From NCBI GenBank assembly GCA_011523615.1, contig WTGJ01000027.1, positions 138,756 through 202,755 of the forward strand: a stretch of DNA of 64,000 bases. The letters are read 5' to 3'. The DNA comes from Chloroflexota bacterium (lineage in GTDB: Bacteria > Chloroflexota > Anaerolineae > Aggregatilineales > Phototrophicaceae). The translations under genes and the position numbers were made by a program. This document shows, piece after piece, positions 1-64,000 of the stretch; positions within the stretch are counted from its first letter, which is position 1, and each line of letters starts with the position of its first letter. The notes under the pieces are model-generated. The model was not told the DNA's origin. It did not search any database and saw nothing but the letters and a program-made list of their open reading frames with translations.

Positions 1-276
1 GCCGGTTCCGCCGTCATCCTGGTCTGGCGGTTGGGGCGCTTCATTGACGCCACTTCCAGGGAAATTTCCCTACTTTCCGGGGATGCGAGAGAAACCGCCC
101 GCATCGCGCAGGAAAGCATTGAGACGCTCCATCGACTGCTGGTCCAACCCGTATTGCAACTCCACGCATTGTGGGTGGAGTTGAAAGGCTTGGTCAAAGC
201 ATGGCTGGGATTCAAGCAGGCGATGGCCGAATCGGAGAAACCGGCGCCGGTTCAAACCGATCCGGATTCCAGCTGA
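1..276 (+). CDS. C-terminal fragment of a membrane-anchored helical protein (5' end outside window)
   Basis: The frame is open from the first base, so the gene enters from the left edge and only its last 91 residues are visible. It opens with a hydrophobic stretch (AGSAVILVW) that looks like the end of a membrane helix. A basic residue and a long amphipathic, probably coiled-coil region follow, then a short Pro/Asp-rich tail. This one-helix-plus-coil layout resembles DUF948-type proteins, but I do not recognise the family firmly. It converges on the NAD(P)HX epimerase/dehydratase gene, and the two 3' ends overlap by 25 bases. Confidence 0.5.
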   Translation, partial: AGSAVILVWRLGRFIDATSREISLLSGDARETARIAQESIETLHRLLVQPVLQLHALWVELKGLVKAWLGFKQAMAESEKPAPVQTDPDSS

Positions 277-1892
277 GAAAAAGCAGCTCCCAACGCATCG
301 ATCACATCACTGGCGATCACGGAACGAGCCGAGCCAACCCGTTCCTCGGCCTGGATGCCGGCGAGGGCATGGAGGATGCCGCCGGCAATCGCCGCCTCCT
401 CCGCCTCACAGCCCTGGGCCAAGAAGGCGCTGATGATGCCACTCAGTGCATCGCCAGTGCCCGCGGTCGCCAAAGCAGCCAGCTGGAAGGGCAACACCGC
501 ATTCGGCCGATTCGGTGACGCGATCACGGTGTAAGCGCCTTTCAGTAACAGGGTGACATCCCAAACTGTGCTGTATCGTGTCGCCAGTTCCCAGCGATTG
601 CTCTGGATCTCTGCCAGCGATAGACCACTGAGGCGGGCAAATTCGCGCTGATGTGGGGTGATGACTGCCGAGGGCGGGAGTCGTTTGAACCAATCGGGTC
701 GCTGTGCACAGAGGTTCAGTCCGTCGGCATCGATGACCAGGGGAGGTAAGCGGGTGTCGAGCAATGCCGAGAGGAAATCCAGCGTCTCCGCAGCCAGACC
801 CATCCCAGGGCCGAGGACGACAGCGTCGACTCTGGGCAAGCGATCTTGGATGATGGGTATCGATCGGGGAGAAAAAGCGCCCTGATCGGGGATGGGCAAC
901 CACACCGCTTCCAGCAGTTGGCCGGCCAGCACTTCTCGCGCGGCGCTGGGACAAGCGATGTGGATCAATCCTGCCCCACACCGCTGGGCCGCCCTGGCAG
1001 CCAGGGCAATGGCGCCGATGTATTGCTGACATCCGGCGATGATCAACACGCTGCCATTGCTGCGTTTGTCACTGAAATTGCTTCGCACCGGTAGCCGTTT
1101 TCTCAAGGAGTTGGCTGTGATCAGTCGATGAGCAGCCAGATCCGCTTCGGCGAATCTCTCCGTCACTCCCAGTGTGGCCACCGTGATTCGCCCGACAAAT
1201 GGGGCGGAATTCTCACGAAAAAAACCAGGTTTGGGGCTGAGGAAGGTCATCGTTTCATCCGCGCGGAGAATGTGCGGGTCATGCGCTCCCGTGTCGACGT
1301 CGAAACCGCTGGGGCAATCGACAGCGATCAGGTAAGGAGCTGACTGGGTGGGTATGGGCTGAGTCAATTCTACATAGGAGGGTGGCTGAGAAAGCCGATC
1401 CGATAGCGCGTTGCGCACGGTACGCAGCATTTGCACGGCATCTTCCGGTAAAGGGAGGCGCAAGCCAATGCCGAACAAAGCATCGACGATGACATCAGCA
1501 TTTGCCGTCCATTGCGCCAACCGCTTTAGGGCATCCTTTTGCACAGCGCAAAGCGATTCCACACCGGCATGGGCTGCCTGTCGGGCCAAGGGGTCGTCCC
1601 TCTGGCGCAGGAAACAAGCGCTGACTCGGTGGTGGGTGTGGCTGGCGAGTTCTCGTGCGGCAACCAATCCATCCCCGCCATTGTTGCCCGGGCCAACGAG
1701 AAAGAGGATGGAATGGGATGATTGGAGCGGCAAGTGGCTTTGGATGCGATCGGCCAACGCTTTGCCAGCACGCTCCATCATCTCGGCATAAGAAATGCCC
1801 TGAGATGCCGCTTTCTCTTCCAGCTGGCGCAGTGCTTGGGCGCTGAGGATGGGAAATGTATCGCTGCCGGGTGGGGTGGTGAACGAATTCAC
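252..1892 (-). CDS. nnr: Bifunctional NAD(P)H-hydrate epimerase / ADP-dependent NAD(P)H-hydrate dehydratase
   Basis: This 546-residue protein repairs damaged NADHX and NADPHX. The N-terminal YjeF_N epimerase domain (about residues 15-240) has the signature GPGNNGGDG at 67-75. The C-terminal ribokinase-fold dehydratase domain (about 260-540) has the ITPHQREF segment and a GTGDALSG motif near residue 480, whose Asp is the expected catalytic base. Length and domain order match the fused bacterial form. Its ATG overlaps the stop of the upstream prenyl synthase by 4 bases, so the two are probably co-translated. Confidence 0.96.
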   Translation of the reverse strand: MNSFTTPPGSDTFPILSAQALRQLEEKAASQGISYAEMMERAGKALADRIQSHLPLQSSHSILFLVGPGNNGGDGLVAARELASHTHHRVSACFLRQRDDPLARQAAHAGVESLCAVQKDALKRLAQWTANADVIVDALFGIGLRLPLPEDAVQMLRTVRNALSDRLSQPPSYVELTQPIPTQSAPYLIAVDCPSGFDVDTGAHDPHILRADETMTFLSPKPGFFRENSAPFVGRITVATLGVTERFAEADLAAHRLITANSLRKRLPVRSNFSDKRSNGSVLIIAGCQQYIGAIALAARAAQRCGAGLIHIACPSAAREVLAGQLLEAVWLPIPDQGAFSPRSIPIIQDRLPRVDAVVLGPGMGLAAETLDFLSALLDTRLPPLVIDADGLNLCAQRPDWFKRLPPSAVITPHQREFARLSGLSLAEIQSNRWELATRYSTVWDVTLLLKGAYTVIASPNRPNAVLPFQLAALATAGTGDALSGIISAFLAQGCEAEEAAIAGGILHALAGIQAEERVGSARSVIASDVIDALGAAFSQLESGSV

Positions 1893-2815
1893 GTCTGCCG
1901 ATGGACGATGAAATTTGCCAAATCCAACAACTCATGTTTTGCCGCTGTATCCGGGAGATTGCAAATCGCTTTCTCTGCTTTTGCGATGTGTTGGGCAGCC
2001 TGGGCCCGGCCCGCTTTGATCGCCGCCCCTTCGTTTTCCAGGAGTTTCCGCGTGAGCACGTCCAATTCTTTGGAATTTTGTATCGCCGCGACGCCTTTGC
2101 CTTGCTGCCGGTCACGACCGACGGTTTTGCCGAGCGTTTGGTCGGTACTGGTGAGGTCCAGAATATCATCGGTGATCTGAAATGCCATGCCCAGGTGATA
2201 ACCGAATTCACCGAGCGCTGCTGCCCATGCATCTTTCGCAACCATGCTTGCCCCCATGGAAGCGGCCGCTTGGAACAGCGCCGCCGTCTTTAAGGAGATG
2301 ATCCGCAGATACGTTCCTCGGTTCAAGGAATTGTCCGCCACCGCGCTCGCTTGCAGAGTTTCGCCTTCTACCAACGCTACCGCAGCTCGCGCCAACTCTA
2401 TGTTCAGATCACCGTAGGGGGCCATCAGCTCATAGACTTTCGTGAATAGAAAATCGCCAGTGAGCAGCGCAAAGGTCCTGCCCCAAACGGCGTTGATCGA
2501 AGGGCGGCCCCGGCGCACCAAACCATGGTCGTTGATATCGTCGTGCACCACGCTCGCGGAGTGCATCAGTTCCACGGCAGTAGCGACATCGATGGCATCT
2601 GCCAGTTGCTCGCCACCGACAGCCAGGTGACTCAACAGGGTGAGGCGGGGGCGCAGCCGTTTGCCGCCGGCCTCCAGCAAGTGCAAACTCGCTTCATGCA
2701 AAACGGTGACTTCACTCTGGACGACCTGGAGCAATCGCTGTTCCACCGCTGCCAGGGCATCACGAATTTGTTCTTCCATCGCGCTGACTTGTAAGGTAGA
2801 TGTGTGAGATTCCAT
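1889..2815 (-). CDS. Polyprenyl (trans-isoprenyl) diphosphate synthase, long-chain type
   Basis: This 308-residue protein extends allylic diphosphates with isopentenyl diphosphate to make an isoprenoid chain, probably a quinone side chain or similar. The first Asp-rich motif appears as VHDDINDHG, followed by RRGRPSIN. The second is QITDDILD, near residue 215, and GGKRLRP sits near residue 50. DDxxD in both motifs fits the heptaprenyl/octaprenyl (IspB/HepT) group; chain length cannot be read from sequence. It lies 103 bases after homoserine kinase on the same strand, with its own promoter-like element, and overlaps nnr by 4 bases. A second prenyl synthase lies at 29441. Confidence 0.93.
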   Translation of the reverse strand: MESHTSTLQVSAMEEQIRDALAAVEQRLLQVVQSEVTVLHEASLHLLEAGGKRLRPRLTLLSHLAVGGEQLADAIDVATAVELMHSASVVHDDINDHGLVRRGRPSINAVWGRTFALLTGDFLFTKVYELMAPYGDLNIELARAAVALVEGETLQASAVADNSLNRGTYLRIISLKTAALFQAAASMGASMVAKDAWAAALGEFGYHLGMAFQITDDILDLTSTDQTLGKTVGRDRQQGKGVAAIQNSKELDVLTRKLLENEGAAIKAGRAQAAQHIAKAEKAICNLPDTAAKHELLDLANFIVHRQT

Positions 2816-2843
2816 GAATGACCGTTGGCCTGGTGAGGAACAA

Positions 2844-2896
2844 ATCGTTCAGAACGATCTGAATTTAGTATAAATGAAATGCGAATGAATCGCCAA
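2844..2896 (-). promoter_or_regulatory. Promoter-like element with a perfect 15-base palindrome (candidate operator) before the prenyl synthase
   Basis: On the minus strand there is a -35-like TTGGCG (2891-2896), an 18-base spacer and a -10-like TATACT (2867-2872). Eight bases further on is the perfect inverted repeat ATCGTTC-A-GAACGAT (2844-2858), which would cover the start of the transcript. That arrangement is typical of a repressor site. No regulator that would bind it is obvious nearby. Confidence 0.5.
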
Positions 2897-2918
2897 ATAA
2901 CCGCTGCTTTTAGGATCG

Positions 2919-3857
2919 CTAATGGGGCTCAATCAAGTGCGCTCCCCGGTCGCTGATTCGCGTGAGGAAGGTTTGGCAAGGGATGTGCTGGTTCTGATAT
3001 ACCTCACTCACCGCTTGCGCACAACGGGCGGCTGCGCTGTGATTCGCACAGAACGCACAGAGAGTGGGTCCTGCGCCGCTGATGATCAATCCATAGGCGC
3101 CGGCTGCCTTCGCTGCCCGACGGGCTTCATCCAAAGCGAGGATCAAGTCTCTTCGCGCCGGTTCGATGATTGTGTCACTTTCCATCGCCTGAACAGCGGC
3201 TCGCAGATCGTTGTGGTGCAAAGCGTCGATCAATCGTCCTAAAGCCGCAGTTTGTTGGACGAGTTGCTTCAAAGGGACGCACTGCGGCAGAAGGGCACGG
3301 GCACTTGCCGTCGCGATGGGAATTTCCGGTGTGATCAGACAGAGCACAAGATCCGTTGGGATGGGGAGTGCTTGTACGGTTTCACCGCTCAGCAGGACGA
3401 TCCCACCATACAGCGCCGGCGCAACGTTATCGGCATGGCGGCCGCTCACCGCTGCTTCCGCTTCCAGGCATACAGAAAGCAATGCTGAGCGCTGGAGTGG
3501 TTTCCCCAGCAGGGCGTTGACGGCGACGGCCGCCGCCACCGCACTGGCAGCGCTGCTGCCGAGACCGCTGGCCAACGGCAAACCCTTCTCGATGATCAAC
3601 TCAATGCCAACCGGATCAGCGACCTTCTGCAACACGCCTTCTGCGGCAATCACGGCCGTATTTCGTCTGTCTCGGGGTAGCTTTCCCGCATCACCGTGAA
3701 TTTCTACAATGCGAACCCCGGCGCGGTCGCTCCGCATTGCGGTGACTCGGTCTCCCGGCTCATTCACAGCCAAGCCGAGGATATCGAAACCGACGCCCAG
3801 ATTGGCGACGGTGGCGGGAGCGAACGCGCTGATGCGCTCTATCTTACCTGCTTCCAT
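2919..3857 (-). CDS. thrB: Homoserine kinase
   Basis: This 312-residue GHMP-family kinase phosphorylates L-homoserine, the step before threonine synthase. The GHMP ATP-binding motif PLASGLGSSAASAV lies at about residues 93-106, the N-terminal PATVANLGVGFD motif at 14-25, and the C-terminal GAYGLIISGAGPT segment near 255-267. It is divergent from threonine synthase with only 35 bases between the two starts, so both ends of the threonine branch probably share one control region. Confidence 0.96.
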   Translation of the reverse strand: MEAGKIERISAFAPATVANLGVGFDILGLAVNEPGDRVTAMRSDRAGVRIVEIHGDAGKLPRDRRNTAVIAAEGVLQKVADPVGIELIIEKGLPLASGLGSSAASAVAAAVAVNALLGKPLQRSALLSVCLEAEAAVSGRHADNVAPALYGGIVLLSGETVQALPIPTDLVLCLITPEIPIATASARALLPQCVPLKQLVQQTAALGRLIDALHHNDLRAAVQAMESDTIIEPARRDLILALDEARRAAKAAGAYGLIISGAGPTLCAFCANHSAAARCAQAVSEVYQNQHIPCQTFLTRISDRGAHLIEPH

Positions 3858-3892
3858 GTATGCTATCTTACGCCAGCAACCATGAGTGTGCT

Positions 3893-5176
3893 ATGAAAAG
3901 TTGGTTGGAGTGCATCTCTTGTTCTGCAAGGATGCCCCTCACAGAGCGCCATTTCCTCTGTCCAAATTGTGATTCTTTGCTGGATGTGCGGCATGATTTT
4001 GCTCATCTCAGGGCAGATACCCTGCGGGATCGTTTCGCGGAACGATTGGGCAGCGCCGACTTGCCTTACAGCAGTGGAGTTTGGCGCTATAAGGAGTTGG
4101 TTTGGCCGGAGCTGGATGACGCCGCGATCATCAGTCACCCAGAAGGCAACACGAATTTGTACCATTCAGTTTCCCTGGGTAAATGCGCCGATGTTTCGCA
4201 GATATGGTTCAAGCACGAAGGAGAGAACCCCACCGGTTCATTCAAAGATCGCGGCATGACGGGCGCAATCACCCACGCGATTGCCGTGGGTGCGCGTCGC
4301 CTGGCCTGCGCTTCCACCGGCAATACGGCTTCTTCACTGGCTTCCTATGCGGCAAAAGCCAATCTACCTTGCATCGTCTTCGTTCATCGTGCGGGCGTTT
4401 CAGAGAGCAAACAAGCGCAAATGTTGGATTATGGTGCGACCGTCTTGCATATCGACACCGATTTCGACACCAATTTGGCGCTAGTACGGCAAATTGCGGA
4501 AAGTGGCCATGCTTACCTCGCCAATTCGCTCAATCCCATGCGTTTGGAGGGGCAGAAAACCATCATCTTTGAGTCATTGCAACAATTGAACTGGGCCGTG
4601 CCGGATTGGATCATCGTGCCGGGCGGCAATCTCGGCAATGTTTCTGCTTTTGGCAAAGCGCTGACCGAGTTGCATTCCCTGAGCATGATCCGCGATCTGC
4701 CGCGGCTGGCGGTGATCCAGGCGGAAGGGGCCAGCCCTTTTTATCGCAGTTATCAAAATGACTACGCGCCGCTGGATGTAAAACCCGCGCAAACCCTGGC
4801 CAGCGCGATTCGCATTGGGCAGCCAATCAATTTTCCTAAAGCGGTTCGCGCCCTGCGCGCTACGGAAGGCGTTGTGGAATGTGTGGGAGATGACGAGATA
4901 TTGGATGCGCGTTCTTTGTTGGGTCGGCACGGAATCGGCTGCGAACCCGCTTCTGCCGCGACTTACGCCGGGCTCCTCAAACTGCGCAAGGCCGGTGTCA
5001 TCTCTGCGGAAGAAACCGTGCTTTGTGTGCTGACCGGCCATGGGCTGAAAGATACTCAGACAGCCATCGCTTACCACATGGCGGAGTTACCGGAAATCGC
5101 GGGGAAGTACCTGAATCAGCCGGTTCCGGTTGAGGGGGACGTCTCGGCAATCCTGGCTGCTCTGCAATGGCAGTGA
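3893..5176 (+). CDS. thrC: Threonine synthase
   Basis: This PLP enzyme turns O-phosphohomoserine into threonine. I chose the ATG at 3893 (MKSWLECISC), which matches the usual N-terminus; the frame stays open upstream to 3860. The N-terminus carries two Cys pairs (C7/C10 and C23/C26) that form a zinc-ribbon-like module, as in the longer threonine synthases. The PLP lysine is K118 in NPTGSFKDRG, and the phosphate loop STGNTASS follows near residue 140. The protein is 427 residues long. It is divergent from thrB and convergent with the cystathionine gamma-synthase-like gene, 15 bases away. Confidence 0.96.
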   Translation: MKSWLECISCSARMPLTERHFLCPNCDSLLDVRHDFAHLRADTLRDRFAERLGSADLPYSSGVWRYKELVWPELDDAAIISHPEGNTNLYHSVSLGKCADVSQIWFKHEGENPTGSFKDRGMTGAITHAIAVGARRLACASTGNTASSLASYAAKANLPCIVFVHRAGVSESKQAQMLDYGATVLHIDTDFDTNLALVRQIAESGHAYLANSLNPMRLEGQKTIIFESLQQLNWAVPDWIIVPGGNLGNVSAFGKALTELHSLSMIRDLPRLAVIQAEGASPFYRSYQNDYAPLDVKPAQTLASAIRIGQPINFPKAVRALRATEGVVECVGDDEILDARSLLGRHGIGCEPASAATYAGLLKLRKAGVISAEETVLCVLTGHGLKDTQTAIAYHMAELPEIAGKYLNQPVPVEGDVSAILAALQWQ

Positions 5177-5191
5177 AGGATCCTGCGCCGG

Positions 5192-6412
5192 CTAATGGAC
5201 CGCTGCCAACGCTTGCGTCAAATCCGCGATGAGATCTGCCGCATCCTCTATGCCCACGGCGAAGCGGACCAGATTGTCGTGCATGTTCAGCTCCTGTCGC
5301 TCCCTGGGCGTCTTTTCGTAATAGCTCATCAAGGCAGGCTGCTCGATCAGACTTTCGACACCACCGAGGCTGGGCGCGATATATGGGATGCGCAGCCGAT
5401 CGATGAAGCGACTGGTTTGTTGTAGATCGCCATGGATGGTGAAACTGACGACGCCGCCGTAGCCATCCATTTGTTCTTTCGCGATGTGATGTTCCGGGTG
5501 TGAGGACAGGCCGGGGTACCAAACTTGCTCGATGGCCGGGTGTTCTTCCAGGAAATTCGCGACGTGCATTGCGGTTTCATTTTGTTGTTGGACGCGCAAA
5601 CCGAGCGTCTTGATGCCTCGCTCCAGGAGGTAAGCGCTGTGCGGGTCCAGCACACTGCCCAATACGCCGCGCGCGTCTTTGAGGGCGCGGATGTGTTGCG
5701 ACCGACCCACGATCACGCCGCCCATCATATCATTGTGGCCGGAGAAATATTTGGTCGCGCTGTGCATGACGAAATCCACCCCCCATTCCAAGGGCCGTTG
5801 GTTGACCGGAGTGGCGAAGGTGCTATCGATGATGGTCAGGGTTCGGCTCCGTTTCCCTATGGCAGCGAAACGTTCCATATTGACCACATGCAGGTATGGA
5901 TTGGTCGGACTTTCGGTGATCAAGAAGCGAGTTTTGCCCGGGCGGATCGCTCCCTCCAGGGCGTCATAATCGCCTGCGGGTACGATGCTGGTGGCTATAC
6001 CCAATCTGCGCAGATAGGTCTGACAAAATTGTCGGGTGCGGCGATAACAATCATCCGTCATGACGATGTGTGCACCGCTGGGCAAGACAGCGAGGAGGAG
6101 GGTCGTGATGGCCGCCATGCCAGAACCATAGAGCACCGCATCTTCGCCCGCGTCCAGCTCAGCCAAACGGCGTTCCACGGCAGCGATCGTCGGATTCCCA
6201 TAGCGACCGTATTCGCCACGATCGACCCCATCACCCCAGACTTTGCTTTCCATGAAATCCACAAGTTCCTGGGTATTGCGGAAGGTGTAGGTTGCGGTTT
6301 GGACGATCGGCGTGGTCAGCGAATGATAGCCTTTGATGCGTTGACTGCCGCTATGAACGGAACGCGTGCTCTGACCCCTTTCGCTGTCTGTTTCGCTTGG
6401 TTTCGTTGCCAT
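5192..6412 (-). CDS. metB: Cystathionine gamma-synthase-like PLP enzyme (trans-sulfuration, methionine pathway)
   Basis: This 406-residue enzyme belongs to the Cys/Met-metabolism PLP family. The start at 6412 is chosen because AGGAG lies about 7 bases upstream; the frame stays open further 5' through the riboswitch and is not coding there. The PLP lysine is K221 in SATKYFSGHND. Sequences such as DDCYRRTR, TESPTNPYL and DSTFATPVNQ resemble the plant-type cystathionine gamma-synthases. Cystathionine lyase, methionine lyase or O-acetylhomoserine sulfhydrylase cannot be excluded from motifs alone. The SAM riboswitch upstream and the neighbouring homoserine kinase favour methionine synthesis. Confidence 0.88.
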   Translation of the reverse strand: MATKPSETDSERGQSTRSVHSGSQRIKGYHSLTTPIVQTATYTFRNTQELVDFMESKVWGDGVDRGEYGRYGNPTIAAVERRLAELDAGEDAVLYGSGMAAITTLLLAVLPSGAHIVMTDDCYRRTRQFCQTYLRRLGIATSIVPAGDYDALEGAIRPGKTRFLITESPTNPYLHVVNMERFAAIGKRSRTLTIIDSTFATPVNQRPLEWGVDFVMHSATKYFSGHNDMMGGVIVGRSQHIRALKDARGVLGSVLDPHSAYLLERGIKTLGLRVQQQNETAMHVANFLEEHPAIEQVWYPGLSSHPEHHIAKEQMDGYGGVVSFTIHGDLQQTSRFIDRLRIPYIAPSLGGVESLIEQPALMSYYEKTPRERQELNMHDNLVRFAVGIEDAADLIADLTQALAAVH

Positions 6413-6445
6413 TGACACTCTCCTTTTCCGTATTCGAGTGTCCAA

Positions 6446-6473
6446 CAAAAAGAGACTTCCTGGGTGAAGTCTC
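6446..6473 (-). terminator. Intrinsic terminator (attenuator) of the SAM riboswitch
   Basis: On the minus strand an 8-bp perfect stem GAGACTTC / GAAGTCTC (6466-6473 with 6452-6459) closes a 6-base loop and is followed by TTTTTG. It lies between the SAM aptamer and the ribosome binding site of the metB-like gene. High SAM should therefore cause premature termination. Confidence 0.9.
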
Positions 6474-6490
6474 ATCGAGTTGCCTGTTGC

Positions 6491-6588
6491 TCTCATCTGC
6501 CAGATTGCTCTGCCGGACTTGGCACCTTCCCAATGCTGGGGGTTGCCGCGGAATCAAAGGGCCGTTCCCTCCTCCGCTCTCGATAAGA
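6491..6588 (-). ncRNA. SAM-I (S-box) riboswitch aptamer
   Basis: Read on the minus strand, the element starts with CTTATCGAGAG and continues with GGAGGGAACGGCCC, GATTCCGCGGCAACC, AAGGTGCCAAGTCC and a closing GATGAG. These are the conserved S-box blocks in the right order. P1 pairs CTTATC (6582-6587) with GATGAG (6492-6497). The aptamer is followed by an intrinsic terminator and then the metB-like gene, the normal layout for SAM-repressed methionine genes. Confidence 0.93.
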
Positions 6589-6620
6589 TGGAATTGTTAA
6601 GCTTCGGTACGCCTATGGGC

Positions 6621-6649
6621 AGGATAGTGGATTTGCCGACGCTCTGCAA
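6621..6649 (-). promoter_or_regulatory. Candidate promoter of the SAM-riboswitch transcript
   Basis: On the minus strand TTGCAG (6644-6649) and TATCCT (6621-6626) are spaced by 17 bases. This puts the start about 25 bases before the aptamer. The match to consensus is moderate, so position is the main support. Confidence 0.4.
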
Positions 6650-6657
6650 GGCATAAC

Positions 6658-6948
6658 TCAGAGCAGTTCATGCCTCGTCTGTGTGATCTGAACCTGGGGA
6701 TAATTTCTCGTTAGCCATTTCTCAACGGAGGCCAATTGTTTTTGCACTTGTGCGCCGCTCGCACTGATGGTGACGATGGCGATGGTTGCCGATTGCCAAA
6801 GTTCATGATCATCGACCTCGGCTGCCGCGTAGTTCCCAGAATCTCGCAATCGTGTGAGCAGTGATTTCATGATGCGACGTTTATCCTTCAAGGAATGCAC
6901 CGCCGGTAGCCAGAGATTCATCGTCGCAATGCCTATGGTCGTGCCCAT
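6658..6948 (-). CDS. DUF503 family protein (YlxP-like)
   Basis: This 96-residue protein matches the small DUF503 family. It has an N-terminal beta strand (IGIATMNLWLP), the diagnostic HSLKDKRRIMKSL segment at about residues 18-30, and a central AAAEVDDHELWQSATIAI region. YlxP of Firmicutes is encoded near ribosome-maturation genes; its exact function was not settled to my knowledge. Here it stands alone, divergent from the LysM/M23 gene. Confidence 0.85.
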   Translation of the reverse strand: MGTTIGIATMNLWLPAVHSLKDKRRIMKSLLTRLRDSGNYAAAEVDDHELWQSATIAIVTISASGAQVQKQLASVEKWLTRNYPQVQITQTRHELL

Positions 6949-7032
6949 ATTTGCCCGTCTCTGATCGGCACCATGTTAGCAGAATCAAACCGCAGCGACG
7001 GCATTTCTGCTTCCATCGCGTACAATGTGGAT

Positions 7033-8445
7033 ATGATTCCAGCGCACCTTTCGCAGCGTAAAATGTGGCGGATTGTCGCTCTTTTCCTCATGATTTTGCT
7101 CTGTTTTGGCGTTACCGAGGCGCAGGAAGGCGTGGGTTTGTACCTGCACACGGTACAGCCCGGAGAAACTTTGGCGAGCGTCGCACAGAGCGCAGGAACG
7201 ACGGTTGCGGTCATCCAACGCATCAATGCGCTTGCGGAAGAAACCCTGCAAACCGGGCAAGAATTGTGGCTCCCGGCCAGGCACACCGCGATCGAGCATC
7301 GAGTCCAACCGGGGGATACGCTATATGGCATTGCAGCACTCTATGGTTTGGATGCTGCCGAAATCGCCGCTTTGAATGATATGGAACTACACGATTTGAT
7401 ATATGTCGATCAGTTGTTGCGATTGCGGGTCGTTTCCGTAGATCTGCTGAAGGCCAACCCCTTCACGCTCGTGCACAGCGTCCAACCAGGGGAGACCTTG
7501 TCGGCAATTGTCCGGCGATACGACGTCCCATTTGAACAATTGATTCTCGTCAATGAAATCGAAGACCCGTCCTTGCTATACGTGGGTGCCGAATTGCGCA
7601 TCCCGGGCTGGGAGATATTGTTCGCCCCGAAAGGTTTGCCTTCTGTGGTAGAAGCGATTGATCTGCGGCCTACACCGCTCCGAGAAGGGGAAACGGCACG
7701 GCTATGGATCAGAACGGATCGGGCGTTTCAGGTATCGGTTCGGTTTCTCGGAAAGGATTACCCCGCTCATGCAGTGGAAAACGGCCGGGAACATTTCATC
7801 CTGCTGAGCGTACCGGTATTCACCGAAGCAGCGCTGGAACAGATGGAAGTCACCCTGCTTGCGCTGGACGAGAATGAGCAACACTCATTCATCTTGCAAG
7901 CACAAGTCCTAGCGAGCCATTTTGGTGAGGAGAGCATCAATCTCTTGGCGGATCGGCTGAACTTACTGGATGCAGAATTAGAAGCTGCCGAAAATGAGAG
8001 AATCCGCTCGATCATGTCAGGCGTTCAGCCCTGGCGCAGCTTTGGTGGGGGGATGAAAGCACCCGTTGCCGGTTCGGTGATCTCTGATTTTGGCACGCGG
8101 CGTTCCTACAACGGGGGGCCTTTCGACCGTTTTCACAGCGGTACGGATTTTACGGCAACCCTCGGCGCACCCGTTTTTGCCGCGGCACCCGGAGTCGTGG
8201 TGATGGCGGAACGATTGGCGGTGCGTGGGCTGGCCACCATCATCGATCACGGTTGGGGCGTCTATACCGGTTATTGGCACCAGGATAGTCTTGCCGTTGG
8301 GGTCGGGCAAACGGTCAACGTTGGGCAAATCATCGGCGTCATCGGCAACACGGGTCGGGTATCGGGCGTGCACTTGCACTGGGAGCTCTGGGTCAATGGC
8401 GTCCCGGTGAATCCGCTGCAATGGTTGGAAGAAGTGTTTCCTTAA
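7033..8445 (+). CDS. Secreted LysM-M23 peptidoglycan endopeptidase-like protein
   Basis: This is an exported cell-wall protein of about 470 residues. A signal peptide (core IVALFLMILLCFG, likely cut after VTEA) is followed by three LysM repeats, beginning HTVQPGETL, EHRVQPGDTL and HSVQPGETL, within about residues 38-190. A linker domain comes next, then a C-terminal M23 domain (about 330-465). The M23 zinc ligands are visible as HSGTDF and HLHWE, so the domain should be catalytically competent. The start could also be the ATG at 7063; the frame is open to 6973. Its stop overlaps that of the next, opposite-strand gene. Confidence 0.93.
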   Translation: MIPAHLSQRKMWRIVALFLMILLCFGVTEAQEGVGLYLHTVQPGETLASVAQSAGTTVAVIQRINALAEETLQTGQELWLPARHTAIEHRVQPGDTLYGIAALYGLDAAEIAALNDMELHDLIYVDQLLRLRVVSVDLLKANPFTLVHSVQPGETLSAIVRRYDVPFEQLILVNEIEDPSLLYVGAELRIPGWEILFAPKGLPSVVEAIDLRPTPLREGETARLWIRTDRAFQVSVRFLGKDYPAHAVENGREHFILLSVPVFTEAALEQMEVTLLALDENEQHSFILQAQVLASHFGEESINLLADRLNLLDAELEAAENERIRSIMSGVQPWRSFGGGMKAPVAGSVISDFGTRRSYNGGPFDRFHSGTDFTATLGAPVFAAAPGVVVMAERLAVRGLATIIDHGWGVYTGYWHQDSLAVGVGQTVNVGQIIGVIGNTGRVSGVHLHWELWVNGVPVNPLQWLEEVFP

Positions 8446-9629
8446 TGGCTCTGAAAAGCGTCATCCAGCGCTTCGAAATCGGTGAATAAAAAGTGGTCGT
8501 GATAATAATGAATCCAGAGAAAGGCCAACAAGGCCGTGTAGTAGGCGACATCGAAGCGCCATAGCCCAAGCCGTTTCAAGAATTCGGGGTGGGTGGGGTC
8601 CAGATAGCCGGGGGTGAAAAACTGCGCCAGAGCGTAGACAATGGCGAAGATGACCGCGGAACCGACGAGCAGCAAAGCGCTGAAGAAGTAAAGGCCCCGC
8701 GAATCTTCCCCTTTGCTGAAGCGCGCGACGAGCGGAGCATCTTTTTCCAGGCTGCCATATTGCTGACGGATCTTGATGATGAAGAAGGTGATCGCCAGAT
8801 ATTGGAACGAATGCCAGGTGTTCAGGCCCTGAAAGGCCGTATCCAGGTTGGGTAGCGCGGGGATGGTGAACGCGACCAGAACGGTGAAGCCGATGAACAC
8901 GGTCTTGGGCCAATTGATATAGCCGCCCCTGATCTCGTGCGCGGTCTTGACGACGAACGCGACTGCTGCCACCGCAAAGATGCCGGAGATGCTCACAAAG
9001 AGCCAGGTTTGTTGGAAGATGCCGGGGATTACGCGGGTCAAGTCGTTCGTGCCGATGTCAAAATTCCCTCGACTGATCTTATAGGCGGCGATGGGGAAGA
9101 GAGATGTGAGGATCACCGCGTAATCGATCAGCCGAGCGATCGGGCTGATGGCGCTGGGAGAAACCCGGCCATCGGGACGGACAAACTTTCTTTCTTTGTG
9201 GTTGTACAGCTCAACGATGTAGGTGATTTGATGCAAGACATGGGTCGACGCCCAAAAGAAGAAGACGGTAAGCAGCAATTCCAAATTCAAGAAAGCGAGA
9301 GAGACCACCACTACGGGTACGATCACGGTCGATCGGATGAGCATGGGGTAGCGCTTCTTGAAGTTTTCGTCCAACCCAGTGCGCAAGAAGGTCGACATCA
9401 TGTGCGGCCCGCCCACCGCAATGGCCACGAAACCGTTGATGATGTTTCGGCTCAAGTCCGCATCCAACTGGAAGATGTTGCTGGAAAGGAGGAGATACAG
9501 CAGGTAAGGCAACGGCACTACGACCACGCTGAAGGTGATGAAGATGAGATCCCAGCGGCGGCTCCGCAACCACAGGCTATCTCGTTCCACTTGTAAATCG
9601 GCGTTCAGCGCTGGCGTAATTACGGTCAT
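8442..9629 (-). CDS. Histidine-rich polytopic membrane protein, unassigned
   Basis: About 395 residues with roughly 8-10 membrane helices; I do not recognise the family. Histidines cluster at the membrane faces: GGPHMM, STHVLHQI with ELYNHK, NTWHSFQYL, and WIHYYHDHF near the C-terminus. Such spacing resembles membrane di-metal enzymes of the desaturase/hydroxylase or Brp/Blh kind, but no textbook motif set is complete, so this is only a suggestion. It follows thymidine kinase on the same strand, last in the rplU-rpmA-rpmE-tdk run, after a gap of 56 bases. The ATG at 9647 is an alternative start. Confidence 0.7.
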   Translation of the reverse strand: MTVITPALNADLQVERDSLWLRSRRWDLIFITFSVVVVPLPYLLYLLLSSNIFQLDADLSRNIINGFVAIAVGGPHMMSTFLRTGLDENFKKRYPMLIRSTVIVPVVVVSLAFLNLELLLTVFFFWASTHVLHQITYIVELYNHKERKFVRPDGRVSPSAISPIARLIDYAVILTSLFPIAAYKISRGNFDIGTNDLTRVIPGIFQQTWLFVSISGIFAVAAVAFVVKTAHEIRGGYINWPKTVFIGFTVLVAFTIPALPNLDTAFQGLNTWHSFQYLAITFFIIKIRQQYGSLEKDAPLVARFSKGEDSRGLYFFSALLLVGSAVIFAIVYALAQFFTPGYLDPTHPEFLKRLGLWRFDVAYYTALLAFLWIHYYHDHFLFTDFEALDDAFQSH

Positions 9630-9685
9630 TGATTTACCTGAAACCACGCAAGGGATTATAAATTTTCAATGAGGAAAAAACCAGT

Positions 9686-10261
9686 TCATTCGCGCTGGGG
9701 GACGGTGTGGTGGGAGCGGCAACGCGCCTCGTAGGATTCGGTCGCGCCAATCAAGATCAGCGGGTCATCATAATATGCGGGCTCGCCATTGACCAGACGC
9801 TGGGTATGGCTGGCTGGATCGCCGCAAATCACGCAAATGGCGCGCAATTTCGTCACATCTTCCGCCAAGCTCAGCAGAGCGGGCATCGAACCGAAAGGCT
9901 CACCGCGAAAATCCGTATCCAGGCCAGCCACGATCACCCGCAAACCGGCATGAGCGAGTTGCAGCACAATGCTTGGCAAGTTATCGGCGAAGAATTGCGC
10001 TTCATCAATGGCGACGACGCTCGTATCTTCATGGATGTGGTGGGGGATTTCAGCCGCATCCAGTATGGGTTGCGCTTCGATGTTGCTGCCGTTGTGGCTG
10101 CTGATGAAATCCGCTCCTTTGTAACGCTCATCCACCCGATGTTTGAAAACCTGGACCGTTTTTTGGGCGATCATCGCACGCCGGACGCGGCGGATCAGCT
10201 CCTCCGTTTTGCCACAGAACATGCTGCCGCAAATGACTTCCACACTGCCGGCTGATTTCAC
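9686..10261 (-). CDS. tdk: Thymidine kinase (type II)
   Basis: This 191-residue enzyme phosphorylates thymidine for salvage. The P-loop reads [11 protein letters not shown] (about residues 11-21), where most homologues have GPMFSGKT. The Walker B region is AIDEAQFF. The zinc-binding lasso is indicated by CVIC and a C-terminal CRSH. Length is normal for the family. It sits 34 bases after the L31-like gene, and this ribosomal-protein/tdk neighbourhood is common in bacteria, where rpmE and tdk are often adjacent. Confidence 0.95.
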
Positions 10262-10295
10262 GAGGGTGCTTTCTTCTCGCCGTGCGCGAATTTCC

Positions 10296-10799
10296 TCAAG
10301 CGGTGTTGCTGGATTCTGGTATTGCTTCTTCTTCCGTGGTTTCTTCGCCGGGTAAGGTGTAGCCGCGCTGCCGCAAAGCCCGTTTGAGATCGGCGATCAC
10401 TTTGCGGCCGATGCCGGGGATGGCCAATAACGTTTCATCGCCACCGCTCGCCAAGGCATCCAACACTTTCTGAGCGACCTGGATGTCGTGTTTGGCGAAG
10501 ATCGTGATGTATCTCGTGCCGACGCCGAGTTCAGCGAGTGGCAGGTCTGGCGGAGTCCGAGCCAAACGACGCAGGTCCGCTTCGTTGCGGATGCGATCGC
10601 GTTCGCGCAAGCGGCCCAGGAAACGGTCGACCTGGCCTTCAGTATCCACGATGCGTTGTTCACCGGTGTAGAAAGGGTGACAATTGGAACAGATATCCGT
10701 TCGAATGCTGGGGACGGTCGCGCCCGTGGTCCAAGAGTTGCCACAGGAGCAGGTGATGACGGCTTCGGGGTACCAGGCGGGGTGGATTTCAGCACTCAT
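10296..10799 (-). CDS. rpmE: Ribosomal protein L31 with a C-terminal RNA polymerase alpha-CTD-like helix-hairpin-helix extension
   Basis: Residues 1-65 are a standard zinc-type L31, with CSC at 17-19, CSNC at 37-40, and [13 protein letters not shown]. Instead of ending near residue 70, the protein continues to 167. Residues 87-150 read like the C-terminal domain of the RNA polymerase alpha subunit: [10 protein letters not shown], then a segment ending DALASG, then [19 protein letters not shown] and GYTLP. That order matches the alpha-CTD pattern L-S-x-R ... I-G-x-K ... L-x-x-x-G. The tail is acidic. The gene overlaps rpmA by 4 bases. The fusion is plainly one open frame; what the extension does is unknown. 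Confidence 0.92.
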
Positions 10800-11083
10800 T
10801 CGCTGCGCGCCTCGGCGAGCTCCTGTTCAGGATAAACGCTGACGCGTTGCCGTCCCCTGACGCCACGAACTTTCTCAAATTTCACGTTCCCCGCCACTTT
10901 GGCAAATAGGGTGTAATCTTTTCCCATGCCAACGTTTGTACCGGGATGAAAGCGCGTTCCGCGTTGACGCACGATGATATTGCCCGGGATCACAAATTCA
11001 CCGCCAAATCGCTTGACCCCCAGTCGTTTGGATTGGCTGTCGCGACCGTTGCGGCTCGAACCGCCCCCTTTTTTGTGTGCCAT
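10796..11083 (-). CDS. rpmA: 50S ribosomal protein L27
   Basis: This 95-residue protein begins with the canonical [16 protein letters not shown] and continues with [12 protein letters not shown] and the [14 protein letters not shown] segment. All are diagnostic of L27, which sits near the peptidyl transferase centre. There is no long cleavable N-terminal extension of the Firmicute type. It lies 9 bases after rplU and overlaps rpmE by 4 bases. Confidence 0.97.
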
Positions 11084-11092
11084 GGCTCTCTC

Positions 11093-11410
11093 CTATGGTG
11101 CAAACTGGATCTCATCGATCCGCAGGCGAGTCATGTATTGGCGATGACCCGACTTCCGGCGATAACTGGTGCGTTGACGATATTTCAACACGATGACTTT
11201 GCGTCCTCGGCGTTGCTCGAGAACGGTGGCGAGCACACGCGCGCCCGGAACGTTGGGTTGGCCGATGTGTGTCCCTTCGTCATCGCGATAAAGGAGGACA
11301 TCGTCAATCAAGATTTGGCGATCGACGGGTTCCGCCAGGCGTTCCACATCCAGGACGCTGCCGACTTCCGCACGATATTGGCGGTTTCCACTGCGAATGA
11401 TGGCGTACAT
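11093..11410 (-). CDS. rplU: 50S ribosomal protein L21
   Basis: This 105-residue protein starts MYAIIRSGNRQYRAEVG and ends with the basic YRRKSGHRQYMTRLRI segment typical of L21. It is the first gene of the rplU-rpmA-rpmE-tdk run. GTGAGGG lies just upstream of the ATG, and a near-consensus promoter lies about 80 bases before it. Confidence 0.97.
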   Translation of the reverse strand: MYAIIRSGNRQYRAEVGSVLDVERLAEPVDRQILIDDVLLYRDDEGTHIGQPNVPGARVLATVLEQRRGRKVIVLKYRQRTSYRRKSGHRQYMTRLRIDEIQFAP

Positions 11411-11490
11411 ATTCCCTCACTTATTGTTTCGCCGCTGCTCGGCGCACCCACAGCCGACGAGGAAGGTTGGCGCCAAAGCACCAGTTCGGG

Positions 11491-11519
11491 ATTATAAACA
11501 TCAGCCATGATGAGGTCAA
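11491..11519 (-). promoter_or_regulatory. Strong sigma70-type promoter of the rplU operon
   Basis: On the minus strand TTGACC (11514-11519), a 17-base spacer and a perfect TATAAT (11491-11496) form the best promoter in the window. The expected start near 11484 leaves a leader of about 75 bases before rplU. This leader contains the palindrome TTGGCGCCAA and a GC-rich hairpin-capable stretch (GGCTGTGGGTGCGCCGAGCAGC region, 11430-11455), a possible site for ribosomal-protein autoregulation. Confidence 0.85.
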
Positions 11520-11542
11520 CCGCGAACCACAGCGCAAAGCGA

Positions 11543-12586
11543 TCAAAAGATGAGCATGGCATCGCCAAAAGAATAGAAACGGTAACGTTCCCGAACGGCC
11601 ACTTCGTAAGTGCGGAGTATCGTTTCACGCCCGGCGAAGGCGCTCACCATCAGCAGTAAAGTGGACCGGGGCAGGTGGAAATTCGTCAGCAGGGCATCGA
11701 CGACCCGCCATGCATAACCCGGCCGGATGAACAAGCGCGTTTCTCCCTGATAGGGGGATATGACGGTATGCGCTGCGGAGTTTTGTGCGGCCGTTTCCAG
11801 GACCCGGGCCGTTGTGGTGCCGATGGCGAAGACGCGGCCGCCAGCGGCCCTGCATCGCTGGATCGCAGCAGCCGTTTCGTGCCCCAGTTCGATCGATTCA
11901 CTGTGCATGGTGTGTTCGGCGATGTCATTCACCCGGATCGGCTGAAAGGTATCCAAACCGATGTGCAAGGTGCAATAGGCGGTGATCACGCCCTTGTCTT
12001 TCAAGGCGAGGAAAGTTTGGTGGGTGAAATGCAATCCCGCCGTCGGGGCGGCAGCGGAGCCCAGCTTGTTGCCGTATATCGTTTGGTATCGTTCCGGATC
12101 GGCCAATGGGGCCTGAATGTAAGGAGGCAGCGGAACTTCACCCAATTCTGGCAAGCGATCCAGGATGGGTTTCTCAAACTGGAGATCGCGTTGTCCTCCT
12201 TCCCCGACAGCAGTGACGACGGCCAGGAGCGAGTGTTTGCTGGATTGCAGCTGCAGTTCCGAGCCGAGGCTGATCCCGCTGCCGCGGACCAAAACACGCC
12301 ACAATCCTGCGGCCAATCTGCGCAACAGCAAAATTTCGACCGCCCCGCCGCCTTTCACTTTTCGTGCGTGAATTCGAGCCGGATGAACCCGCGTATCGTT
12401 GAATACCAGGCAATCTTCAGGCTTCAGCAGGTCAGGGAATTCTTGAAAATGCAAGTGAGACAGAGAGCCATTCTCTCGCTTCAAGAGCAAGAGACGGGCG
12501 GCGTCTCGCGGTTCACAGGGTTCTTGCGCGATGAGGGAAGGTGGGAGGTGGTAATCGTAATCTTGAATCGATTCTGCAGCCTTCAT
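11543..12586 (-). CDS. queA: S-adenosylmethionine:tRNA ribosyltransferase-isomerase
   Basis: This 347-residue enzyme transfers the ribosyl group of SAM to preQ1 in tRNA to form epoxyqueuosine. Family marks visible are the N-terminal DYDYHLPPSLIAQEP, the FNDTRVHPARI segment near residue 60, AAPTAGLHFT near residue 180, and LLTNFHLPRSTLLLMVSAFAG near the C-terminus. Length is typical. It follows ruvB by 35 bases on the same strand, a common ruvB-queA pairing. Confidence 0.96.
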   Translation of the reverse strand: MKAAESIQDYDYHLPPSLIAQEPCEPRDAARLLLLKRENGSLSHLHFQEFPDLLKPEDCLVFNDTRVHPARIHARKVKGGGAVEILLLRRLAAGLWRVLVRGSGISLGSELQLQSSKHSLLAVVTAVGEGGQRDLQFEKPILDRLPELGEVPLPPYIQAPLADPERYQTIYGNKLGSAAAPTAGLHFTHQTFLALKDKGVITAYCTLHIGLDTFQPIRVNDIAEHTMHSESIELGHETAAAIQRCRAAGGRVFAIGTTTARVLETAAQNSAAHTVISPYQGETRLFIRPGYAWRVVDALLTNFHLPRSTLLLMVSAFAGRETILRTYEVAVRERYRFYSFGDAMLIF

Positions 12587-12621
12587 ATCAGCTCACGGCA
12601 ATGCAACAGCCGTTTTCCAAT

Positions 12622-13662
12622 TCAAATCAGCTGCATTTGATCATCTTCATCTGGAAAAGGCACACCGAGATGTGCGAAGGCATGACGGGTTGCCACCCGA
12701 CCTCTGGGTGTTCGGGCCAGGAAACCCAGTTGCAATAAATAGGGTTCGTAGACGTCCATGATGGTGGCGGAATCTTCACTGACTGCTGCGGCGATGGTCT
12801 CCAAACCGACGGGACCGCCGTCGAATTTCTCCACCAGGAGGTGCAAAATGCGGCGATCCAATTCTTCCATACCCAGCGCGTCGATATGCAGCATGGAGAG
12901 GGCATCTTCCGCGACTGCAGCGGTGATCCGACCGTTGGCACGGGTGGTGGCGTATTCTTGGACGCGGCGCAACAGTCGCAAGGCCACGCGTGGCGTCCCG
13001 CGCGCTCTGCTGGCTAGGATGCGCGTTGCGCTTTCCTCCAACGGGTTCTCCTGCATTTGAGCCGCTCGTTGTAAGATGTGGCAGAGTTCATCCACGTTGT
13101 AGAAATCCAGGCGAAAATGTGCTCCGAAGCGATCCCTCAGCGGGCCGGATAGCAGCGAAAGACGGGTGGTCGCGCCCACCAGGGTGAAGGGTGGTAGCGC
13201 CATCCGGTATTCCCGCGCGGTCGCGCCCTTGCCCAGCATCAAATCCAGGGCAAAGTCTTCCATCGCCGGATAGAGCGTTTCTTCGACTTTGGCATTGAGC
13301 CGATGCACCTCGTCGATGAAGAGCACATCACCGGCTTCGATGCGAGTGAGGATGCTGGCCAATTCGCCGGCAAATTTCAGGGCAGGACCACTGGTGATGC
13401 GAATGTTGGCACGGGATTCCAGCGCGATGATCTGGGCCAGTGAGGTCTTTCCGAGCCCGGGTGGCCCGTAAAAGAGGATGTGGTCGATCGGCATCCCTTG
13501 TTGCGCTGCTGCTTCGACCATCACACGCAATACGGAACACGTCCGGCTTTGACCGATGAAATCAGCGAGACTTTGCGGTCGCAATGAGTTCACTTCTTTC
13601 TCGTGCGGTTTCTTCTGCCCGCTGGTGATCCGTCCTGCATTCACGGAAGAGTTTACTTCCAT
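12622..13662 (-). CDS. ruvB: Holliday junction branch migration ATPase RuvB
   Basis: This AAA+ motor drives RuvA-bound Holliday junction migration. I chose the ATG at 13662 (MEVNSSVN); the frame is open to 13698. Walker A is GPPGLGKTS, Walker B is FIDEVHRL, and sensor 1 reads GATTRLSLLSGPLRDRFG. The C-terminal winged-helix region includes GGPVGLETIA and YLLQLGFLARTPRGR. The 346-residue length is normal. No ruvA or ruvC lies beside it. Confidence 0.97.
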   Translation of the reverse strand: MEVNSSVNAGRITSGQKKPHEKEVNSLRPQSLADFIGQSRTCSVLRVMVEAAAQQGMPIDHILFYGPPGLGKTSLAQIIALESRANIRITSGPALKFAGELASILTRIEAGDVLFIDEVHRLNAKVEETLYPAMEDFALDLMLGKGATAREYRMALPPFTLVGATTRLSLLSGPLRDRFGAHFRLDFYNVDELCHILQRAAQMQENPLEESATRILASRARGTPRVALRLLRRVQEYATTRANGRITAAVAEDALSMLHIDALGMEELDRRILHLLVEKFDGGPVGLETIAAAVSEDSATIMDVYEPYLLQLGFLARTPRGRVATRHAFAHLGVPFPDEDDQMQLI

Positions 13663-13701
13663 TTGGGAACCAGTATAGCAGCGCACAGGGTGAAACAAGT
13701 C

Positions 13702-13740
13702 CCTGCCGGTGGTCAGCCGAATTCTTTACCAACCGGCAGG
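13702..13740 (+). repeat. Inverted repeat in the ruvB-upp divergent region
   Basis: CCTGCCGGT (13702-13710) and ACCGGCAGG (13732-13740) form a perfect 9-bp inverted repeat. It extends by three more pairs if one base is bulged, with a loop of about 18-21 bases. It lies just before the upp ribosome binding site and could be a leader hairpin or an operator. No U-run follows. Confidence 0.5.
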
Positions 13741-13787
13741 CCTATGTTACCATTCCCGTGGGATTTCATTGCAGCGAAGGAGGGAAT

Positions 13788-14414
13788 GTGGGAGAAGTTC
13801 ATGTATCCAACCATCCATTGATTTTGCACAAGCTGACGCAACTCCGGGATAAGGGCACCGAGCAGCGCGAATTCCGCAAATTGATCCGTGAAGTTTCCTT
13901 GTTGATCGCATATGAGGCGACGCGAGACATCCAATTGAAACCGCGGCGAGTGGAGACGCCGCTGGCCACCAGCGCAGATGGTTATGAAGCCGATGAATCC
14001 ATCGGTTTGGTTCCCATCCTGCGCGCGGGGATCGGCATGGCCGATGGATTCATGGAACTGATACCCAATGTGCAGATTTGGCATTTGGGGATGTACCGCG
14101 ACGCAGCCACGCTCCAACCGGTACAATACTATAGCAAGCTACCTGATGAACCCACCGTGCAGATTTGCATCGTGTTGGATCCCATACTGGCGACCGGCGG
14201 CACCGCGATCCATGCCGTCAATTTGTTGAAAGGGTGGGGGATCCAACGCATCAAGTATATGGGGTTATTGGCCTCACCCAAGGGGATCGAAGCGCTCCAT
14301 CAAGTACATCCAGATGTGCCGATACACCTCGCCTGCATCGATGATGTATTGACCGAGCAAGGGTATGTCCTCCCTGGATTGGGCGATTCCGGCGATCGTC
14401 AATTCGGCACCTAG
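13788..14414 (+). CDS. upp: Uracil phosphoribosyltransferase
   Basis: This enzyme salvages uracil to UMP using PRPP. The start is taken as GTG at 13788 because AAGGAGGG lies at 13777-13784, and this gives 208 residues, the family norm. Visible motifs are VPILRAGIGMADG near residue 70, the PRPP-binding loop VLDPILATGGTA at about 125-136, and the C-terminal PGLGDSGDRQFGT. The next gene starts at the very next base, so the two are co-translated. Confidence 0.96.
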   Translation: MGEVHVSNHPLILHKLTQLRDKGTEQREFRKLIREVSLLIAYEATRDIQLKPRRVETPLATSADGYEADESIGLVPILRAGIGMADGFMELIPNVQIWHLGMYRDAATLQPVQYYSKLPDEPTVQICIVLDPILATGGTAIHAVNLLKGWGIQRIKYMGLLASPKGIEALHQVHPDVPIHLACIDDVLTEQGYVLPGLGDSGDRQFGT

Positions 14415-15509
14415 ATGGTCATTGGTGCTTATTTCCTGGTATTTGCCGCCGCGCTGAGCGTTTCCTTGTTTGCCGCCCGGGGCAGCGCCTGGCTGGGTGA
14501 CTATTTCGGCATCACCGCCCAGCGGGGCGGGCGCCGCCAGAGCGCAAGCGATCGCCGTGGCGTGTCAAAGCTGGGCGGGCTCTCCATTTTTCTGGGCTTT
14601 GTTGTGGCGGCATTATTGGCCCAACTCTTGCCCATTCCACGGCACGACCCGCTGGAAATCATCCGCTTCATCGGTTTGTTGCTGGGTGCGATATTCATCT
14701 TCGCCGTCGGGATCATCGATGATCTGATGGATTTGTCACCGTTGACGTTGTATGTCGCGCAGTTGATCGCGGCAGGGATCGCGATATTGTTTTTGATTTT
14801 CATCGAATTTGTCAACAATCCATTCACCGGCAATCAAACCGACGCTTTTCCCTGGTGGGTCACCGTTGTCGTCAGCCTGTTCTGGCTGGGAACCATGATG
14901 AATACGGTCAATTTCTTGGATGGCCTGGATGGTTTGGCGGCGGGGGTGGCCCTCATCGCCAGCATTTTGCTGTTTGCCAACTCCGCCTTCGTTTTGTACC
15001 CACCGCAAACGAGTGTCAGCCTCTTGCCTCTGGCTTTGATGGGCGCCTGTGCCGGTTTTTTGTTGTATAACTTTCAGCCCGCGCGCGTGATCATGGGCGG
15101 TAGTGCGTACCTCCTGGGCTATCTCCTGGGAACGCTCAGCATCATCGGGGGGGCCAAAATGGCGACAATTCTCTTAGTCATGGGCTTGCCGTTGATGGAT
15201 CTGGCCTGGCAAGCGGTGAACCGCGTCACGCAGGGGCGAAATCCTTTGTTCGGCGACCGCGGCCACTTGCATTATCGTTTGCTGGATAGTGGCTGGTTCA
15301 GCGAGCGACAAATCGTTCTCGCCTACTACGCCTTCGCAGCCATATTTGGCTCACTGACCCTGTTCATCGAGAGCCGGTTCTACAAATTCATCGCTCTATC
15401 GCTGATGGCCGCTCTGATCGCTCTCGGTTTCTGGTTGGTCGTTCGTCTGGGGGAGAAGAAAGCGCGAACTGAGATGGCTGATTCGTCGGATGAGAGCGTA
15501 GCTCGCTAA
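14415..15509 (+). CDS. Undecaprenyl-phosphate sugar-1-phosphate transferase (WecA/TagO/MraY family)
   Basis: This 364-residue integral membrane protein has about 10-11 helices. Active-site segments of the family are present: GGLSIFLGF near residue 55, GIIDDLMDLSP near 100, NTVNFLDGLDGLAAG near 165, and the cytosolic HLHYRLLD near 280. It should start a lipid-linked glycan by moving a sugar phosphate to undecaprenyl phosphate. The absence of neighbouring mur genes favours WecA/TagO over MraY. It starts directly after upp and converges with a membrane-protein gene, overlapping it by 114 bases. Confidence 0.93.
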   Translation: MVIGAYFLVFAAALSVSLFAARGSAWLGDYFGITAQRGGRRQSASDRRGVSKLGGLSIFLGFVVAALLAQLLPIPRHDPLEIIRFIGLLLGAIFIFAVGIIDDLMDLSPLTLYVAQLIAAGIAILFLIFIEFVNNPFTGNQTDAFPWWVTVVVSLFWLGTMMNTVNFLDGLDGLAAGVALIASILLFANSAFVLYPPQTSVSLLPLALMGACAGFLLYNFQPARVIMGGSAYLLGYLLGTLSIIGGAKMATILLVMGLPLMDLAWQAVNRVTQGRNPLFGDRGHLHYRLLDSGWFSERQIVLAYYAFAAIFGSLTLFIESRFYKFIALSLMAALIALGFWLVVRLGEKKARTEMADSSDESVAR

Positions 15510-16196
15510 AAAACTGGCTTGCAGGAGCAAGATGCCCAACCAGCCTCGGGTCATACTTTCACGAAGGGCGGTCAGCCAAGCGAGCCAATTGGCGGAACCC
15601 AGCCCGTTCAGCGCCGATGACAGAAGCGCAATCCCGAAACCGATCAGCCAAGGCCGAGGTCGCGTGGCAAGGGGATGGGCGGGCAACAGGATCAAACTGA
15701 TGGAAAAGGTGAGATAAACCCACAACCAAAAACCAGGCGTGGCAAGAAGCTGGCGCCATGCAATCCACGTGGCCGCCCAATCCCCTTGAAACAGCGACTG
15801 GAAAAAAGCGTGGCTGTCCGCCGTGATCCAGCTGATCAACGCAAAACCAGCCAAACCTTGCCCGATCCCCAACCACCATTGTTTGCGCTTGGGCAGTTCT
15901 CGGGTCAGTCGGATGAATGGGGAACGCCAGGGTTCTGTTTCTGGCAGCGAAGCGCGCCACCCCTGCAAAGAGACGCGTTCATTCATCACGCTGGCGAGCA
16001 ACCACTGGACCAATGTCTGAATCAAGACTCCCGGTAAAGTCAGCGCGAGTTGCAGGGTGGCCGCTCCTTTTTCGTGCCGGAGCAACCATAGACAGAAACG
16101 ACGGAGGCGTTGAGAGACTTCCCAATTCAGGCGGATGGACAGGATGACCAGCGCGATGAGCGCGATCCAATCTGGCAGATTCGGCAATGGCGGCAC
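15396..16196 (-). CDS. Hypothetical membrane protein at the end of the glycolytic operon
   Basis: This 266-residue protein has about six predicted membrane helices, including ALIALVILSIRL, GIGQGLAGFALISW, FWLWVYLTFSISLILLP and WLIGFGIALL, and a polar Gln/Glu-rich tail. I recognise no family. It begins 6 bases after tpiA, so it is probably co-transcribed with gapA-pgk-tpiA. Its last 114 bases overlap the end of the opposite WecA-like gene, an unusually long convergent overlap. A frameshift or a wrong stop in either gene could explain that. Confidence 0.65.
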   Translation of the reverse strand: MPPLPNLPDWIALIALVILSIRLNWEVSQRLRRFCLWLLRHEKGAATLQLALTLPGVLIQTLVQWLLASVMNERVSLQGWRASLPETEPWRSPFIRLTRELPKRKQWWLGIGQGLAGFALISWITADSHAFFQSLFQGDWAATWIAWRQLLATPGFWLWVYLTFSISLILLPAHPLATRPRPWLIGFGIALLSSALNGLGSANWLAWLTALRESMTRGWLGILLLQASFLASYALIRRISHLSSRFLLPQTNDQPETESDQSGHQR

Positions 16197-16202
16197 GGGC
16201 CT

Positions 16203-16976
16203 TCAAGCGCCAAGGGATCGCTGGGTGATGCGCGCCAATCTCAGAAAAACACGGCGACGGAGAGAGGAGCCACCGACCAGGGTGCCGTTCAATTGGTTTT
16301 GCCTGCAGAACGAAGGGAGATTGTCGGATTTCACGCTGCCACCATAGACGACGCGTATGGAATTGGCAGCCGGCTCGCCAAACTGTTCGGCCAGCGGTTG
16401 CCGAATCGCATGCTGGACGAGCAGATTGACGGCACTGGGTACCGGCACTTGACCTGTGCCGATCGCCCAAATGGGTTCATAGGCAATCACTACCCGGGAT
16501 AGTTCCTGTTCGGAGGCGTCGCGAAATATCTCCTTCACCTGGGAGCGGACCACGTCATCCGAGACTCCATCCAGGAATTCATTTTCGTTTTCGCCGACGC
16601 AAACAATGGCTTGCAAACCGTTCTCCAGCAGAGCCATCAGTTTCTTACGCACCATCTCATTCGATACGCAGAGGTGCGAGCGGGTCTCCGAATGGCCGAC
16701 GATGACGTAATCCACCATATCCCGGAGCATACTTGCACTGACCTGCCCGGTATATGCGCCATTCTCTTTCCAATGTGCGTCCTGCGCCCCCAGTAAAATG
16801 CCGCTATCGGCCAACACATCGCGCAAAGGGGCGATCGCCAAGTGATGGGGACAGAGGACAAACTCAACCCCAGTATGAGGTTGCAATTTTTCGACGAGTT
16901 GCTGAGCGTAGTCAACGGCTTCCGCGACCGAAAAATTCATCTTCCAATTGGCGATGAGTAGGGGTCGTTGATTCAT
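16203..16976 (-). CDS. tpiA: Triosephosphate isomerase
   Basis: This 257-residue enzyme interconverts glyceraldehyde 3-phosphate and dihydroxyacetone phosphate. The active-site residues are all at standard places: N10 and K12 (ANWKMN), H95 and E97 (VGHSETR), and E167 in AYEPIWAIGTG. The phosphate loop GGSVKSDN is present. Two signature positions differ from the usual form: GHSERR reads GHSETRSH, and VGGASL reads VGGSSL. The gene overlaps pgk by 4 bases. Confidence 0.95.
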   Translation of the reverse strand: MNQRPLLIANWKMNFSVAEAVDYAQQLVEKLQPHTGVEFVLCPHHLAIAPLRDVLADSGILLGAQDAHWKENGAYTGQVSASMLRDMVDYVIVGHSETRSHLCVSNEMVRKKLMALLENGLQAIVCVGENENEFLDGVSDDVVRSQVKEIFRDASEQELSRVVIAYEPIWAIGTGQVPVPSAVNLLVQHAIRQPLAEQFGEPAANSIRVVYGGSVKSDNLPSFCRQNQLNGTLVGGSSLRRRVFLRLARITQRSLGA

Positions 16977-18193
16977 GATGGTGTCACTTCCTTGGTCAGG
17001 GCCGAGAGAGCGGGCAAGGCCTCGCCAGCCAGCAGCGCCAAGCTGGCACCTCCGCCAGTGGAGAGATGGCTGACTTGTTCGGCATAGCCCGCGGCCTGGA
17101 TGGTCGCCGCGGAATCACCCCCGCCAATGATCGTGGTCGCACCCTTGCTGGTCTGTGCTGCGATCGCCTGGGCCAACGCGTAGCTGCCGATGGCGAACTG
17201 AGGGTTCTCTGTTACCCCCAGTGGTCCATTCCAGATGATCGTCTGTGCCCCTTCCAGCTCGGCGGTGAAACGTTGCACCGTAGCCGGGCCGATATCCATG
17301 ATGCGCCAACCAGCGGGCAGCGGTTCAGCGACCGAGACGTGTTGTATGTCGGCCGTGATGCCATCCGGCGGCGCGATGGTGGCATCCAGCGGCAACCACA
17401 TGCGTCCTGCAGCCTGTGCCAACAGCTTGCGAGCCAATGGGAAGGCAGCAGGTTCCACCAGTGAATCGCCCAGGTCTTGCCCCTGCGCGGCGAGGAAGGT
17501 ATTGGCCATCCCACCTCCAATCAACACCCGATCGGCACGATCCAACAATCGCTCCAGTATCGTGATTTTGTCCGATATCTTGGCGCCACCCAAGATCGCC
17601 AGATAAGGCCTTTGGGGATGGCGGAGAGCGCTGCTCAAGTAAAACACTTCCTTCGTCACCAATTGACCCACATAAGCAGGTAGCAAGTTGGATAGCCCGA
17701 CATTGGAAGCATGAGCTCGGTGGCAAGTGCCAAATGCATCGTTGACGAACACATCACCCAGACGAGCCAATTGGGCCGCAAATGGTGCATCGTTCTGGGT
17801 TTCGCCTTCATGAAAACGGGTATTTTCCAGCAGCCACACCGAGCCGTGTGGGGATTGGTCAATGGCCTGCTCCACTTCAGTGCCGATGCAATCCTCGCTG
17901 AAATGAACTTCCTGGTTGATCCATTTGGAAAGCAAGGGAGCGATGGGCGCCAGCGAAAGATCTTCACTGCGCTTGCCCTTCGGCCGGCCCAGGTGGGAAA
18001 GCAGCACGAGCGCTCTGGGGTGCTGTTCCAGGATGGTCGATATCGTCGGTAGAGCCGCCCGAATGCGCGAATCGTCGGCAACTTCTCTACCGATCAGGGG
18101 GACGTTGAAATCAACCCGGCAGAGAACGCGCTGATCCTGCAGATCTGCCTGGTGCAATTGTGGGAGGTCGATGTCTACAGCGTTCACCTTCAT
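16973..18193 (-). CDS. pgk: Phosphoglycerate kinase
   Basis: The start is set at the ATG 18193, two bases after the gapA stop, where GGTGAGG serves as ribosome binding site. The longer open frame to 18256 lies inside gapA. The 406-residue protein has CRVDFNVPL at the N-terminus, LLSHLGRPKG near residue 60, VNDAFGTCHRAHAS near 165, and the nucleotide-binding ILGGAKISDKI and GGGDSAATI segments. It catalyses the ATP-forming step after GapA. Confidence 0.97.
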   Translation of the reverse strand: MKVNAVDIDLPQLHQADLQDQRVLCRVDFNVPLIGREVADDSRIRAALPTISTILEQHPRALVLLSHLGRPKGKRSEDLSLAPIAPLLSKWINQEVHFSEDCIGTEVEQAIDQSPHGSVWLLENTRFHEGETQNDAPFAAQLARLGDVFVNDAFGTCHRAHASNVGLSNLLPAYVGQLVTKEVFYLSSALRHPQRPYLAILGGAKISDKITILERLLDRADRVLIGGGMANTFLAAQGQDLGDSLVEPAAFPLARKLLAQAAGRMWLPLDATIAPPDGITADIQHVSVAEPLPAGWRIMDIGPATVQRFTAELEGAQTIIWNGPLGVTENPQFAIGSYALAQAIAAQTSKGATTIIGGGDSAATIQAAGYAEQVSHLSTGGGASLALLAGEALPALSALTKEVTPS

Positions 18194-18195
18194 CC

Positions 18196-19218
18196 TCACC
18201 GTTGTGATGCACCGATGTAGCGGACCAAATCCGCGACGCGGCAGGCATAGCCCCATTCGTTATCATACCAGGTGATGATCTTGGCAATTTTCCCATCCAC
18301 CACTTGAGTGGATGGCGCATCGACGATGCTGGAATGGGGGTTGCCGCGAAAATCGTTGCTGACCAGTGGTTCATGCGTGACCGAAAGAACGCCCGCCATG
18401 CGGCCATCGGCCGCTTCTTGGAAGGCAGCGAGCAATTCTTCGGTGTCGGTGGGTCGTTCCAGGATGGCGACGAAATCCACCAGCGAAACGGTGGGGCTCG
18501 GAACGCGAACGGCCATCCCCGTGAAACGCCCCTGCAATTCGGGTATCACCAGGGCAACGGCTTGGGCGGCACCGGTACTGGTCGGGATGATATTTTCCGC
18601 GGCTGAGCGCGCGCGGCGCAAATCACTGTGCGGTAGATCCAGCAATTGTTGGTCACTCGTGTAGGAATGAATGGTCGTCATCACACCGCGTTCGATGCCA
18701 AAGTGATCGTGCAAAACGCGGGCGGGTGGCGCGAGGCAGTTCGTCGTGCAAGACGCGTTGGAGATGATGTGGTGCGCATCTGGTTGGTACATCTCCTCAT
18801 TGACCCCCAGGCAGATGGTGATGTCTTCATTTTTGGCGGGGGCCGTGATCAGCACTTTGCGCGCCCCGGCGGCCAAGTGTTGGGCGGCGCTTTCCCGGTC
18901 GCGGAAAATGCCAGTGCTTTCGATGACGATTTCCACCCCCAGCTCATCCCAGGGTAAGGCTGCCGGGTTTCGTTCGGCACAAAAACAAATGGCTTTCCCG
19001 TCAATGATGAGTTCGTCCTCTTTTTCTTCCACCACACCCGCAAAAGGACCATACGTGCTGTCGTAGCGAAACAGATGCGTCATGGTGTGTAGATCGCCCA
19101 GGTCGTTCACCGCAACGACTTCAATTTCAGAGGGGTAACGCTTGAGGATCGCTTTGAGGGATTGACGTCCGATCCTCCCAAAGCCATTGATTCCGACTCG
19201 GGTCGTTTTTTGATTCAT
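18196..19218 (-). CDS. gapA: Glyceraldehyde-3-phosphate dehydrogenase (type I)
   Basis: This 340-residue enzyme has a Rossmann motif [10 protein letters not shown] at 9-18 and an Asp in VAVNDL that favours NAD. The catalytic cysteine is C157 in [10 protein letters not shown], with its partner H184 in TIHSYT. The C-terminal [11 protein letters not shown] motif is intact. The usual LAPVAKV reads LAPPARV, a small change after the active site. It overlaps yvcK by 4 bases upstream and is almost abutted by pgk. Confidence 0.97.
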
Positions 19219-20522
19219 GTGGGACTCCTTGGCATGTTGACGGGTGTAAGGGCCTCGCCCTCTTCATGGATGGCGCAAATCTCGTGGATGGATTGAGCAA
19301 GTTTTTGGGAATCATGCCGCCACGGTCGGTCGGTGTCGACGAGATCGCGGTAGTGAAATTGATAGCGCCGCAAAATTTCATGCTGGTGCGGGGCCGGGGG
19401 GACATATTCAGTGATGCCACGATTTTCCCTGGGGTAATGATCATTGATCAAGACATGGTCGAATAAACCGTGGCCGCAATGCTGCTCAATGGCGAGGACG
19501 TGCTGCGCGGCATCGAAGTCATCGGTCTCTCCGGGTTGGGTGGCGACGTTGCAAATGTAAATCCGGGGAACGTTGGCTTCGCGCAGGGCAGCAGCGATGC
19601 CATTCACCAGCAAATTGGGGATGATGCTCGTGAACAGGCTGCCCGGCCCGATGATCAGGATCGCCGCCTCGGCGATGGCCTCCAGACAGGTAGAAAATGC
19701 CTCGGCATGTACCGGCTCCAAGCGAATCTGAACGATTTCACCACCCGCGCTGCTGATGTTCGTTTCACCGCGGATTTCCTGCACGGATGACTGGCCGGGC
19801 AAACGCACCTGGGCCACCAAGTGGGTTTCCCTCAACGTCGCGGGCAACACCCGGCCCTGGATGTTCAAGACGCGCTCGATTTCCAGCAATGCGCTCACCG
19901 TATCTCCTGTGACGTCGCTCAAAGCGCTGATCAGCAAATTGCCAAAGGCATGACCGCGGAGAGAGCCCTGGTCAAATCGGTAATCCATCAATTGCGTCAT
20001 CAAACTCTCATCTTGTGAAAGCGCGGCGATGTTGCTGCGCAGGTCTCCCGGGGGTAAGCCACCCAGTTCGCGCCGCAAGCGTCCGGAAGAACCGCCATCA
20101 TCGCTGACGGTGACGATGGCGGTGATGTTGCTGGTGTGGCGCTTGAAGCCACGCAGCACGGCTGGTAGACCGGTGCCACCACCGATCGCAACCAGCTGTA
20201 CTCCCCGACTGCGCACGTTATGCGCAACGACGATTTCAGCGACGGGTCCTGGTGTTTGCCGGCGATATGGGCGAAGCAAATTTCGGGATAGGCGCAGGAT
20301 GGCGAGCGCGGCCAAGCCGGCTCCCGCGCTGAGCAACACGATGCCGCTGATGATGTGCCCTCGTTGCAACGTCCCGCCGGCGGATTGATTGCCAATGAGC
20401 CAGCCGAACACACCAAACCAGATGGCCAGGGCGACACAAAGCGCAAACAGCCAGCGTTTGATGCCAATTCCCAGGGTGAGCCATTTGACCCAATTCTGTG
20501 TGGGCAGATACATGCCTTGCAT
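19215..20522 (-). CDS. yvcK: YvcK/CofD-like gluconeogenesis factor with an N-terminal membrane anchor
   Basis: This 435-residue protein has two membrane helices in its first 90 residues ([19 protein letters not shown] and [20 protein letters not shown]), then a CofD-like domain from about residue 105. Family marks are [46 protein letters not shown] and [16 protein letters not shown]. In Bacillus the soluble homologue is needed for growth on gluconeogenic carbon sources and for normal cell shape. Here it heads the gapA-pgk-tpiA set and overlaps gapA by 4 bases, tying it physically to glycolysis/gluconeogenesis. ATG at 20513 is an alternative start. Confidence 0.93.
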
Positions 20523-20566
20523 ATTAGCGTTGGAAGTGGCTGGTTTCTACGCTGGGCCAAGCCTAG

Positions 20567-21199
20567 TCAGTCATTGATGTTGCGCCCGAGTCGATGCGTA
20601 CCGTAAAAGATGCAGCACACTGCGAAACACATCAGCAACGCCAGACAGGCAGTGGAGAATAGCCAGAATCTGGGCGGGAAATTCTGTATGAGCGTCGCAG
20701 AATTGCGGAATTGCCAACTGCCACTGGCAAAAAAGATGCGGTGAAAACCGGCGAAGGCGCTTTCCCAAGCAGCGAAAGTCAGCAGCGCACCTGCACCCAG
20801 CAGAACCAGGGTAAAGGTTGCACCGAGGCGAAGACCCAGGCGCCAGGTAGACAGACCAAATTTGCATCGCCACTGCAGCAAGCCGGTGACCAGCAGCGCG
20901 GCCAATAGCAAAAGATACCCCTGGCGGAGCAACGCACTCACATCCGCCAGATGAGCCAGTTCACGGGGAGTCAAGTCACTCAACGGGTATGCACTCTCTG
21001 GAGAGACGATTTGCTGGCGAACATAATGGAAGATGGCAGCTGCCGAGGAGGGTTCCAGTTCAATATGCAAGATCTGCTGAGCCAGGGTGGCGTAAAGGGG
21101 GCTCAATAACGGAGCGACGCAAATCAACGTGAGCAGCAAGGGAAGCACCACGGTCAGCCACCCGAGGAAAACAATTTCCATACTGAGCTGGGTCTTCAA
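20567..21199 (-). CDS. DUF1461/TIGR01906 membrane protein (Lit-like)
   Basis: This 210-residue protein has about four membrane helices and an extracytoplasmic loop between the first two. The family signature is clear near the C-terminal half: GFHRIFFASGSWQF, then LIQNFPPRFW. A characterised relative in Enterococcus, Lit, moves an acyl chain within lipoproteins. Whether this copy does so is inference from the family. It overlaps the upstream spermidine-synthase-like gene by 4 bases and precedes yvcK by 44 bases. Confidence 0.85.
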   Translation of the reverse strand: MKTQLSMEIVFLGWLTVVLPLLLTLICVAPLLSPLYATLAQQILHIELEPSSAAAIFHYVRQQIVSPESAYPLSDLTPRELAHLADVSALLRQGYLLLLAALLVTGLLQWRCKFGLSTWRLGLRLGATFTLVLLGAGALLTFAAWESAFAGFHRIFFASGSWQFRNSATLIQNFPPRFWLFSTACLALLMCFAVCCIFYGTHRLGRNIND

Positions 21200-22797
21200 T
21201 GGCGCAGCGTTTCGAGTTCCTGGGAAAACAGGAAGCGCAACAGGATGGAATCCACCAAAGCCTCGACCGGGGCGAGATCATCGGTGAACACGATTCCTCC
21301 GTCGCGCAAAGGAGATGCCGAGCGAACCGTCAATTCCAGGATGCGGCGCAAGTGGGGTGAGGCATCTGCCGGCAAGTCACGCAGGTTGGCTTGCAAATTG
21401 CTGGGCGAAGTGGGTTTGATGCTGGCATAGAGCAATGAATTGAAGGAATTGGGCACGTCCACAGCATGCACACTGGGAAATACCTGCTGCAAGGTCGCGG
21501 CCAGGGCATCCACCAGGCGCCGATCGCTCGATGTGCGACCCACATTGATCGCCAAAACCCCCTCATTGCTCAAGAGTGACCTGGCCTCCTTAAAGAATTC
21601 TACAGTGGTGAGGTGCCAGGGGATGTAAGGCGGACGATAGGCATCGATGGCAATTGCGTCGAATTGCTGATTCAGCTGGCGAAGGGCAAAGCGGCCATCT
21701 TGTGGGATGGTTACCAGAGAAGGCATCGCTGCTTCGTTCAACTCAAAGTGGCTCGCCGCCAGGGCAAGGATTTCGCCATCCAACTCGATCCCCGTCATCG
21801 GGATGTCGCCATATATCGCCTGGTGTTGCCTGGCGATGGTACCCGCCGCCAGGCCGATGATGAGCAGGGATTTCACTTGCTCTGGGGCGAAGGGGGGCGC
21901 GTTGAAATACGGCGCCGCCAGGAAAAAATCCCAACTCCCGTCGAAGAAGCGCTCTGTCGGATGCCAGATGCTATGCACCCCCTGTCCTTCATTGAGGTGC
22001 AGATAGCGCGTACCGGCGCGGTCTGCCAAAACTTGCACGTAATTGTATGCTGATTCCGTTTCGTCCAGGAGCAGGAAACCTTCAGGAGCGGGTCGCAACG
22101 GTCCTCGCAGCCTCATCAACGTCAAGATCGCGATCAGCAGTGCGACCCAAAGCCAGCGGAATGCCTTGTTACCGACTGCGCGCCATAAGCCATACAATGC
22201 CAGCAAGTAAAGCGCTGCAGCGAGGATCAAGAAACTCTGGAGGGTGCCAAAGGTGGGGATCAGCACCAGCGCGCTGGCAAAGGTGCCCAGCAAGCTGCCC
22301 AGTGTGCCGACGGCATAGATGCTGCCGGAAATTTTCCCAGCGTGTTCCAATTCGTTGATCGCCAGCCGAATCGCAAACGGCGAAACGCAGCCCAATAAAG
22401 TGATGGGCACGGCAAAAAGCAGCAATACGGTGAAGAATGAGCCCAGCGCCAGTGCGCCGTTGATCTCCGAAAGGGCGGAGGCAGCCACCTGCAATACAGG
22501 ATGCGCCAAAAATGGCAAGAACGCACAGAGCCCTGCGGCGATCAAGAGCAGGCGAAACAAGAGCCCAGGGTCAGGTGAGCGATCGGCCCAGCGACCACCG
22601 ATGTAATAGCCGAGAGTTAGATAGAAGAGCATCAAACCGATGATGTTGGCCCAGACGATATTGCTGCTGCCAAAGAAACTGCCCAATAGGCGCGAAGCAC
22701 TGATCTCCACCCCCAGGGTCGTCATTCCGCTGACGAAGACCACGGCGAGCAGTAAGGGGGATGAGATCGTTGTGGGATGGCTCCGAGCGGCCATCAA
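21196..22797 (-). CDS. Membrane-fused spermidine-synthase-like methyltransferase-fold protein
   Basis: This 533-residue protein joins about seven membrane helices (residues 15-230, including LAVVFVSGMTTLGVEISASR) to a soluble SpeE-like domain (about 245-510). In the soluble part, SLLIIGLAAGTIAR takes the place of the usual glycine-rich GGGxG loop, and TGIELDGEI and AIAIDAYRPP match the acidic and Asp motifs of the fold. Such fusions are often annotated as spermidine synthase, but substrate and activity are open. It sits between DUF58 and the Lit-like gene with 4-base overlaps on both sides. Confidence 0.85.
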   Translation of the reverse strand: MMAARSHPTTISSPLLLAVVFVSGMTTLGVEISASRLLGSFFGSSNIVWANIIGLMLFYLTLGYYIGGRWADRSPDPGLLFRLLLIAAGLCAFLPFLAHPVLQVAASALSEINGALALGSFFTVLLLFAVPITLLGCVSPFAIRLAINELEHAGKISGSIYAVGTLGSLLGTFASALVLIPTFGTLQSFLILAAALYLLALYGLWRAVGNKAFRWLWVALLIAILTLMRLRGPLRPAPEGFLLLDETESAYNYVQVLADRAGTRYLHLNEGQGVHSIWHPTERFFDGSWDFFLAAPYFNAPPFAPEQVKSLLIIGLAAGTIARQHQAIYGDIPMTGIELDGEILALAASHFELNEAAMPSLVTIPQDGRFALRQLNQQFDAIAIDAYRPPYIPWHLTTVEFFKEARSLLSNEGVLAINVGRTSSDRRLVDALAATLQQVFPSVHAVDVPNSFNSLLYASIKPTSPSNLQANLRDLPADASPHLRRILELTVRSASPLRDGGIVFTDDLAPVEALVDSILLRFLFSQELETLRH

Positions 22798-24044
22798 ATG
22801 ATGGGGTCCTCGAGCGCAGCGGCGATGTGATCACCACAGCGGACGACGACGGAAGGGATACGACTGATGTGCAATAAAGACCGCAGTTGATCCGCATCCG
22901 CACCCGGGGCGCCAAACGAGCCAGGATCGATGAGGACACAAACCGGCGAGATGCCACGGCGCGACAAAATACGCACCTGAGTCACCCATTCGAGATCCAC
23001 AGAGGCGGTGATCACGACCAGCGTGGTGCCGCGGGTGATGTTGGGCGTATCCAAGACGAGCATTTGCGCCAGAGAGTAATTGGAAAAACTGCGCGCGGTC
23101 GCCAGCGATTGCAAGATGAGTTCCAGCTGCCTTTCCCCCCGCTCAGGTTGGTGCAGATCATGTTGCGGAGTGTAGGCGACAAAGCCCAGGGCTCGTTCCA
23201 ATTGGATGAAGTAATGGGCCATGGATGCCGCACAAACGACCACATATTCTTCGGTCGAGGCGGGGATTTTTGCCTGGTAAGAAATCAGATTGCCGGTTCG
23301 CTCTTTGCGAATCACATCTCTGGCTTCAAACAAAGAATCTGAGGAAAAATCAACAAACAGCCAGACATCGGCCAAGGGATCCAACTCGAACTCTTTGACC
23401 ATCAGCTTGTCGTGGCGGGCGGTGGAGCGCCAATGGATGCGGTTGAAACTATCACCAGGGACATATTCACGGATGCCATCGGCATTGGTCGTTACGAAAT
23501 GCGCCCGCCGCCGGACCTGGCCACCTCCGCTCAGATACCCCGAAGGCATTTTGATGCGGTTGATGGGGAGGGTAGCTGGATAAATGACGACATCGGCGAC
23601 TTGCGGCAAGCGTCGCTTGAGGGAAAACAACCCAAAGGGATCGGAAGTGACCACTTCCAGCGGACCCAAACGAAAGGCCCCACGGGCGATGCATTGCGTC
23701 CGAACCGACCAGCTCCAATCCTGCCTGGCAAAGAGACGCGTGACGACTTGGTCGCATCGGTGGCCCGGTAGTTCGGAATGGTCACGCAATTCCAACCAGA
23801 GTTTGGGAAACCAATTTCGATTGCGGATGTTGAATCTTTCTTCAAAATCTCGGCCGACCTGAGAACGGTGCGTGAGGGTTTTTCGACGAATGTTCAGACC
23901 TCTCAGAGACAACCAGGCCCAAAGATAAGCAAGTGGCAACAAGGAGGCCAACAGGGCGGCAGTTTGGAAAAAAATGACGCGGCCGCTCCCGACGCCAACC
24001 AGCACACTGGTGCCGATCAAGGAATATAAGGCCAGGCGCCTCAT
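22794..24044 (-). CDS. DUF58 domain protein (MoxR partner)
   Basis: This 416-residue protein starts with two membrane helices (residues 4-48), then a beta-rich region with GPLEVVTSDPFGLF. The DUF58 core motif YVPGDSFNRIHWRSTARHDK is near residue 200, followed by a von Willebrand-like part ending in VCVLIDPG. DUF58 proteins are nearly always paired with MoxR ATPases, as here, 6 bases upstream. The pair is thought to act as a chaperone-like system for metal or enzyme-complex assembly; the client is unknown. Confidence 0.92.
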   Translation of the reverse strand: MRRLALYSLIGTSVLVGVGSGRVIFFQTAALLASLLPLAYLWAWLSLRGLNIRRKTLTHRSQVGRDFEERFNIRNRNWFPKLWLELRDHSELPGHRCDQVVTRLFARQDWSWSVRTQCIARGAFRLGPLEVVTSDPFGLFSLKRRLPQVADVVIYPATLPINRIKMPSGYLSGGGQVRRRAHFVTTNADGIREYVPGDSFNRIHWRSTARHDKLMVKEFELDPLADVWLFVDFSSDSLFEARDVIRKERTGNLISYQAKIPASTEEYVVVCAASMAHYFIQLERALGFVAYTPQHDLHQPERGERQLELILQSLATARSFSNYSLAQMLVLDTPNITRGTTLVVITASVDLEWVTQVRILSRRGISPVCVLIDPGSFGAPGADADQLRSLLHISRIPSVVVRCGDHIAAALEDPII

Positions 24045-24050
24045 CGGATT

Positions 24051-25058
24051 TCAGTTGACTTGCGGGGTTGCGCCAGGAATGGGTGTGCGGGCCATGATTT
24101 CCTGCACGATGCTGCGCGAAGAGATATCTTTCACCCGCGCGACAGGGCTGACGATGATGCGGTGCGCCAGGGTAACTTCCGCCAATGCTTTGACATCATC
24201 GGGGATCACATACTCTCGCCCCGCCATTGCGGCACGCGCCTGCGCCGTACGAAACAACGCCAATGATCCGCGCGGACTGCTCCCCAGATACACATCGGCG
24301 TGTTTGCGCGTCGCCAAGACCAAATCCACGATGTATCGTTTGACTTCATCGGCGACATACACTTGACGGACCGCTTCTTGGGCCTGCCTCAACTCATCCA
24401 CGGTCACCGTTTGTTCCAGTCGATAGATGGGATGCTCATATTGTTGCACGGTCAGCACATCGATCTCTTCTTGCGGTTTGGGATAACCCAGCTGAATCCT
24501 CAATAGGAAACGATCCAACTGCGCTTCGGGAAGGGGAAAGGTGCCTTCGTATTCGATGGGGTTTTGAGTGGCCAGGATCATGAAGGGGTCGTCGAGATAG
24601 TATGTAACCCCATCCACCGTGACCTGTTGCTCTTCCATGACCTCCAACATGGCTGCCTGAGTCTTCGGCGTGGCACGGTTGATTTCATCCGCCAAGACGA
24701 TTTGTGCCATGATCGGCCCGCCGCGGAATTCGAATTCTCGGGTTTGCTGGTTGAAGAGTGAAACGCCCGTTACATCGGAAGGGAGCATGTCGGGCGTGAA
24801 CTGAATGCGGCTGAAACTGCAGCCGATGGCCTGGGCCAACGCTTTCGCCAGCATCGTTTTCCCGACACCGGGGATGTCTTCAATCAGCAAGTGCCCTTTG
24901 CAGACCAAACCCAATACGGTCAGCAGGATCTCGTTGCGCTTGCCGATGATGACTTTCCCGACGTGTTGCACGATCCGTTCCGCGACGGATTGCACCAATA
25001 ACACTTGCCGTTGTACCGTGCCATTATGAAGGCGTCTTGTTTCTTGCGCTGTTTCCAT
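24051..25058 (-). CDS. MoxR family AAA ATPase
   Basis: This 335-residue protein has Walker A at [13 protein letters not shown] near residue 65, Walker [17 protein letters not shown] near 125, and the MoxR motif [22 protein letters not shown] near 170. A C-terminal lid domain includes [11 protein letters not shown]. It is the first gene of the minus-strand run that continues through DUF58, the SpeE-like fusion, Lit-like, YvcK and the glycolytic genes. It is divergent from pyrG. Confidence 0.95.
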
Positions 25059-25061
25059 TTC

Positions 25062-25089
25062 CTGACCAATTCACTGGACACATTATAAT
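25062..25089 (+). promoter_or_regulatory. Promoter-like element before pyrG
   Basis: A perfect TATAAT (25084-25089) lies 68 bases before the chosen pyrG start, with a weak -35 (CTGACC, 25062-25067) at 16 bases. It overlaps the divergent moxR start, so the opposite promoter may interfere. Confidence 0.55.
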
Positions 25090-25156
25090 GTGGATTGGGG
25101 GTTTGGGGCAGATGCAAAGCGAACCTGCTAGAATGACGAAGGATGGTAGGCTTGCG

Positions 25157-26830
25157 ATGACGGATACCACAAAATTCATCCTTTGCATCGGTGGTGTGGT
25201 CAGTTCGATCGGCAAGGGCGTCACCGCTGCCGCAATCGGTAGGCTGCTGAAAGCCCGCGGCAAACGCGTCCTCATCCAGAAATTGGATCCCTACCTCAAT
25301 GTAGACCCGGGTACGATGAGCCCCTATCAGCATGGCGAAGTTTTTGTCACCGCCGATGGTGCAGAAACGGACCTGGATCTCGGCCATTACGAGCGCTTCA
25401 CCGATACGGAATTGAGGCGCGAATGCAATGTCACCGCGGGCCAAGTCTATTCCAGCGTGATCGAAAAAGAACGGCGGGGTGATTACCTCGGCCGCACGAT
25501 ACAAGTGATCCCACACATCACGGATGAGATCCAGCGGCGAATCATGCAACTCAGGAAAGACGATGTGGATGTCATCATCGTGGAAATTGGGGGTACCGTC
25601 GGCGATATTGAAGGATTGCCTTTTCTGGAAGCGGTGCGACAGTTGCGCCGCAGCGTGGGCCAGGAAAATGTGCTCACCATTCACGTCACTTTTCTGCCTT
25701 TCATTCAGGCGACCGGTGAGTTAAAGACCAAGCCCACCCAACACAGTACACGCGAGCTGCGGGGAATCGGCATCCAGCCGCAGGTCATCGTCGCTCGGAC
25801 AGACCATCCCGTCAGCCAGGAGGTGATCGAAAAAATTTCGCTGTTTTGCGATGTCGATCCCAAGGCAGTCATCCCACTCCCCACAACCGATTTGTTGTAT
25901 GAGGTGCCACTGGTTCTGGAATATGCGGGATTGGGTCGTTACATCGCGGATTATTTCGGATTCAACGAAGAACCCGACTTATCCGATTGGCGCAGCCTGG
26001 TCGCTAGGATGCGGAAAACTCAGCACGCCACGAACGAACTCAACATCGGAGTGGTGGGGAAATACGTCGAATTGCATGATGCTTACATCAGTGTGAAAGC
26101 CGCCTTGACTCATGCGGTCAGCCAAATTGGCTGTCGCTTGAATCTCCATTGGATCAATTCAGGCCAATTAGAAAAAGACCCAGATTACCGCCAAAAACTC
26201 ATGGAATTGGATGGTATCATCGTGCCGGGTGGTTTTGGGCCGCGAGGGGTTGAAGGGATGATCCTGGCGGCCGAAGTTGCGCTGGAAGAGCAAATCCCAT
26301 ATCTCGGCTTGTGCCTCGGCATGCAAACCATGTGCATTGCTTTCGCCCGCCAGCGGTTGGCATTGGAAGGGGCCAACAGCACCGAGTTCGACGAGGCAAC
26401 CCCGTATCCCATCATCGATTTGATGCCGGATCAAACCCGCGTTACTGACCTGGGCGGCACCATGAGATTGGGGCATTTTCCCTGTCAACTGGTCCCGGGC
26501 ACCCGTGCAGCAGCTGCCTATGGTGAAGAGAATCCCATTTTGGAACGCCACCGCCATCGATTTGAATTCAACAATGCGTTCCGCGAGCTATTTCAACAGG
26601 GCGGTATGGTTTTCAGCGGCATCAGCCCGAATGGGCACTTGATCGAAATCGCCGAAGGTAAAGATCATCCCTTCATGCTCGGAACGCAATTCCATCCGGA
26701 ATTCCAGAGTCGCCCGGATGCAGCGCACCCGCTCTTCCTGGCTTTTGTGGAGGCGGCCAAAGCCGTGCGTCATTTGATGCCGCAGGTAGAAACGGCGGTT
26801 TCTGTCCAACTCGAACGATCGAGTTATTGA
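25157..26830 (+). CDS. pyrG: CTP synthase
   Basis: This enzyme aminates UTP to CTP using glutamine. The ATG at 25157 (MTDTTKFILCIGG) is chosen from family length and N-terminus; the frame is open to 25037. It gives 557 residues. The synthase domain has GGVVSSIGKG at 12-21 and KLDPYLNVDPGTMSPYQHGE. The C-terminal class I amidotransferase domain has its nucleophile C386 in GLCLGMQ and the catalytic His-Glu in GTQFHPEFQSRP. It is convergent with the Hsp20 gene, 12 bases away. Confidence 0.97.
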   Translation: MTDTTKFILCIGGVVSSIGKGVTAAAIGRLLKARGKRVLIQKLDPYLNVDPGTMSPYQHGEVFVTADGAETDLDLGHYERFTDTELRRECNVTAGQVYSSVIEKERRGDYLGRTIQVIPHITDEIQRRIMQLRKDDVDVIIVEIGGTVGDIEGLPFLEAVRQLRRSVGQENVLTIHVTFLPFIQATGELKTKPTQHSTRELRGIGIQPQVIVARTDHPVSQEVIEKISLFCDVDPKAVIPLPTTDLLYEVPLVLEYAGLGRYIADYFGFNEEPDLSDWRSLVARMRKTQHATNELNIGVVGKYVELHDAYISVKAALTHAVSQIGCRLNLHWINSGQLEKDPDYRQKLMELDGIIVPGGFGPRGVEGMILAAEVALEEQIPYLGLCLGMQTMCIAFARQRLALEGANSTEFDEATPYPIIDLMPDQTRVTDLGGTMRLGHFPCQLVPGTRAAAAYGEENPILERHRHRFEFNNAFRELFQQGGMVFSGISPNGHLIEIAEGKDHPFMLGTQFHPEFQSRPDAAHPLFLAFVEAAKAVRHLMPQVETAVSVQLERSSY

Positions 26831-26842
26831 AGCACGCAGCGA

Positions 26843-27352
26843 TCAATCTTCCGCCGTGATGTGGATGCGGCGGGCGGCAGCGCCTCTGGGTTTGGGCAGG
26901 GTGATGATCAGTTTGCCGTCTTCGATCTTCGCCCGCGCTGCTTCGACTTGAACGGCGCGGGGCACATCCACGCTCCGTGAAAATTCTCCGAAGGATTTTT
27001 CTCGCAATAAGAAGGCGTTTTCTTCGATTTGTCTTGCGTCCTGGGTTTGGATCTGGATGCGCAATTGATCCCCCTGGAAGGTGATTTCAATGGTATCCGG
27101 GTCGGCATTTTCCAACGGTGCTGTCTCGATGATGACGCTTTCTTCCGTTTCATACATATCCAAAGGCGGACCATCGCCGCTTGGGTTGACGATGCGCACG
27201 CTTTGTTCCAGGACTTTGTTCACCGAACTGCGGATATTCGCTGTCAACTCCCGGGCTGCAAAGGATACATCGGAAAGAAACTCGTTCAGGGTTTGGTCTT
27301 GCGCGCCCCGGTGGTGATCCTCGGTGTCTTCTTGTCTTCGCTCTTCGCTCAC
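26843..27352 (-). CDS. Hsp20/alpha-crystallin small heat-shock protein
   Basis: A small chaperone of about 169 residues that holds unfolding proteins. The GTG at 27352 is preferred because AAGGA lies 7 bases upstream; the frame stays open to 27427 with an unlikely N-terminus. After a charged N-terminal arm, the alpha-crystallin domain begins near PPLDMYETEESVIIE and ends with GKLIITLPKP. The C-terminal I-x-I anchor is present as IHI. The orphan response regulator gene lies just upstream on the same strand. Confidence 0.9.
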   Translation of the reverse strand: MSEERRQEDTEDHHRGAQDQTLNEFLSDVSFAARELTANIRSSVNKVLEQSVRIVNPSGDGPPLDMYETEESVIIETAPLENADPDTIEITFQGDQLRIQIQTQDARQIEENAFLLREKSFGEFSRSVDVPRAVQVEAARAKIEDGKLIITLPKPRGAAARRIHITAED

Positions 27353-27446
27353 GGCATTTTCCTTACGTGGTCGCTTGCTTGCCCTACTATACGCAAACCA
27401 GAGGATGTGGTTTCTGAGCTGTTGCATTCAGTCATGCGGCTGAACC

Positions 27447-28178
27447 TCATCCCTCACCCTGGCGAAAATCGACAAAACGGTAACCTTCTCCGCGTTCCGT
27501 TAAAATGTAACGCGGATTCTCACGATCTTCTTCTATCTTGCTGCGCAGGTAATTGACATACAAACGGACGTAGTGCGCCTCATCCTGATATTCGTATCCC
27601 CAAACGTTCTGCAGAATCTGTTGATAGCTGCGTGTCCAGCCCGCATTCTCGATGAAATATTTCAGTAGACGAAACTCTGTGGGGCGCAGTTTGATTTCTT
27701 TACCGTCGACCGTGACCAGACGGCGGTTGGAATCGAATGACAATCGCTCATCTATTATTCTTACCTTCTCATCTGGCGTACTTTCAGCATATGCATGGCG
27801 GCGCAAAACAGCACGGATGCGGCTGCTCAGGATACGCGGTGAAAAGGGTTTGGTAACGTAATCATCAGCGCCAAAATCCAAACCGAATTGGACGTCGCTC
27901 TCTTCACTCTTCGCCGTCAACATGATCACTGGCACGTTGGAAAATTCACGCAACTTGCGCAAGGTTTCAAAACCATCCTGGCGGGGCATCATGACATCGA
28001 GCAAAACGCAATCCGGCAATTTCGTCCGTATGGCCTCCAATGCCGCAATCCCATCATAAGCTTCGCTGATTTGATAACCGTCCAGATCCAGGTTCATGCG
28101 GATGAAGCTGACCATTCTGGGTTCGTCGTCGACGACCAGGATGTGGGCCCGCTTTTTGCCATCTCTCGGCTGCGTCAT
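27447..28178 (-). CDS. OmpR/PhoB-type response regulator
   Basis: This 243-residue transcription factor starts at the ATG 28178, preceded by AGAAGGG. The receiver domain has the acidic pair in VVDDEP, the phospho-acceptor D61 in LLDVMMP, and the conserved lysine in YVTKPFSP. The C-terminal winged helix (about 140-240) ends ILTERGEGYRF. No histidine kinase is adjacent, so it is an orphan here. It lies upstream of hsp20 on the same strand, with 94 bases between them, and is divergent from hemW. Confidence 0.94.
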   Translation of the reverse strand: MTQPRDGKKRAHILVVDDEPRMVSFIRMNLDLDGYQISEAYDGIAALEAIRTKLPDCVLLDVMMPRQDGFETLRKLREFSNVPVIMLTAKSEESDVQFGLDFGADDYVTKPFSPRILSSRIRAVLRRHAYAESTPDEKVRIIDERLSFDSNRRLVTVDGKEIKLRPTEFRLLKYFIENAGWTRSYQQILQNVWGYEYQDEAHYVRLYVNYLRSKIEEDRENPRYILTERGEGYRFVDFRQGEG

Positions 28179-28233
28179 GGATGCCCTTCTGCAACACTGA
28201 ATCCACCAAACCGTAGAATCGATTATATTGTGA

Positions 28234-29439
28234 TTGAGCCAAGATTCCCAACTGAGTCCGGGGGACGTGTTGCGCAGAGAAGAACCATCGCACGCCCTAT
28301 ATCTGCACATCCCCTTTTGTGCGACGAAATGTACCTATTGTGCGTTCAACACGTACACCCAAATGGAAGCAATCATCCCATCTTTCGTGAAAGCGTTGTG
28401 TCTGGAATTGAGGATACTGTCTCAAGCACGGCCCGGCTTGCCGATTCATACGGTCTATTTTGGCGGAGGGACGCCCAGTTTGCTGACCGCTAGCCAGCTC
28501 CATGCCATCCTGGATCAAATTGCAAGTGGCTATAAAGTGCAGCCGGATGCTGAAATCACTTTGGAAGCCAACCCCAATGATCTGGATGAGGGCTATACCA
28601 AGGAATTGCGAGCATTGGGGTTCCAGCGCATCAGTTTGGGTATGCAATCCGCGCAAGAAAAGGAGCTGCGCCTCTTCGCCCGGCGGCATGGCAATGCCCA
28701 CCTGCTGCGTGCGGTCTCAGCCATCCGCCAGGCAGGAATCCACAACTTCAATCTGGATTTGATCTTCGGCATCCCTCACCAAAGTTTGCCGGATTGGCAA
28801 GAGAGCCTGCAACAAGCCATCCACTTGAATCCGACTCATCTGTCGCTTTACGCATTGAGTCTGGAACCGGGCACGCCGATGCGCGAATGGGTGATGAGCG
28901 GCCAGTTGCCGCTGCCGGATGAAGCAAACACGGTGGCGATGTACGAATGGGCTACCGATCGATTGAACGCAGAAGGTTATCAGCAATATGAAATCAGCAA
29001 TTGGTGCCGACCGAGTTATGAATCCCGGCACAATTTGCAGTACTGGCGAAACCTGCCTTACTTGGCCTGCGGCCCGGGGGCACATGGTTGGGCCAATGGC
29101 GTGCGTTATCAGAATCTGCTTTCACCCAGGGAATATATCGATCGACTGCGACAAACGGTCTCCATTGATTTTCCCCTGACTCCGGTGGTGGCGGAGCATG
29201 AGACCGTAGACCGCAAGACTCAGCTCGCCGAAACCCTGATGATGGGTTTGCGTTTGACGCAAGAAGGGATCCCCCTGCATCAGCTCCAGCAACGCTTCGA
29301 CGTCGATTTGCTGCAGGAGAAAAAAGCGGTCATCCAGCGTTTCTGTGAAACAGGCTTCCTGGAAATCACCGCCGGGGCCTTGCGCTTGACCCGTGAAGGC
29401 CGTTTTGTCAGCAATGCCATCTTGCGCGACTTGATTTAG
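28234..29439 (+). CDS. hemW: HemW-like radical SAM protein (heme chaperone / coproporphyrinogen oxidase-like)
   Basis: This radical SAM protein of about 400 residues has the 4Fe-4S motif CATKCTYC (C29, C33 and C36 in the longest frame) after LYLHIPF, then VYFGGGTPSLL and ISLGMQS. The C-terminal HemW domain includes ETLMMGLRLTQEGIP. The Cys-x-Phe continuation (CAFNTY) fits HemW, which handles heme, rather than true HemN. The 5' end is uncertain: TTG at 28234 sits next to a -10-like TATATT, and GTG at 28267 (after GGGGGAC) is a good alternative. Confidence 0.9.
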   Translation: MSQDSQLSPGDVLRREEPSHALYLHIPFCATKCTYCAFNTYTQMEAIIPSFVKALCLELRILSQARPGLPIHTVYFGGGTPSLLTASQLHAILDQIASGYKVQPDAEITLEANPNDLDEGYTKELRALGFQRISLGMQSAQEKELRLFARRHGNAHLLRAVSAIRQAGIHNFNLDLIFGIPHQSLPDWQESLQQAIHLNPTHLSLYALSLEPGTPMREWVMSGQLPLPDEANTVAMYEWATDRLNAEGYQQYEISNWCRPSYESRHNLQYWRNLPYLACGPGAHGWANGVRYQNLLSPREYIDRLRQTVSIDFPLTPVVAEHETVDRKTQLAETLMMGLRLTQEGIPLHQLQQRFDVDLLQEKKAVIQRFCETGFLEITAGALRLTREGRFVSNAILRDLI

Positions 29440-29440
29440 C

Positions 29441-30442
29441 TCAGATCGTTCTGCCCAGCAATTGGGCCGGTAGTTCTTTCAGCCAGCCGCCCGCAACAGG
29501 TTCCATATTCAAGGAGGATATGGCTTGAATGGCAGCATTCCCGAATTGCTCCTCAACGGCCTCGGCATATGAGCGGGCCGCGCAACGATTCAGCAGGGAC
29601 CTCGCTCGCTCTACTTGAGCGTCTGAAAGTTTGCCTCCTTCAAACAAACGAGCGAATTCAGGTTCGCGCTGCATCCCGCGTATGTTCGGCAGGGATTTTT
29701 TCTGATTCCTGATGTCATCGGCTGCTGATTTGCCCGTCGTTTCACGCTTCCCCCAGATGCCCAAAATGTCATCCCGAATCTGGAAAGCCAATCCCAAGTG
29801 CCGCCCGTACTCTGCGAATCTGTCGTAGCCTGGGTGATGGGCCAGGCGCGCGCCCATTTTCGCCGAAGCGGCAAACAAAGCGGCAGTTTTCCCCTCGATC
29901 ATGGAACGGTATTCGTCTTCATCGACGGTAGGCTGGTTTTCAAACTGCAAGTCCAGATGCTGGCCACGCGTCAATTCCCGCAACGCGACGTTGAGATCAT
30001 GCCAAACTGCCAATACGGTTTCCGCAGAGAAACTTTCACGCAGGGCATGGAGGGTATGAAAAGCCAAACCCAGCAGGGAATCGCCCACATTGATTGCTTT
30101 GGCCTGATCCCATCTTGCCCAGACGCTGGGTCGGTTGTGCCGCATGATGGATTGATCTTGGATGTCATCGTGTACCAGTGAAAAATTATGCAGGAGTTCG
30201 ACCGCCGCTGCCGCGGGGATTGCCTGCTGCCAGTTGCCGCCGGCTGCCTCACAACACAGGAGCAAAAGATAGGGACGCAATCGTTTCCCAGACATGTGAC
30301 GCATCGCCTTGCCAGTTTCATCCACCCAACCGAAAGCATAACCCTGCATTAAGTTCAGTTCTGTGGGATGTATCTCTGAAACCACGCCGCGCAGGAACTC
30401 ATCCAACGGCGTGGCATAACGTTGTTGCAACTCGCTCAACAT
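29441..30442 (-). CDS. Prenyl diphosphate synthase, farnesyl/geranylgeranyl type
   Basis: This 333-residue protein starts at the ATG 30442 (MLSELQQRY); the frame is open to 30514 but would overlap the IDI gene. The first Asp-rich motif reads VHDDIQDQS and the second QIRDDILGIWG, the D-D-x-x-G form often seen in bacterial C15/C20 synthases. GKRLRPYLLLL is near residue 50. It follows type 2 IPP isomerase by 14 bases, so the pair supplies allylic precursors for the longer-chain enzyme at 1889 and other isoprenoids. It is convergent with hemW. Confidence 0.92.
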   Translation of the reverse strand: MLSELQQRYATPLDEFLRGVVSEIHPTELNLMQGYAFGWVDETGKAMRHMSGKRLRPYLLLLCCEAAGGNWQQAIPAAAAVELLHNFSLVHDDIQDQSIMRHNRPSVWARWDQAKAINVGDSLLGLAFHTLHALRESFSAETVLAVWHDLNVALRELTRGQHLDLQFENQPTVDEDEYRSMIEGKTAALFAASAKMGARLAHHPGYDRFAEYGRHLGLAFQIRDDILGIWGKRETTGKSAADDIRNQKKSLPNIRGMQREPEFARLFEGGKLSDAQVERARSLLNRCAARSYAEAVEEQFGNAAIQAISSLNMEPVAGGWLKELPAQLLGRTI

Positions 30443-30456
30443 GGATTGTCGGGAAA

Positions 30457-31497
30457 TCAGCGTTTCAGTAAAGGCTTGTGGCGCAGGGCAGCCAAATCCG
30501 CCGCGCCGCAGCAAAACATGGCAACTTGCAATTGCCTTTGGATCAAGCGGATCAGGTCGACCACCGCATCACTGGAGTGATCGGCCGCTCGCAAAAAAGG
30601 CGAGGCGAAGCCCCCCAGAGTGGCGCCCAGGGCCAGGCATTTTGCCATCTCCACCCCGTCACGCAGGCCACCACTGGCGAAGATCGGCAATTCAGGTGCG
30701 GCCTTTTGTGCATAGCCGAGTGCTTCGGCGGTGGGGATGCCCCAATCGGCAAAACTCGCCGCCAATTGGGCATGATGTTCATCCGGTGCACGGCGCGCTT
30801 CTACTTCGCTCCATGAGGTACCACCGGCCCCGGCGACGTCGACGGCGGCTACCCCCGCCTCAGCGAGGGCGCGTACGGTGGCTTCAGAGAAGCCCCAACC
30901 TACTTCCTTCGCGATGATGGGTATGGGGCTTTTGCGGCAGAGTTTTTGGATTTTAGCCAGCAAACCACTGAAATCATGATCCCCTTCTGCTTGCACCGCC
31001 TCTTGCAGGGCATTGCAATGGAGGATCAGGCCATCCGCTCCTACTTGCTCCGCTGCGCGGATGAAATCTTCTTCATCATAGCCGTAGTTTAACTGCACGA
31101 CCCCCATATTGGCGAAAAGCAAGATGTCCGGCGCGACAGCTCTCACGGAGAAACTATCCATCAGAGTGGGGTCTTCGAGCATGGCTCGCTGGGAACCCAA
31201 ACCCATGGCAATACCCATTTGCTTTGCAGCCAGGGCGAGATTCTGGTTGATGCGCGCGGCGATCGCTGTGCCCCCCGTCATCGAAGAAATCAGGATGGGG
31301 GCGGATAATTGCTTGCCAAATAACGTGAGTTGGGTCTCCACGTGTTGCAGATTCAGCTCAGGCAACGCTTCGTGCAGGAAATGATAGCGTTCCAGCTGGT
31401 TGCTCAACCGTGGAAACTGAACATTTTCTTCCAGATTGATGCGAATGTGGTCTGCTTTGCGCTTCTCGGTACTGGGAACGAGTGCTGCTTTTTCCAT
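30457..31497 (-). CDS. fni: Type 2 isopentenyl-diphosphate delta-isomerase (FMN-dependent)
   Basis: This 346-residue enzyme interconverts IPP and DMAPP. Family marks are KRKADHIRI at the N-terminus, ISSMTGG near residue 70, GLGSQRAML near 98, HCNALQEAVQAEGD near 150 (Gln/Glu for metal and proton transfer), GAGGTSW near 215, and ASGGLRDG near 265. The ATG at 31497 is preferred over the TTG one codon earlier. It is the first gene of the IDI / prenyl synthase pair and is divergent from acpP. Confidence 0.95.
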   Translation of the reverse strand: MEKAALVPSTEKRKADHIRINLEENVQFPRLSNQLERYHFLHEALPELNLQHVETQLTLFGKQLSAPILISSMTGGTAIAARINQNLALAAKQMGIAMGLGSQRAMLEDPTLMDSFSVRAVAPDILLFANMGVVQLNYGYDEEDFIRAAEQVGADGLILHCNALQEAVQAEGDHDFSGLLAKIQKLCRKSPIPIIAKEVGWGFSEATVRALAEAGVAAVDVAGAGGTSWSEVEARRAPDEHHAQLAASFADWGIPTAEALGYAQKAAPELPIFASGGLRDGVEMAKCLALGATLGGFASPFLRAADHSSDAVVDLIRLIQRQLQVAMFCCGAADLAALRHKPLLKR

Positions 31498-31641
31498 CAA
31501 TGGCTGTCCTAGGAAACGAAAGTATGCTAACCCAGTGTGTGCTTTGGGTCAAGCGCATGCGGGTCTAGGCATTGGGTTTTCCCACGCTATAATGACCGAA
31601 CCATCGGTGGGTTGGTGAATGAAACAAACCAGGAGGTTTGG

Positions 31642-31881
31642 ATGTCTTCTGTCGCAGATCAAGTGCAAGAAATTGTAGTAGATTTGTTAGGGGTTGGCGT
31701 AGATCAAGTCGTCCCCGAGGCGCGCTTTCGTGAAGATTTAGAAGCCGATTCACTCGATCTGGTGGAATTGATCATGGCCTTTGAGGAGAAATTCGGCGGC
31801 GAGATATCCGATGAAGATGCCCAGAAGATCACCACAGTGGGGGACGCGATCAATTATGTGACGGAAAACATGGCTTCATAG
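31642..31881 (+). CDS. acpP: Acyl carrier protein
   Basis: A 79-residue acidic carrier with the phosphopantetheine serine S37 in [16 protein letters not shown] at 31631-31636 fixes the start at 31642. A TATAAT (31588-31593) lies upstream, though I see no good -35. It stands apart from other fatty-acid genes; plsX is 16 kb away. Its 3' end overlaps the opposite gene by 6 bases. Confidence 0.95.
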
Positions 31882-32475
31882 CGGGTGGGCTTTTCGCCCT
31901 CTCCAGTGAAGCAAACCCGTCATCAGGATCAACGCATAAGCCAATACCAAACACAGCATTCCCGGCCCTGCATTCGCATCCAATTGTAAGCTATCGTACA
32001 AAACGTCAATCCGAAGTGCCACGTATAGGCAGCTGAGCAAACCGATGCAAGACCAGCCGAGCTGCCAATAGGCAACCAGCGGTTTCTTCAACCGTGAACC
32101 GACTGCGGAGATCAAAGCCGCAGCCAAAGCCAAACCCATGAGCTGGCGGTAACCGGGGTTGCCCAATTCACGTATGAAGCCGTCTGGTGGCGGGAGCAAT
32201 GCGATGCAAAGCAAGACGATGATGAACCAACGGCTGCGGTGAACGTTGCTCGAAACAATGGCCGCCAGGATGAGCAGCTGTCCGCGCAACAGGAAGCTGG
32301 TCAACATCACCAAAGAACCGCGAAATTCTTCCCCGTGCCGAATGCTCCAATTGGCGAGCTCAGGTGCATTCAACGTCAATCCCGCGCTTGCGTGCTGAAC
32401 CCAGGGCAGGAGCAAGCCGATGCCCCCCAGCGAGATGAACCAGAACATCAGCGTTGCGGCAGTGGGTGATTTCAT
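31876..32475 (-). CDS. Hypothetical membrane protein
   Basis: This 199-residue protein has about six membrane helices, for example [40 protein letters not shown] and [13 protein letters not shown]. No recognised motif. Its start overlaps the thioesterase stop by 4 bases, so it is the last gene of the polysaccharide operon, with translation probably coupled. A role in that pathway is only a guess from position. Confidence 0.7.
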
Positions 32476-32954
32476 ATGAGCGAGGCGAGCTTGCGCTGCG
32501 CCAAACGATGGTCCATGCGCAACTTGGCTTCTTCCGCACGGATGCGCTCAGAATCATTTTCAAGACGCAGGGGCGGCACCGGCGTGGGCTTCCCCGTTTC
32601 CCCGTCCAAGGCCACAAACACCAGATAAGCGATATTTTTTAATTCCGATTCACCGGAAATGATCTCTTCCGCATGTACTTCCACTTTCGTTTCCATGGAA
32701 GTTCGACCTACGTAGGTGATTTCGGCCGTTAACGTGACCAAATCCCGCAAGTGAATGGGGCGCAGGAATATGAGCGAATCCAGGTTTGCGGTGACGACAG
32801 AACGTTGCGAATGGCGTGCCGCGACGATCCCGCCCGCTTCATCGATGAGTTTCATGATGATCCCACCATGGACGAATCCCAAGTGATTGGCATCGCTGAC
32901 CCCCATCCAGCGACTGTAGGAGATTCGAGATTCAGCGATGGTTTTTGCGGTCAT
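32472..32954 (-). CDS. Hotdog-fold acyl-CoA thioesterase (YciA/BACH type)
   Basis: A 160-residue single hotdog domain. HLGFVHGGIIMKLIDEAGGIVA at about 25-45 carries the N-x-x-G-x-x-HGG-like turn and the catalytic Asp region. SLIFLRPIHLRDLVTL and GRTSMETKVEV follow the usual fold order. It should hydrolyse acyl-CoA in the cytosol. The start at 32954 follows a better ribosome site (GGTGGGG) than the ATG at 32963. It sits between the GT4 gene and a small membrane protein. Confidence 0.9.
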   Translation of the reverse strand: MTAKTIAESRISYSRWMGVSDANHLGFVHGGIIMKLIDEAGGIVAARHSQRSVVTANLDSLIFLRPIHLRDLVTLTAEITYVGRTSMETKVEVHAEEIISGESELKNIAYLVFVALDGETGKPTPVPPLRLENDSERIRAEEAKLRMDHRLAQRKLASLI

Positions 32955-32975
32955 CCCCACCATGGCTTGCCATCC

Positions 32976-34106
32976 TTACCCTTCGTTCAGCATCCGATCA
33001 TAAACTTTCAGCAGTGTTTTGGCTGCCTTCTGCCAGCTGAATTGTTGCACTCGTTCATAGCCTTTGGCGATGAGCTCCTGGCGAAGCGCTTCATCTTCAT
33101 GCAATCGTCTCAATCCCTCCTCGATCGCTTCGACATCATAGGGGTCGATGTAAAATGCGGCGTCTTGCGCTGTCTCCGGTAGCGATGAAACGGCAGCGGT
33201 CAGGGTAGGCGTTCCGCAAGCCATCGCTTCCAACAACGGGAAGCCGAACCCTTCATACAAAGAGGGATAGGCGAAGATGCGGGCGCGACGGTAGAGCGCT
33301 GGCAATTCCTCTTCCGCCACATAGCCGCGCAGATGGACTGCTGCTTGCATGCCGAGACGTTCACGGGTTTCGTAGATCTCTTCTCCCAACCAACCCGGTC
33401 CACCCACGATCACCAATTCCAGCTCGCTTCCTTTTGCGCGCAATCTGGAAACTGCTTCGATGAGGCGGGGGTAATTCTTTCGCGGCTGTAAAGTACCCAC
33501 GGCCAGTACGAAGGGTGGCCCTGGCTCGGGATCCATAGGTTTCGTGGTATCCCTTTGCTGTGTATGGAATTTGGGCGAGATTCCGCCGTGGATGACGGTG
33601 AATTTGCGCTCATCCAGCGCAAAATGTTCGACATAATCATTTCTCGTCGAGAAGGAGTTGGCGATGATGTGATCGGCACGATGCAGTGCGCGGGGGACCA
33701 CCTGGCGCAGATAGCGCAACAACCAGGGGGTAAAAGTCTCCGACACTTTTTCGAAAGAAAGATCGTGCACCATGAGCAGGCGGCGCGTCCCGGGTAGCGT
33801 CGGTGGGAGCGAGAAATCCGGGGCATGGAAGAGATCCGCTTTGCCACTGAGCAGCTCAACCGGTAGAGGCATTCGCAAGCGATGCCAGATTCTGGTCAAA
33901 TGCTTCGCTGGAATTCTGGTGTTGCGCCAGGAAAATTGGCTCCCGGGTAGGGAAAGCAACTGATTCTTGGCTCTTCCCGCTACAAAGAGGCGAAAATGGT
34001 AATCACCAGCTGTCTCCGCCAATGCGTGGATCAATTCGCGGGTGAATCGACCGATCCCCGCTCTTTGATGCACGGCCGAGGTGTAATCAATGGTGATGAT
34101 CGGCAT
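32976..34106 (-). CDS. GT4-family glycosyltransferase
   Basis: This 376-residue GT-B enzyme has an N-terminal acceptor domain (SAVHQRAGIGRFTREL) and a C-terminal nucleotide-sugar domain. The retaining-transferase signature EGFGFPLLEAMACGTP near residue 290 has both conserved glutamates. VGTLQPRKNYPRLIEAV near 210 is typical of mannosyl- or rhamnosyl-transferases of surface glycans; donor and acceptor are unknown. The ATG at 34106 overlaps gtrA by 20 bases; the frame is open to 34124. Confidence 0.92.
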   Translation of the reverse strand: MPIITIDYTSAVHQRAGIGRFTRELIHALAETAGDYHFRLFVAGRAKNQLLSLPGSQFSWRNTRIPAKHLTRIWHRLRMPLPVELLSGKADLFHAPDFSLPPTLPGTRRLLMVHDLSFEKVSETFTPWLLRYLRQVVPRALHRADHIIANSFSTRNDYVEHFALDERKFTVIHGGISPKFHTQQRDTTKPMDPEPGPPFVLAVGTLQPRKNYPRLIEAVSRLRAKGSELELVIVGGPGWLGEEIYETRERLGMQAAVHLRGYVAEEELPALYRRARIFAYPSLYEGFGFPLLEAMACGTPTLTAAVSSLPETAQDAAFYIDPYDVEAIEEGLRRLHEDEALRQELIAKGYERVQQFSWQKAAKTLLKVYDRMLNEG

Positions 34107-34698
34107 CGAAACGAACCCGCGCATCTACATCCGAATACGTCCAGTAACGATTGGCAAAGAAATTCCAAAATAGGACGATGAACACCCCGATGACCAAAGT
34201 GATGTTGGTGCCGATGCGAGCGCTGACGTCATCTGCCGGTAATCCTTCGTAAATGGGCAAGTTGCCCAAAACAGGGTAGAACCAATCGCCAAAGAGTGGG
34301 TAAGCCAAAGTGATCCATACCGTTCGCCCGGCCCAGCCCACGAAATTGATGAAAGTGAATTGGGCCAACTGCGTTTTGATTTTGCGGGTGCGGGAATCGG
34401 GATAAGTCCAGAAGCGATTCCAGGTGAAATTGCTCAACACACCGGCGAGGAAACTGATGGATATGGCAATGGAGACATTCCAGCGTAAATCCACCCCATT
34501 GGCATCCACTGCCGGTAGCACGGTGGACTGGAGCAGGTTCAGCAATCCGAAATCGATGAGGAAGCCAATGGTCCCCACGACCAGGAATTTGAGAAAGCGT
34601 TCCATCTCCACTGCTCGCTCGCCAAATCGTTCGGCAAGGATGCGTATTGGGTGGTCCAATGGTGTGCGGATTGCTGTAGGAGGGTGATTCCTCGACAT
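34087..34698 (-). CDS. GtrA-like membrane protein
   Basis: This 203-residue protein has four membrane helices and the GtrA start FLKFLVVGTIGFLIDFGLLNLL. SNFTWNRFWTY and NFFANRYWTY are the two internal repeats typical of the family. GtrA proteins help flip or present polyprenyl-linked sugars for cell-surface glycans. The start ATG shares one base with the stop of the upstream ligase gene (TGATG), so translation is probably coupled. The C-terminus ends in DADHHH. Confidence 0.9.
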   Translation of the reverse strand: MSRNHPPTAIRTPLDHPIRILAERFGERAVEMERFLKFLVVGTIGFLIDFGLLNLLQSTVLPAVDANGVDLRWNVSIAISISFLAGVLSNFTWNRFWTYPDSRTRKIKTQLAQFTFINFVGWAGRTVWITLAYPLFGDWFYPVLGNLPIYEGLPADDVSARIGTNITLVIGVFIVLFWNFFANRYWTYSDVDARVRFDADHHH

Positions 34699-36158
34699 CA
34701 AGCAACCCGCTGACTCTGTTGTTGGCAGCGAATGTGCAACAACAACCCCCAAATCGCGCCCAAAATCAAGAAACTATGGTTCACGTATAGGTGATCGCTC
34801 AGGCTATGGATGCAGAAGTAGAGCCAGGAAGCAAACACACCGACCGCTAAACTTCTCGCCAGGGGATCGGGGTGCGCTCTCGCACGCCAACTCCAGATCA
34901 GGATGGTGATTGAGAGCAGGAGGTAAGCAAACAAGCCAACGAGTCCTGTTTCAGCCAGCATATTGAGGTAATAATTGTGCGCGTGGCCTAGGGAATCCGG
35001 CCAGTTGGCCAAGCGGTATTCGGCATATTGTTCTTCATAACTCCCCAGGCCGTAGCCCAGATAAGGGCGATCGGTCGCCATGCGGATGGCGGCTTGCCAA
35101 TGGGCCACTCTTTCTACCAAAGCATAATTGTTCGCATCAAAATCAACGCCGCGCACATCTTGAATCTCAATCAACTCGTGGACTGCACTGCGCAATCGGG
35201 CGTCCAATGCTGTGGGCAAGGCGCCGCTGAACCCGATGGCAAACGCGATCCCGATAGAAATGACGAAGATCAGCCCACTCGCCCACCGTCTTCGAGGTAT
35301 GGCCGTAACCAAAGCGACCGTCCCACAAATGGCGCCCAACCAGGCGCCACGACTCCAGGAGAGCAACAAAGCCATGACCAGGCAGACGGAGCATATGAAG
35401 CTCAGCAGGGTGGGCAAATGATGCAGAAACCTAGATTGTGGTGGATCATTCTGGTGAGCGCTGCGCTTGGCTCGACAGGCGAAACCCCAGGTAGCCATCA
35501 CGGCCAGGGGCGCGGTCATGCCCATCAAGCCAGCGAAAGGATTCGGTTGTTCGTAACTGCCATACGCTCTCGTGAATTGCCCATCAATCTTAAAATGAGG
35601 GGCGCTATCCACCAGGCCGGTGAACTGCATGAGGCCAAGCAAGGCATTGACCATAGCAGCCAACAGCACGGCCGAAAGCACGGCGGACCCACCGTAACGT
35701 TCACACAACGAGAGTGAGATCAATACCAGGATCAGGATCGAAAGCCATTTCAACCATTCTTGCAGCCAGGCGAAGGTGATTCCTGCGAAAAAACCGTGGA
35801 GCAAGAGGAAGAAGACGAAGATCGCCAGGGGAGCAATGGCGGCTTTCCAGCGTGCGGGTAGATCGACTTTGTGGTTGCGAATCACGTGCGCGAGCCAGAC
35901 CAGGAACAAACCGACAAAAGCGACTTGTCCGATGTCAAGCGGAAAGGGCCAGTGGCCCACGCGACTGAGCAAAGCGCGCAGCGGGGCCAAGGTGAGCGCT
36001 GCTTGCAAAGCGATGATGGGGGAAAGAGTGGCGCTGAACAACAAACCGAGGCTTGCGGCGAGGAGGGCCGAGATCCACAGCGGACTGAAGGCAATCAAAC
36101 CGCCAGCGAAAGCAGCGAAGCCCGCCCAAAACAAATTATCGCTCGGTCGCACCCGCAT
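34698..36158 (-). CDS. O-antigen ligase / polysaccharide polymerase (Wzy_C family)
   Basis: This 486-residue protein has about 12 membrane helices. The large extracytoplasmic loop of the family is visible: [17 protein letters not shown] near residue 215, then [12 protein letters not shown] near 370 and [19 protein letters not shown] near 395. Members polymerise glycan repeats or move finished glycan to an acceptor. It overlaps the UDP-glucuronate decarboxylase gene by 23 bases. It is the second Wzy_C-type protein in the same operon. Confidence 0.9.
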
Positions 36159-37122
36159 ACGAACTGGAATTCATCTTCTGTTCAAAGTGCGCGATGGTTT
36201 CCATCAGGCCTTCATGCAAGCCCACGGTGGGCGACCATTGGAGCAGTTCTTTCGCCCGGCTCACATCTGGTCTGCGCTGCTGAGGATCGCCGGGAGCTCG
36301 TCGATCTCGCTCGTAGTGAAGCCCGCCGGGATTGTCCGTCAATTGATTGACGATCTCGGCAAAATCGGTGATGCAGATCTCCTGAGTACTGCCGATGTTC
36401 ACCGGTTCCACAAAATCCACGGCCAACAAACGGATGATGCCTTCGATGAGATCATCGATGTATTGGAACGAGCGCGTCTGGCTGCCATCGCCATAAATCG
36501 TCAACGCTTCCGCGCGCAAGGCCTGGCCAATGAAATTGGGTACGACTCGGCCATCATCCAGGCGCATCCGGGGGCCATAGGTATTGAAAATGCGAACGAT
36601 GCGCGTATCCAAACCATGTACGCGGTGATAGGCCATGGTCAGTGCTTCGGCGAAGCGCTTGGCTTCGTCATAAACTCCGCGCAAACCGATGGGGTCCACG
36701 TTGCCTGCGTACTGCTCCGTTTGCGGGTGCTGTTCGGGTTCGCCGTACACTTCCGAAGTCGATGCCAGCATGAAACGCGCCTTCTTTGCCAATGCCAAAC
36801 CGAGGGCATTGTGCGTACCCAGGCTGCCCACTTTGAGCGTTTGGATGGGATGCCGCAAATAATCGATCGGGCTTGCTGGGGAAGCAAAGTGCAAGACGAG
36901 GTCCAAATGGCCTTCGCAGCGAATGAATTGGCTGACATCGTGCTCAATCAGCTGGAAACGCCCGTTCCGATGGTGTTGCTGCAGGTTTTCCTGCTTGCCG
37001 GTGATGAAATTGTCCATGGCAATCACACGATGCCCTTCCGCAAGGAAGCGATCGCAGAGGTGAGAACCAATGAATCCAGCTCCTCCGGTGATGAGGATGC
37101 GCAGATGGGTTGAGTCTGCCAT
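36136..37122 (-). CDS. UDP-glucuronate decarboxylase (UDP-xylose synthase)
   Basis: This 328-residue extended SDR converts UDP-glucuronate to UDP-xylose for glycan synthesis. The NAD motif GGAGFIGSH is at 13-21. The catalytic set T122/E124 (STSEVYG) with Y151 and K155 (YDEAKR) matches the UXS family, as do [14 protein letters not shown] and IFNTYGPRM. The ATG at 37122 is chosen; the longer frame runs back into the preceding gene. It starts 13 bases after the large fusion gene. Confidence 0.93.
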
Positions 37123-37135
37123 GACGCTCGTCAGT

Positions 37136-40009
37136 CTAGCACACACCGGGATGGGTCGTCGTTTCGTTTCGCAAAGCAGCAGCGGTGGCCATTTGAAAAG
37201 CGAAGAGATGTGCCAAATCGAGCACGAATATGCTGTTGTCGACCCAACCATGGGCGAACAAGTACACCATGGATGTGGCGGATGCGAAGCACAACCACCG
37301 ACTCCAATGAGAGACAGTTCGTTTGCGGCGGATGATGGGCCAATGCGCACGCCAAAATTGCCATTGCGTGGCGAAAAACAGACCCACCCCCAGGATGCCC
37401 AGGCGCAGCCAAACATCCAGTAGAACGTTGTGTGGGTGGGAGATATCCGGATCTTGCCAGGCATCCGGCGCGATGTAAGTATCGCGGTAGGCATATAAGA
37501 ACTGATCCAGCCCCAATCCACGGAGCGGGTGATCGTGCCACATTTCCAGTGCAGACCACCAGACATTCCACCTAACGAAGAGACTACCCTCTTGCCAGTT
37601 CAACCAATCGTTCCAACGCCCGCCCAGCAGCACCGTCAGGATGAAGAGGATGAGTAACGCGAGACAGACTCGGCGGATCCAGCGCAGACGCGTGGCCCAT
37701 GAAACCGCCAAGATCATCACCGGTAGGCCCAATAGCAACGCCGCAAAACTCTGTGTCAGCAGGATCGCGCTCAATAAGATGAGGGTGATTCCGGCGGCCG
37801 CAAAGCGGCGGGCCCGACTGTCTTTGGCGAACCACCATAGGGTGACCGCGTAAGGTAGGCAGCGTCCGAAAAACAGCGCCGCATGATTGGGCGAGCCATA
37901 CACGCTCACCAACCGGCGCACCCCCGATTCCGCCGTGGCAAATACCGTGCCATTCAGCAGTTGGAAGATGCCGATGGCCGCGACCAGCGCAGCACCAGAG
38001 AGCAAACCGATCACGAGCAGGCCTTGGCGGTTTGATTCTCCGGCGTGCAGGCGCAACAACCCGTAAAATATGGCCGGTTCCAGGAACAGGGTGCGCCAAT
38101 CCGTAAGCGCGGGTTCCGGCCAGCGCGCCCAAAGCAACGTGACCGCGCCGAGACTGAGCCATAACAAGGTGAGGAGATCCAAAGCCTGCCAGCGGGTGGT
38201 GACGAGCTTCAGGATGCTCTGCCGCCAGTGAAACGTACGGACCGTAAGCTCGGCCGCCAGCGTGATGAGCAAAAGGTACTCGGCGGGAGGGAAATGCAGG
38301 TCTGCCCAATGGATCGGCAAGCGAGCCAGAGGCAAGGCGAACAATACAAAGGACAAGCCCAAAACTCGATTTCGCACGAAGAGAAGCCACAAAACCGCCG
38401 TGGCCGCTAGCGAAGCGTAAGGATGCAACTGCGCTTGCAGTAGGAGGTAGCTCGCGCCAGCCAGCAAAGCGCTGAACCCCAAAGAACGGGTGGAAATGGG
38501 CTCAGGGCCGGTGGCAAGCGCCAGGCGTTCGCGCCAGGCAACTCGCTGGCGAGTGAAGCGCTTTGCGATGGGGATGGCGAAGGGAAGGGCGGTGGAACCG
38601 GCAAACACGGTGGCGAGAAAGAGCCCAACTGTGGCGAAGGCGATCTGCCTTTCATAGGGTTCAGCCAGGTTGCCCGAACTCACACTGATGCCCAGGAGAG
38701 CATAGTGGGTATCGCCACCGCCGCCGGTCAGTTGCAGCACATGTTCCGCAAGCGAGAGTTGCCGAGCCACGGTGGTGAGCGTCTTTTGCGGCTGGCGGTC
38801 TGCGCTGGTGAGGATGAGGTAACTTCGTCCCCTCTGGATGCTGGGGAGTGCATCGGCTGCTTCTCCATCGACGCTCAAATAAAGAACGGTATGCCAGGCG
38901 TCTTCGCGCAACAGCAAAGCGACTTCCCGGCCCGTGAACGGGAAGGTCAGCTCACTCAGGATGTCTCGACTATAATCGGCAGCGCCATTTTGAAAGGTCC
39001 ATTGGCCGCTGTATTGAATTGCTTCGTGATCCATCGCATAGCGGCCATCTTGCGGTGCCGAGCTTCGCCATTCCTGGAATTCACTCGACTGAACCCAGCT
39101 TTCGCCTTCTTGCAAAGGCAAGAAAATCACTCCCAGCCAGGGCCATTCTCTCAGAGCACGATGGAACAATTGCTGAAGCAAGGTGAATTTTTCCTGGGGC
39201 AAGGAATCATGCCAACGCAAGTCCACCAACCAGATAGGTTTGTGTCCCTCTTGTTGTTGGCGCAGCTTTTCGCGAACTAAAAATAACTGTGAGAGTGGGT
39301 TCAGCTGTGGATCTACACGGCGATTGGAAGGAGCAGAGATCAAGGGATCGGTGGATACGGCCACGATATCCCAAAATTGATTCGCCTCCAGTGCATAGAT
39401 CTCAGCCAGTTGATCCACTGCCAGTGGAGCACGCATGGGCGCCGTGATGATGCGGGCGACCGGATCACGCTCTTGCAGGGTAGAGGTCACCGCTGCCAGT
39501 ATCGTGGCGTACCATTCCACATCCTCGATGGCTGTGCCGATTTGATAATGATCGACGGTTTCGCCATAGCGGGTGGCAAACTCCGCGACATATTCGGCCA
39601 TAGCCGCCGGAATTTGCTCTGCGGCAATTCCGGTAGGGGGGGAAGTGAACCAGGCGATGAGTTGGATTTCCGGGAAATCTCGCAGCGCACTCAAGAAACG
39701 GTCCAGCTCTTCCCCATTGCGGGAGGCATCCCCGGTCGCGGCCGCGCCCCAGGCGATCTCTTGTCGGATCCAGCGGATGTTTGCCTCTCGGATCGCATTC
39801 AATTGCTCCTGCAATCGATCCGCGTCCAGACTGAGCCAATCCCCATTCCAACCCAGGATGGGCACGCGGTACGGTAGATCAACGGTCCGCGTTGCGTCTT
39901 CGTAGCCACGGGTTGCGGAGCGGAGTTCCAGGTGGGTGATGGCTGCGGCCCAACTGGCCAAAGCGATGGCCCATACAGAGACAGAAAAGATCAATCGCTC
40001 ACGTATCAT
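37136..40009 (-). CDS. Fusion of a clan-A glycoside-hydrolase-like domain with an O-antigen ligase (Wzy_C) membrane domain
   Basis: This protein has 957 residues. After an N-terminal membrane helix, about residues 40-330 look like a TIM-barrel glycoside hydrolase: [26 protein letters not shown], and [10 protein letters not shown]. Where hydrolases have the acid/base Asn-Glu-Pro, this protein reads [10 protein letters not shown], so the domain may bind rather than cut sugar. A beta-rich linker follows. The rest (about 450-950) has some 12 membrane helices, with [28 protein letters not shown] and [18 protein letters not shown] typical of Wzy_C ligases. The start at 40009 overlaps the upstream stop by 4 bases (ATGA). 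Confidence 0.87.
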
Positions 40010-41571
40010 GGTGCCCAATCCAGAGCGGTCACTCCGCCATCGGCGCTCAATTGCCAGGCTTGCCCCGAATCCACTTCGATCAGCCATAAATTGCCATCGA
40101 CAATGGCCAGGATTTGTTGGCCGTCTGCTGACCAGGCAAAGTCGGCGATTTGTTGAGTGGCTGTGCCAGCTGAACGAGGGAATACCCCGCGCTGGTTGCT
40201 GCCATCACGGTCGGCGATGAACAAAGCATGACCTTCCTCAGTGTGGGTGGTGAAACCGATCATTGCATGGGAACGGGGTGAGTATTTCGCAATGGCCTCG
40301 CTTCCTACATCTTCAAACAGGGTCGCGCGCAACGCCCCTTCCAGCAAAAACACGCTGAGGTCAAAGCGATTGGCTTGGCTTTCGGTTGGGTTGGGTAAGG
40401 TAGCGATCAGCATTTTCGGCTCCGCTGACCAGGAGAAATGCGGCAGCCAGGCGGATGGATCTCCTGGATGAGGCGGCGAAAATGACGCCAGCGTTTGCCG
40501 ATCGCCGCTGGCAAGGTCGAGCATCCCCAATTCCTGGTGATTGGAATAGGCAATCGTCTGTCCGTCGTGGCTGAGTTGAAGCTGAATCATGGGGTTTGCA
40601 GCCCAGTGCGTCTGCGAGGTTTCTATGGCTTGCAAAGTGCCTGTCCCTGGATCCAGCCGTTGCCTGCGGAGAGTTGGCTGCTCTTCGAGGGTATAGGTGA
40701 ACATTACCCGCGCTTCCGACGGGTGCCATACCGCTCCCCGTACGTGGGTTACGCTCAAGGGCAGCGCCGGCGCTGCCGAGTCGGCTGTGGAAGCCAACCA
40801 CCAGAGTTCATTGGTTTCCTGAACTTCGCGCTGCCGGGTGAAAAGCAGACTCTCGCCAGTGGGCGAAAGTTGAAAAACGACACCATCGGCATCCCCCGGT
40901 AGGGCAAGGGGGAAGCGATTCTCACTGCTCTGGCTCATGATCCAGATCGTACCATGACTGAGATAAGCGATCGTCCCATCGATGGTCACACGGGTTTGTG
41001 GTGGTGCCACTCCCACAAAATAGACTTCCTGCGTGGGAGGGAGCAGCACTTCACGTTCGATGCCGGTTACTTGCGTGGTACCACCCTCGTTTTGGTATGA
41101 AGTACAAACGTTTTCGATCCCCTCTATGCCGGCACGGCTCAGCTGTATTTCACCGGGTGTCAGCAACTCATTGGCGATTCTAACTTCAGAAAATGGGATG
41201 GCTTGCTGTTGACATTCCAGCCAATGCCCGCTCCGTTGCAGCGTTACGTGCATGCCATCGGCGAGGGGGGCTTCCAGCGGATGCGATAGAAAGTCATCTT
41301 CACGGAGGGCAACATCTGCCTCTGAGAGCAAATCTGCCACGGTGCGCGGTTCGGAGAAGCGATACGCTCGCTCTACCTCGGCTACCTGCAACACGACAAT
41401 ATAAGGTTTGGTGGTTTGATTTACATCAGCGCAGGCACTGAGTAGACCTAGGAGCAAAATGCTGAAGCCGGTGAAAATGCAACTCTGATTCGCCCACTTG
41501 CGAGTACAATTAATTATGATGATTCGACAAAGCAAACCCAACCAGCCGCTGATCGTCGTTGTTTGCTGCAT
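40006..41571 (-). CDS. Lipoprotein with a C-terminal WD40-like/TolB-like beta-propeller
   Basis: The N-terminus has a lipobox, GLLSAC, after a hydrophobic core, so the mature protein (about 475 residues) should be a lipoprotein on the outer face. Repeated blades such as FQLSPTGESLLFT, LQLSHDGQTIAYSN and FAWSADGQQILAIVDG mark a propeller. ATG at 41571 is the only in-frame ATG, giving 521 residues, but it leaves a long leader before the lipobox and overlaps the divergent gene. The true start may be a rarer codon further in. It is first in the polysaccharide operon. Confidence 0.8.
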   Translation of the reverse strand: MQQTTTISGWLGLLCRIIIINCTRKWANQSCIFTGFSILLLGLLSACADVNQTTKPYIVVLQVAEVERAYRFSEPRTVADLLSEADVALREDDFLSHPLEAPLADGMHVTLQRSGHWLECQQQAIPFSEVRIANELLTPGEIQLSRAGIEGIENVCTSYQNEGGTTQVTGIEREVLLPPTQEVYFVGVAPPQTRVTIDGTIAYLSHGTIWIMSQSSENRFPLALPGDADGVVFQLSPTGESLLFTRQREVQETNELWWLASTADSAAPALPLSVTHVRGAVWHPSEARVMFTYTLEEQPTLRRQRLDPGTGTLQAIETSQTHWAANPMIQLQLSHDGQTIAYSNHQELGMLDLASGDRQTLASFSPPHPGDPSAWLPHFSWSAEPKMLIATLPNPTESQANRFDLSVFLLEGALRATLFEDVGSEAIAKYSPRSHAMIGFTTHTEEGHALFIADRDGSNQRGVFPRSAGTATQQIADFAWSADGQQILAIVDGNLWLIEVDSGQAWQLSADGGVTALDWAP

Positions 41572-42493
41572 CCTCTGGTGTTTCAGCGTGGGTTACTCCA
41601 GCGCGCAGGACGCTCTCTTCGAACAAGATGACCTTAAAATACTATATGGTAACGTCCAACGTCCCAATGGCATGGTCTGGCACAATGACAAACTCTATGT
41701 CGCCTGCAGCGGAGACTGGACGATTTATGAAATCAACCTCGAAAAAGAGACGACGAGGACGTACATCTTCGGTGTTCAGAATGCCAATTCACTCTTTGCG
41801 GAATTTGACGCGGAAGGGGTCACCCAACTTTGGGTGCCGGATTTTGTGACCCATGAATTGCTCAATATCCACCCCAGGCGGCGCCCCACCACGGTCATCG
41901 ACCGAGGATTGGCCGGCGCCTGGGGGATTGCCTTTCGCGATGAGGGTCAATTCCTGATCAGCAATCTCCTCGCCGATTCCATCGTATCCGTTTCCCGGGC
42001 AGGCAAATTCACTACCCTCGTGCAGCAGCTGCGTTCCCCTACGGGTTTGGTGCTGGATGGGGGAGTGATTTACGTCGCCAATACGGGCAGCGTTCGCCGC
42101 TCGATCGAGTGGTTCACCTTGCGGCAAATATCCGCTCAAGATCAACCGCTGAACGCTACGCAAGTTGAGCATGCTTCACTGGTGCAAGGGTTGCAGAACG
42201 TGACAGGGTTGACCTTATCCGCGGATGGTTGGCTGTATTTCGCATATTCTGCGGGCGAATACGGCGAGATCGGCCGGGTGAACCCGCATCATTGCCGAGA
42301 CAGCGGCGGCTGCCAGGCAGAAGATGTCGAGGTGGTGGTACAGACGGCCTTACCGGCACCAATCGCTGGTTTGACCCTCTCGCCAGATGGGCGACTGTAC
42401 TTCCATAGTTTGTACAAACCGGAAATCTATTGGTTGCAACTCCCGCAAGATGATCGGCAGCAAGTCTCTGTAGAGCGTCAATCGGACAACTGA
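41516..42493 (+). CDS. Secreted NHL/SMP-30-like beta-propeller protein
   Basis: This 325-residue protein has a signal peptide (LIVVVCCILWCFSVGYSS, cut near SAQ). Repeats follow with the Gly/Leu blade pattern of NHL or gluconolactonase-type propellers: NGMVWHNDKLYVAC, GIAFRDEGQFLISN, GLVLDGGVIYVANTG, GLTLSADGWLYFAY and GLTLSPDGRLYFHS. Ligand or substrate is unknown. The ATG at 41516 is used; TTG at 41498 is less likely. Its start overlaps that of the opposite lipoprotein gene, and its end overlaps hflX by 16 bases. Confidence 0.8.
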   Translation: MMIRQSKPNQPLIVVVCCILWCFSVGYSSAQDALFEQDDLKILYGNVQRPNGMVWHNDKLYVACSGDWTIYEINLEKETTRTYIFGVQNANSLFAEFDAEGVTQLWVPDFVTHELLNIHPRRRPTTVIDRGLAGAWGIAFRDEGQFLISNLLADSIVSVSRAGKFTTLVQQLRSPTGLVLDGGVIYVANTGSVRRSIEWFTLRQISAQDQPLNATQVEHASLVQGLQNVTGLTLSADGWLYFAYSAGEYGEIGRVNPHHCRDSGGCQAEDVEVVVQTALPAPIAGLTLSPDGRLYFHSLYKPEIYWLQLPQDDRQQVSVERQSDN

Positions 42494-43776
42494 AATTCCG
42501 CAAACTGACGGAATTGGCGAGCGGGTACTTGTGCCTGCAGCAGATAGCCGCGATGGGTGGCTTCTTGCGATTGCACTCTTCCCTTCGCATAGAGTTGCGC
42601 CAGCAAGTTGCTCTTTTGATAGGGGAGGAGCAAACGCATCGGATAATACTGGGATGCCAAGGCGCGCTCCACCGCATTCAACAAGGAGCTCAGGCCGCTG
42701 CGATTGAGCGCTGAAATGTGGACTGCATCCAGATAGAGATGGGGATCGGTTAAGTCGGGCAATGGCCGTTCATCCCACAAATCGGCTTTGTTCCAGACGA
42801 AAATCCGCGGTGTATCGGGCATCTCCAATTCCGCCAGCGTGTCTTCCACCGTTTCGACCTGTTGGCTGACGTTGGGGTGGGAAAGATCGGCGAGATGGAG
42901 CAACAGATCTGCTTCCCGGATTTCTTCCAATGTGGCGCGAAAAGCCGCGATCAATGTGGTGGGCAATTTTTGGATGAAGCCCACCGTATCAGAAAACAGC
43001 ACTTCCTGCCCGGATGGCAGCTCGATCCGGCGTGTGGTGGGATCCAGCGTGGCAAAGAGTTGATCGGCGACCAGAACATCGGCGTTGGTCAGTGCGTTGA
43101 GCAGCGTCGATTTACCGGCGTTGGTATAACCGACCAGGGAGATGACCGGGATGCCTTCACGGATTCTCTGGTTTCGGTAGCGCTGACGATGCTCGCGGAC
43201 TTTTTCGAGCTCCCTCTTCAGATAAGATATTTTTCGTTGGATCTCGCGCCGATCGACCTCCAACTGGGTTTCGCCGGGTCCTCGAGTGCCCACGCCCCGC
43301 ATCCCACCACCGCCAGCTTGTCGGGCCAGGTGGGTCCATTGACGAGTCAATCGCGGAAGCCGGTATTCATATTGTGCCAGCTCGACCTGCAAGGCCCCTT
43401 CACGGGTTCGGGCATGTTGCGCGAAAATATCCAGGATCAATACAGAACGATCCATCACTTGTACCTGGGCGCCGAAGCGTTTTTCCAGCTCTCGTTGGTG
43501 GCGTGGTGAAAGCTCATCATCGAAGATGACGCAATCGGCAGCGAGGGAATGCACTTCATCGCAAATTTCAGCGATCTTGCCTGAGCCCAGGTATGTCGTG
43601 GGATTGATTCGATTCAGTTGTTGTTGGGCTTGCCCCACCACTTCCAGATCGGCGGTTTTGGCCAGGAGAGACAATTCCTTCAATGAATCGGTGAGCGAGA
43701 GGAGGCTTTGGCCGCCTTTGATCCTCGCTCCTGCTAGATATGCCCGTGAATGGGTCCGCCCATCGTATTCTGGCAC
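42478..43776 (-). CDS. hflX: GTPase HflX
   Basis: A ribosome-associated GTPase of about 432 residues. I use the GTG at 43776, five bases after the aminotransferase stop, because the product then starts PEYDGRTHSRAYLAG like known HflX proteins; the upstream open frame lies inside that gene. The N-terminal domain has TYLGSGKIAEI and the GGGMRGVGTRGPGETQLEVDRR signature. The G domain has G1 GYTNAGKST, G3 DTVGF and G4 NKAD. HflX splits stalled or heat-stressed ribosomes. Confidence 0.93.
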   Translation of the reverse strand: MPEYDGRTHSRAYLAGARIKGGQSLLSLTDSLKELSLLAKTADLEVVGQAQQQLNRINPTTYLGSGKIAEICDEVHSLAADCVIFDDELSPRHQRELEKRFGAQVQVMDRSVLILDIFAQHARTREGALQVELAQYEYRLPRLTRQWTHLARQAGGGGMRGVGTRGPGETQLEVDRREIQRKISYLKRELEKVREHRQRYRNQRIREGIPVISLVGYTNAGKSTLLNALTNADVLVADQLFATLDPTTRRIELPSGQEVLFSDTVGFIQKLPTTLIAAFRATLEEIREADLLLHLADLSHPNVSQQVETVEDTLAELEMPDTPRIFVWNKADLWDERPLPDLTDPHLYLDAVHISALNRSGLSSLLNAVERALASQYYPMRLLLPYQKSNLLAQLYAKGRVQSQEATHRGYLLQAQVPARQFRQFAEFQLSD

Positions 43777-43781
43777 AGGCT

Positions 43782-44957
43782 TCAGCGGCTGCGGATTTCT
43801 TGCCAGAGACGCAGGCGGTCCAAAGCTTCTTGGATTCTTGGCTCTGGGTTGACCAGACTGAAGCGGACGTAATCCTCTCCGTCCGGGCCGTATGTCCCAC
43901 CGGGTGCGATGGAAACGTGCGCATGTTGCAGCGCGCCGCGGGCGTAATCTGCTCCATTGCCCTGGAGCACGCGCGCCCAAACGTACATCGCACCACCGGG
44001 AGGTTCCGCTTGCAAGCCGGCTGCCGGAAGGAGAGAGACCAATAAATCTCGCCGCCGCTCGTAGATGGCGTTGCGCGCTTCGATCCAGGAACGAGCGGTG
44101 TGATCCAAGGCTTCGATGCCGGCATCATATACCGGTCGAAAATGGCCACTATCCACGTTGCTCTTCAGATTCAAGAGCGCTTTGATATACGGTGCATCCC
44201 CTAATGCAGCACCCAACCGCCATCCAGCCATGTTGTAGGTCTTGGAGAGGGACATCAACTCAACGGCGATCGGTCTCGCCCGGGGGACCTCAAAGATGCT
44301 GATGCCCTGATTCCGGTCATAGGTGATGTCGTAATAGGGATTATCAGACAACAAGAGGATGTCATGTTTCAGGCAAAAATCGACGATCGGTTGGTAGTCA
44401 TCTACGTTTGCGATTGCGCCGGTAGGGTTGTTGGGGTAATTCAGCCACAGAATCCGCGCTTTTTGCGCCAGCTCAGCGCTGAGGTTGCTCAGATCAGGCA
44501 GATAGCCGGTTTCCGCCGAACTCGGCAGGTAATGCACTGTGGCGCCGGCGATTCGAGCGCCCATGGAATACGATGGATAACCGACGCTGGGCACCAACGC
44601 GATATCGCCAGCGTTCAAGTAAGCCAGTGAAAAATAGATCACCGCTTCTTTGCTGCCCAGCAGCGGCAAAATTTCAGTATCCGGGTCCATTTCCGTATGA
44701 AAGCGTTGGGCGTAATGTCGGGCCACCGCGGCGCGAAAACCCGGCGTGCCAGAATAACCTGCGTAACCATGGTGTTGTGGATTGCGGGCGGAATGCGCCA
44801 ACGCATCGATCACTGAATCCGGTGGGGGCAGATCCGGGCTACCGGCATCCATGCTGATGATATCCGCCCCATCGCTCGCCAATTGCCGTTTTTGTTGTGA
44901 AATCGTGGCGAAGATGTACGGTGGTAAATTGCGAATTCTATCGGCGATTTGCGGCAT
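43782..44957 (-). CDS. Class I/II aminotransferase, LL-diaminopimelate aminotransferase-like
   Basis: This 391-residue PLP enzyme begins RIRNLPPYIFATI and has MDAGSPDLPPPDSVIDAL, both reminiscent of DapL-type proteins. The PLP lysine is in LMSLSKTYNMAGWRLG near residue 237, with WLNYPNNPTGAI near 170 and a C-terminal arginine region YVRFSLV. Activity on diaminopimelate cannot be told apart from aspartate or alanine transamination by motifs. It follows trmFO by 63 bases and precedes hflX by 5 bases. Confidence 0.87.
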   Translation of the reverse strand: MPQIADRIRNLPPYIFATISQQKRQLASDGADIISMDAGSPDLPPPDSVIDALAHSARNPQHHGYAGYSGTPGFRAAVARHYAQRFHTEMDPDTEILPLLGSKEAVIYFSLAYLNAGDIALVPSVGYPSYSMGARIAGATVHYLPSSAETGYLPDLSNLSAELAQKARILWLNYPNNPTGAIANVDDYQPIVDFCLKHDILLLSDNPYYDITYDRNQGISIFEVPRARPIAVELMSLSKTYNMAGWRLGAALGDAPYIKALLNLKSNVDSGHFRPVYDAGIEALDHTARSWIEARNAIYERRRDLLVSLLPAAGLQAEPPGGAMYVWARVLQGNGADYARGALQHAHVSIAPGGTYGPDGEDYVRFSLVNPEPRIQEALDRLRLWQEIRSR

Positions 44958-45020
44958 GCGGAAGCACCTTCATCCTCAAAAAACAGAAGCGTTTTCTAGC
45001 AGACAGCGCACATTGTACGG

Positions 45021-46433
45021 CTAGCTCATCGCGGTCGCTAGGGTCTGGGTGGGGAGATCTGTTTGGGACGGTAACCCAGGATCCGCCAGTGCGCGCAAGG
45101 ATTCCGCCATGGCAGTCAAAGCTCGTTGGGCATAGGATTGATAACGCGCTCGCTTGTTGCGAATGGGCGGATTGAGAGCGGGCAACAATCCGTAATTGGC
45201 TTTCATCGGTTGGAAATGCTTCGGCTCAGCATGGGTCACGTAATGACAGAGTGCGCCCAGCATGCTCTCTCTCGGTGGGATCCAGGCAGGTTCATGTTGC
45301 AAGTGCCTCGCCAGATTGATGGCCGCCACGAGGCCGGTCGCGATGTTGCCCACATAGCCTTCCACGCCGGTGATTTGCCCGGCAAAGAATAAATCCGGCC
45401 GCTTTCGAGAGGCCAGAGTCGGGTGCAACAATTCCGGAGTATTCAGAAAGGTGTTGCGATGCATCATCCCCAAACGCAAGAATTCTGCCCCTTCCAAACC
45501 GGGGATCAGGCGCAGGATGCATCTTTGCTCCGGCCAGCGCAGATTCGTTTGGAAGCCGACCATATTGTATAACTCACCGGCGAGATTGTCCTGCCGCAAT
45601 TGTACGACAGCATAGGGTAGGGTGCCGGTTTTGGGGTTGCGCAAACCGACGGGGCGCATGGGGCCAAAAGCCAGCGCTTTTCTTCCCCGGCGGGCCAAGG
45701 CTTCGATCGGCAGGCAACCTGCGAAGAATTGTGGGTCTTCCCTTTCAAAATCACGCAGTTCAATCGTTTCTGCCTGGAGCAGGGCAGCGATGAAACCATC
45801 GTATTCTTCCTGATTGAGGGGGCAATTGAGATAATCTCCCTGGCGATCGTCATTTCTTCCGAAGCGGTTGGCAAAGTAAGCAATATCCATATCGATGCTC
45901 TCGCGGGAGACGATGGGTGAAATGGCATCGTAAAAATAGAGGTGTTGGCTGCCGCTGAATTGGGCGATGCTTTCTGCCAATGCGGGCGAGGTCAGTGGGC
46001 CGCTGGCGATGATACAGGCTTCAGTGGGGATGCGTTGCATTTCTTCACGGATGACGGTGATGTTTGGGTGCTGGTTTATGGTCTCCGTGACCCGTTCGGC
46101 GAAAAGGCTACGGTCCACCGCCAGAGCACCACCCGCCGGGATTGCCGCTTCGTGTGCGATGCGCATCAGCAAAGAACCAGCCAACTGGAGCTCCGCTTGC
46201 AAAGTGCCGGTGGCGCGATCGACGAGCTGAGAACCCAGTGAATTGCTGCATACCAGCTCCGCCAGGTGTTCGCTGACGTGGGCGGGGCTCGTCCGCTTCG
46301 GCCTCATTTCATAGAGAACGGGACAAAAGCCGCGCTGAGCCAGTTGCCAGGCCGCCTCGCAACCCGCCAAACCACCGCCGACGATGATGACCCGCTGCGG
46401 TTCAGCCCGCGATGCGACTCTGGGCAAAGTCAT
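45021..46433 (-). CDS. trmFO: Methylenetetrahydrofolate-tRNA-(uracil-5)-methyltransferase TrmFO
   Basis: This FAD enzyme forms m5U54 in tRNA using methylene-THF. The Rossmann motif [15 protein letters not shown] is near the N-terminus, followed by YEMRP, the LVCSNSLGS segment, and the C-terminal [20 protein letters not shown]. The start at 46433 gives 470 residues. The upstream ATG 46454 has AAAGGA only 2 bases away, so either is possible. Both overlap the TPR gene's end (32-53 bases), implying coupling. Confidence 0.94.
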
Positions 46434-47655
46434 GGTAACGGCGGATGGACGCATTTTCCTTTGAGTGTGGCGAGGTCAGCTTCAGTGCTTGCGAATAGGC
46501 GATGCGCGCTTCTTCATATCTCCCCAGAGCAAAATGAGCATTGCCCAGCAAATCAAAAATGCGGTAATCGCTGATTTCACCGCCTTCGTTTCTTTCCACT
46601 TCGATGAGTTGGGCCGCGCACTCACAGGCGTGGTCGTATTCACCGCTCTGGTAATACGCACAAGCCAATTGATAGCGGAGAGCGGAGGACCAAGGAGAAT
46701 ATGGATTGTGGTGCAGGGCTTGTCGAAAAGCCAACGCAGCATCTGGATATCGCTCTACTTGTAGGTAGGCTTCACCGAGCAATTCTTGCGCTCGCGCCCA
46801 ACCCACATCGATCCCCGGCGGCCGCTTGCTGGTATGCAATAGTTCTTCCAATAGAGAGATGGCTCTATCGACTTGCTCTGGAATTTTCAACAGGATTTCT
46901 GCGGCACTGAACAGCGTCGTGGGTCGATGGCTGCTCTGGGGGTCCAAACTCTGGATGGCATCCTCAATGCACTGCCTCGCTTGAGCCCAGCGATGGAGTT
47001 CGAAAGAGACCCGCGCTTTCAATAAGAGGATCTCCACCCGCCACTCGCGAGAAGCCTGCTGCGGATATTCGCTCAAGGCCCGTTCCATGTAACCGAGGGC
47101 CTCGGTGAGGTTGCGTTTCTCATAATATGCGATGTAAGCCAGCCGCTCACCACTGTAAGCGCGGACGGTATTCCGCTGGCTGGGCATATGACCGGCTTGT
47201 TTGAAGTGCGCGATCGCTTCCTCAATTTGGTTGGCAGAGAGCAAGACGCGGCCCAGTTGATAATGCCACCAAGCCCGATTGGCCCCCTGGGGATGCTCGG
47301 CGATCAACTGACGATACAGCTGAGCAGAGTTTCGCGAATCTTCATTGCCGGCAAAACCCACGCTGCTCATTTCAAACAAGGCAAAATGGGTATCGGCGCG
47401 CAGTTCAAGGGCATCGGGCACTTGAGCGATGGCTGCATTTTTCTCCAAAGCCAGCTGCCAATCCTCCAACGCTTCCTGCGGACGGTCGCTCAACAATTTA
47501 CACTTGGCTCGAGCGAGGTACAAATCCGCCAATGCGGTCGACTTCCTGGCAGCAGGGAGCCAACGGGCAATGGTAACTTCAGCGCGCTTGATATCACCCT
47601 GCTGAATCAGCTGCCAGATTTCGGTGAGATTTGCGTCAGATTCGCTTCGCTGCAT
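46402..47655 (-). CDS. Tetratricopeptide-repeat protein
   Basis: This 417-residue soluble protein contains many 34-residue TPR-like helix pairs, for example [53 protein letters not shown] and [20 protein letters not shown]. No enzyme domain is visible. It lies between plsX (16-base gap) and trmFO. Its partners are unknown; TPR proteins usually act as scaffolds. Confidence 0.85.
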
Positions 47656-47671
47656 CGCAGGAACACCCTAC

Positions 47672-48679
47672 CTATTGGTTTGGGGAGATCAAATGTTGCA
47701 GTCCGCCTTGAATGGCGCCGATGATATCGGCGGAAACCGCTTTACCCGCTTGCAATATCGCATTTTGGATGGCCACTGCATTCGCACTCCCGTGGGAAAC
47801 CAGGACGATCCCCCGCAATCCCAGCAATGGCGCTCCCCCGATTCGTTCCGGGTCGACATATCGTCGCATGCGGACGAATGCCTGGCCGGATAAGATGCCA
47901 CCCAACATGGAAATCAGATCGCGCCGCAATTCGCGGCCGAGGGCATTGCGGATGAAATGTTGGGTTCCTTCAAAGGTTTTCAACAGGATGTTGCCCGTGA
48001 ACCCATCGGTGACCAGTACATCCACCTTGTCTTCCAACAAACCACTGGGTTCGATGTTGCCCACGAAGTTCACCGGTGTTTTCCGTAGCAATGCCTCACT
48101 CTCTTGGATGAGCTGGCTGCCTTTGCCGGCTTCTTCACCATTCGACAACAGAGCGACCCTGGGTTCGGCGATGCCCAGGACGGTTTGCGAATACAAGCTG
48201 CCCATCAGCGCGAATTGTTGCAACCATTCCGGGCGAGAATCCACATTGGCGCCGACATCCAAGATGATCAATGGACGCCCTTCGATCGGGTAAATGGCGC
48301 TGAGGGCAGGGCGCTTGATCCCCCGAATTCGCTGCAATTTATTGAGCGTCGCGATCGCCATGATGGCACCGGTATTGCCGGCGCTCACATAGGCATCCGC
48401 TCGCCCTTCCTTCACCAGTTGCAAACCCAAGTGGATCGATGAGGCAGGCTTATCCTTCAATGCCACACCGGGCTTATCGGACATGCGGATGCGATCTTCT
48501 GCATGGTGGATTTCAATGGCTAAGTCTCTCGCTTTGATGCGCGTCAACTCTTCCTGGATCAGCTTTTCATCACCCACCAACAAGATGGTGAGATCTTGCC
48601 TGCGGGCAGCGGCAACCGCACCGGCTACATCCGGCTCGGGAAAATTATCGCTACCCATAGCGTCAACGGCGATGCGCAT
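47672..48679 (-). CDS. plsX: Phosphate acyltransferase PlsX
   Basis: This 335-residue enzyme makes acyl-phosphate from acyl-ACP at the start of phospholipid synthesis. Family marks are the N-terminal RIAVDAMGSDN, AYVSAGNTGAIMA near residue 97, LDVGANVDSRPEWLQQFA near 150, NGEEAGKG near 188, and VTDGFTGNILLKT near 225. It is divergent from tRNA-Leu. No plsY or fab genes are next to it; a lone acpP is 16 kb away. Confidence 0.96.
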   Translation of the reverse strand: MRIAVDAMGSDNFPEPDVAGAVAAARRQDLTILLVGDEKLIQEELTRIKARDLAIEIHHAEDRIRMSDKPGVALKDKPASSIHLGLQLVKEGRADAYVSAGNTGAIMAIATLNKLQRIRGIKRPALSAIYPIEGRPLIILDVGANVDSRPEWLQQFALMGSLYSQTVLGIAEPRVALLSNGEEAGKGSQLIQESEALLRKTPVNFVGNIEPSGLLEDKVDVLVTDGFTGNILLKTFEGTQHFIRNALGRELRRDLISMLGGILSGQAFVRMRRYVDPERIGGAPLLGLRGIVLVSHGSANAVAIQNAILQAGKAVSADIIGAIQGGLQHLISPNQ

Positions 48680-48747
48680 GCACAGAACACACTATTGAAA
48701 TCATCCGCTGGGGCCGGATTGTAGCGCAATTCGCCGAAGGAGGGGAA

Positions 48748-48775
48748 TTGACAGTGGCCTTGCGCTCGTTAAAAT
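48748..48775 (+). promoter_or_regulatory. Promoter of tRNA-Leu
   Basis: A perfect TTGACA (48748-48753), 16-base spacer and TAAAAT (48770-48775) put the transcript start a few bases before the tRNA. Confidence 0.85.
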
Positions 48776-48784
48776 ACCCACCAA

Positions 48785-48867
48785 GCCCAGGTGGCGGAAT
48801 GGCATACGCGGCAGGTTGAGGGCCTGTGCCCTTCGTGGGCGTGGAGGTTCGAATCCTCTCCTGGGCA
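48785..48867 (+). tRNA. tRNA-Leu (anticodon GAG)
   Basis: An 83-nt class II tRNA. Acceptor GCCCAGG pairs with CCTGGGC. The anticodon stem GCAGG/CCTGT holds loop TTGAGGG, giving GAG. The long variable arm GCCC-TTCG-TGGGC is typical of Leu, and the T loop is TTCGAAT. The discriminator is A and no CCA is encoded. Confidence 0.95.
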
Positions 48868-48974
48868 ATCCGAGACATACCCTGCAGTACCCAGGCTGTT
48901 GGCTGCCAGTTGCAGAATTACCAGCTCGCAATACACTCGCAAGGAGAGAACTCACGAGCCAACATGGCAGGTGG

Positions 48975-50201
48975 ATGAGCGAATCAATCCAGCCAACCTT
49001 GACCAGCGCGTTCGAAATGATCGAGCAGGGACATCCCGATCGCGCCGTCACCGTTTTGCAACCCTTACTGACTCAAGCCGCCGATAACCCTGATGTTTGG
49101 TGGGTGTATGCGCACGCCGTCTCCGATCCACAAGTCGCTCATGCCGCGTTAACCCGAGTATTGCGGCTGGAACCGGGCTATCCGGAAGCCGTCACGCTGT
49201 TGCGCCGTTTGGAAAGGCAATTGCGTGCCCAACGAGCCAATTTGATGCGCGAGAGGCCACCAGCCACGGCGCTCTCCAGCCGATCGCTCGCTCCCAACGA
49301 TGCCCAGCAAGCGCCAGCGACCGACTTGCCGGAATTGCCGATCACAGCATCCAGTGGTGGTTGCATGGCCGGTAGCATTAACCTGCTTCTGGTGATGTTG
49401 GCGATCGGTTTGATCGCCGTGGTCGCATTGCTCGCATTGGAGCCACAATTGAATTCGTGGCTTTCCCGGACAAACCCAGAACCGGATCAGGATTCGGGTA
49501 ATTCACCGATCATTCGCACCTGGGTGCCGACTGCACAAGCCACTGCCGTCGCTTCGCCGACGGTACCAACCGCCGTTGTCGGTATTCCTACTCTGCAAAC
49601 CACTGCTGTCGGATCTCCCACGGTTCAATCCACTGCCGTCATTTCACCGACGACGCAAACCACCGCTGTCGTTTCGCCGACGCTACAATCCACTGCCCTC
49701 AGTACATCTACGCCGCCGGGCGTCACAGCCGGTGATTCCACACCCGGGGTAGAGCAGGAAAGGGAGGTGGATATCGCGAGTTCAGTTAATGAAGCGGTAC
49801 AACCTCCTCCGTTGCCCCGGACACCGGCATCATCGGCGGTGATTGTGCCGGATGTGGATCTCGCCCCTTTCCACGCAGCCGTTCCCGAAATCGGCAGCAT
49901 CGATCCAACGGCAATCCTGATGTACACCGCCGGCGGTTGGAATGTAGTGTTGCCGACATGTGGCGTGGAGGGAGATGCAGATTCCATCCCGCTTGCGCAG
50001 GAATATCTGGCAGAGTTGGCTGCGGTCAGCGCCGATCTGCCTCCGGACATCCAGGCCATAGCGATCGAATTGATCGATTGCACCAGCCAAGTTTCATGGC
50101 TCACCCTGAGCATTGAGCGCGCGGTTGCCCAGAAATACGCAGCCGGTGGGATGAATGAATCAGCCCTGAGGGCTCGAATGCAACGCTCGTCTTCGGAATA
50201 G
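48975..50201 (+). CDS. Single-pass membrane protein with TPR-like N-terminus and a Thr/Pro-rich decapeptide repeat
   Basis: A 408-residue protein, unknown family. The ATG at 48975 follows GGTGG; the frame stays open back through tRNA-Leu and is not coding there. Residues 1-80 are helical and TPR-like, probably cytoplasmic. A membrane helix at about 135-156 (NLLLVMLAIGLIAVVALLAL) follows. Residues 190-248 are a low-complexity stalk with six copies of a TAVxSPTxQ-like unit. The C-terminal 130 residues are a small globular domain with two or three Cys and the sequence VVLPTCGVEG, probably outside the cell. It lies just upstream of smpB. Confidence 0.8.
   Translation: MSESIQPTLTSAFEMIEQGHPDRAVTVLQPLLTQAADNPDVWWVYAHAVSDPQVAHAALTRVLRLEPGYPEAVTLLRRLERQLRAQRANLMRERPPATALSSRSLAPNDAQQAPATDLPELPITASSGGCMAGSINLLLVMLAIGLIAVVALLALEPQLNSWLSRTNPEPDQDSGNSPIIRTWVPTAQATAVASPTVPTAVVGIPTLQTTAVGSPTVQSTAVISPTTQTTAVVSPTLQSTALSTSTPPGVTAGDSTPGVEQEREVDIASSVNEAVQPPPLPRTPASSAVIVPDVDLAPFHAAVPEIGSIDPTAILMYTAGGWNVVLPTCGVEGDADSIPLAQEYLAELAAVSADLPPDIQAIAIELIDCTSQVSWLTLSIERAVAQKYAAGGMNESALRARMQRSSSE
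49542..49718 (+). repeat. Degenerate 30-bp tandem repeat coding for a Thr/Pro-rich stalk
   Basis: Six in-frame units of about 30 bases encode TAV-x-SPT-x-Q variants, with TAV/TAL at residues 190, 199, 210, 220, 230 and 240. Two units differ by one codon. Third positions have drifted, so the repeat is not recent. Confidence 0.85.
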
Positions 50202-50225
50202 CCCATGCCTCGGCTTTGCTGCTGA

Positions 50226-50723
50226 ATGACCCAGACCACCCCTTCCCAGATCAAAATTGTCGCTCGCAATCGTCGAGCGCGTTATGAGTATGAGATCCTG
50301 GAAACGTATCAGGCGGGTTTGGTTTTGCTGGGTTCTGAGATCAAGTCCATCCGCGATCATCGAGTGAGTTTGGGCGATGGTTTTGTCAATGAGCGCAATG
50401 ACGAACTCTGGTTGCTGAATGTTCACATTGCATTGTATGAACAAGCACGTCAATACGGCCATAGCGATCCGTTGCGTCCCCGCAAGCTCTTGCTGCACAA
50501 AAGAGAAATTGCCCGCATCATCCAGAGAATTCGTGAGCGGGGGATGACGGTCATCCCGACTTTGATGTATCTGCAACGCAGCCGAGCCAAAGTTGAAATT
50601 GCGGTATCCAGAGGCAAACGCCGCTACGACAAACGCCAGGCCATCGCCGAGCGTGAAAGCCGGCGGCAGCTGCAACGAGCGCTCAAAGGTGGGCAAAGAG
50701 GATCGTTCACCAGTCTTGAATGA
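50226..50723 (+). CDS. smpB: SsrA-binding protein SmpB
   Basis: This 165-residue protein binds tmRNA and guides it to stalled ribosomes. Diagnostic parts are KIVARNRRARYEYEI, GLVLLGSEIKSIRD near residue 30, HIALYEQA and DPLRPRKLLLHKREI, and the basic C-terminal tail with VSRGKRRYDKRQAI and AERESRR. The ATG at 50226 gives the usual length. tmRNA itself is not in the window. The end of the gene holds the tRNA-Arg promoter. Confidence 0.97.
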   Translation: MTQTTPSQIKIVARNRRARYEYEILETYQAGLVLLGSEIKSIRDHRVSLGDGFVNERNDELWLLNVHIALYEQARQYGHSDPLRPRKLLLHKREIARIIQRIRERGMTVIPTLMYLQRSRAKVEIAVSRGKRRYDKRQAIAERESRRQLQRALKGGQRGSFTSLE

Positions 50724-50743
50724 CCCCATGCCTGCGCTACAAT
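50716..50743 (+). promoter_or_regulatory. Promoter of tRNA-Arg
   Basis: TTGAAT (50716-50721), 16-base spacer and TACAAT (50738-50743) overlap the stop of smpB and place the start just before the tRNA. Confidence 0.7.
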
Positions 50744-50756
50744 GCAATGTTGCCGC

Positions 50757-50829
50757 GCGCCCATAGCTCAGCGGTCAGAGCTTCGGTCTTCGGAACCGAG
50801 AGTCGGGGGTTCGAATCCCTCTGGGCGTA
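50757..50829 (+). tRNA. tRNA-Arg (anticodon TCG)
   Basis: A 73-nt tRNA. Acceptor GCGCCCA pairs with TGGGCGT (first pair G-U). D stem GCTC/GAGC, anticodon stem TCGGT/ACCGA with loop CTTCGGA giving TCG (reads CGA/CGG), T stem GGGGG/CCCTC with TTCGAAT. Discriminator A, no encoded CCA. Confidence 0.94.
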
Positions 50830-50873
50830 TTTCCATAGCGTTTCTCCGCAACGGTGAGCTGCAGTGAGGCAAT

Positions 50874-51881
50874 ATGAAACAGAGAGTGCTTTCCGGTATC
50901 CAGCCATCGGGTCAGTTGACCATCGGCAATTATTTGGGTGCGTTGCGACACTGGGTGCGGGTTTCGCAGGACTTTGATTGTCATTTCACGATCGTTGATT
51001 TACATGCCATCACCGTCCCCCAAGATCCAGCAGGATTGCGCGAAGGGACGAGGGAAATCACCGCTTTGTTCTTGGCCGCGGGGATCGACCCCCAGCATTC
51101 GGTGGTCTTCGCCCAATCGCATGTCGTCGCTCATAGCGAATTGGCATGGTTGCTGACCTGCATGACGCCACTAGGCTGGCTGCATCGGATGACGCAGTTC
51201 AAAGATAAGGTGGGTCGCGAGCAAATGGAATCAGTCGGCGCGGGTTTGCTCAATTACCCCGTTTTGATGGCGGGGGATATTTTACTTTACCAGGCTCACG
51301 CCGTTCCGGTCGGTGAAGATCAACGCCAACATCTGGAATTCACCCGTGATCTTGCCCAACGCTTCAATCACCGATACGGCCCCACTTTCCGCATCCCCAC
51401 TTTTTTCCCCGCCCGGACCGGGGCGAAAATCATGGGCCTGGATGACCCGACCAAGAAGATGAGCAAGAGTGAGGAAAGCGATCATCATGCCTTGTTGCTC
51501 TTGGATCCGCCGGATCTCGTTGCACAAAAAATCAAACGGGCGGTGACGGATAATTTCCGCGAAATCCGCTTCAGCGATGATCCAGAACGGGCTGGAGTCA
51601 ACAATCTATTGACCTTGTACCAGGCGTTCACCGATGAAGAGAGCGAAACGGTGGAAGCCCGTTTTGACGGCAAAGGGTATGGGGAGCTCAAGCGAGAGGT
51701 CGCTGAAGTGATCAATGAAAACCTGGCCCCGCTTCAGGCACGCTATCGGGAGATGGTCAGCGATCGTGCGTATATCGACGAAGTGCTGCGTGATGGTGCG
51801 CAACGCGCTTCTGCCATCGCTGATGCCACGCTCGCGGATGTCAAGCAGAAAATCGGCTTGCTGGCGCCAGCTGCAAAATGA
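50874..51881 (+). CDS. trpS: Tryptophanyl-tRNA synthetase
   Basis: This 335-residue class I synthetase has the HIGH-like TIGNYLGAL at 16-24 after SGIQPSGQL, the Trp-pocket region MAGDILLYQAHAVPVGEDQ near 130-148, and the KMSKS loop near residue 195. GTGAGG lies before the ATG. It starts 45 bases after tRNA-Arg. No tRNA-Trp or T-box leader is seen in that short gap. Confidence 0.97.
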   Translation: MKQRVLSGIQPSGQLTIGNYLGALRHWVRVSQDFDCHFTIVDLHAITVPQDPAGLREGTREITALFLAAGIDPQHSVVFAQSHVVAHSELAWLLTCMTPLGWLHRMTQFKDKVGREQMESVGAGLLNYPVLMAGDILLYQAHAVPVGEDQRQHLEFTRDLAQRFNHRYGPTFRIPTFFPARTGAKIMGLDDPTKKMSKSEESDHHALLLLDPPDLVAQKIKRAVTDNFREIRFSDDPERAGVNNLLTLYQAFTDEESETVEARFDGKGYGELKREVAEVINENLAPLQARYREMVSDRAYIDEVLRDGAQRASAIADATLADVKQKIGLLAPAAK

Positions 51882-51887
51882 GACTAC

Positions 51888-51916
51888 TTGACCCTTGCCT
51901 GAGCCAAGATTAAAAT
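51888..51916 (+). promoter_or_regulatory. Promoter of tRNA-Glu
   Basis: TTGACC (51888-51893), a 17-base spacer and TAAAAT (51911-51916) lie between trpS and the tRNA, about 22 bases before it. Confidence 0.85.
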
Positions 51917-51937
51917 GATTGGCCTTACGTTTGCCCC

Positions 51938-52010
51938 GCCCCCTTCGTCTAGTGGCCTAGGACGTAGCCCTCTCAAGGCTAAAACAGGGGTTCGAGTCCC
52001 CTAGGGGGCA
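51938..52010 (+). tRNA. tRNA-Glu (anticodon CTC)
   Basis: A 73-nt tRNA. Acceptor GCCCCCT pairs with AGGGGGC. The anticodon stem TAGCC/GGCTA has loop CTCTCAA, giving CTC, and the T arm is AGGGG-TTCGAGT-CCCCT. Discriminator A, no encoded CCA. It lies 42 bases before a secreted-protein gene. Confidence 0.95.
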
Positions 52011-52052
52011 TCCAGTTTGATCCTTGCTCCAGAGTCGTTGGGTAGTGTAGTG

Positions 52053-53570
52053 ATGCGCAAAACTCTCTGGTTGGTATGGCTTCTATGTTGTTGCGTGGGG
52101 ATCTCTTACGCCCAAGAGGGAGTCATGGAACCCATCTACTTTGAGCAAACCTTTGCCGAGGGCATCCCCGAAGATTGGCAAGTGGATGGCGCCTGGGAGG
52201 CGGAAGCAGGGACCATCCGCAGTGCGACTGGCGGAGACTTGATTCAGTTACCGGGTAGCTGGGCAGATTTCTCTTTGGCGATGCGCTTGAGAAACAGCGG
52301 CCCGGGAATCCGCAGCATCGTATTCCGTGCGAATGAACTCGGTTCTTATCAATTGCACTTCCGCAGTGAAGGGGTGGGCCTGCTGTTCACGGATCAAAGC
52401 GGCATCCCAACCTTCCTGGATTGGCTGCCCGGCATCAATCATGATGATTGGCATGACCTGGTGATCATCGCCGAGAGCAACCGCCTTTTCATCTTGTTGA
52501 ACGGGGAATCGCTGTTTGATTATGAAGCGCCGGAGGAAACCGCTTTATGGGAAGGAGCGGTCGCGTTTTACAATTTGGTCGCCGGTGAGTTCGAGATTGA
52601 TTCGCTTTCCATCGCGCCGATCATCCTTTCACCCGCCGTGCTGGCGCCCAAGTGGATGTTGGCCGCGCCGCCACCGTTGGCGGAAACGGCGGTAGAAACC
52701 CGCACGGCAACGGCCACCCCGCCGCAAACTGCCATTCAATTCACCCTGAATGGCGGGGAAGAAGCGCTCACCATCAACGCCGGAGAGTGCATCGTGCTGC
52801 AATGGAGGGTGACCCATGCTACGGCGGTCTTCTTCAATGGCGAACGCACGCAAGACAGCGGTTTATGGCAAGAATGCCCGCGGCAATCCGTCGTCTTCAC
52901 TTTGCGAGTGCTCAAGGCGGACGCTTCGGAAGAGCAGCGGGCTTTGCTCGTTCACGTGATTCAGCCGACCCCGACGCGCGCTATCCCTACGCCCACCCCC
53001 GCAGCCGCTGTCGGAGCGTGCCGCTTGACGCCGGATCGCCTGAACATGAACCTGCGCGAAGGGGATAGCACCGATTACCCCATCGTGGGGCGGCTCAACC
53101 TCGGCAATTATGCCATCGTGGTCGGCCGCAACCTGGAGGACACCTGGTATCGAGTGGAATTCGAGGGTTTGGATGCCTGGGTGGCGGGCCGGGGCTACAC
53201 TCGACTGGAAGGGGATTGCAGCTATACCCTCTTGCGCATTTACGAGCCTCGTCCGTTGCCACCGACGAACACACCGCCGCCTCCTGCCCCCGTCCGCGAG
53301 AATCCGTCGTTTCAAATCCAGGGGTTGAATGCGTTCTTCCCCACCTTTAACGTGGACGGTGTCCATACCATTTACATTCCGCAAGGACAATGCGTCACCT
53401 TGCTATGGTATGCGGATGGGATCAATGCCCTGTATTACCAGGGTTCCGGGGTGGCGGGGCCCAGCGGCGAACGGAATGAGTGCCCGAACCAGACCACCAC
53501 CTACCATTTGCGCGTCGAAATGCGAGACGGTAGCGTGCGCGATTTGTATGCACGGGCGACCATACAGTAA
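52053..53570 (+). CDS. Secreted multidomain protein: LamG-like, two Ig-like and one SH3 domain
   Basis: A 505-residue exported protein with signal peptide LWLVWLLCCCVGISYAQ. Residues about 28-190 resemble a concanavalin-type (LamG/DUF1080) sugar-binding fold. Then come an Ig-like domain (about 220-300, INAGECIVLQW ... ECPRQSVVFTLRV), a Pro/Thr linker, a bacterial SH3 domain (about 315-385, LNMNLREGDSTDYPIVGRL), a second Pro linker, and another Ig-like domain with the same pattern (GQCVTLLWYADGINALYY ... ECPNQTTTYHLRV). The ATG at 52053 is chosen for the signal peptide. A cell-wall or matrix role is likely by domain type only. Confidence 0.85.
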   Translation: MRKTLWLVWLLCCCVGISYAQEGVMEPIYFEQTFAEGIPEDWQVDGAWEAEAGTIRSATGGDLIQLPGSWADFSLAMRLRNSGPGIRSIVFRANELGSYQLHFRSEGVGLLFTDQSGIPTFLDWLPGINHDDWHDLVIIAESNRLFILLNGESLFDYEAPEETALWEGAVAFYNLVAGEFEIDSLSIAPIILSPAVLAPKWMLAAPPPLAETAVETRTATATPPQTAIQFTLNGGEEALTINAGECIVLQWRVTHATAVFFNGERTQDSGLWQECPRQSVVFTLRVLKADASEEQRALLVHVIQPTPTRAIPTPTPAAAVGACRLTPDRLNMNLREGDSTDYPIVGRLNLGNYAIVVGRNLEDTWYRVEFEGLDAWVAGRGYTRLEGDCSYTLLRIYEPRPLPPTNTPPPPAPVRENPSFQIQGLNAFFPTFNVDGVHTIYIPQGQCVTLLWYADGINALYYQGSGVAGPSGERNECPNQTTTYHLRVEMRDGSVRDLYARATIQ

Positions 53571-53589
53571 AAGGTGATTTCTCCACGAC

Positions 53590-54987
53590 CTAGAAATCGG
53601 TCGGTCGCAGTTTCGCCAGCTCGCAATAAAAGCGGATCGCCAGTTGGATCGTGGTGCTGAAATCTGCCAGGATCAGGTATTCGTTCGGCGCGTGGATTTT
53701 ACCTCCTGCGCCATAGGGCAAACCCGTCATCGGAATGCCCAGTTCACGTTGGAACATGCCCAGGATGGGAATGGAACCACCACTGCGCGTGAAGATCGCG
53801 CTTTTCCCGATCGTGGTATGCAGCGCTTGCTGCACCGCAGCCATGGCAGCGTTGGCCGGATCGATGGTGAAAGGCCAGGCTTTTGCTGCGATGCGAACCT
53901 GAACATCTGCCGTATCGCTTGCGAATTGCTGCACATGCTTCTCCAACAATTGGGCGATTTGCTCTGGGTCTTGATCGGGCACCAGACGCATCGTGACTTT
54001 GCAAGATGCTTCCGCCGGAATGACCGTTTTCACTCCTTGTCCCAGGTAGCCTCCTTTGACTCCGTTGACATCCAACGTGGGCCAGACGGTCGCTCGTTCC
54101 TGGCGCGGCGCGAGGCTTTCCGCCCAGAAGTTTTCCGTCCCCGATGCAGCCTCAAAGGCCGCTCCTTGCAGGCGATACGCCTCTCGCAAGCGTTGGCGCT
54201 CCTCGGCATCGATGGCCAACACGTTGTCATAAAAGCCTTCGATTTGAATGTGCCCGTCAGCATCATGAAAAGAGGCGATGATTGCGCCAATCACATGGTT
54301 TGGATTCTGGACCACGCCGCCGTATAGCCCGGAGTGGAGATCTTCCTGCGCACAACGCACTGTGATTTCGGCAGAAACGATGCCCCGCATCGCGTAAGAC
54401 TGTATGGGTTGTTCAAAGTCAATCTCGCCATCCGAATTGACCAGAACATCCGCCTGGAGCAGTCCTTTATGCGCCGCTACAAAAGGAGCCATGTTCGGTG
54501 AGCCGCACTCTTCTTCGCCTTCAAAACAAATCTTGATGTTGAGTGGCAAGCGGCCCAGCGTCTGCAGGAACGATTCCAGCACTTTCAGGTTGCCCCAGAT
54601 GCCGCACTTGTTGTCCATCACCCCACGGGCAACCAAGCGTCCGTCCCGGATCGTCGGTTCAAAGGGCGGTGAATCCCACAATTCGAGTGGGTCGATGGGC
54701 TGAACGTCGTAATGGGCGTAGATGATCGCGGTCGGTGCTTCCGGGCCGGCCGCCAACCAATCGGCATACAAAACGGGATGACCTTCAGTCTCGATTTTGC
54801 GAACGTTTTGCAGGCCTATGCGCGCCATTTCCGCCAAAATCCAATCGCCACAAGCTGCCAAGTCCGCCTGATGCGCAGGGTCGGTGCTGATGGATGGAAA
54901 TCGCAGCAATTCCAGATACCCTGGTAAGAAACTCTCATGGTGCTCACGGGCGTATTCCAGCACCTGCTGCAGTTCGTCGCGATTCAT
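53590..54987 (-). CDS. M20 family metallopeptidase (dipeptidase-like)
   Basis: This 465-residue di-zinc peptidase has metal-site segments in order: IYAHYDVQP near residue 90, VARGVMDNKCGIW near 120 (bridging Asp), CFEGEEECGSPN near 153, VLVNSDGE near 180, and the C-terminal KIHAPNEYL. The insert lid domain lies around 205-330. The usual D-D/M-K-G reads D-N-K-C, a mild change. It should cut short peptides such as carnosine-like dipeptides. It converges with the SH3/Ig gene. Confidence 0.94.
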   Translation of the reverse strand: MNRDELQQVLEYAREHHESFLPGYLELLRFPSISTDPAHQADLAACGDWILAEMARIGLQNVRKIETEGHPVLYADWLAAGPEAPTAIIYAHYDVQPIDPLELWDSPPFEPTIRDGRLVARGVMDNKCGIWGNLKVLESFLQTLGRLPLNIKICFEGEEECGSPNMAPFVAAHKGLLQADVLVNSDGEIDFEQPIQSYAMRGIVSAEITVRCAQEDLHSGLYGGVVQNPNHVIGAIIASFHDADGHIQIEGFYDNVLAIDAEERQRLREAYRLQGAAFEAASGTENFWAESLAPRQERATVWPTLDVNGVKGGYLGQGVKTVIPAEASCKVTMRLVPDQDPEQIAQLLEKHVQQFASDTADVQVRIAAKAWPFTIDPANAAMAAVQQALHTTIGKSAIFTRSGGSIPILGMFQRELGIPMTGLPYGAGGKIHAPNEYLILADFSTTIQLAIRFYCELAKLRPTDF

Positions 54988-55066
54988 GCGCCGATTCCTC
55001 GGTAATCTGTTGCTTGGATTATAGCAATGGCCATCCTACACTGGTTCATTTGAGAAAAGAGGGAGC

Positions 55067-55480
55067 ATGACCGGCAGAGTCAGAGGAGTAGGGGGCATAT
55101 TCCTCCGATCGCAACGACCGGAGGCCCTGGCAAGCTGGTATCAAAGACATCTTGGTTTTGACCTGGAAGCGGACGGCGCTGTCACCGTGTTCCCGTGGCA
55201 GGAAGCGGGCGCGAGGGCGCCCGGCTCCACGACCTGGGCAATACTGGAACCTGACAGCCGTTTGCTCCGTGAAGCCAATGCGGACGCCGTCGTGAACTAC
55301 TGCGTGGAAAATCTGATCGCATTGGTGGAACGACTGCGCCAGGAAGGTATTACCATCGAAATGGAGCCGCAAAGCAACCCGCATGGCTGTTTCGCCTGGA
55401 TCCGTGATTTGGAAAACCGGCGCGTTGAACTCTGGGAACCGCCAGCGGAGGAACCGTCAGCGCCCAGCCCAGGGGTCTAA
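55067..55480 (+). CDS. Glyoxalase/VOC-superfamily protein
   Basis: This 137-residue protein begins GGIFLRSQRPEALASWYQRHLGFDLEADG, the classic VOC start, and ends with CFAWIRDLENRRVELWEPP, where the metal-ligand Glu of the second half is expected. GAGGGAGC precedes the ATG. Substrate is not predictable. It overlaps no neighbour and is convergent with the PLP dehydratase. Confidence 0.9.
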   Translation: MTGRVRGVGGIFLRSQRPEALASWYQRHLGFDLEADGAVTVFPWQEAGARAPGSTTWAILEPDSRLLREANADAVVNYCVENLIALVERLRQEGITIEMEPQSNPHGCFAWIRDLENRRVELWEPPAEEPSAPSPGV

Positions 55481-55500
55481 TTCCTCACCCGATTTTTCGG

Positions 55501-56484
55501 TCATCGCGGTGTTTCGCCATGCAAGATTCGCGCCAGGGTGGGTAGGTTGATGTTGCCACCGGAGACGATGCAGGCGATATTTTTGTGTTGCCAAAGGGAA
55601 ACATAACGGGCCGCATGGGCCGCCGCCAGACTCACGGCGCCGGCGCCTTCCGCGACGATGCGTCCTCGCGCAGCCAAGGCCCGGATCGCCTCCGCAGTTT
55701 CCGCCAGTGAGACATCCAACGCACCATCCAGCACTTGTCGCAAGGCGGGCCACATTTGCGGCAGGACGCTCGCACCGCCACAGCCATCGACAAAAGTCGC
55801 TTCATATGGCGCAGGAACTCGTTTGCCTTCGGCCCAGGAGCGCCGCAAAGGATTCGCCGTTTCCGGTTCAACGGCGTAGACAGACGTTTGCGGGCGAATT
55901 GCTTTGATGGCAGAGGCAATCCCCAGCGCCAAACCGCCCCCGCCGAAAGGGATCAGCACGGCATCGACATTCGGCAGATCCTCCAAGATCTCCAGACCGA
56001 TGACGGCATGGCCGGCGATCACCGCCGGGTCGCATACGGGGTGAATGAAAACGCCGAGCGCATCCGGGCAATCACCACTCATCAGGATTTGCCACCAATC
56101 CGCGAAAGGGATGCGTCGGGTGTGGGCGCCTGAATGGTGGATGGCGTTGATTTTTGCTTCGGGCGCATTTTCCGGTACGACCACCAAACACGGTATGCCC
56201 AGGCGACGGGCATTCCAGGCCACCCCCTGTGCCATGTTGCCCATGCTCGCTGTGGTCGCGCCTTCTCGGAGTTGGTCATGGCTCATCAAAGCCATGGCAT
56301 GACTCGCGCCGCGGATTTTGAAAGAACCGATGGCTTGCAAATTCTCCAGCTTGAGATGGATGTTGGCAGCCGGGTCATGATGGGGGAAATGTATGAGCGG
56401 TGTGCGCCGTACGATACCTTGGGTTAGATTCCTGGCTTCTTCCACCGCATGGAGTGAAACGGGGGCAATCGAGGCATCAGACAT
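55501..56484 (-). CDS. PLP-dependent threonine/serine dehydratase family protein
   Basis: This 327-residue fold-type II enzyme has its PLP lysine in GSFKIRGA near residue 55, TTASMGNMAQGVAW near 80, the phosphate loop IPFGGGGLALGIAS near 180, and the C-terminal SGGNIN motif. There is no regulatory ACT domain, so it is catabolic-type. The start at 56484 overlaps the upstream cyclodeaminase by 8 bases. This dehydratase/cyclodeaminase pairing is like EutB/EutC of ectoine breakdown, but could serve another amino acid. Confidence 0.9.
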   Translation of the reverse strand: MSDASIAPVSLHAVEEARNLTQGIVRRTPLIHFPHHDPAANIHLKLENLQAIGSFKIRGASHAMALMSHDQLREGATTASMGNMAQGVAWNARRLGIPCLVVVPENAPEAKINAIHHSGAHTRRIPFADWWQILMSGDCPDALGVFIHPVCDPAVIAGHAVIGLEILEDLPNVDAVLIPFGGGGLALGIASAIKAIRPQTSVYAVEPETANPLRRSWAEGKRVPAPYEATFVDGCGGASVLPQMWPALRQVLDGALDVSLAETAEAIRALAARGRIVAEGAGAVSLAAAHAARYVSLWQHKNIACIVSGGNINLPTLARILHGETPR

Positions 56485-57490
56485 TGCGCAACTCTCCAAA
56501 AGGAACCGTTACGCCTAATCCCAATTCTTGCGCCTTGATGTAACTCTGATGTATGGCGATCAAGTCATAAATACCCAAACCCAAGGACTTGAATAGCGTG
56601 ATTTCTTCCGCCGATTGGCGACCGCGCTTCTTGCCATTCAACACTTCGCCGAGTTCTGCACGGATGTCTTCTGCAGCAAAGCATTTCTCTTGGATCGGGA
56701 ACAATAAATCTCCCGCTTCGTTCAAGGCAGACTCGCGCCGATCGACGAAAACGCTGGATTTTTGGATCAAGGCACTATCCACTTCGCGCGTATGGGGAAC
56801 GCTGGAACCGACGGCGTTGATGTGCGTGCCGGACTGCACCCAATCTCCTTTCAGGATGGGCTCTGCTGCGCTGGTCGTGGTGCAGATGATGTCCGCTTGA
56901 GTGACCGCTTCCTCGACGCTGGCGGCGATTTCGATGGTGATGCGATGTCGCCCCCCTGCTTGCTGGGCGAATCTCTGCGCGTGGATTGGGTTCCTGCTCC
57001 AGACCTGGATGCGCCGTAAAGTCCGATCGGCCATGAGCGCAGCAAGGTGTGACCGCGCTTGGACGCCGCTGCCGATGATGGCCAGGTCGCCAGCGCCATT
57101 TCGCGCCAAAGCGCGGGTTGCCAGGGCACTGGCGGCGCCGGTGCGTATGGCCGTAATTTCAGCGGCATCCGCCAGAGCAAGGGGTTGACCGCGCTCGGTT
57201 TCGAAGAGAAACACGCCGCCTTGATGGGAATCATACTCCGTGCCGTGATTTCCAGGCAAGACGGTGACAATTTTGATGCCCGTCATCCCGATCGAAGAAA
57301 TCTCAGCGGGCATCAAACCCAAGAGGCCATTTCCTGCCGATAGAGCCATTTTGCTGCGCAAAGGGTTGATTGCTTTTCCCTCGTCCAGGGCACAGATGGC
57401 GTGATGCAAGGCATCGATGCAATTTTCCATGGGCAATGCAGCGCGCACATCCGCTGCACTGAGCACCAAGAGCGGTAGAGATTCAGTCAT
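56477..57490 (-). CDS. Ornithine cyclodeaminase / mu-crystallin family protein
   Basis: This 337-residue NAD-binding protein has LGLMPA and GIKIVTVLPGN, GVFLFETERGQPLALADAAEITAIRTGAASALAT, the Rossmann GSGVQARSHL near residue 140, and VDRRESALNEAGDLL near 250. Members deaminate ornithine or reduce or cyclise related imines; substrate is open. It is first in a two-gene unit with the PLP dehydratase. It is divergent from the Dpp-like permease genes by 132 bases. Confidence 0.9.
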   Translation of the reverse strand: MTESLPLLVLSAADVRAALPMENCIDALHHAICALDEGKAINPLRSKMALSAGNGLLGLMPAEISSIGMTGIKIVTVLPGNHGTEYDSHQGGVFLFETERGQPLALADAAEITAIRTGAASALATRALARNGAGDLAIIGSGVQARSHLAALMADRTLRRIQVWSRNPIHAQRFAQQAGGRHRITIEIAASVEEAVTQADIICTTTSAAEPILKGDWVQSGTHINAVGSSVPHTREVDSALIQKSSVFVDRRESALNEAGDLLFPIQEKCFAAEDIRAELGEVLNGKKRGRQSAEEITLFKSLGLGIYDLIAIHQSYIKAQELGLGVTVPFGELRNV

Positions 57491-57560
57491 GTTTTTTTCC
57501 TTCCGGATGCGCGATCTTCCGCGAGCGGTTCAGGGTAAAGATAGCAAGTTCGGCACTGGT

Positions 57561-57589
57561 TTGGTGCGCAGACTCGCTTGTGATATGAT
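57561..57589 (+). promoter_or_regulatory. Promoter-like element before the Dpp-type permease genes
   Basis: TTGGTG (57561-57566), a 17-base spacer and TATGAT (57584-57589) lie about 34 bases before the TTG start. Both hexamers match consensus at four or more positions. Confidence 0.55.
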
Positions 57590-57622
57590 TTTCTTGGCTA
57601 GGTAAGCAGTAAGGCTGCTGCA

Positions 57623-58714
57623 TTGGGTATCTTTGTCATCCGTCGACTGATCCAGGCGATCCCTACTTTTTTTGGCATCACTTTTTTTTCATTCATGCTC
57701 ATCATACTGGCGCCGGGTGATCCGGTTTCGCTCATCACCTTCTCACCTGATTCCAGCCCCGAAACGGCTGAGCGCTTGCGCAAGCAGTTGGGTTTGGATC
57801 GGCCTCCCCTCATTCAATACGTGTCCTGGCTTGTGGGGAATGACTTCATCATAGAAGATAGGCATGAATTCTTCATCAGCATGATGCCATCCTCTTCCTT
57901 ACAATTGCTGCCAGAAGAAAACATCCCCAATTCTGTGGATCATGTGTATGGCAGCCGCAAGGGATTGCTTCGTGGTGATCTGGGAAATTCCATCGGGCAT
58001 AAGCGACCGGTGTTCCACATGATTTTGGAGCGCGTGCCGGCTACCTTACAGCTTTCCGTCGCTTCTTTGATCATGGGCCTTGCTTTGGGGCTCCCTCTGG
58101 GAGCCTACGCAGCGGTTCATCAAGGTGGAGTCGTCGATCAATTTGCCCGATTCATTTCCGTCATTGGGGTGGCCATCCCGCAATTTTGGTTGGGCTTGAT
58201 CCTCATTGTGATTTTCGCGGTCAACTGGGACTTGTTGCCGATGTTCGGTATGCGAGATCCCACGAGCACTGGTTTTGAATTGGCCGATCGCCTGAGTCGG
58301 ATGATCATGCCGGTCACGGTGTTGTCGTTGAGCGGAATCGCCACGCTTTCTCGCTACCTGCGTTCTTCCGTATTGGAAGCCCTGGGTGAAGATTATGTCC
58401 GGACCGCCTCTGCAAAGGGTCTGGTGCATCGCCGGGTGATCTGGGGCCATGCCGTGCGCAATGGTTTGTTGCCGGTCGCGACGATCCTAGGGCCCACCTT
58501 GGGCGCATTGCTCAGTGGCTCCGTCATCGTCGAACAGGTTTTTTCCTGGCCGGGGATGGGCCGCATGATCATCACCGCTGCGACTCAACGAGATTACCCG
58601 GTGGTGATGGGTAGCGTGGTGATCGTATCCGTACTCTTCATCATCGGCGTTCTTTTATCAGATATCCTATATGCCTGGTTGGACCCACGCGTCAAGTATG
58701 GGGAGAGCAGCTGA
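57623..58714 (+). CDS. Oligopeptide/dipeptide-type ABC transporter permease (DppB family)
   Basis: This 363-residue protein begins GIFVIRRLIQAIPTFFGITFFSF, the standard DppB N-terminus, with six membrane helices. The EAA-like coupling loop is VLEALGEDYVRTASAKGL near residue 250. The start is TTG at 57623, with AAGG 8 bases upstream. It forms a pair with the next gene. A stretch of about 60 residues after residue 75 (ISMMPSSSLQLLPEENIPNSVDHVYG) widens the first outer loop. No binding protein or ATPases lie in view. Confidence 0.93.
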   Translation: MGIFVIRRLIQAIPTFFGITFFSFMLIILAPGDPVSLITFSPDSSPETAERLRKQLGLDRPPLIQYVSWLVGNDFIIEDRHEFFISMMPSSSLQLLPEENIPNSVDHVYGSRKGLLRGDLGNSIGHKRPVFHMILERVPATLQLSVASLIMGLALGLPLGAYAAVHQGGVVDQFARFISVIGVAIPQFWLGLILIVIFAVNWDLLPMFGMRDPTSTGFELADRLSRMIMPVTVLSLSGIATLSRYLRSSVLEALGEDYVRTASAKGLVHRRVIWGHAVRNGLLPVATILGPTLGALLSGSVIVEQVFSWPGMGRMIITAATQRDYPVVMGSVVIVSVLFIIGVLLSDILYAWLDPRVKYGESS

Positions 58715-59761
58715 ATGTCTCAAGCGAAGCCGCTCACTATGAATCGAGAACAATTATCCTTGCAAGCGGCCCAGGATCGCCGTTCTCGTGCGCTCTGGCA
58801 AGATGCGGTTCGTTACCTATTGCGCGACCGTCTGACCATGTTGGCGGTGACTTTACTTTCGTTTTTGACGTTGCTTTCATTTGTCGGGGCGCCGGTCGCC
58901 GCTCGATTGTTGGATATTGACTATACGAAAACCAACACGCCGAATCAGTTTCAGCCACCCAATTTTGCGCCCATCTATGAGACGAGTTGGACCAGCATCG
59001 GTGCGGATGGTTTGCAACATCATGTGAGCCAAATGGCAAGTGTTCTGCCATTTTACGGCGAAACGGAATACACCGGCAAATGGGGCGGTCATATATTGGG
59101 GACGGATAACGTCGGTCGGGATCAGTTCGTGCGCCTGTTGTATGGTGGGCAAGTTTCTTTGTTGATTGCGATCATCACCAGCATCCTTTCCCTGATATTG
59201 GGCGTCGCTCTGGGCTTGTTGGGTGGTTATTTTGGCGGCATTTTGGATGACGTATTGGTCTGGTTCATCACGACCGTCAACTCCATACCGGGGATCTTCT
59301 TGCTGATCGTGACCGCTTCGCTCTTTGGGCAGGATCCCCGCACGTTGATCTTGATCCTGGTATTTTATGGCTGGTTGCTGCCCTGCCGCCTGGTTCGCGG
59401 AGAAGTGATCTCCCTCAAGCAGAGGGAATACATTTTGGCAGCGCTAGCCGTCGGCGCACCCCGGTTGCGCATCCTGGCGGTACACTTGCTGCCGAACGTC
59501 TTCTATATCGCGGTGGTCTCTTTGAGCATACACGCCGGGACGCTGATTTTGATCGAGGCGGGTTTGAGCTTCCTGGGCCTAGGCGTCGCCGAACCGCAAC
59601 CCACCTGGGGGAATATGCTCAGCAAAGCGCGCAGCTACTTCACTCGCGGTCAGTACCTGGTGTATTGGCCGGGGATCATGATCACGATGACGGTGCTCAG
59701 CCTATATCTGTTGGGCGATGGCATCCGCGATGCGCTCGATCCACGAACATCACGCCGTTAG
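58715..59761 (+). CDS. Oligopeptide/dipeptide-type ABC transporter permease (DppC family)
   Basis: This 348-residue partner of the DppB-like protein starts at the base after its stop. LGTDNVGRDQFVRLLYGGQVSL near residue 130 is the family mark. The coupling loop LKQREYILAALAVGAPRLRIL is near 225, and LSFLGLGVAEPQPTWGNML is near the end. The first outer loop is enlarged (about residues 60-128). Together the two form the membrane channel of a peptide, nickel or sugar importer; the cargo is unknown. Confidence 0.94.
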   Translation: MSQAKPLTMNREQLSLQAAQDRRSRALWQDAVRYLLRDRLTMLAVTLLSFLTLLSFVGAPVAARLLDIDYTKTNTPNQFQPPNFAPIYETSWTSIGADGLQHHVSQMASVLPFYGETEYTGKWGGHILGTDNVGRDQFVRLLYGGQVSLLIAIITSILSLILGVALGLLGGYFGGILDDVLVWFITTVNSIPGIFLLIVTASLFGQDPRTLILILVFYGWLLPCRLVRGEVISLKQREYILAALAVGAPRLRILAVHLLPNVFYIAVVSLSIHAGTLILIEAGLSFLGLGVAEPQPTWGNMLSKARSYFTRGQYLVYWPGIMITMTVLSLYLLGDGIRDALDPRTSRR

Positions 59762-59764
59762 CTG

Positions 59765-60400
59765 ATGGCGAAACGGTTCTTTCAACGAGGTGGCCCCGGC
59801 CAAGCGCTATCTCCTATGTTTCTGCCCGTAATTTCCCTGGCCCTGATCCTTTCATTCTTGTGGATGGGTAGTTTCTGGGGTGAGCGTGAACCGCAGGCAT
59901 GGCATGAAATGGCCCCAGCTTTGCCATTGACGCACCAATATCTGGAAAGCCCCACCGCTTTTGCTTTTTCTTACCCGGATGGCTGGCAGTACCACATCCC
60001 TCAGACGAACGTGCTCATCATCGCACCCCCCGCCCTGTTTCAGCTGGAACCAGCGCCCAGCATCGTGGTGCAGCGAAACCTGGGCTTGATCGGTGAAGGT
60101 AGCTTGAATGCCATGATGGATGCGTATCTCCGCCGCGGGCCATTTGCCGGAAATCACGCCTGGCAGCAGGTCGCTCCCATTGCGGAAACGATGATCGCCG
60201 GCCGCAGAGCATTGATTGTGGTTTTGCAAGGACGTGATCTTGCCGGCGTTGGAAGCGAAGAATTGTGGTCGCAGATTGCGCTCACGCAAGCGGCGAACCA
60301 GATGGTCTACATTTTTGTGGCGACCGTTCCCCTCAGCCAGAGAACCGCATATGAAAGCACGCTCGCTGCGGTCCTATCGAGTGTGGAAATCAGAGAGTAA
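59765..60400 (+). CDS. Membrane-anchored protein with PsbP/DcrB-like fold
   Basis: A 211-residue protein with one N-terminal hydrophobic segment (FLPVISLALILSFLWMG) and an outer domain. FAFSYPDGWQYHIPQTNVLIIAPP, the ARRxL-like GRRALIVVLQG and a C-terminal VLSSVEIRE give the beta-sheet pattern of PsbP/DcrB-type domains common in Chloroflexota. It follows the permease pair by 3 bases, so probably co-transcribed, but no transport motif is present. Confidence 0.7.
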   Translation: MAKRFFQRGGPGQALSPMFLPVISLALILSFLWMGSFWGEREPQAWHEMAPALPLTHQYLESPTAFAFSYPDGWQYHIPQTNVLIIAPPALFQLEPAPSIVVQRNLGLIGEGSLNAMMDAYLRRGPFAGNHAWQQVAPIAETMIAGRRALIVVLQGRDLAGVGSEELWSQIALTQAANQMVYIFVATVPLSQRTAYESTLAAVLSSVEIRE

Positions 60401-60485
60401 ACCGCGGTTCACTGATTTCACGTCCGATAACTGATGCGATGATGTGCCACCAAATTGCCCTTGCTGAGCAGAAGGTTGCTGCGGA

Positions 60486-61694
60486 TCACCCACCTTTGAC
60501 CGAACCGGCCAATAGACCGCGCACGAAGAATCGTTGCAGCGAAAAGAAAACGATGAGCGGTACGAATATGCTGATGAATGCGGCGGCGGGGAGCAAGTGC
60601 AAAAATTCATACCTCGTGCCGAGCAAGGAGCGCATCTGCGCCGTGAGCACTTGATTTTCCGGCAGGATTCCGAGGAATACCCGAGCGACGAGCAAGTCAT
60701 TCCATACCCAGAGGAACTGGAAAATGGCAAAACTGGCCAGAGCGGGTACGGATAGCGGCAGGACCAAGCGCACGAAAATTTGGAAATGCGTCGCGCCATC
60801 GATGTTGGCGGATTCCATGATTTCTCGGGGCAGGCCGCCGATGTAGTTGCGCAGGAGATAAATGGCGAGCGGCAGGCCAAAGCCCGTATGTGCCAACCAA
60901 ATTCCGGGGTAGGTATCTTTCAATCCCACAGTATTGTAGATGCGCGAAATGGGGATGAGCGCCATTTGCAATGGGACGACCAACAGGGCAACCACGACGA
61001 TGAACAGGAAATTGCGAAACGGAAAATTCATCCAGGAGAATGCGTAGGCAGCAAAAGCCGCGATGGAGATGGGTATGATCGTCGCGGGAACGGTCACCGT
61101 GAAGGTATTGAGGAACGCGCGGCCGATGCCGAAATCCGAATCAGCATCCGCTACGATGATTTTTCGGTAGTGTTCGGTGGTGAATGAGGGCGGTGTTGTG
61201 ACTTCAATGAAGATATTTTGGCCACGGCTGAGTTCGATGGGCTCGTTAGAGGAGATTTCATAGGTGTAATCTTCGTTGATCGTAAGCGTCAGGCCCGCCC
61301 GGGAAGAAATGTATTCGCCGAGATCGATGGTCTCGCCTACGGTAAAAGTTTCGGCCAGGTTGGAGCGGATGCCGAATGTTTCGCCCAATTCAGAACCTTG
61401 CACTCCTTCGTCTTCCGCGAGGCTGCCCCGGATCACATAACGGCCATCATCCAGTTGTTCTGCATCCGTATGGCTGCGGACGGGGACGAATTCCGAAAGT
61501 GGGGTTAAGGCTTTCCACCAGCCGGTAGTTTTGGTCGCTTCTTCCGTGCGAATGGAGGCGATGAACAGGCCAACCGTCGGCAACAACCAGAGAAAACACA
61601 GGATACCGAGGCCCAAACGCACGGATAGCCAACCAAAGCGGTTGCGCCAGTGGATACCACCCGTTGGTTGGGAAGTGGCTGTATGAGAACTCAT
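60486..61694 (-). CDS. Sugar ABC transporter permease, AglG-like, with a large outer insertion
   Basis: This 402-residue inner-membrane permease has the MalG-type coupling loop EIMESANIDGATHFQIF near residue 295 and six membrane helices. After helix 1, SGWW-like TTGWWKAL and about 140 residues (50-190) of beta-rich sequence form an outer insertion. This is the mark of alpha-glucoside permeases of the AglG group rather than short MalG proteins. Its start overlaps the AglF-like stop by 4 bases. The ATPase is not seen. Confidence 0.87.
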   Translation of the reverse strand: MSSHTATSQPTGGIHWRNRFGWLSVRLGLGILCFLWLLPTVGLFIASIRTEEATKTTGWWKALTPLSEFVPVRSHTDAEQLDDGRYVIRGSLAEDEGVQGSELGETFGIRSNLAETFTVGETIDLGEYISSRAGLTLTINEDYTYEISSNEPIELSRGQNIFIEVTTPPSFTTEHYRKIIVADADSDFGIGRAFLNTFTVTVPATIIPISIAAFAAYAFSWMNFPFRNFLFIVVVALLVVPLQMALIPISRIYNTVGLKDTYPGIWLAHTGFGLPLAIYLLRNYIGGLPREIMESANIDGATHFQIFVRLVLPLSVPALASFAIFQFLWVWNDLLVARVFLGILPENQVLTAQMRSLLGTRYEFLHLLPAAAFISIFVPLIVFFSLQRFFVRGLLAGSVKGG

Positions 61695-62794
61695 CGAAAT
61701 TTCTCCTCACGACGGAAGCGAATGATATTCCAAACCATGAAAGGAATGGTCGCCAGCATCAAAGTCACCGCGATGGCGCTCCCACGGCCAAAGTCTGTCT
61801 CGCGAAATATCTTAGTATCCATCAAATTGGCCAGCACGTCGGTGCCGAACTGGCCGCCGGTGGTTGCATACACGATGTCAAAGATTTTCAGGACGGTGAT
61901 GGTGATGGTCGTCATCACGACCGTGATCGTGCTGATGATTTGAGGGATCATGATGCGGAAGAATATGGCGACTTCTCCTGCGCCATCGATCCTTGCTGCT
62001 TCCAGGGTTTCTTCGGGGACACCCTTCAAGGCTGCGGAAAGTAACACCATGGCAAAACCGGTCTGAATCCACACCAGGATGATCATCAAGAAGAAATTAT
62101 TCCACGGCTCAATGATCAGCCAGCCCTGTGGGTCGCCGCCCAAAGCGGTCAAAATACCGTTCAACAAACCAATTTGCTCGCCGGTGTCGTTGAAGTCGTA
62201 GATGAATTGCCAGATGATGCTGGCGCCCACGAAGGAAATGGCCATCGGCATGAAGATGAGGGACTTGGCCAGGCTTTCCCAGCGGACCCGATCGGCCAGA
62301 ACGGCGATGACCAGGCCGAAGGTGGTGCTCACAAAGGGGACGAAGAGCAACCAGAGGATGTTGTTGCGAATGGATTCATGGAAGCCGGGGTCTTGCAAAG
62401 CCCAGCTGTAGTTCCCTATGTCGACAAATTCGGTACTGGTTTCGTTGCGAAAGCTCAGATCTAAAGTGTTTAAGGCCGGAAAAACCAGGAAAATAAAGAG
62501 CAGGATTAAGGACGGCCCCACAAAAAACCAGGGGCGAATCCGTTCTCTGACGCGCTCTCTCTTCCGGCGGTTTTGAATGATCCATGAGACTTGATCCCCC
62601 AGGATCCAATCAATGAAGGCATTCGTTCCCCAGAAATAAAGGACCAATGCACCCACACCAAAGAGGATGGCGAATACTGCCTGAAGCGCCGGGCTATCTG
62701 CCATCGCGACCACGAGTGGGTCGAAGATCACCTCCAGGACGCTGACGAAGGGTGAAAGGATGCCTTCCAATAGCCAGATGATGAGATCTAACAT
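61691..62794 (-). CDS. Sugar ABC transporter permease, AglF/MalF-like
   Basis: This 367-residue permease has extra N-terminal helices (residues 1-60) before the RERIRPWFFVGPSLILLFIFLVFPALNTL core. The coupling loop is ETLEAARIDGAGEVAIFFRIMIP near residue 265. This longer N-terminus is shared with AglF-type proteins. It is second in the AglE-F-G-like set, separated from the binding-protein gene by a hairpin. Alpha-glucoside uptake is inferred from resemblance. Confidence 0.87.
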   Translation of the reverse strand: MLDLIIWLLEGILSPFVSVLEVIFDPLVVAMADSPALQAVFAILFGVGALVLYFWGTNAFIDWILGDQVSWIIQNRRKRERVRERIRPWFFVGPSLILLFIFLVFPALNTLDLSFRNETSTEFVDIGNYSWALQDPGFHESIRNNILWLLFVPFVSTTFGLVIAVLADRVRWESLAKSLIFMPMAISFVGASIIWQFIYDFNDTGEQIGLLNGILTALGGDPQGWLIIEPWNNFFLMIILVWIQTGFAMVLLSAALKGVPEETLEAARIDGAGEVAIFFRIMIPQIISTITVVMTTITITVLKIFDIVYATTGGQFGTDVLANLMDTKIFRETDFGRGSAIAVTLMLATIPFMVWNIIRFRREEKFR

Positions 62795-62844
62795 CAGGAA
62801 ACCTCATACAGATTAAGGTGAGTGTAACCAAAACTGCTCATAAC

Positions 62845-62879
62845 ACAAAACAATCCGGCGCACCCGTGAGTGCGCCGGA
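62845..62879 (-). terminator. Strong hairpin between the sugar-binding protein and permease genes
   Basis: A perfect 10-bp stem (62854-62863 with 62870-62879, TCCGGCGCAC arms) with a 6-base loop, followed on the minus strand by TTGTTTTGTG. It follows the binding-protein stop. Such hairpins partly stop transcription or protect the upstream mRNA, giving more binding protein than permease. Confidence 0.75.
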
Positions 62880-62910
62880 GAGAAACGTTCTACGAAAAAA
62901 CGATTGTGGA

Positions 62911-64000
62911 TTACTCGCCTTTGATGGCATCCCAGGCATTTTGGATGGTATCGGCAACTTCTTGCGAAGAAGCGCCGCCGATGAAATCGACCATGCCGGT
63001 CCAGAATGCACCCGCACCAATGGCGCCGGGCATCAAGTCTGAACCATCAAAACCGAAGGTATCCGCGCCCAGTAAGATCTCTGCCTGGCGGCGGAGCACA
63101 TCGCTGGAATAGATATCCAGGTTGATGCCTTTATGGGGTGAGAGGAAACCAGCCTGCACCATCCAGAGCTCATGTGCGATGGGGGTCATCAAGAAATCCA
63201 GGACGGCCCGCGCGCCGGGGGTATCGTTGGAAATGGTGATCACGGTGCCGCCACCCAGAACGGCGTTGCCAAAGGTGGGGTCGATGGCCGGGAAGTAGAA
63301 GAAGTCTGCATCCACGCCAATTTCTACATCCTCCGGGAAGAAGCCGCCGATGAAACTGGCCTGGCGGTGCATGTAGCATTCCGGCGGAATGCTGAAAAGA
63401 CCCTGCGGGCTGTCTTGGAATTCGGTAGTGAGGATGCCCGCGGTACCGCCATTCACGTACTCTTCGTTCTTGGCGATGATGGCGAAAGTATCCAGGGCGC
63501 TGATGATGCGCTCATCGTTGAAGGGGATCGCGTTGGTCGTCCAGTCTTGGTAGACGCTCAAGGGTTGGGTACGCAGCATGATATCTTCGACCCAATCCGT
63601 AGCGGGCCAACCGGTGGCCGCACCGCTACCGATGCCGATGCACCAGGGAGTTCCACCATCGGCAACGATTTGATCACTCAGGGCGATCAATTCATCCCAA
63701 CTGGTGGGGATTTCGTAGCCGTTCTCGTCGAAGTTGTCCGGCACATACCAAACGAGGCTCTTCAGATTGACGTTGTACCAGATGCCGTACAGTTGATTCT
63801 CGCCTTCTGGATCCGGGTAGGTCGCAAAAGCATTCCAGCCTTCGCCACCGGCGTAGCTTTCGTTGATGTATGCACGAGTTTCATCATCCAACGAAGAAAG
63901 GCAACCGCGCTTCGCCATATCAGCGGCCAAGCCAGGTTGAGGGAAAGCTGCCAAATGTGGCGGGTTACCGCCTTCACACTGGATGACAATTTCTTGCTCA
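62911..64000 (-). CDS. Sugar ABC transporter substrate-binding protein, AglE-like (5' end outside window)
   Basis: The frame runs off the right edge; 363 C-terminal residues are visible. The protein carries PPHLAAFPQPGLAADMAKRG near the cut end, LYGIWYNVNLKSLVWY, GSGAATGWPATDWVEDIML, GGTVITISNDTPGARAVLDFL and a C-terminal VDFIGGASSQEVADTIQNAW. These match family 1 solute-binding proteins, and the PQPG segment resembles AglE (alpha-glucosides). The signal peptide or lipobox is outside the window. It is first in the aglE-F-G-like unit. Confidence 0.9.
   Translation of the reverse strand, partial: EQEIVIQCEGGNPPHLAAFPQPGLAADMAKRGCLSSLDDETRAYINESYAGGEGWNAFATYPDPEGENQLYGIWYNVNLKSLVWYVPDNFDENGYEIPTSWDELIALSDQIVADGGTPWCIGIGSGAATGWPATDWVEDIMLRTQPLSVYQDWTTNAIPFNDERIISALDTFAIIAKNEEYVNGGTAGILTTEFQDSPQGLFSIPPECYMHRQASFIGGFFPEDVEIGVDADFFYFPAIDPTFGNAVLGGGTVITISNDTPGARAVLDFLMTPIAHELWMVQAGFLSPHKGINLDIYSSDVLRRQAEILLGADTFGFDGSDLMPGAIGAGAFWTGMVDFIGGASSQEVADTIQNAWDAIKGE

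Follow-up and report, generated by a model that had tools for sequence, protein, structure and literature searches.

A SAM-I riboswitch that very probably governs transcription of a plant-type cystathionine gamma-synthase gene in a Chloroflexota bacterium

The gene for a plant-type cystathionine gamma-synthase (CGS) found in the window (i.e., the whole 64,000-nt stretch of DNA that was analysed) is preceded by a SAM-I riboswitch and an intrinsic terminator (Table 1), and both the sequence and the modelled folds indicate that this riboswitch very probably shuts off transcription of the gene when SAM is high (we set the probability of this reading at roughly 0.87). At low SAM, the 5′ strand of the P1 helix, together with the GAG of J1/2, would quit the aptamer's own 3′ strand and pair with CUCGAUGAGA, a sequence that carries a second copy of the GATGAGA of the P1 3′ strand. 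The helix formed in this way (P1′) would occupy four of the eight pairs of the terminator 5′ arm, so that RNA polymerase would read through into the CGS gene. When SAM is bound, P1 would be held before the second copy can invade, this copy would stay free, and the terminator would form, with a stop of transcription ~35 nt ahead of the CGS start codon. The product of the gene would form cystathionine, for methionine. The switch itself is one more SAM-I riboswitch, and its target is of greater interest.

Table 1. Features of the CGS leader and of the adjoining genes in the window.
Feature	Positions	Strand	Basis or remark
SAM-I riboswitch aptamer (S box)	6490..6589	(-)	RF00162 covariance model, full length
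P1 5′ strand UCUUAUC	6582..6588	(-)	doubles, with GAG of J1/2 (6581-6579), as predicted 5′ strand of P1′
P1 3′ strand, first GATGAGA copy	6491..6497	(-)	RF00162 match and duplex pairs
CUCGAUGAGA, second GATGAGA copy with CUC ahead	6470..6479	(-)	3′ strand of predicted antiterminator P1′
Intrinsic terminator hairpin	6452..6473	(-)	arms 6473-6466 and 6459-6452; ~35 nt ahead of CGS
Terminator U-run TTTTT	6447..6451	(-)	sequence and terminator scan
Ribosome-binding site AGGAG	6420..6424	(-)	sequence; 7 nt ahead of ATG
Plant-type CGS, 406 aa	5192..6412	(-)	PF01053, 426 bits; tobacco CGS best
Threonine synthase (thrC), uses O-phosphohomoserine	3860..5176	(+)	TIGR00260, 246.5 bits, above cut-off of 167.1; convergent with CGS
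Homoserine kinase (thrB), makes O-phosphohomoserine	2919..3857	(-)	NF002288, 301.6, above 194; TIGR00191, 218.7, above 168.25

A preliminary description of the region had proposed a SAM-I riboswitch with the S-box blocks and the P1 pairing at positions 6446-6588. A covariance-model search, whose failure would have counted against the proposal, bore this out by a wide margin: RF00162 was matched from 6589 to 6490 on the reverse strand over its full length (model positions 1-108 of 108), with 87.8 bits (E 1.8e-19; gathering score 44.4). The proposed span was off by no more than one or two bases, the model match covering 6490-6589 and the U-run reaching to 6447. With a model built from 24 aptamers of the clade, that of the window included, the window aptamer scored 104.9 bits. 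Twelve of the 27 consensus pairs of these aptamers (P1 to P4, four-way junction) showed changes on both sides that preserve the pair, i.e., covariation; for P1 such changes were seen in none of the five pairs. The 221-nt leader folds with -75.5 kcal/mol (z -2.85 relative to shuffles), and a search by consensus found no sigma-70-like promoter for it. Elsewhere in the same genome RF00162 matched only once, ahead of metK, and the only other Rfam matches in the window at the gathering score were three tRNA genes on the forward strand (48785-48867, 50757-50829 and 51938-52010). An ATG at 6496 opens the longest frame of the CGS gene and was rejected as its start in favour of the ATG at 6412, since the former lies inside the aptamer and the AGGAG fits the latter. 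Control of translation by a ribosome site hidden in P1 was likewise rejected, because this site lies ~65 nt beyond the aptamer with the terminator in between. In the predicted fold, a 7-pair hairpin directly ahead of the start codon, GACACTC...GAGTGTC (6442-6414, reverse strand), reaches the ribosome site, and it might damp the translation of CGS.

The terminator, GAGACUUC-ACCCAG-GAAGUCUC, has eight pairs, four of them G-C. It was the only site detected by a terminator scan of positions 6380-6760; since 0.6 sites are expected in shuffles, the scan alone is weak evidence, and it is the position between the aptamer and the gene that counts. An 8-bp terminator with a U-run before the ribosome site had been noticed earlier and was recovered here. 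The two GATGAGA copies (6497-6491 and 6476-6470) had been called nearly identical, with the second placed just before the terminator; both points had to be corrected, as the copies are identical and the second shares four bases (GAGA, 6473-6470) with the terminator 5′ arm. The idea that the copies compete was upheld, in that the helix of the second copy and the terminator are mutually exclusive in their predicted pairs. P1′ is predicted to join UCUUAUCGAG (6588-6579) to CUCGAUGAGA (6479-6470) by 10 pairs and to remove four terminator pairs. Because the second copy would form a 10-bp helix that costs the terminator four pairs, the P1 5′ strand is probably the one that changes its partner in the switch. 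The duplex of the P1 5′ strand with the downstream 43 nt had an energy of -14.3 kcal/mol, the mean of the shuffles being -7.2, and 24 of 5000 shuffles equalled it, so that P1′ might conceivably have arisen by chance pairing. In nearest-neighbour estimates, which take no account of tertiary contacts and are no proof of in vivo behaviour, the transcript modelled without SAM preferred P1′ over P1 by 5.1-6.4 kcal/mol when its end lay +21 to +33 nt beyond the aptamer; not until its own 3′ arm had emerged did the terminator win, by ~2.5 kcal/mol. Formation of P1′ first, and of the terminator after emergence of its 3′ arm, is what a co-transcriptional OFF switch should show, and the decision would be kinetic.

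In the textbook S box, the antiterminator is built with the 3′ strand of P1. The same riboswitch and terminator could operate in this way in the window, i.e., by pairing of the P1 3′ strand with the terminator 5′ arm, in which case the second GATGAGA copy would be incidental. This arrangement was found in the clade: when pairing in truncated transcripts was analyzed by partition function under one rule in 75 distinct switches (the metK switch of the same genome included), the P1 3′ strand was used in 16, and the P1 5′ strand in two (the window and L018); six were mixed, 41 used neither strand, and no terminator was found in the remaining 10. Under another rule, in which near-copies were counted, 17 of 30 relatives had a terminator region that pairs chiefly with the P1 3′ strand. 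In the window, however, the P1 3′ strand paired with the terminator region with only -7.3 kcal/mol, and 490 of 1000 shuffles were as good. Furthermore, in the truncated window transcript the expected pairs of the terminator region amounted to 9.9 with the P1 5′ strand plus J1/2, and to 0.9 with the P1 3′ strand. Hence, the window was not found to belong with the S boxes whose antiterminator is made of the P1 3′ strand, the P1 5′ strand being predicted to pair instead, and we regard the textbook arrangement as quite improbable here. What the window has in common with the SAM-I (S box) family RF00162 is the whole-length aptamer, the downstream terminator, the methionine-pathway gene and the presumed OFF logic, whereas its predicted switching strand is the 5′ strand of P1, paired with a repeat of the P1 3′ strand that extends into the terminator. 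Competition between P1 and the antiterminator of the S box has been described, with the strand not named in the available part of the source (PMC3656099), and transcription attenuation is perhaps common in Chloroflexi, as far as the accessible text of another report goes (PMC2258182). The SAM-I riboswitch of the Xanthomonas campestris met operon also governs methionine synthesis; according to the available portion of that work (PMC7270179) its control is mainly translational, whereas a terminator is present in the window.

The exchange on the P1 5′ strand, if real, would be a simple case of platform change around a fixed aptamer. The alternative helix P1′ was not conserved among the relatives of the window switch, and the window platform is a minority design, since the P1 5′ strand was clearly used by only two of the 75 switches. 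Many close relatives carry another platform, in which a segment, frequently with a short hairpin in it, is followed by AACTC and an AGACTTC...GAAGTCTTTTT terminator. The window platform could, by sequence, be derived from the ACTCGAAGACTTC platform (as in L016, L022 and L049) by a small change to ACTCGATGAGACTTC. The AGACTTC...GAAGTCTTTTT word recurs ~20-60 nt past the aptamer, often after AACTC (L016, L017, L018, L020, L022, L049, L086, L088, L118, L122, L130, L134 and others). Because this word is more alike across relatives than terminator function requires, its sequence suggests a second pairing partner. The second SAM-I switch of the same genome (L002:1501-1620, reverse strand; C4:162812-162931) lies ahead of metK (TIGR01034, 558.7 bits; cut-off 309.4). 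By one measure its P1 5′ strand formed a duplex of -21.8 kcal/mol with the downstream region, the partner apparently being the terminator loop plus 3′ arm; in the partition-function test the pairing of this strand with the downstream region was absent.

The target of the switch had been described as a plant-like CGS, and this assignment stood: besides the match to PF01053, tobacco CGS was the nearest relative of solved structure (411 bits), followed by methionine gamma-lyase (292 bits), and the two CGS enzymes fell in a joint clade. The two share 47.8% identity over 387 columns. Identity to tobacco CGS was 43.8-51.7% in the 96 clade rows, 39-41% in three intermediate genes and 34.1-43.9% in 35 others. 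In a tree of 59 rows, tobacco CGS and the Chloroflexota rows were separated from 17 others with 100/100 support. This was the more careful of two trees (the first had 64 rows), and the paralog of the same genome (L141) was excluded from it for its long branch; for both trees, most of the plant-type rows and some of the others had been set aside beforehand. Before the residue alignment, ten loci were dropped by name, together with identical rows and rows of less than 330 residues. Plant and Chloroflexota CGS may descend from a common ancestor to the exclusion of the other CGS compared; with one plant sequence in the tree, tobacco CGS fitted equally well as nested in the Chloroflexota rows or as sister to them (p-AU 0.518). 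Plant-type CGS genes were also seen on MAG contigs labelled Bacteroidetes (L013), Deltaproteobacteria (L070) and Bacteroidales (L084), and these are likely to be mislabelled bins, because L013 falls among the Chloroflexota rows in the tree. In plasmid records there was no CGS match of at least 60% identity, the identity among the matches listed being ~42%.

Tobacco Lys165, which we take to be the residue responsible for phosphate recognition in plant CGS, aligns with Arg125 of the window enzyme, in the motif CYRRTR. This position was basic (Arg or Lys) in 94 of the 96 plant-type rows and in 0 of the 35 others, E. coli CGS having GG there (CYGGSY). The window enzyme thus has in common with tobacco CGS (PDB 1qgn/1i41) the identity given above, an exclusive clade and a basic residue at the Lys165 position, and differs from it in having no N-terminal extension, the match starting at residue 17 versus residue 60 of the solved chain; this extension is the regulatory part of the plant enzyme and lies outside the catalytic class. 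The three intermediate genes (L142, L143 and L144, all of family f38) fall inside the CGS group in the trees, carry Val, Val and Gly, respectively, at the Lys165 position, and belong to genomes with MetX, so that their sequences possibly reflect a change of substrate. L144 (G093) counts as plant-type in the genome table (393 bits) and, by BLAST score, as intermediate in the residue and identity counts.

A SAM-I riboswitch was located directly upstream of 90 of 102 distinct plant-type CGS genes (near-identical genes merged, the window not counted). RF00162 was matched ahead of CGS in 43 of 49 loci of named genomes (L011-L056, L070, L076, L082), in 25 of the 29 class-survey loci (L086-L114) and in 19 of 20 loci scanned in the family (L115-L134); the 24-aptamer model added L135-L139, a further five out of the nine loci of the phylum survey, and three loci cut by a contig end (L037, L047 and L124). 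Some of all these loci are the same gene from two sources. In the class at large, some SAM-I match was present in 140 of 150 genomes. No SAM-I match was found at twelve plant-type CGS loci (L028, L030, L039, L070, L091, L107, L109, L114, L163, L164, L165 and L171), the scan of L039 covering just 503 nt upstream. SAM riboswitches ahead of probable cysteine and methionine genes have already been reported in Chloroflexi (PMC3766115), and the available part of that report names neither a plant-type CGS nor a phosphohomoserine route among the regulons. In the open-access literature, outside which most subscription papers lie, we found no plant-type CGS or phosphohomoserine route described in Chloroflexota.

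Of 102 distinct loci, 51 have the CGS gene convergent with thrC; among the 40 whose downstream sequence reaches 3 kb or more, the number is 32. In convergent loci with that much sequence downstream, thrB was also present in 32 of 33 (loci unmerged; the exception was L021). All 51 distinct convergent loci carry SAM-I, two of them as partial matches at a contig end. In 32 wider class and phylum loci, whose flanks reach up to ~1.5 kb, neither thrC nor thrB was seen, and the cluster of CGS with the threonine genes is therefore a feature of the nearer relatives of the window. At L028, L030 and L091, thrB lies 33-58 nt behind CGS in the same orientation, and no SAM-I match was found upstream of CGS. 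This CGS-thrB order is found in these 3 of the 12 loci devoid of SAM-I, the other nine being without it, and it may represent one or two events, since L028 groups with L030 as its sister in the tree, and the position of L091 apart from them is weakly supported. If CGS and thrB form an operon, a SAM-dependent stop ahead of it would deprive the cell of threonine as well, so that the absence of SAM-I from these loci fits CGS and threonine synthase sharing O-phosphohomoserine, as though a gene also needed for threonine had to be spared shut-off by SAM. Further along the window, a 401-aa protein encoded at 8442-9647 (reverse strand) had no family match in Pfam or NCBIfam at E 0.001.

The genome of the window (31 contigs totalling 2.64 Mb; completeness 94%) has Anaerolineae MAGs of Chloroflexota as its nearest named relatives. 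In it, the search for MetX gave background only (best 21.1 bits; MetX genes of the class score 433-492, one second copy 253) and MetA was not found, absences that could be a gap because the genome is 94% complete; MetH scored 1026.1 bits, just above its cut-off of 1010.85. Among 150 class genomes, 62 carry plant-type CGS (a best match of at least 390 bits, plus G124 with a partial gene), of which 43 have neither MetX nor MetA, 14 have MetX and five have MetA, whereas 40 of the 88 genomes without plant-type CGS lack both acyltransferases. The difference between 43 of 62 and 40 of 88 gave p 0.0046 in a Fisher test that ignores relatedness, and p 0.021 when the intermediate genomes G036, G067 and G131 were counted in. 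In nine further plant-type genomes of the phylum survey, in which MetX alone was searched for, MetX was present in seven, all of family f61 outside the class.

Given the sequence class, the basic residue in place of glycine at the Lys165 position, the adjoining thrB and thrC genes and the failure to find MetX or MetA in the genome, the likeliest substrate of the window enzyme is O-phosphohomoserine, as in plants, and this analogy is what we favour, if with less confidence than the switch. The enzyme might instead use O-succinyl- or O-acetylhomoserine like other bacterial CGS, its likeness to the plant enzyme being a matter of phylogeny only. The acyltransferases found in 19 of the 62 class genomes with plant-type CGS and in seven of the nine further genomes speak for this, as do the MetA gene that follows CGS directly on the same strand in G128 and the basic residue, retained in most of the plant-type genes examined from genomes with MetX or MetA. 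However, 43 of the 62 genomes, that of the window included, have neither acyltransferase, thrC and thrB adjoin CGS in the nearer relatives, 94 of 96 rows carry Arg or Lys at the Lys165 position, and the three f38 genes that lack the residue sit in genomes with MetX, so that we hold an acylhomoserine substrate to be unlikely for the window enzyme. The basic residue alone does not predict the pathway, because it is kept beside MetX or MetA and is lost in L156 and L157, the two exceptions among the 96, whose genomes showed neither acyltransferase. The plant-type enzymes may not have one substrate everywhere, since MetX or MetA coexists with them in some genomes. That the window enzyme is not a CGS at all, i.e., that a methionine gamma-lyase or a cystathionine gamma-lyase is under SAM control, seems very improbable. 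It is true that none of the 25 NCBIfam families listed gave an equivalog at cut-off (met_gam_lyase was second best, with 344.5 of 549.7 bits; the paralog at C19:874261-875415 had none either), and that lyases come next after tobacco CGS among solved structures. Nevertheless, tobacco CGS leads by 119 bits and forms an exclusive clade with the window enzyme, which lacks the LYGGTY/LYGGSY motif common in the other rows, and repression by SAM suits the synthesis of methionine, not its breakdown.

We see an even chance that a good part of the Anaerolineae (the class of the window, as judged from the names of its relatives) follows the plant route to methionine: thrB would supply O-phosphohomoserine, threonine synthase and the SAM-I-governed plant-type CGS would compete for it, and SAM would feed back on CGS in the plant and the Chloroflexota lineages by unrelated means. 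As part of this same reading, the competing enzymes would be encoded in one gene cluster in the nearer relatives of the window, and SAM-I on CGS alone would set the split. In the plant feedback on CGS, SAM is the effector and the nascent peptide is the means. Control in the window would be exerted by a riboswitch, and that of plant CGS is a post-transcriptional feedback (PMC13257386, in its available part). If the substrate assignment is true, a methionine branch point taught as a plant trait would exist in many members of a bacterial class, with its own SAM feedback on the same enzyme, and there would be bacterial relatives for tracing the origin of plant CGS. A bacterial methionine branch at O-phosphohomoserine exists with MetM/MetO of Streptomyces, which leads directly to homocysteine; it differs from the window CGS in using a non-homologous, threonine-synthase-like enzyme and a sulfur carrier.

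The CGS of G128 that precedes MetA (L152, G128:C116) is a divergent plant-type enzyme with the motif SYGKTR, 52.7% identical to the window enzyme and 43.8% to that of tobacco. In family f61, a separate SAM-I switch precedes MetX by ~1.5 kb in the same orientation (G216:C66, G257:C53, G225:C309, G249:C46, G281:C49, G312:C1 and G327:C1), and because of this arrangement a second, acetylhomoserine-type route may coexist there with the plant-type CGS.
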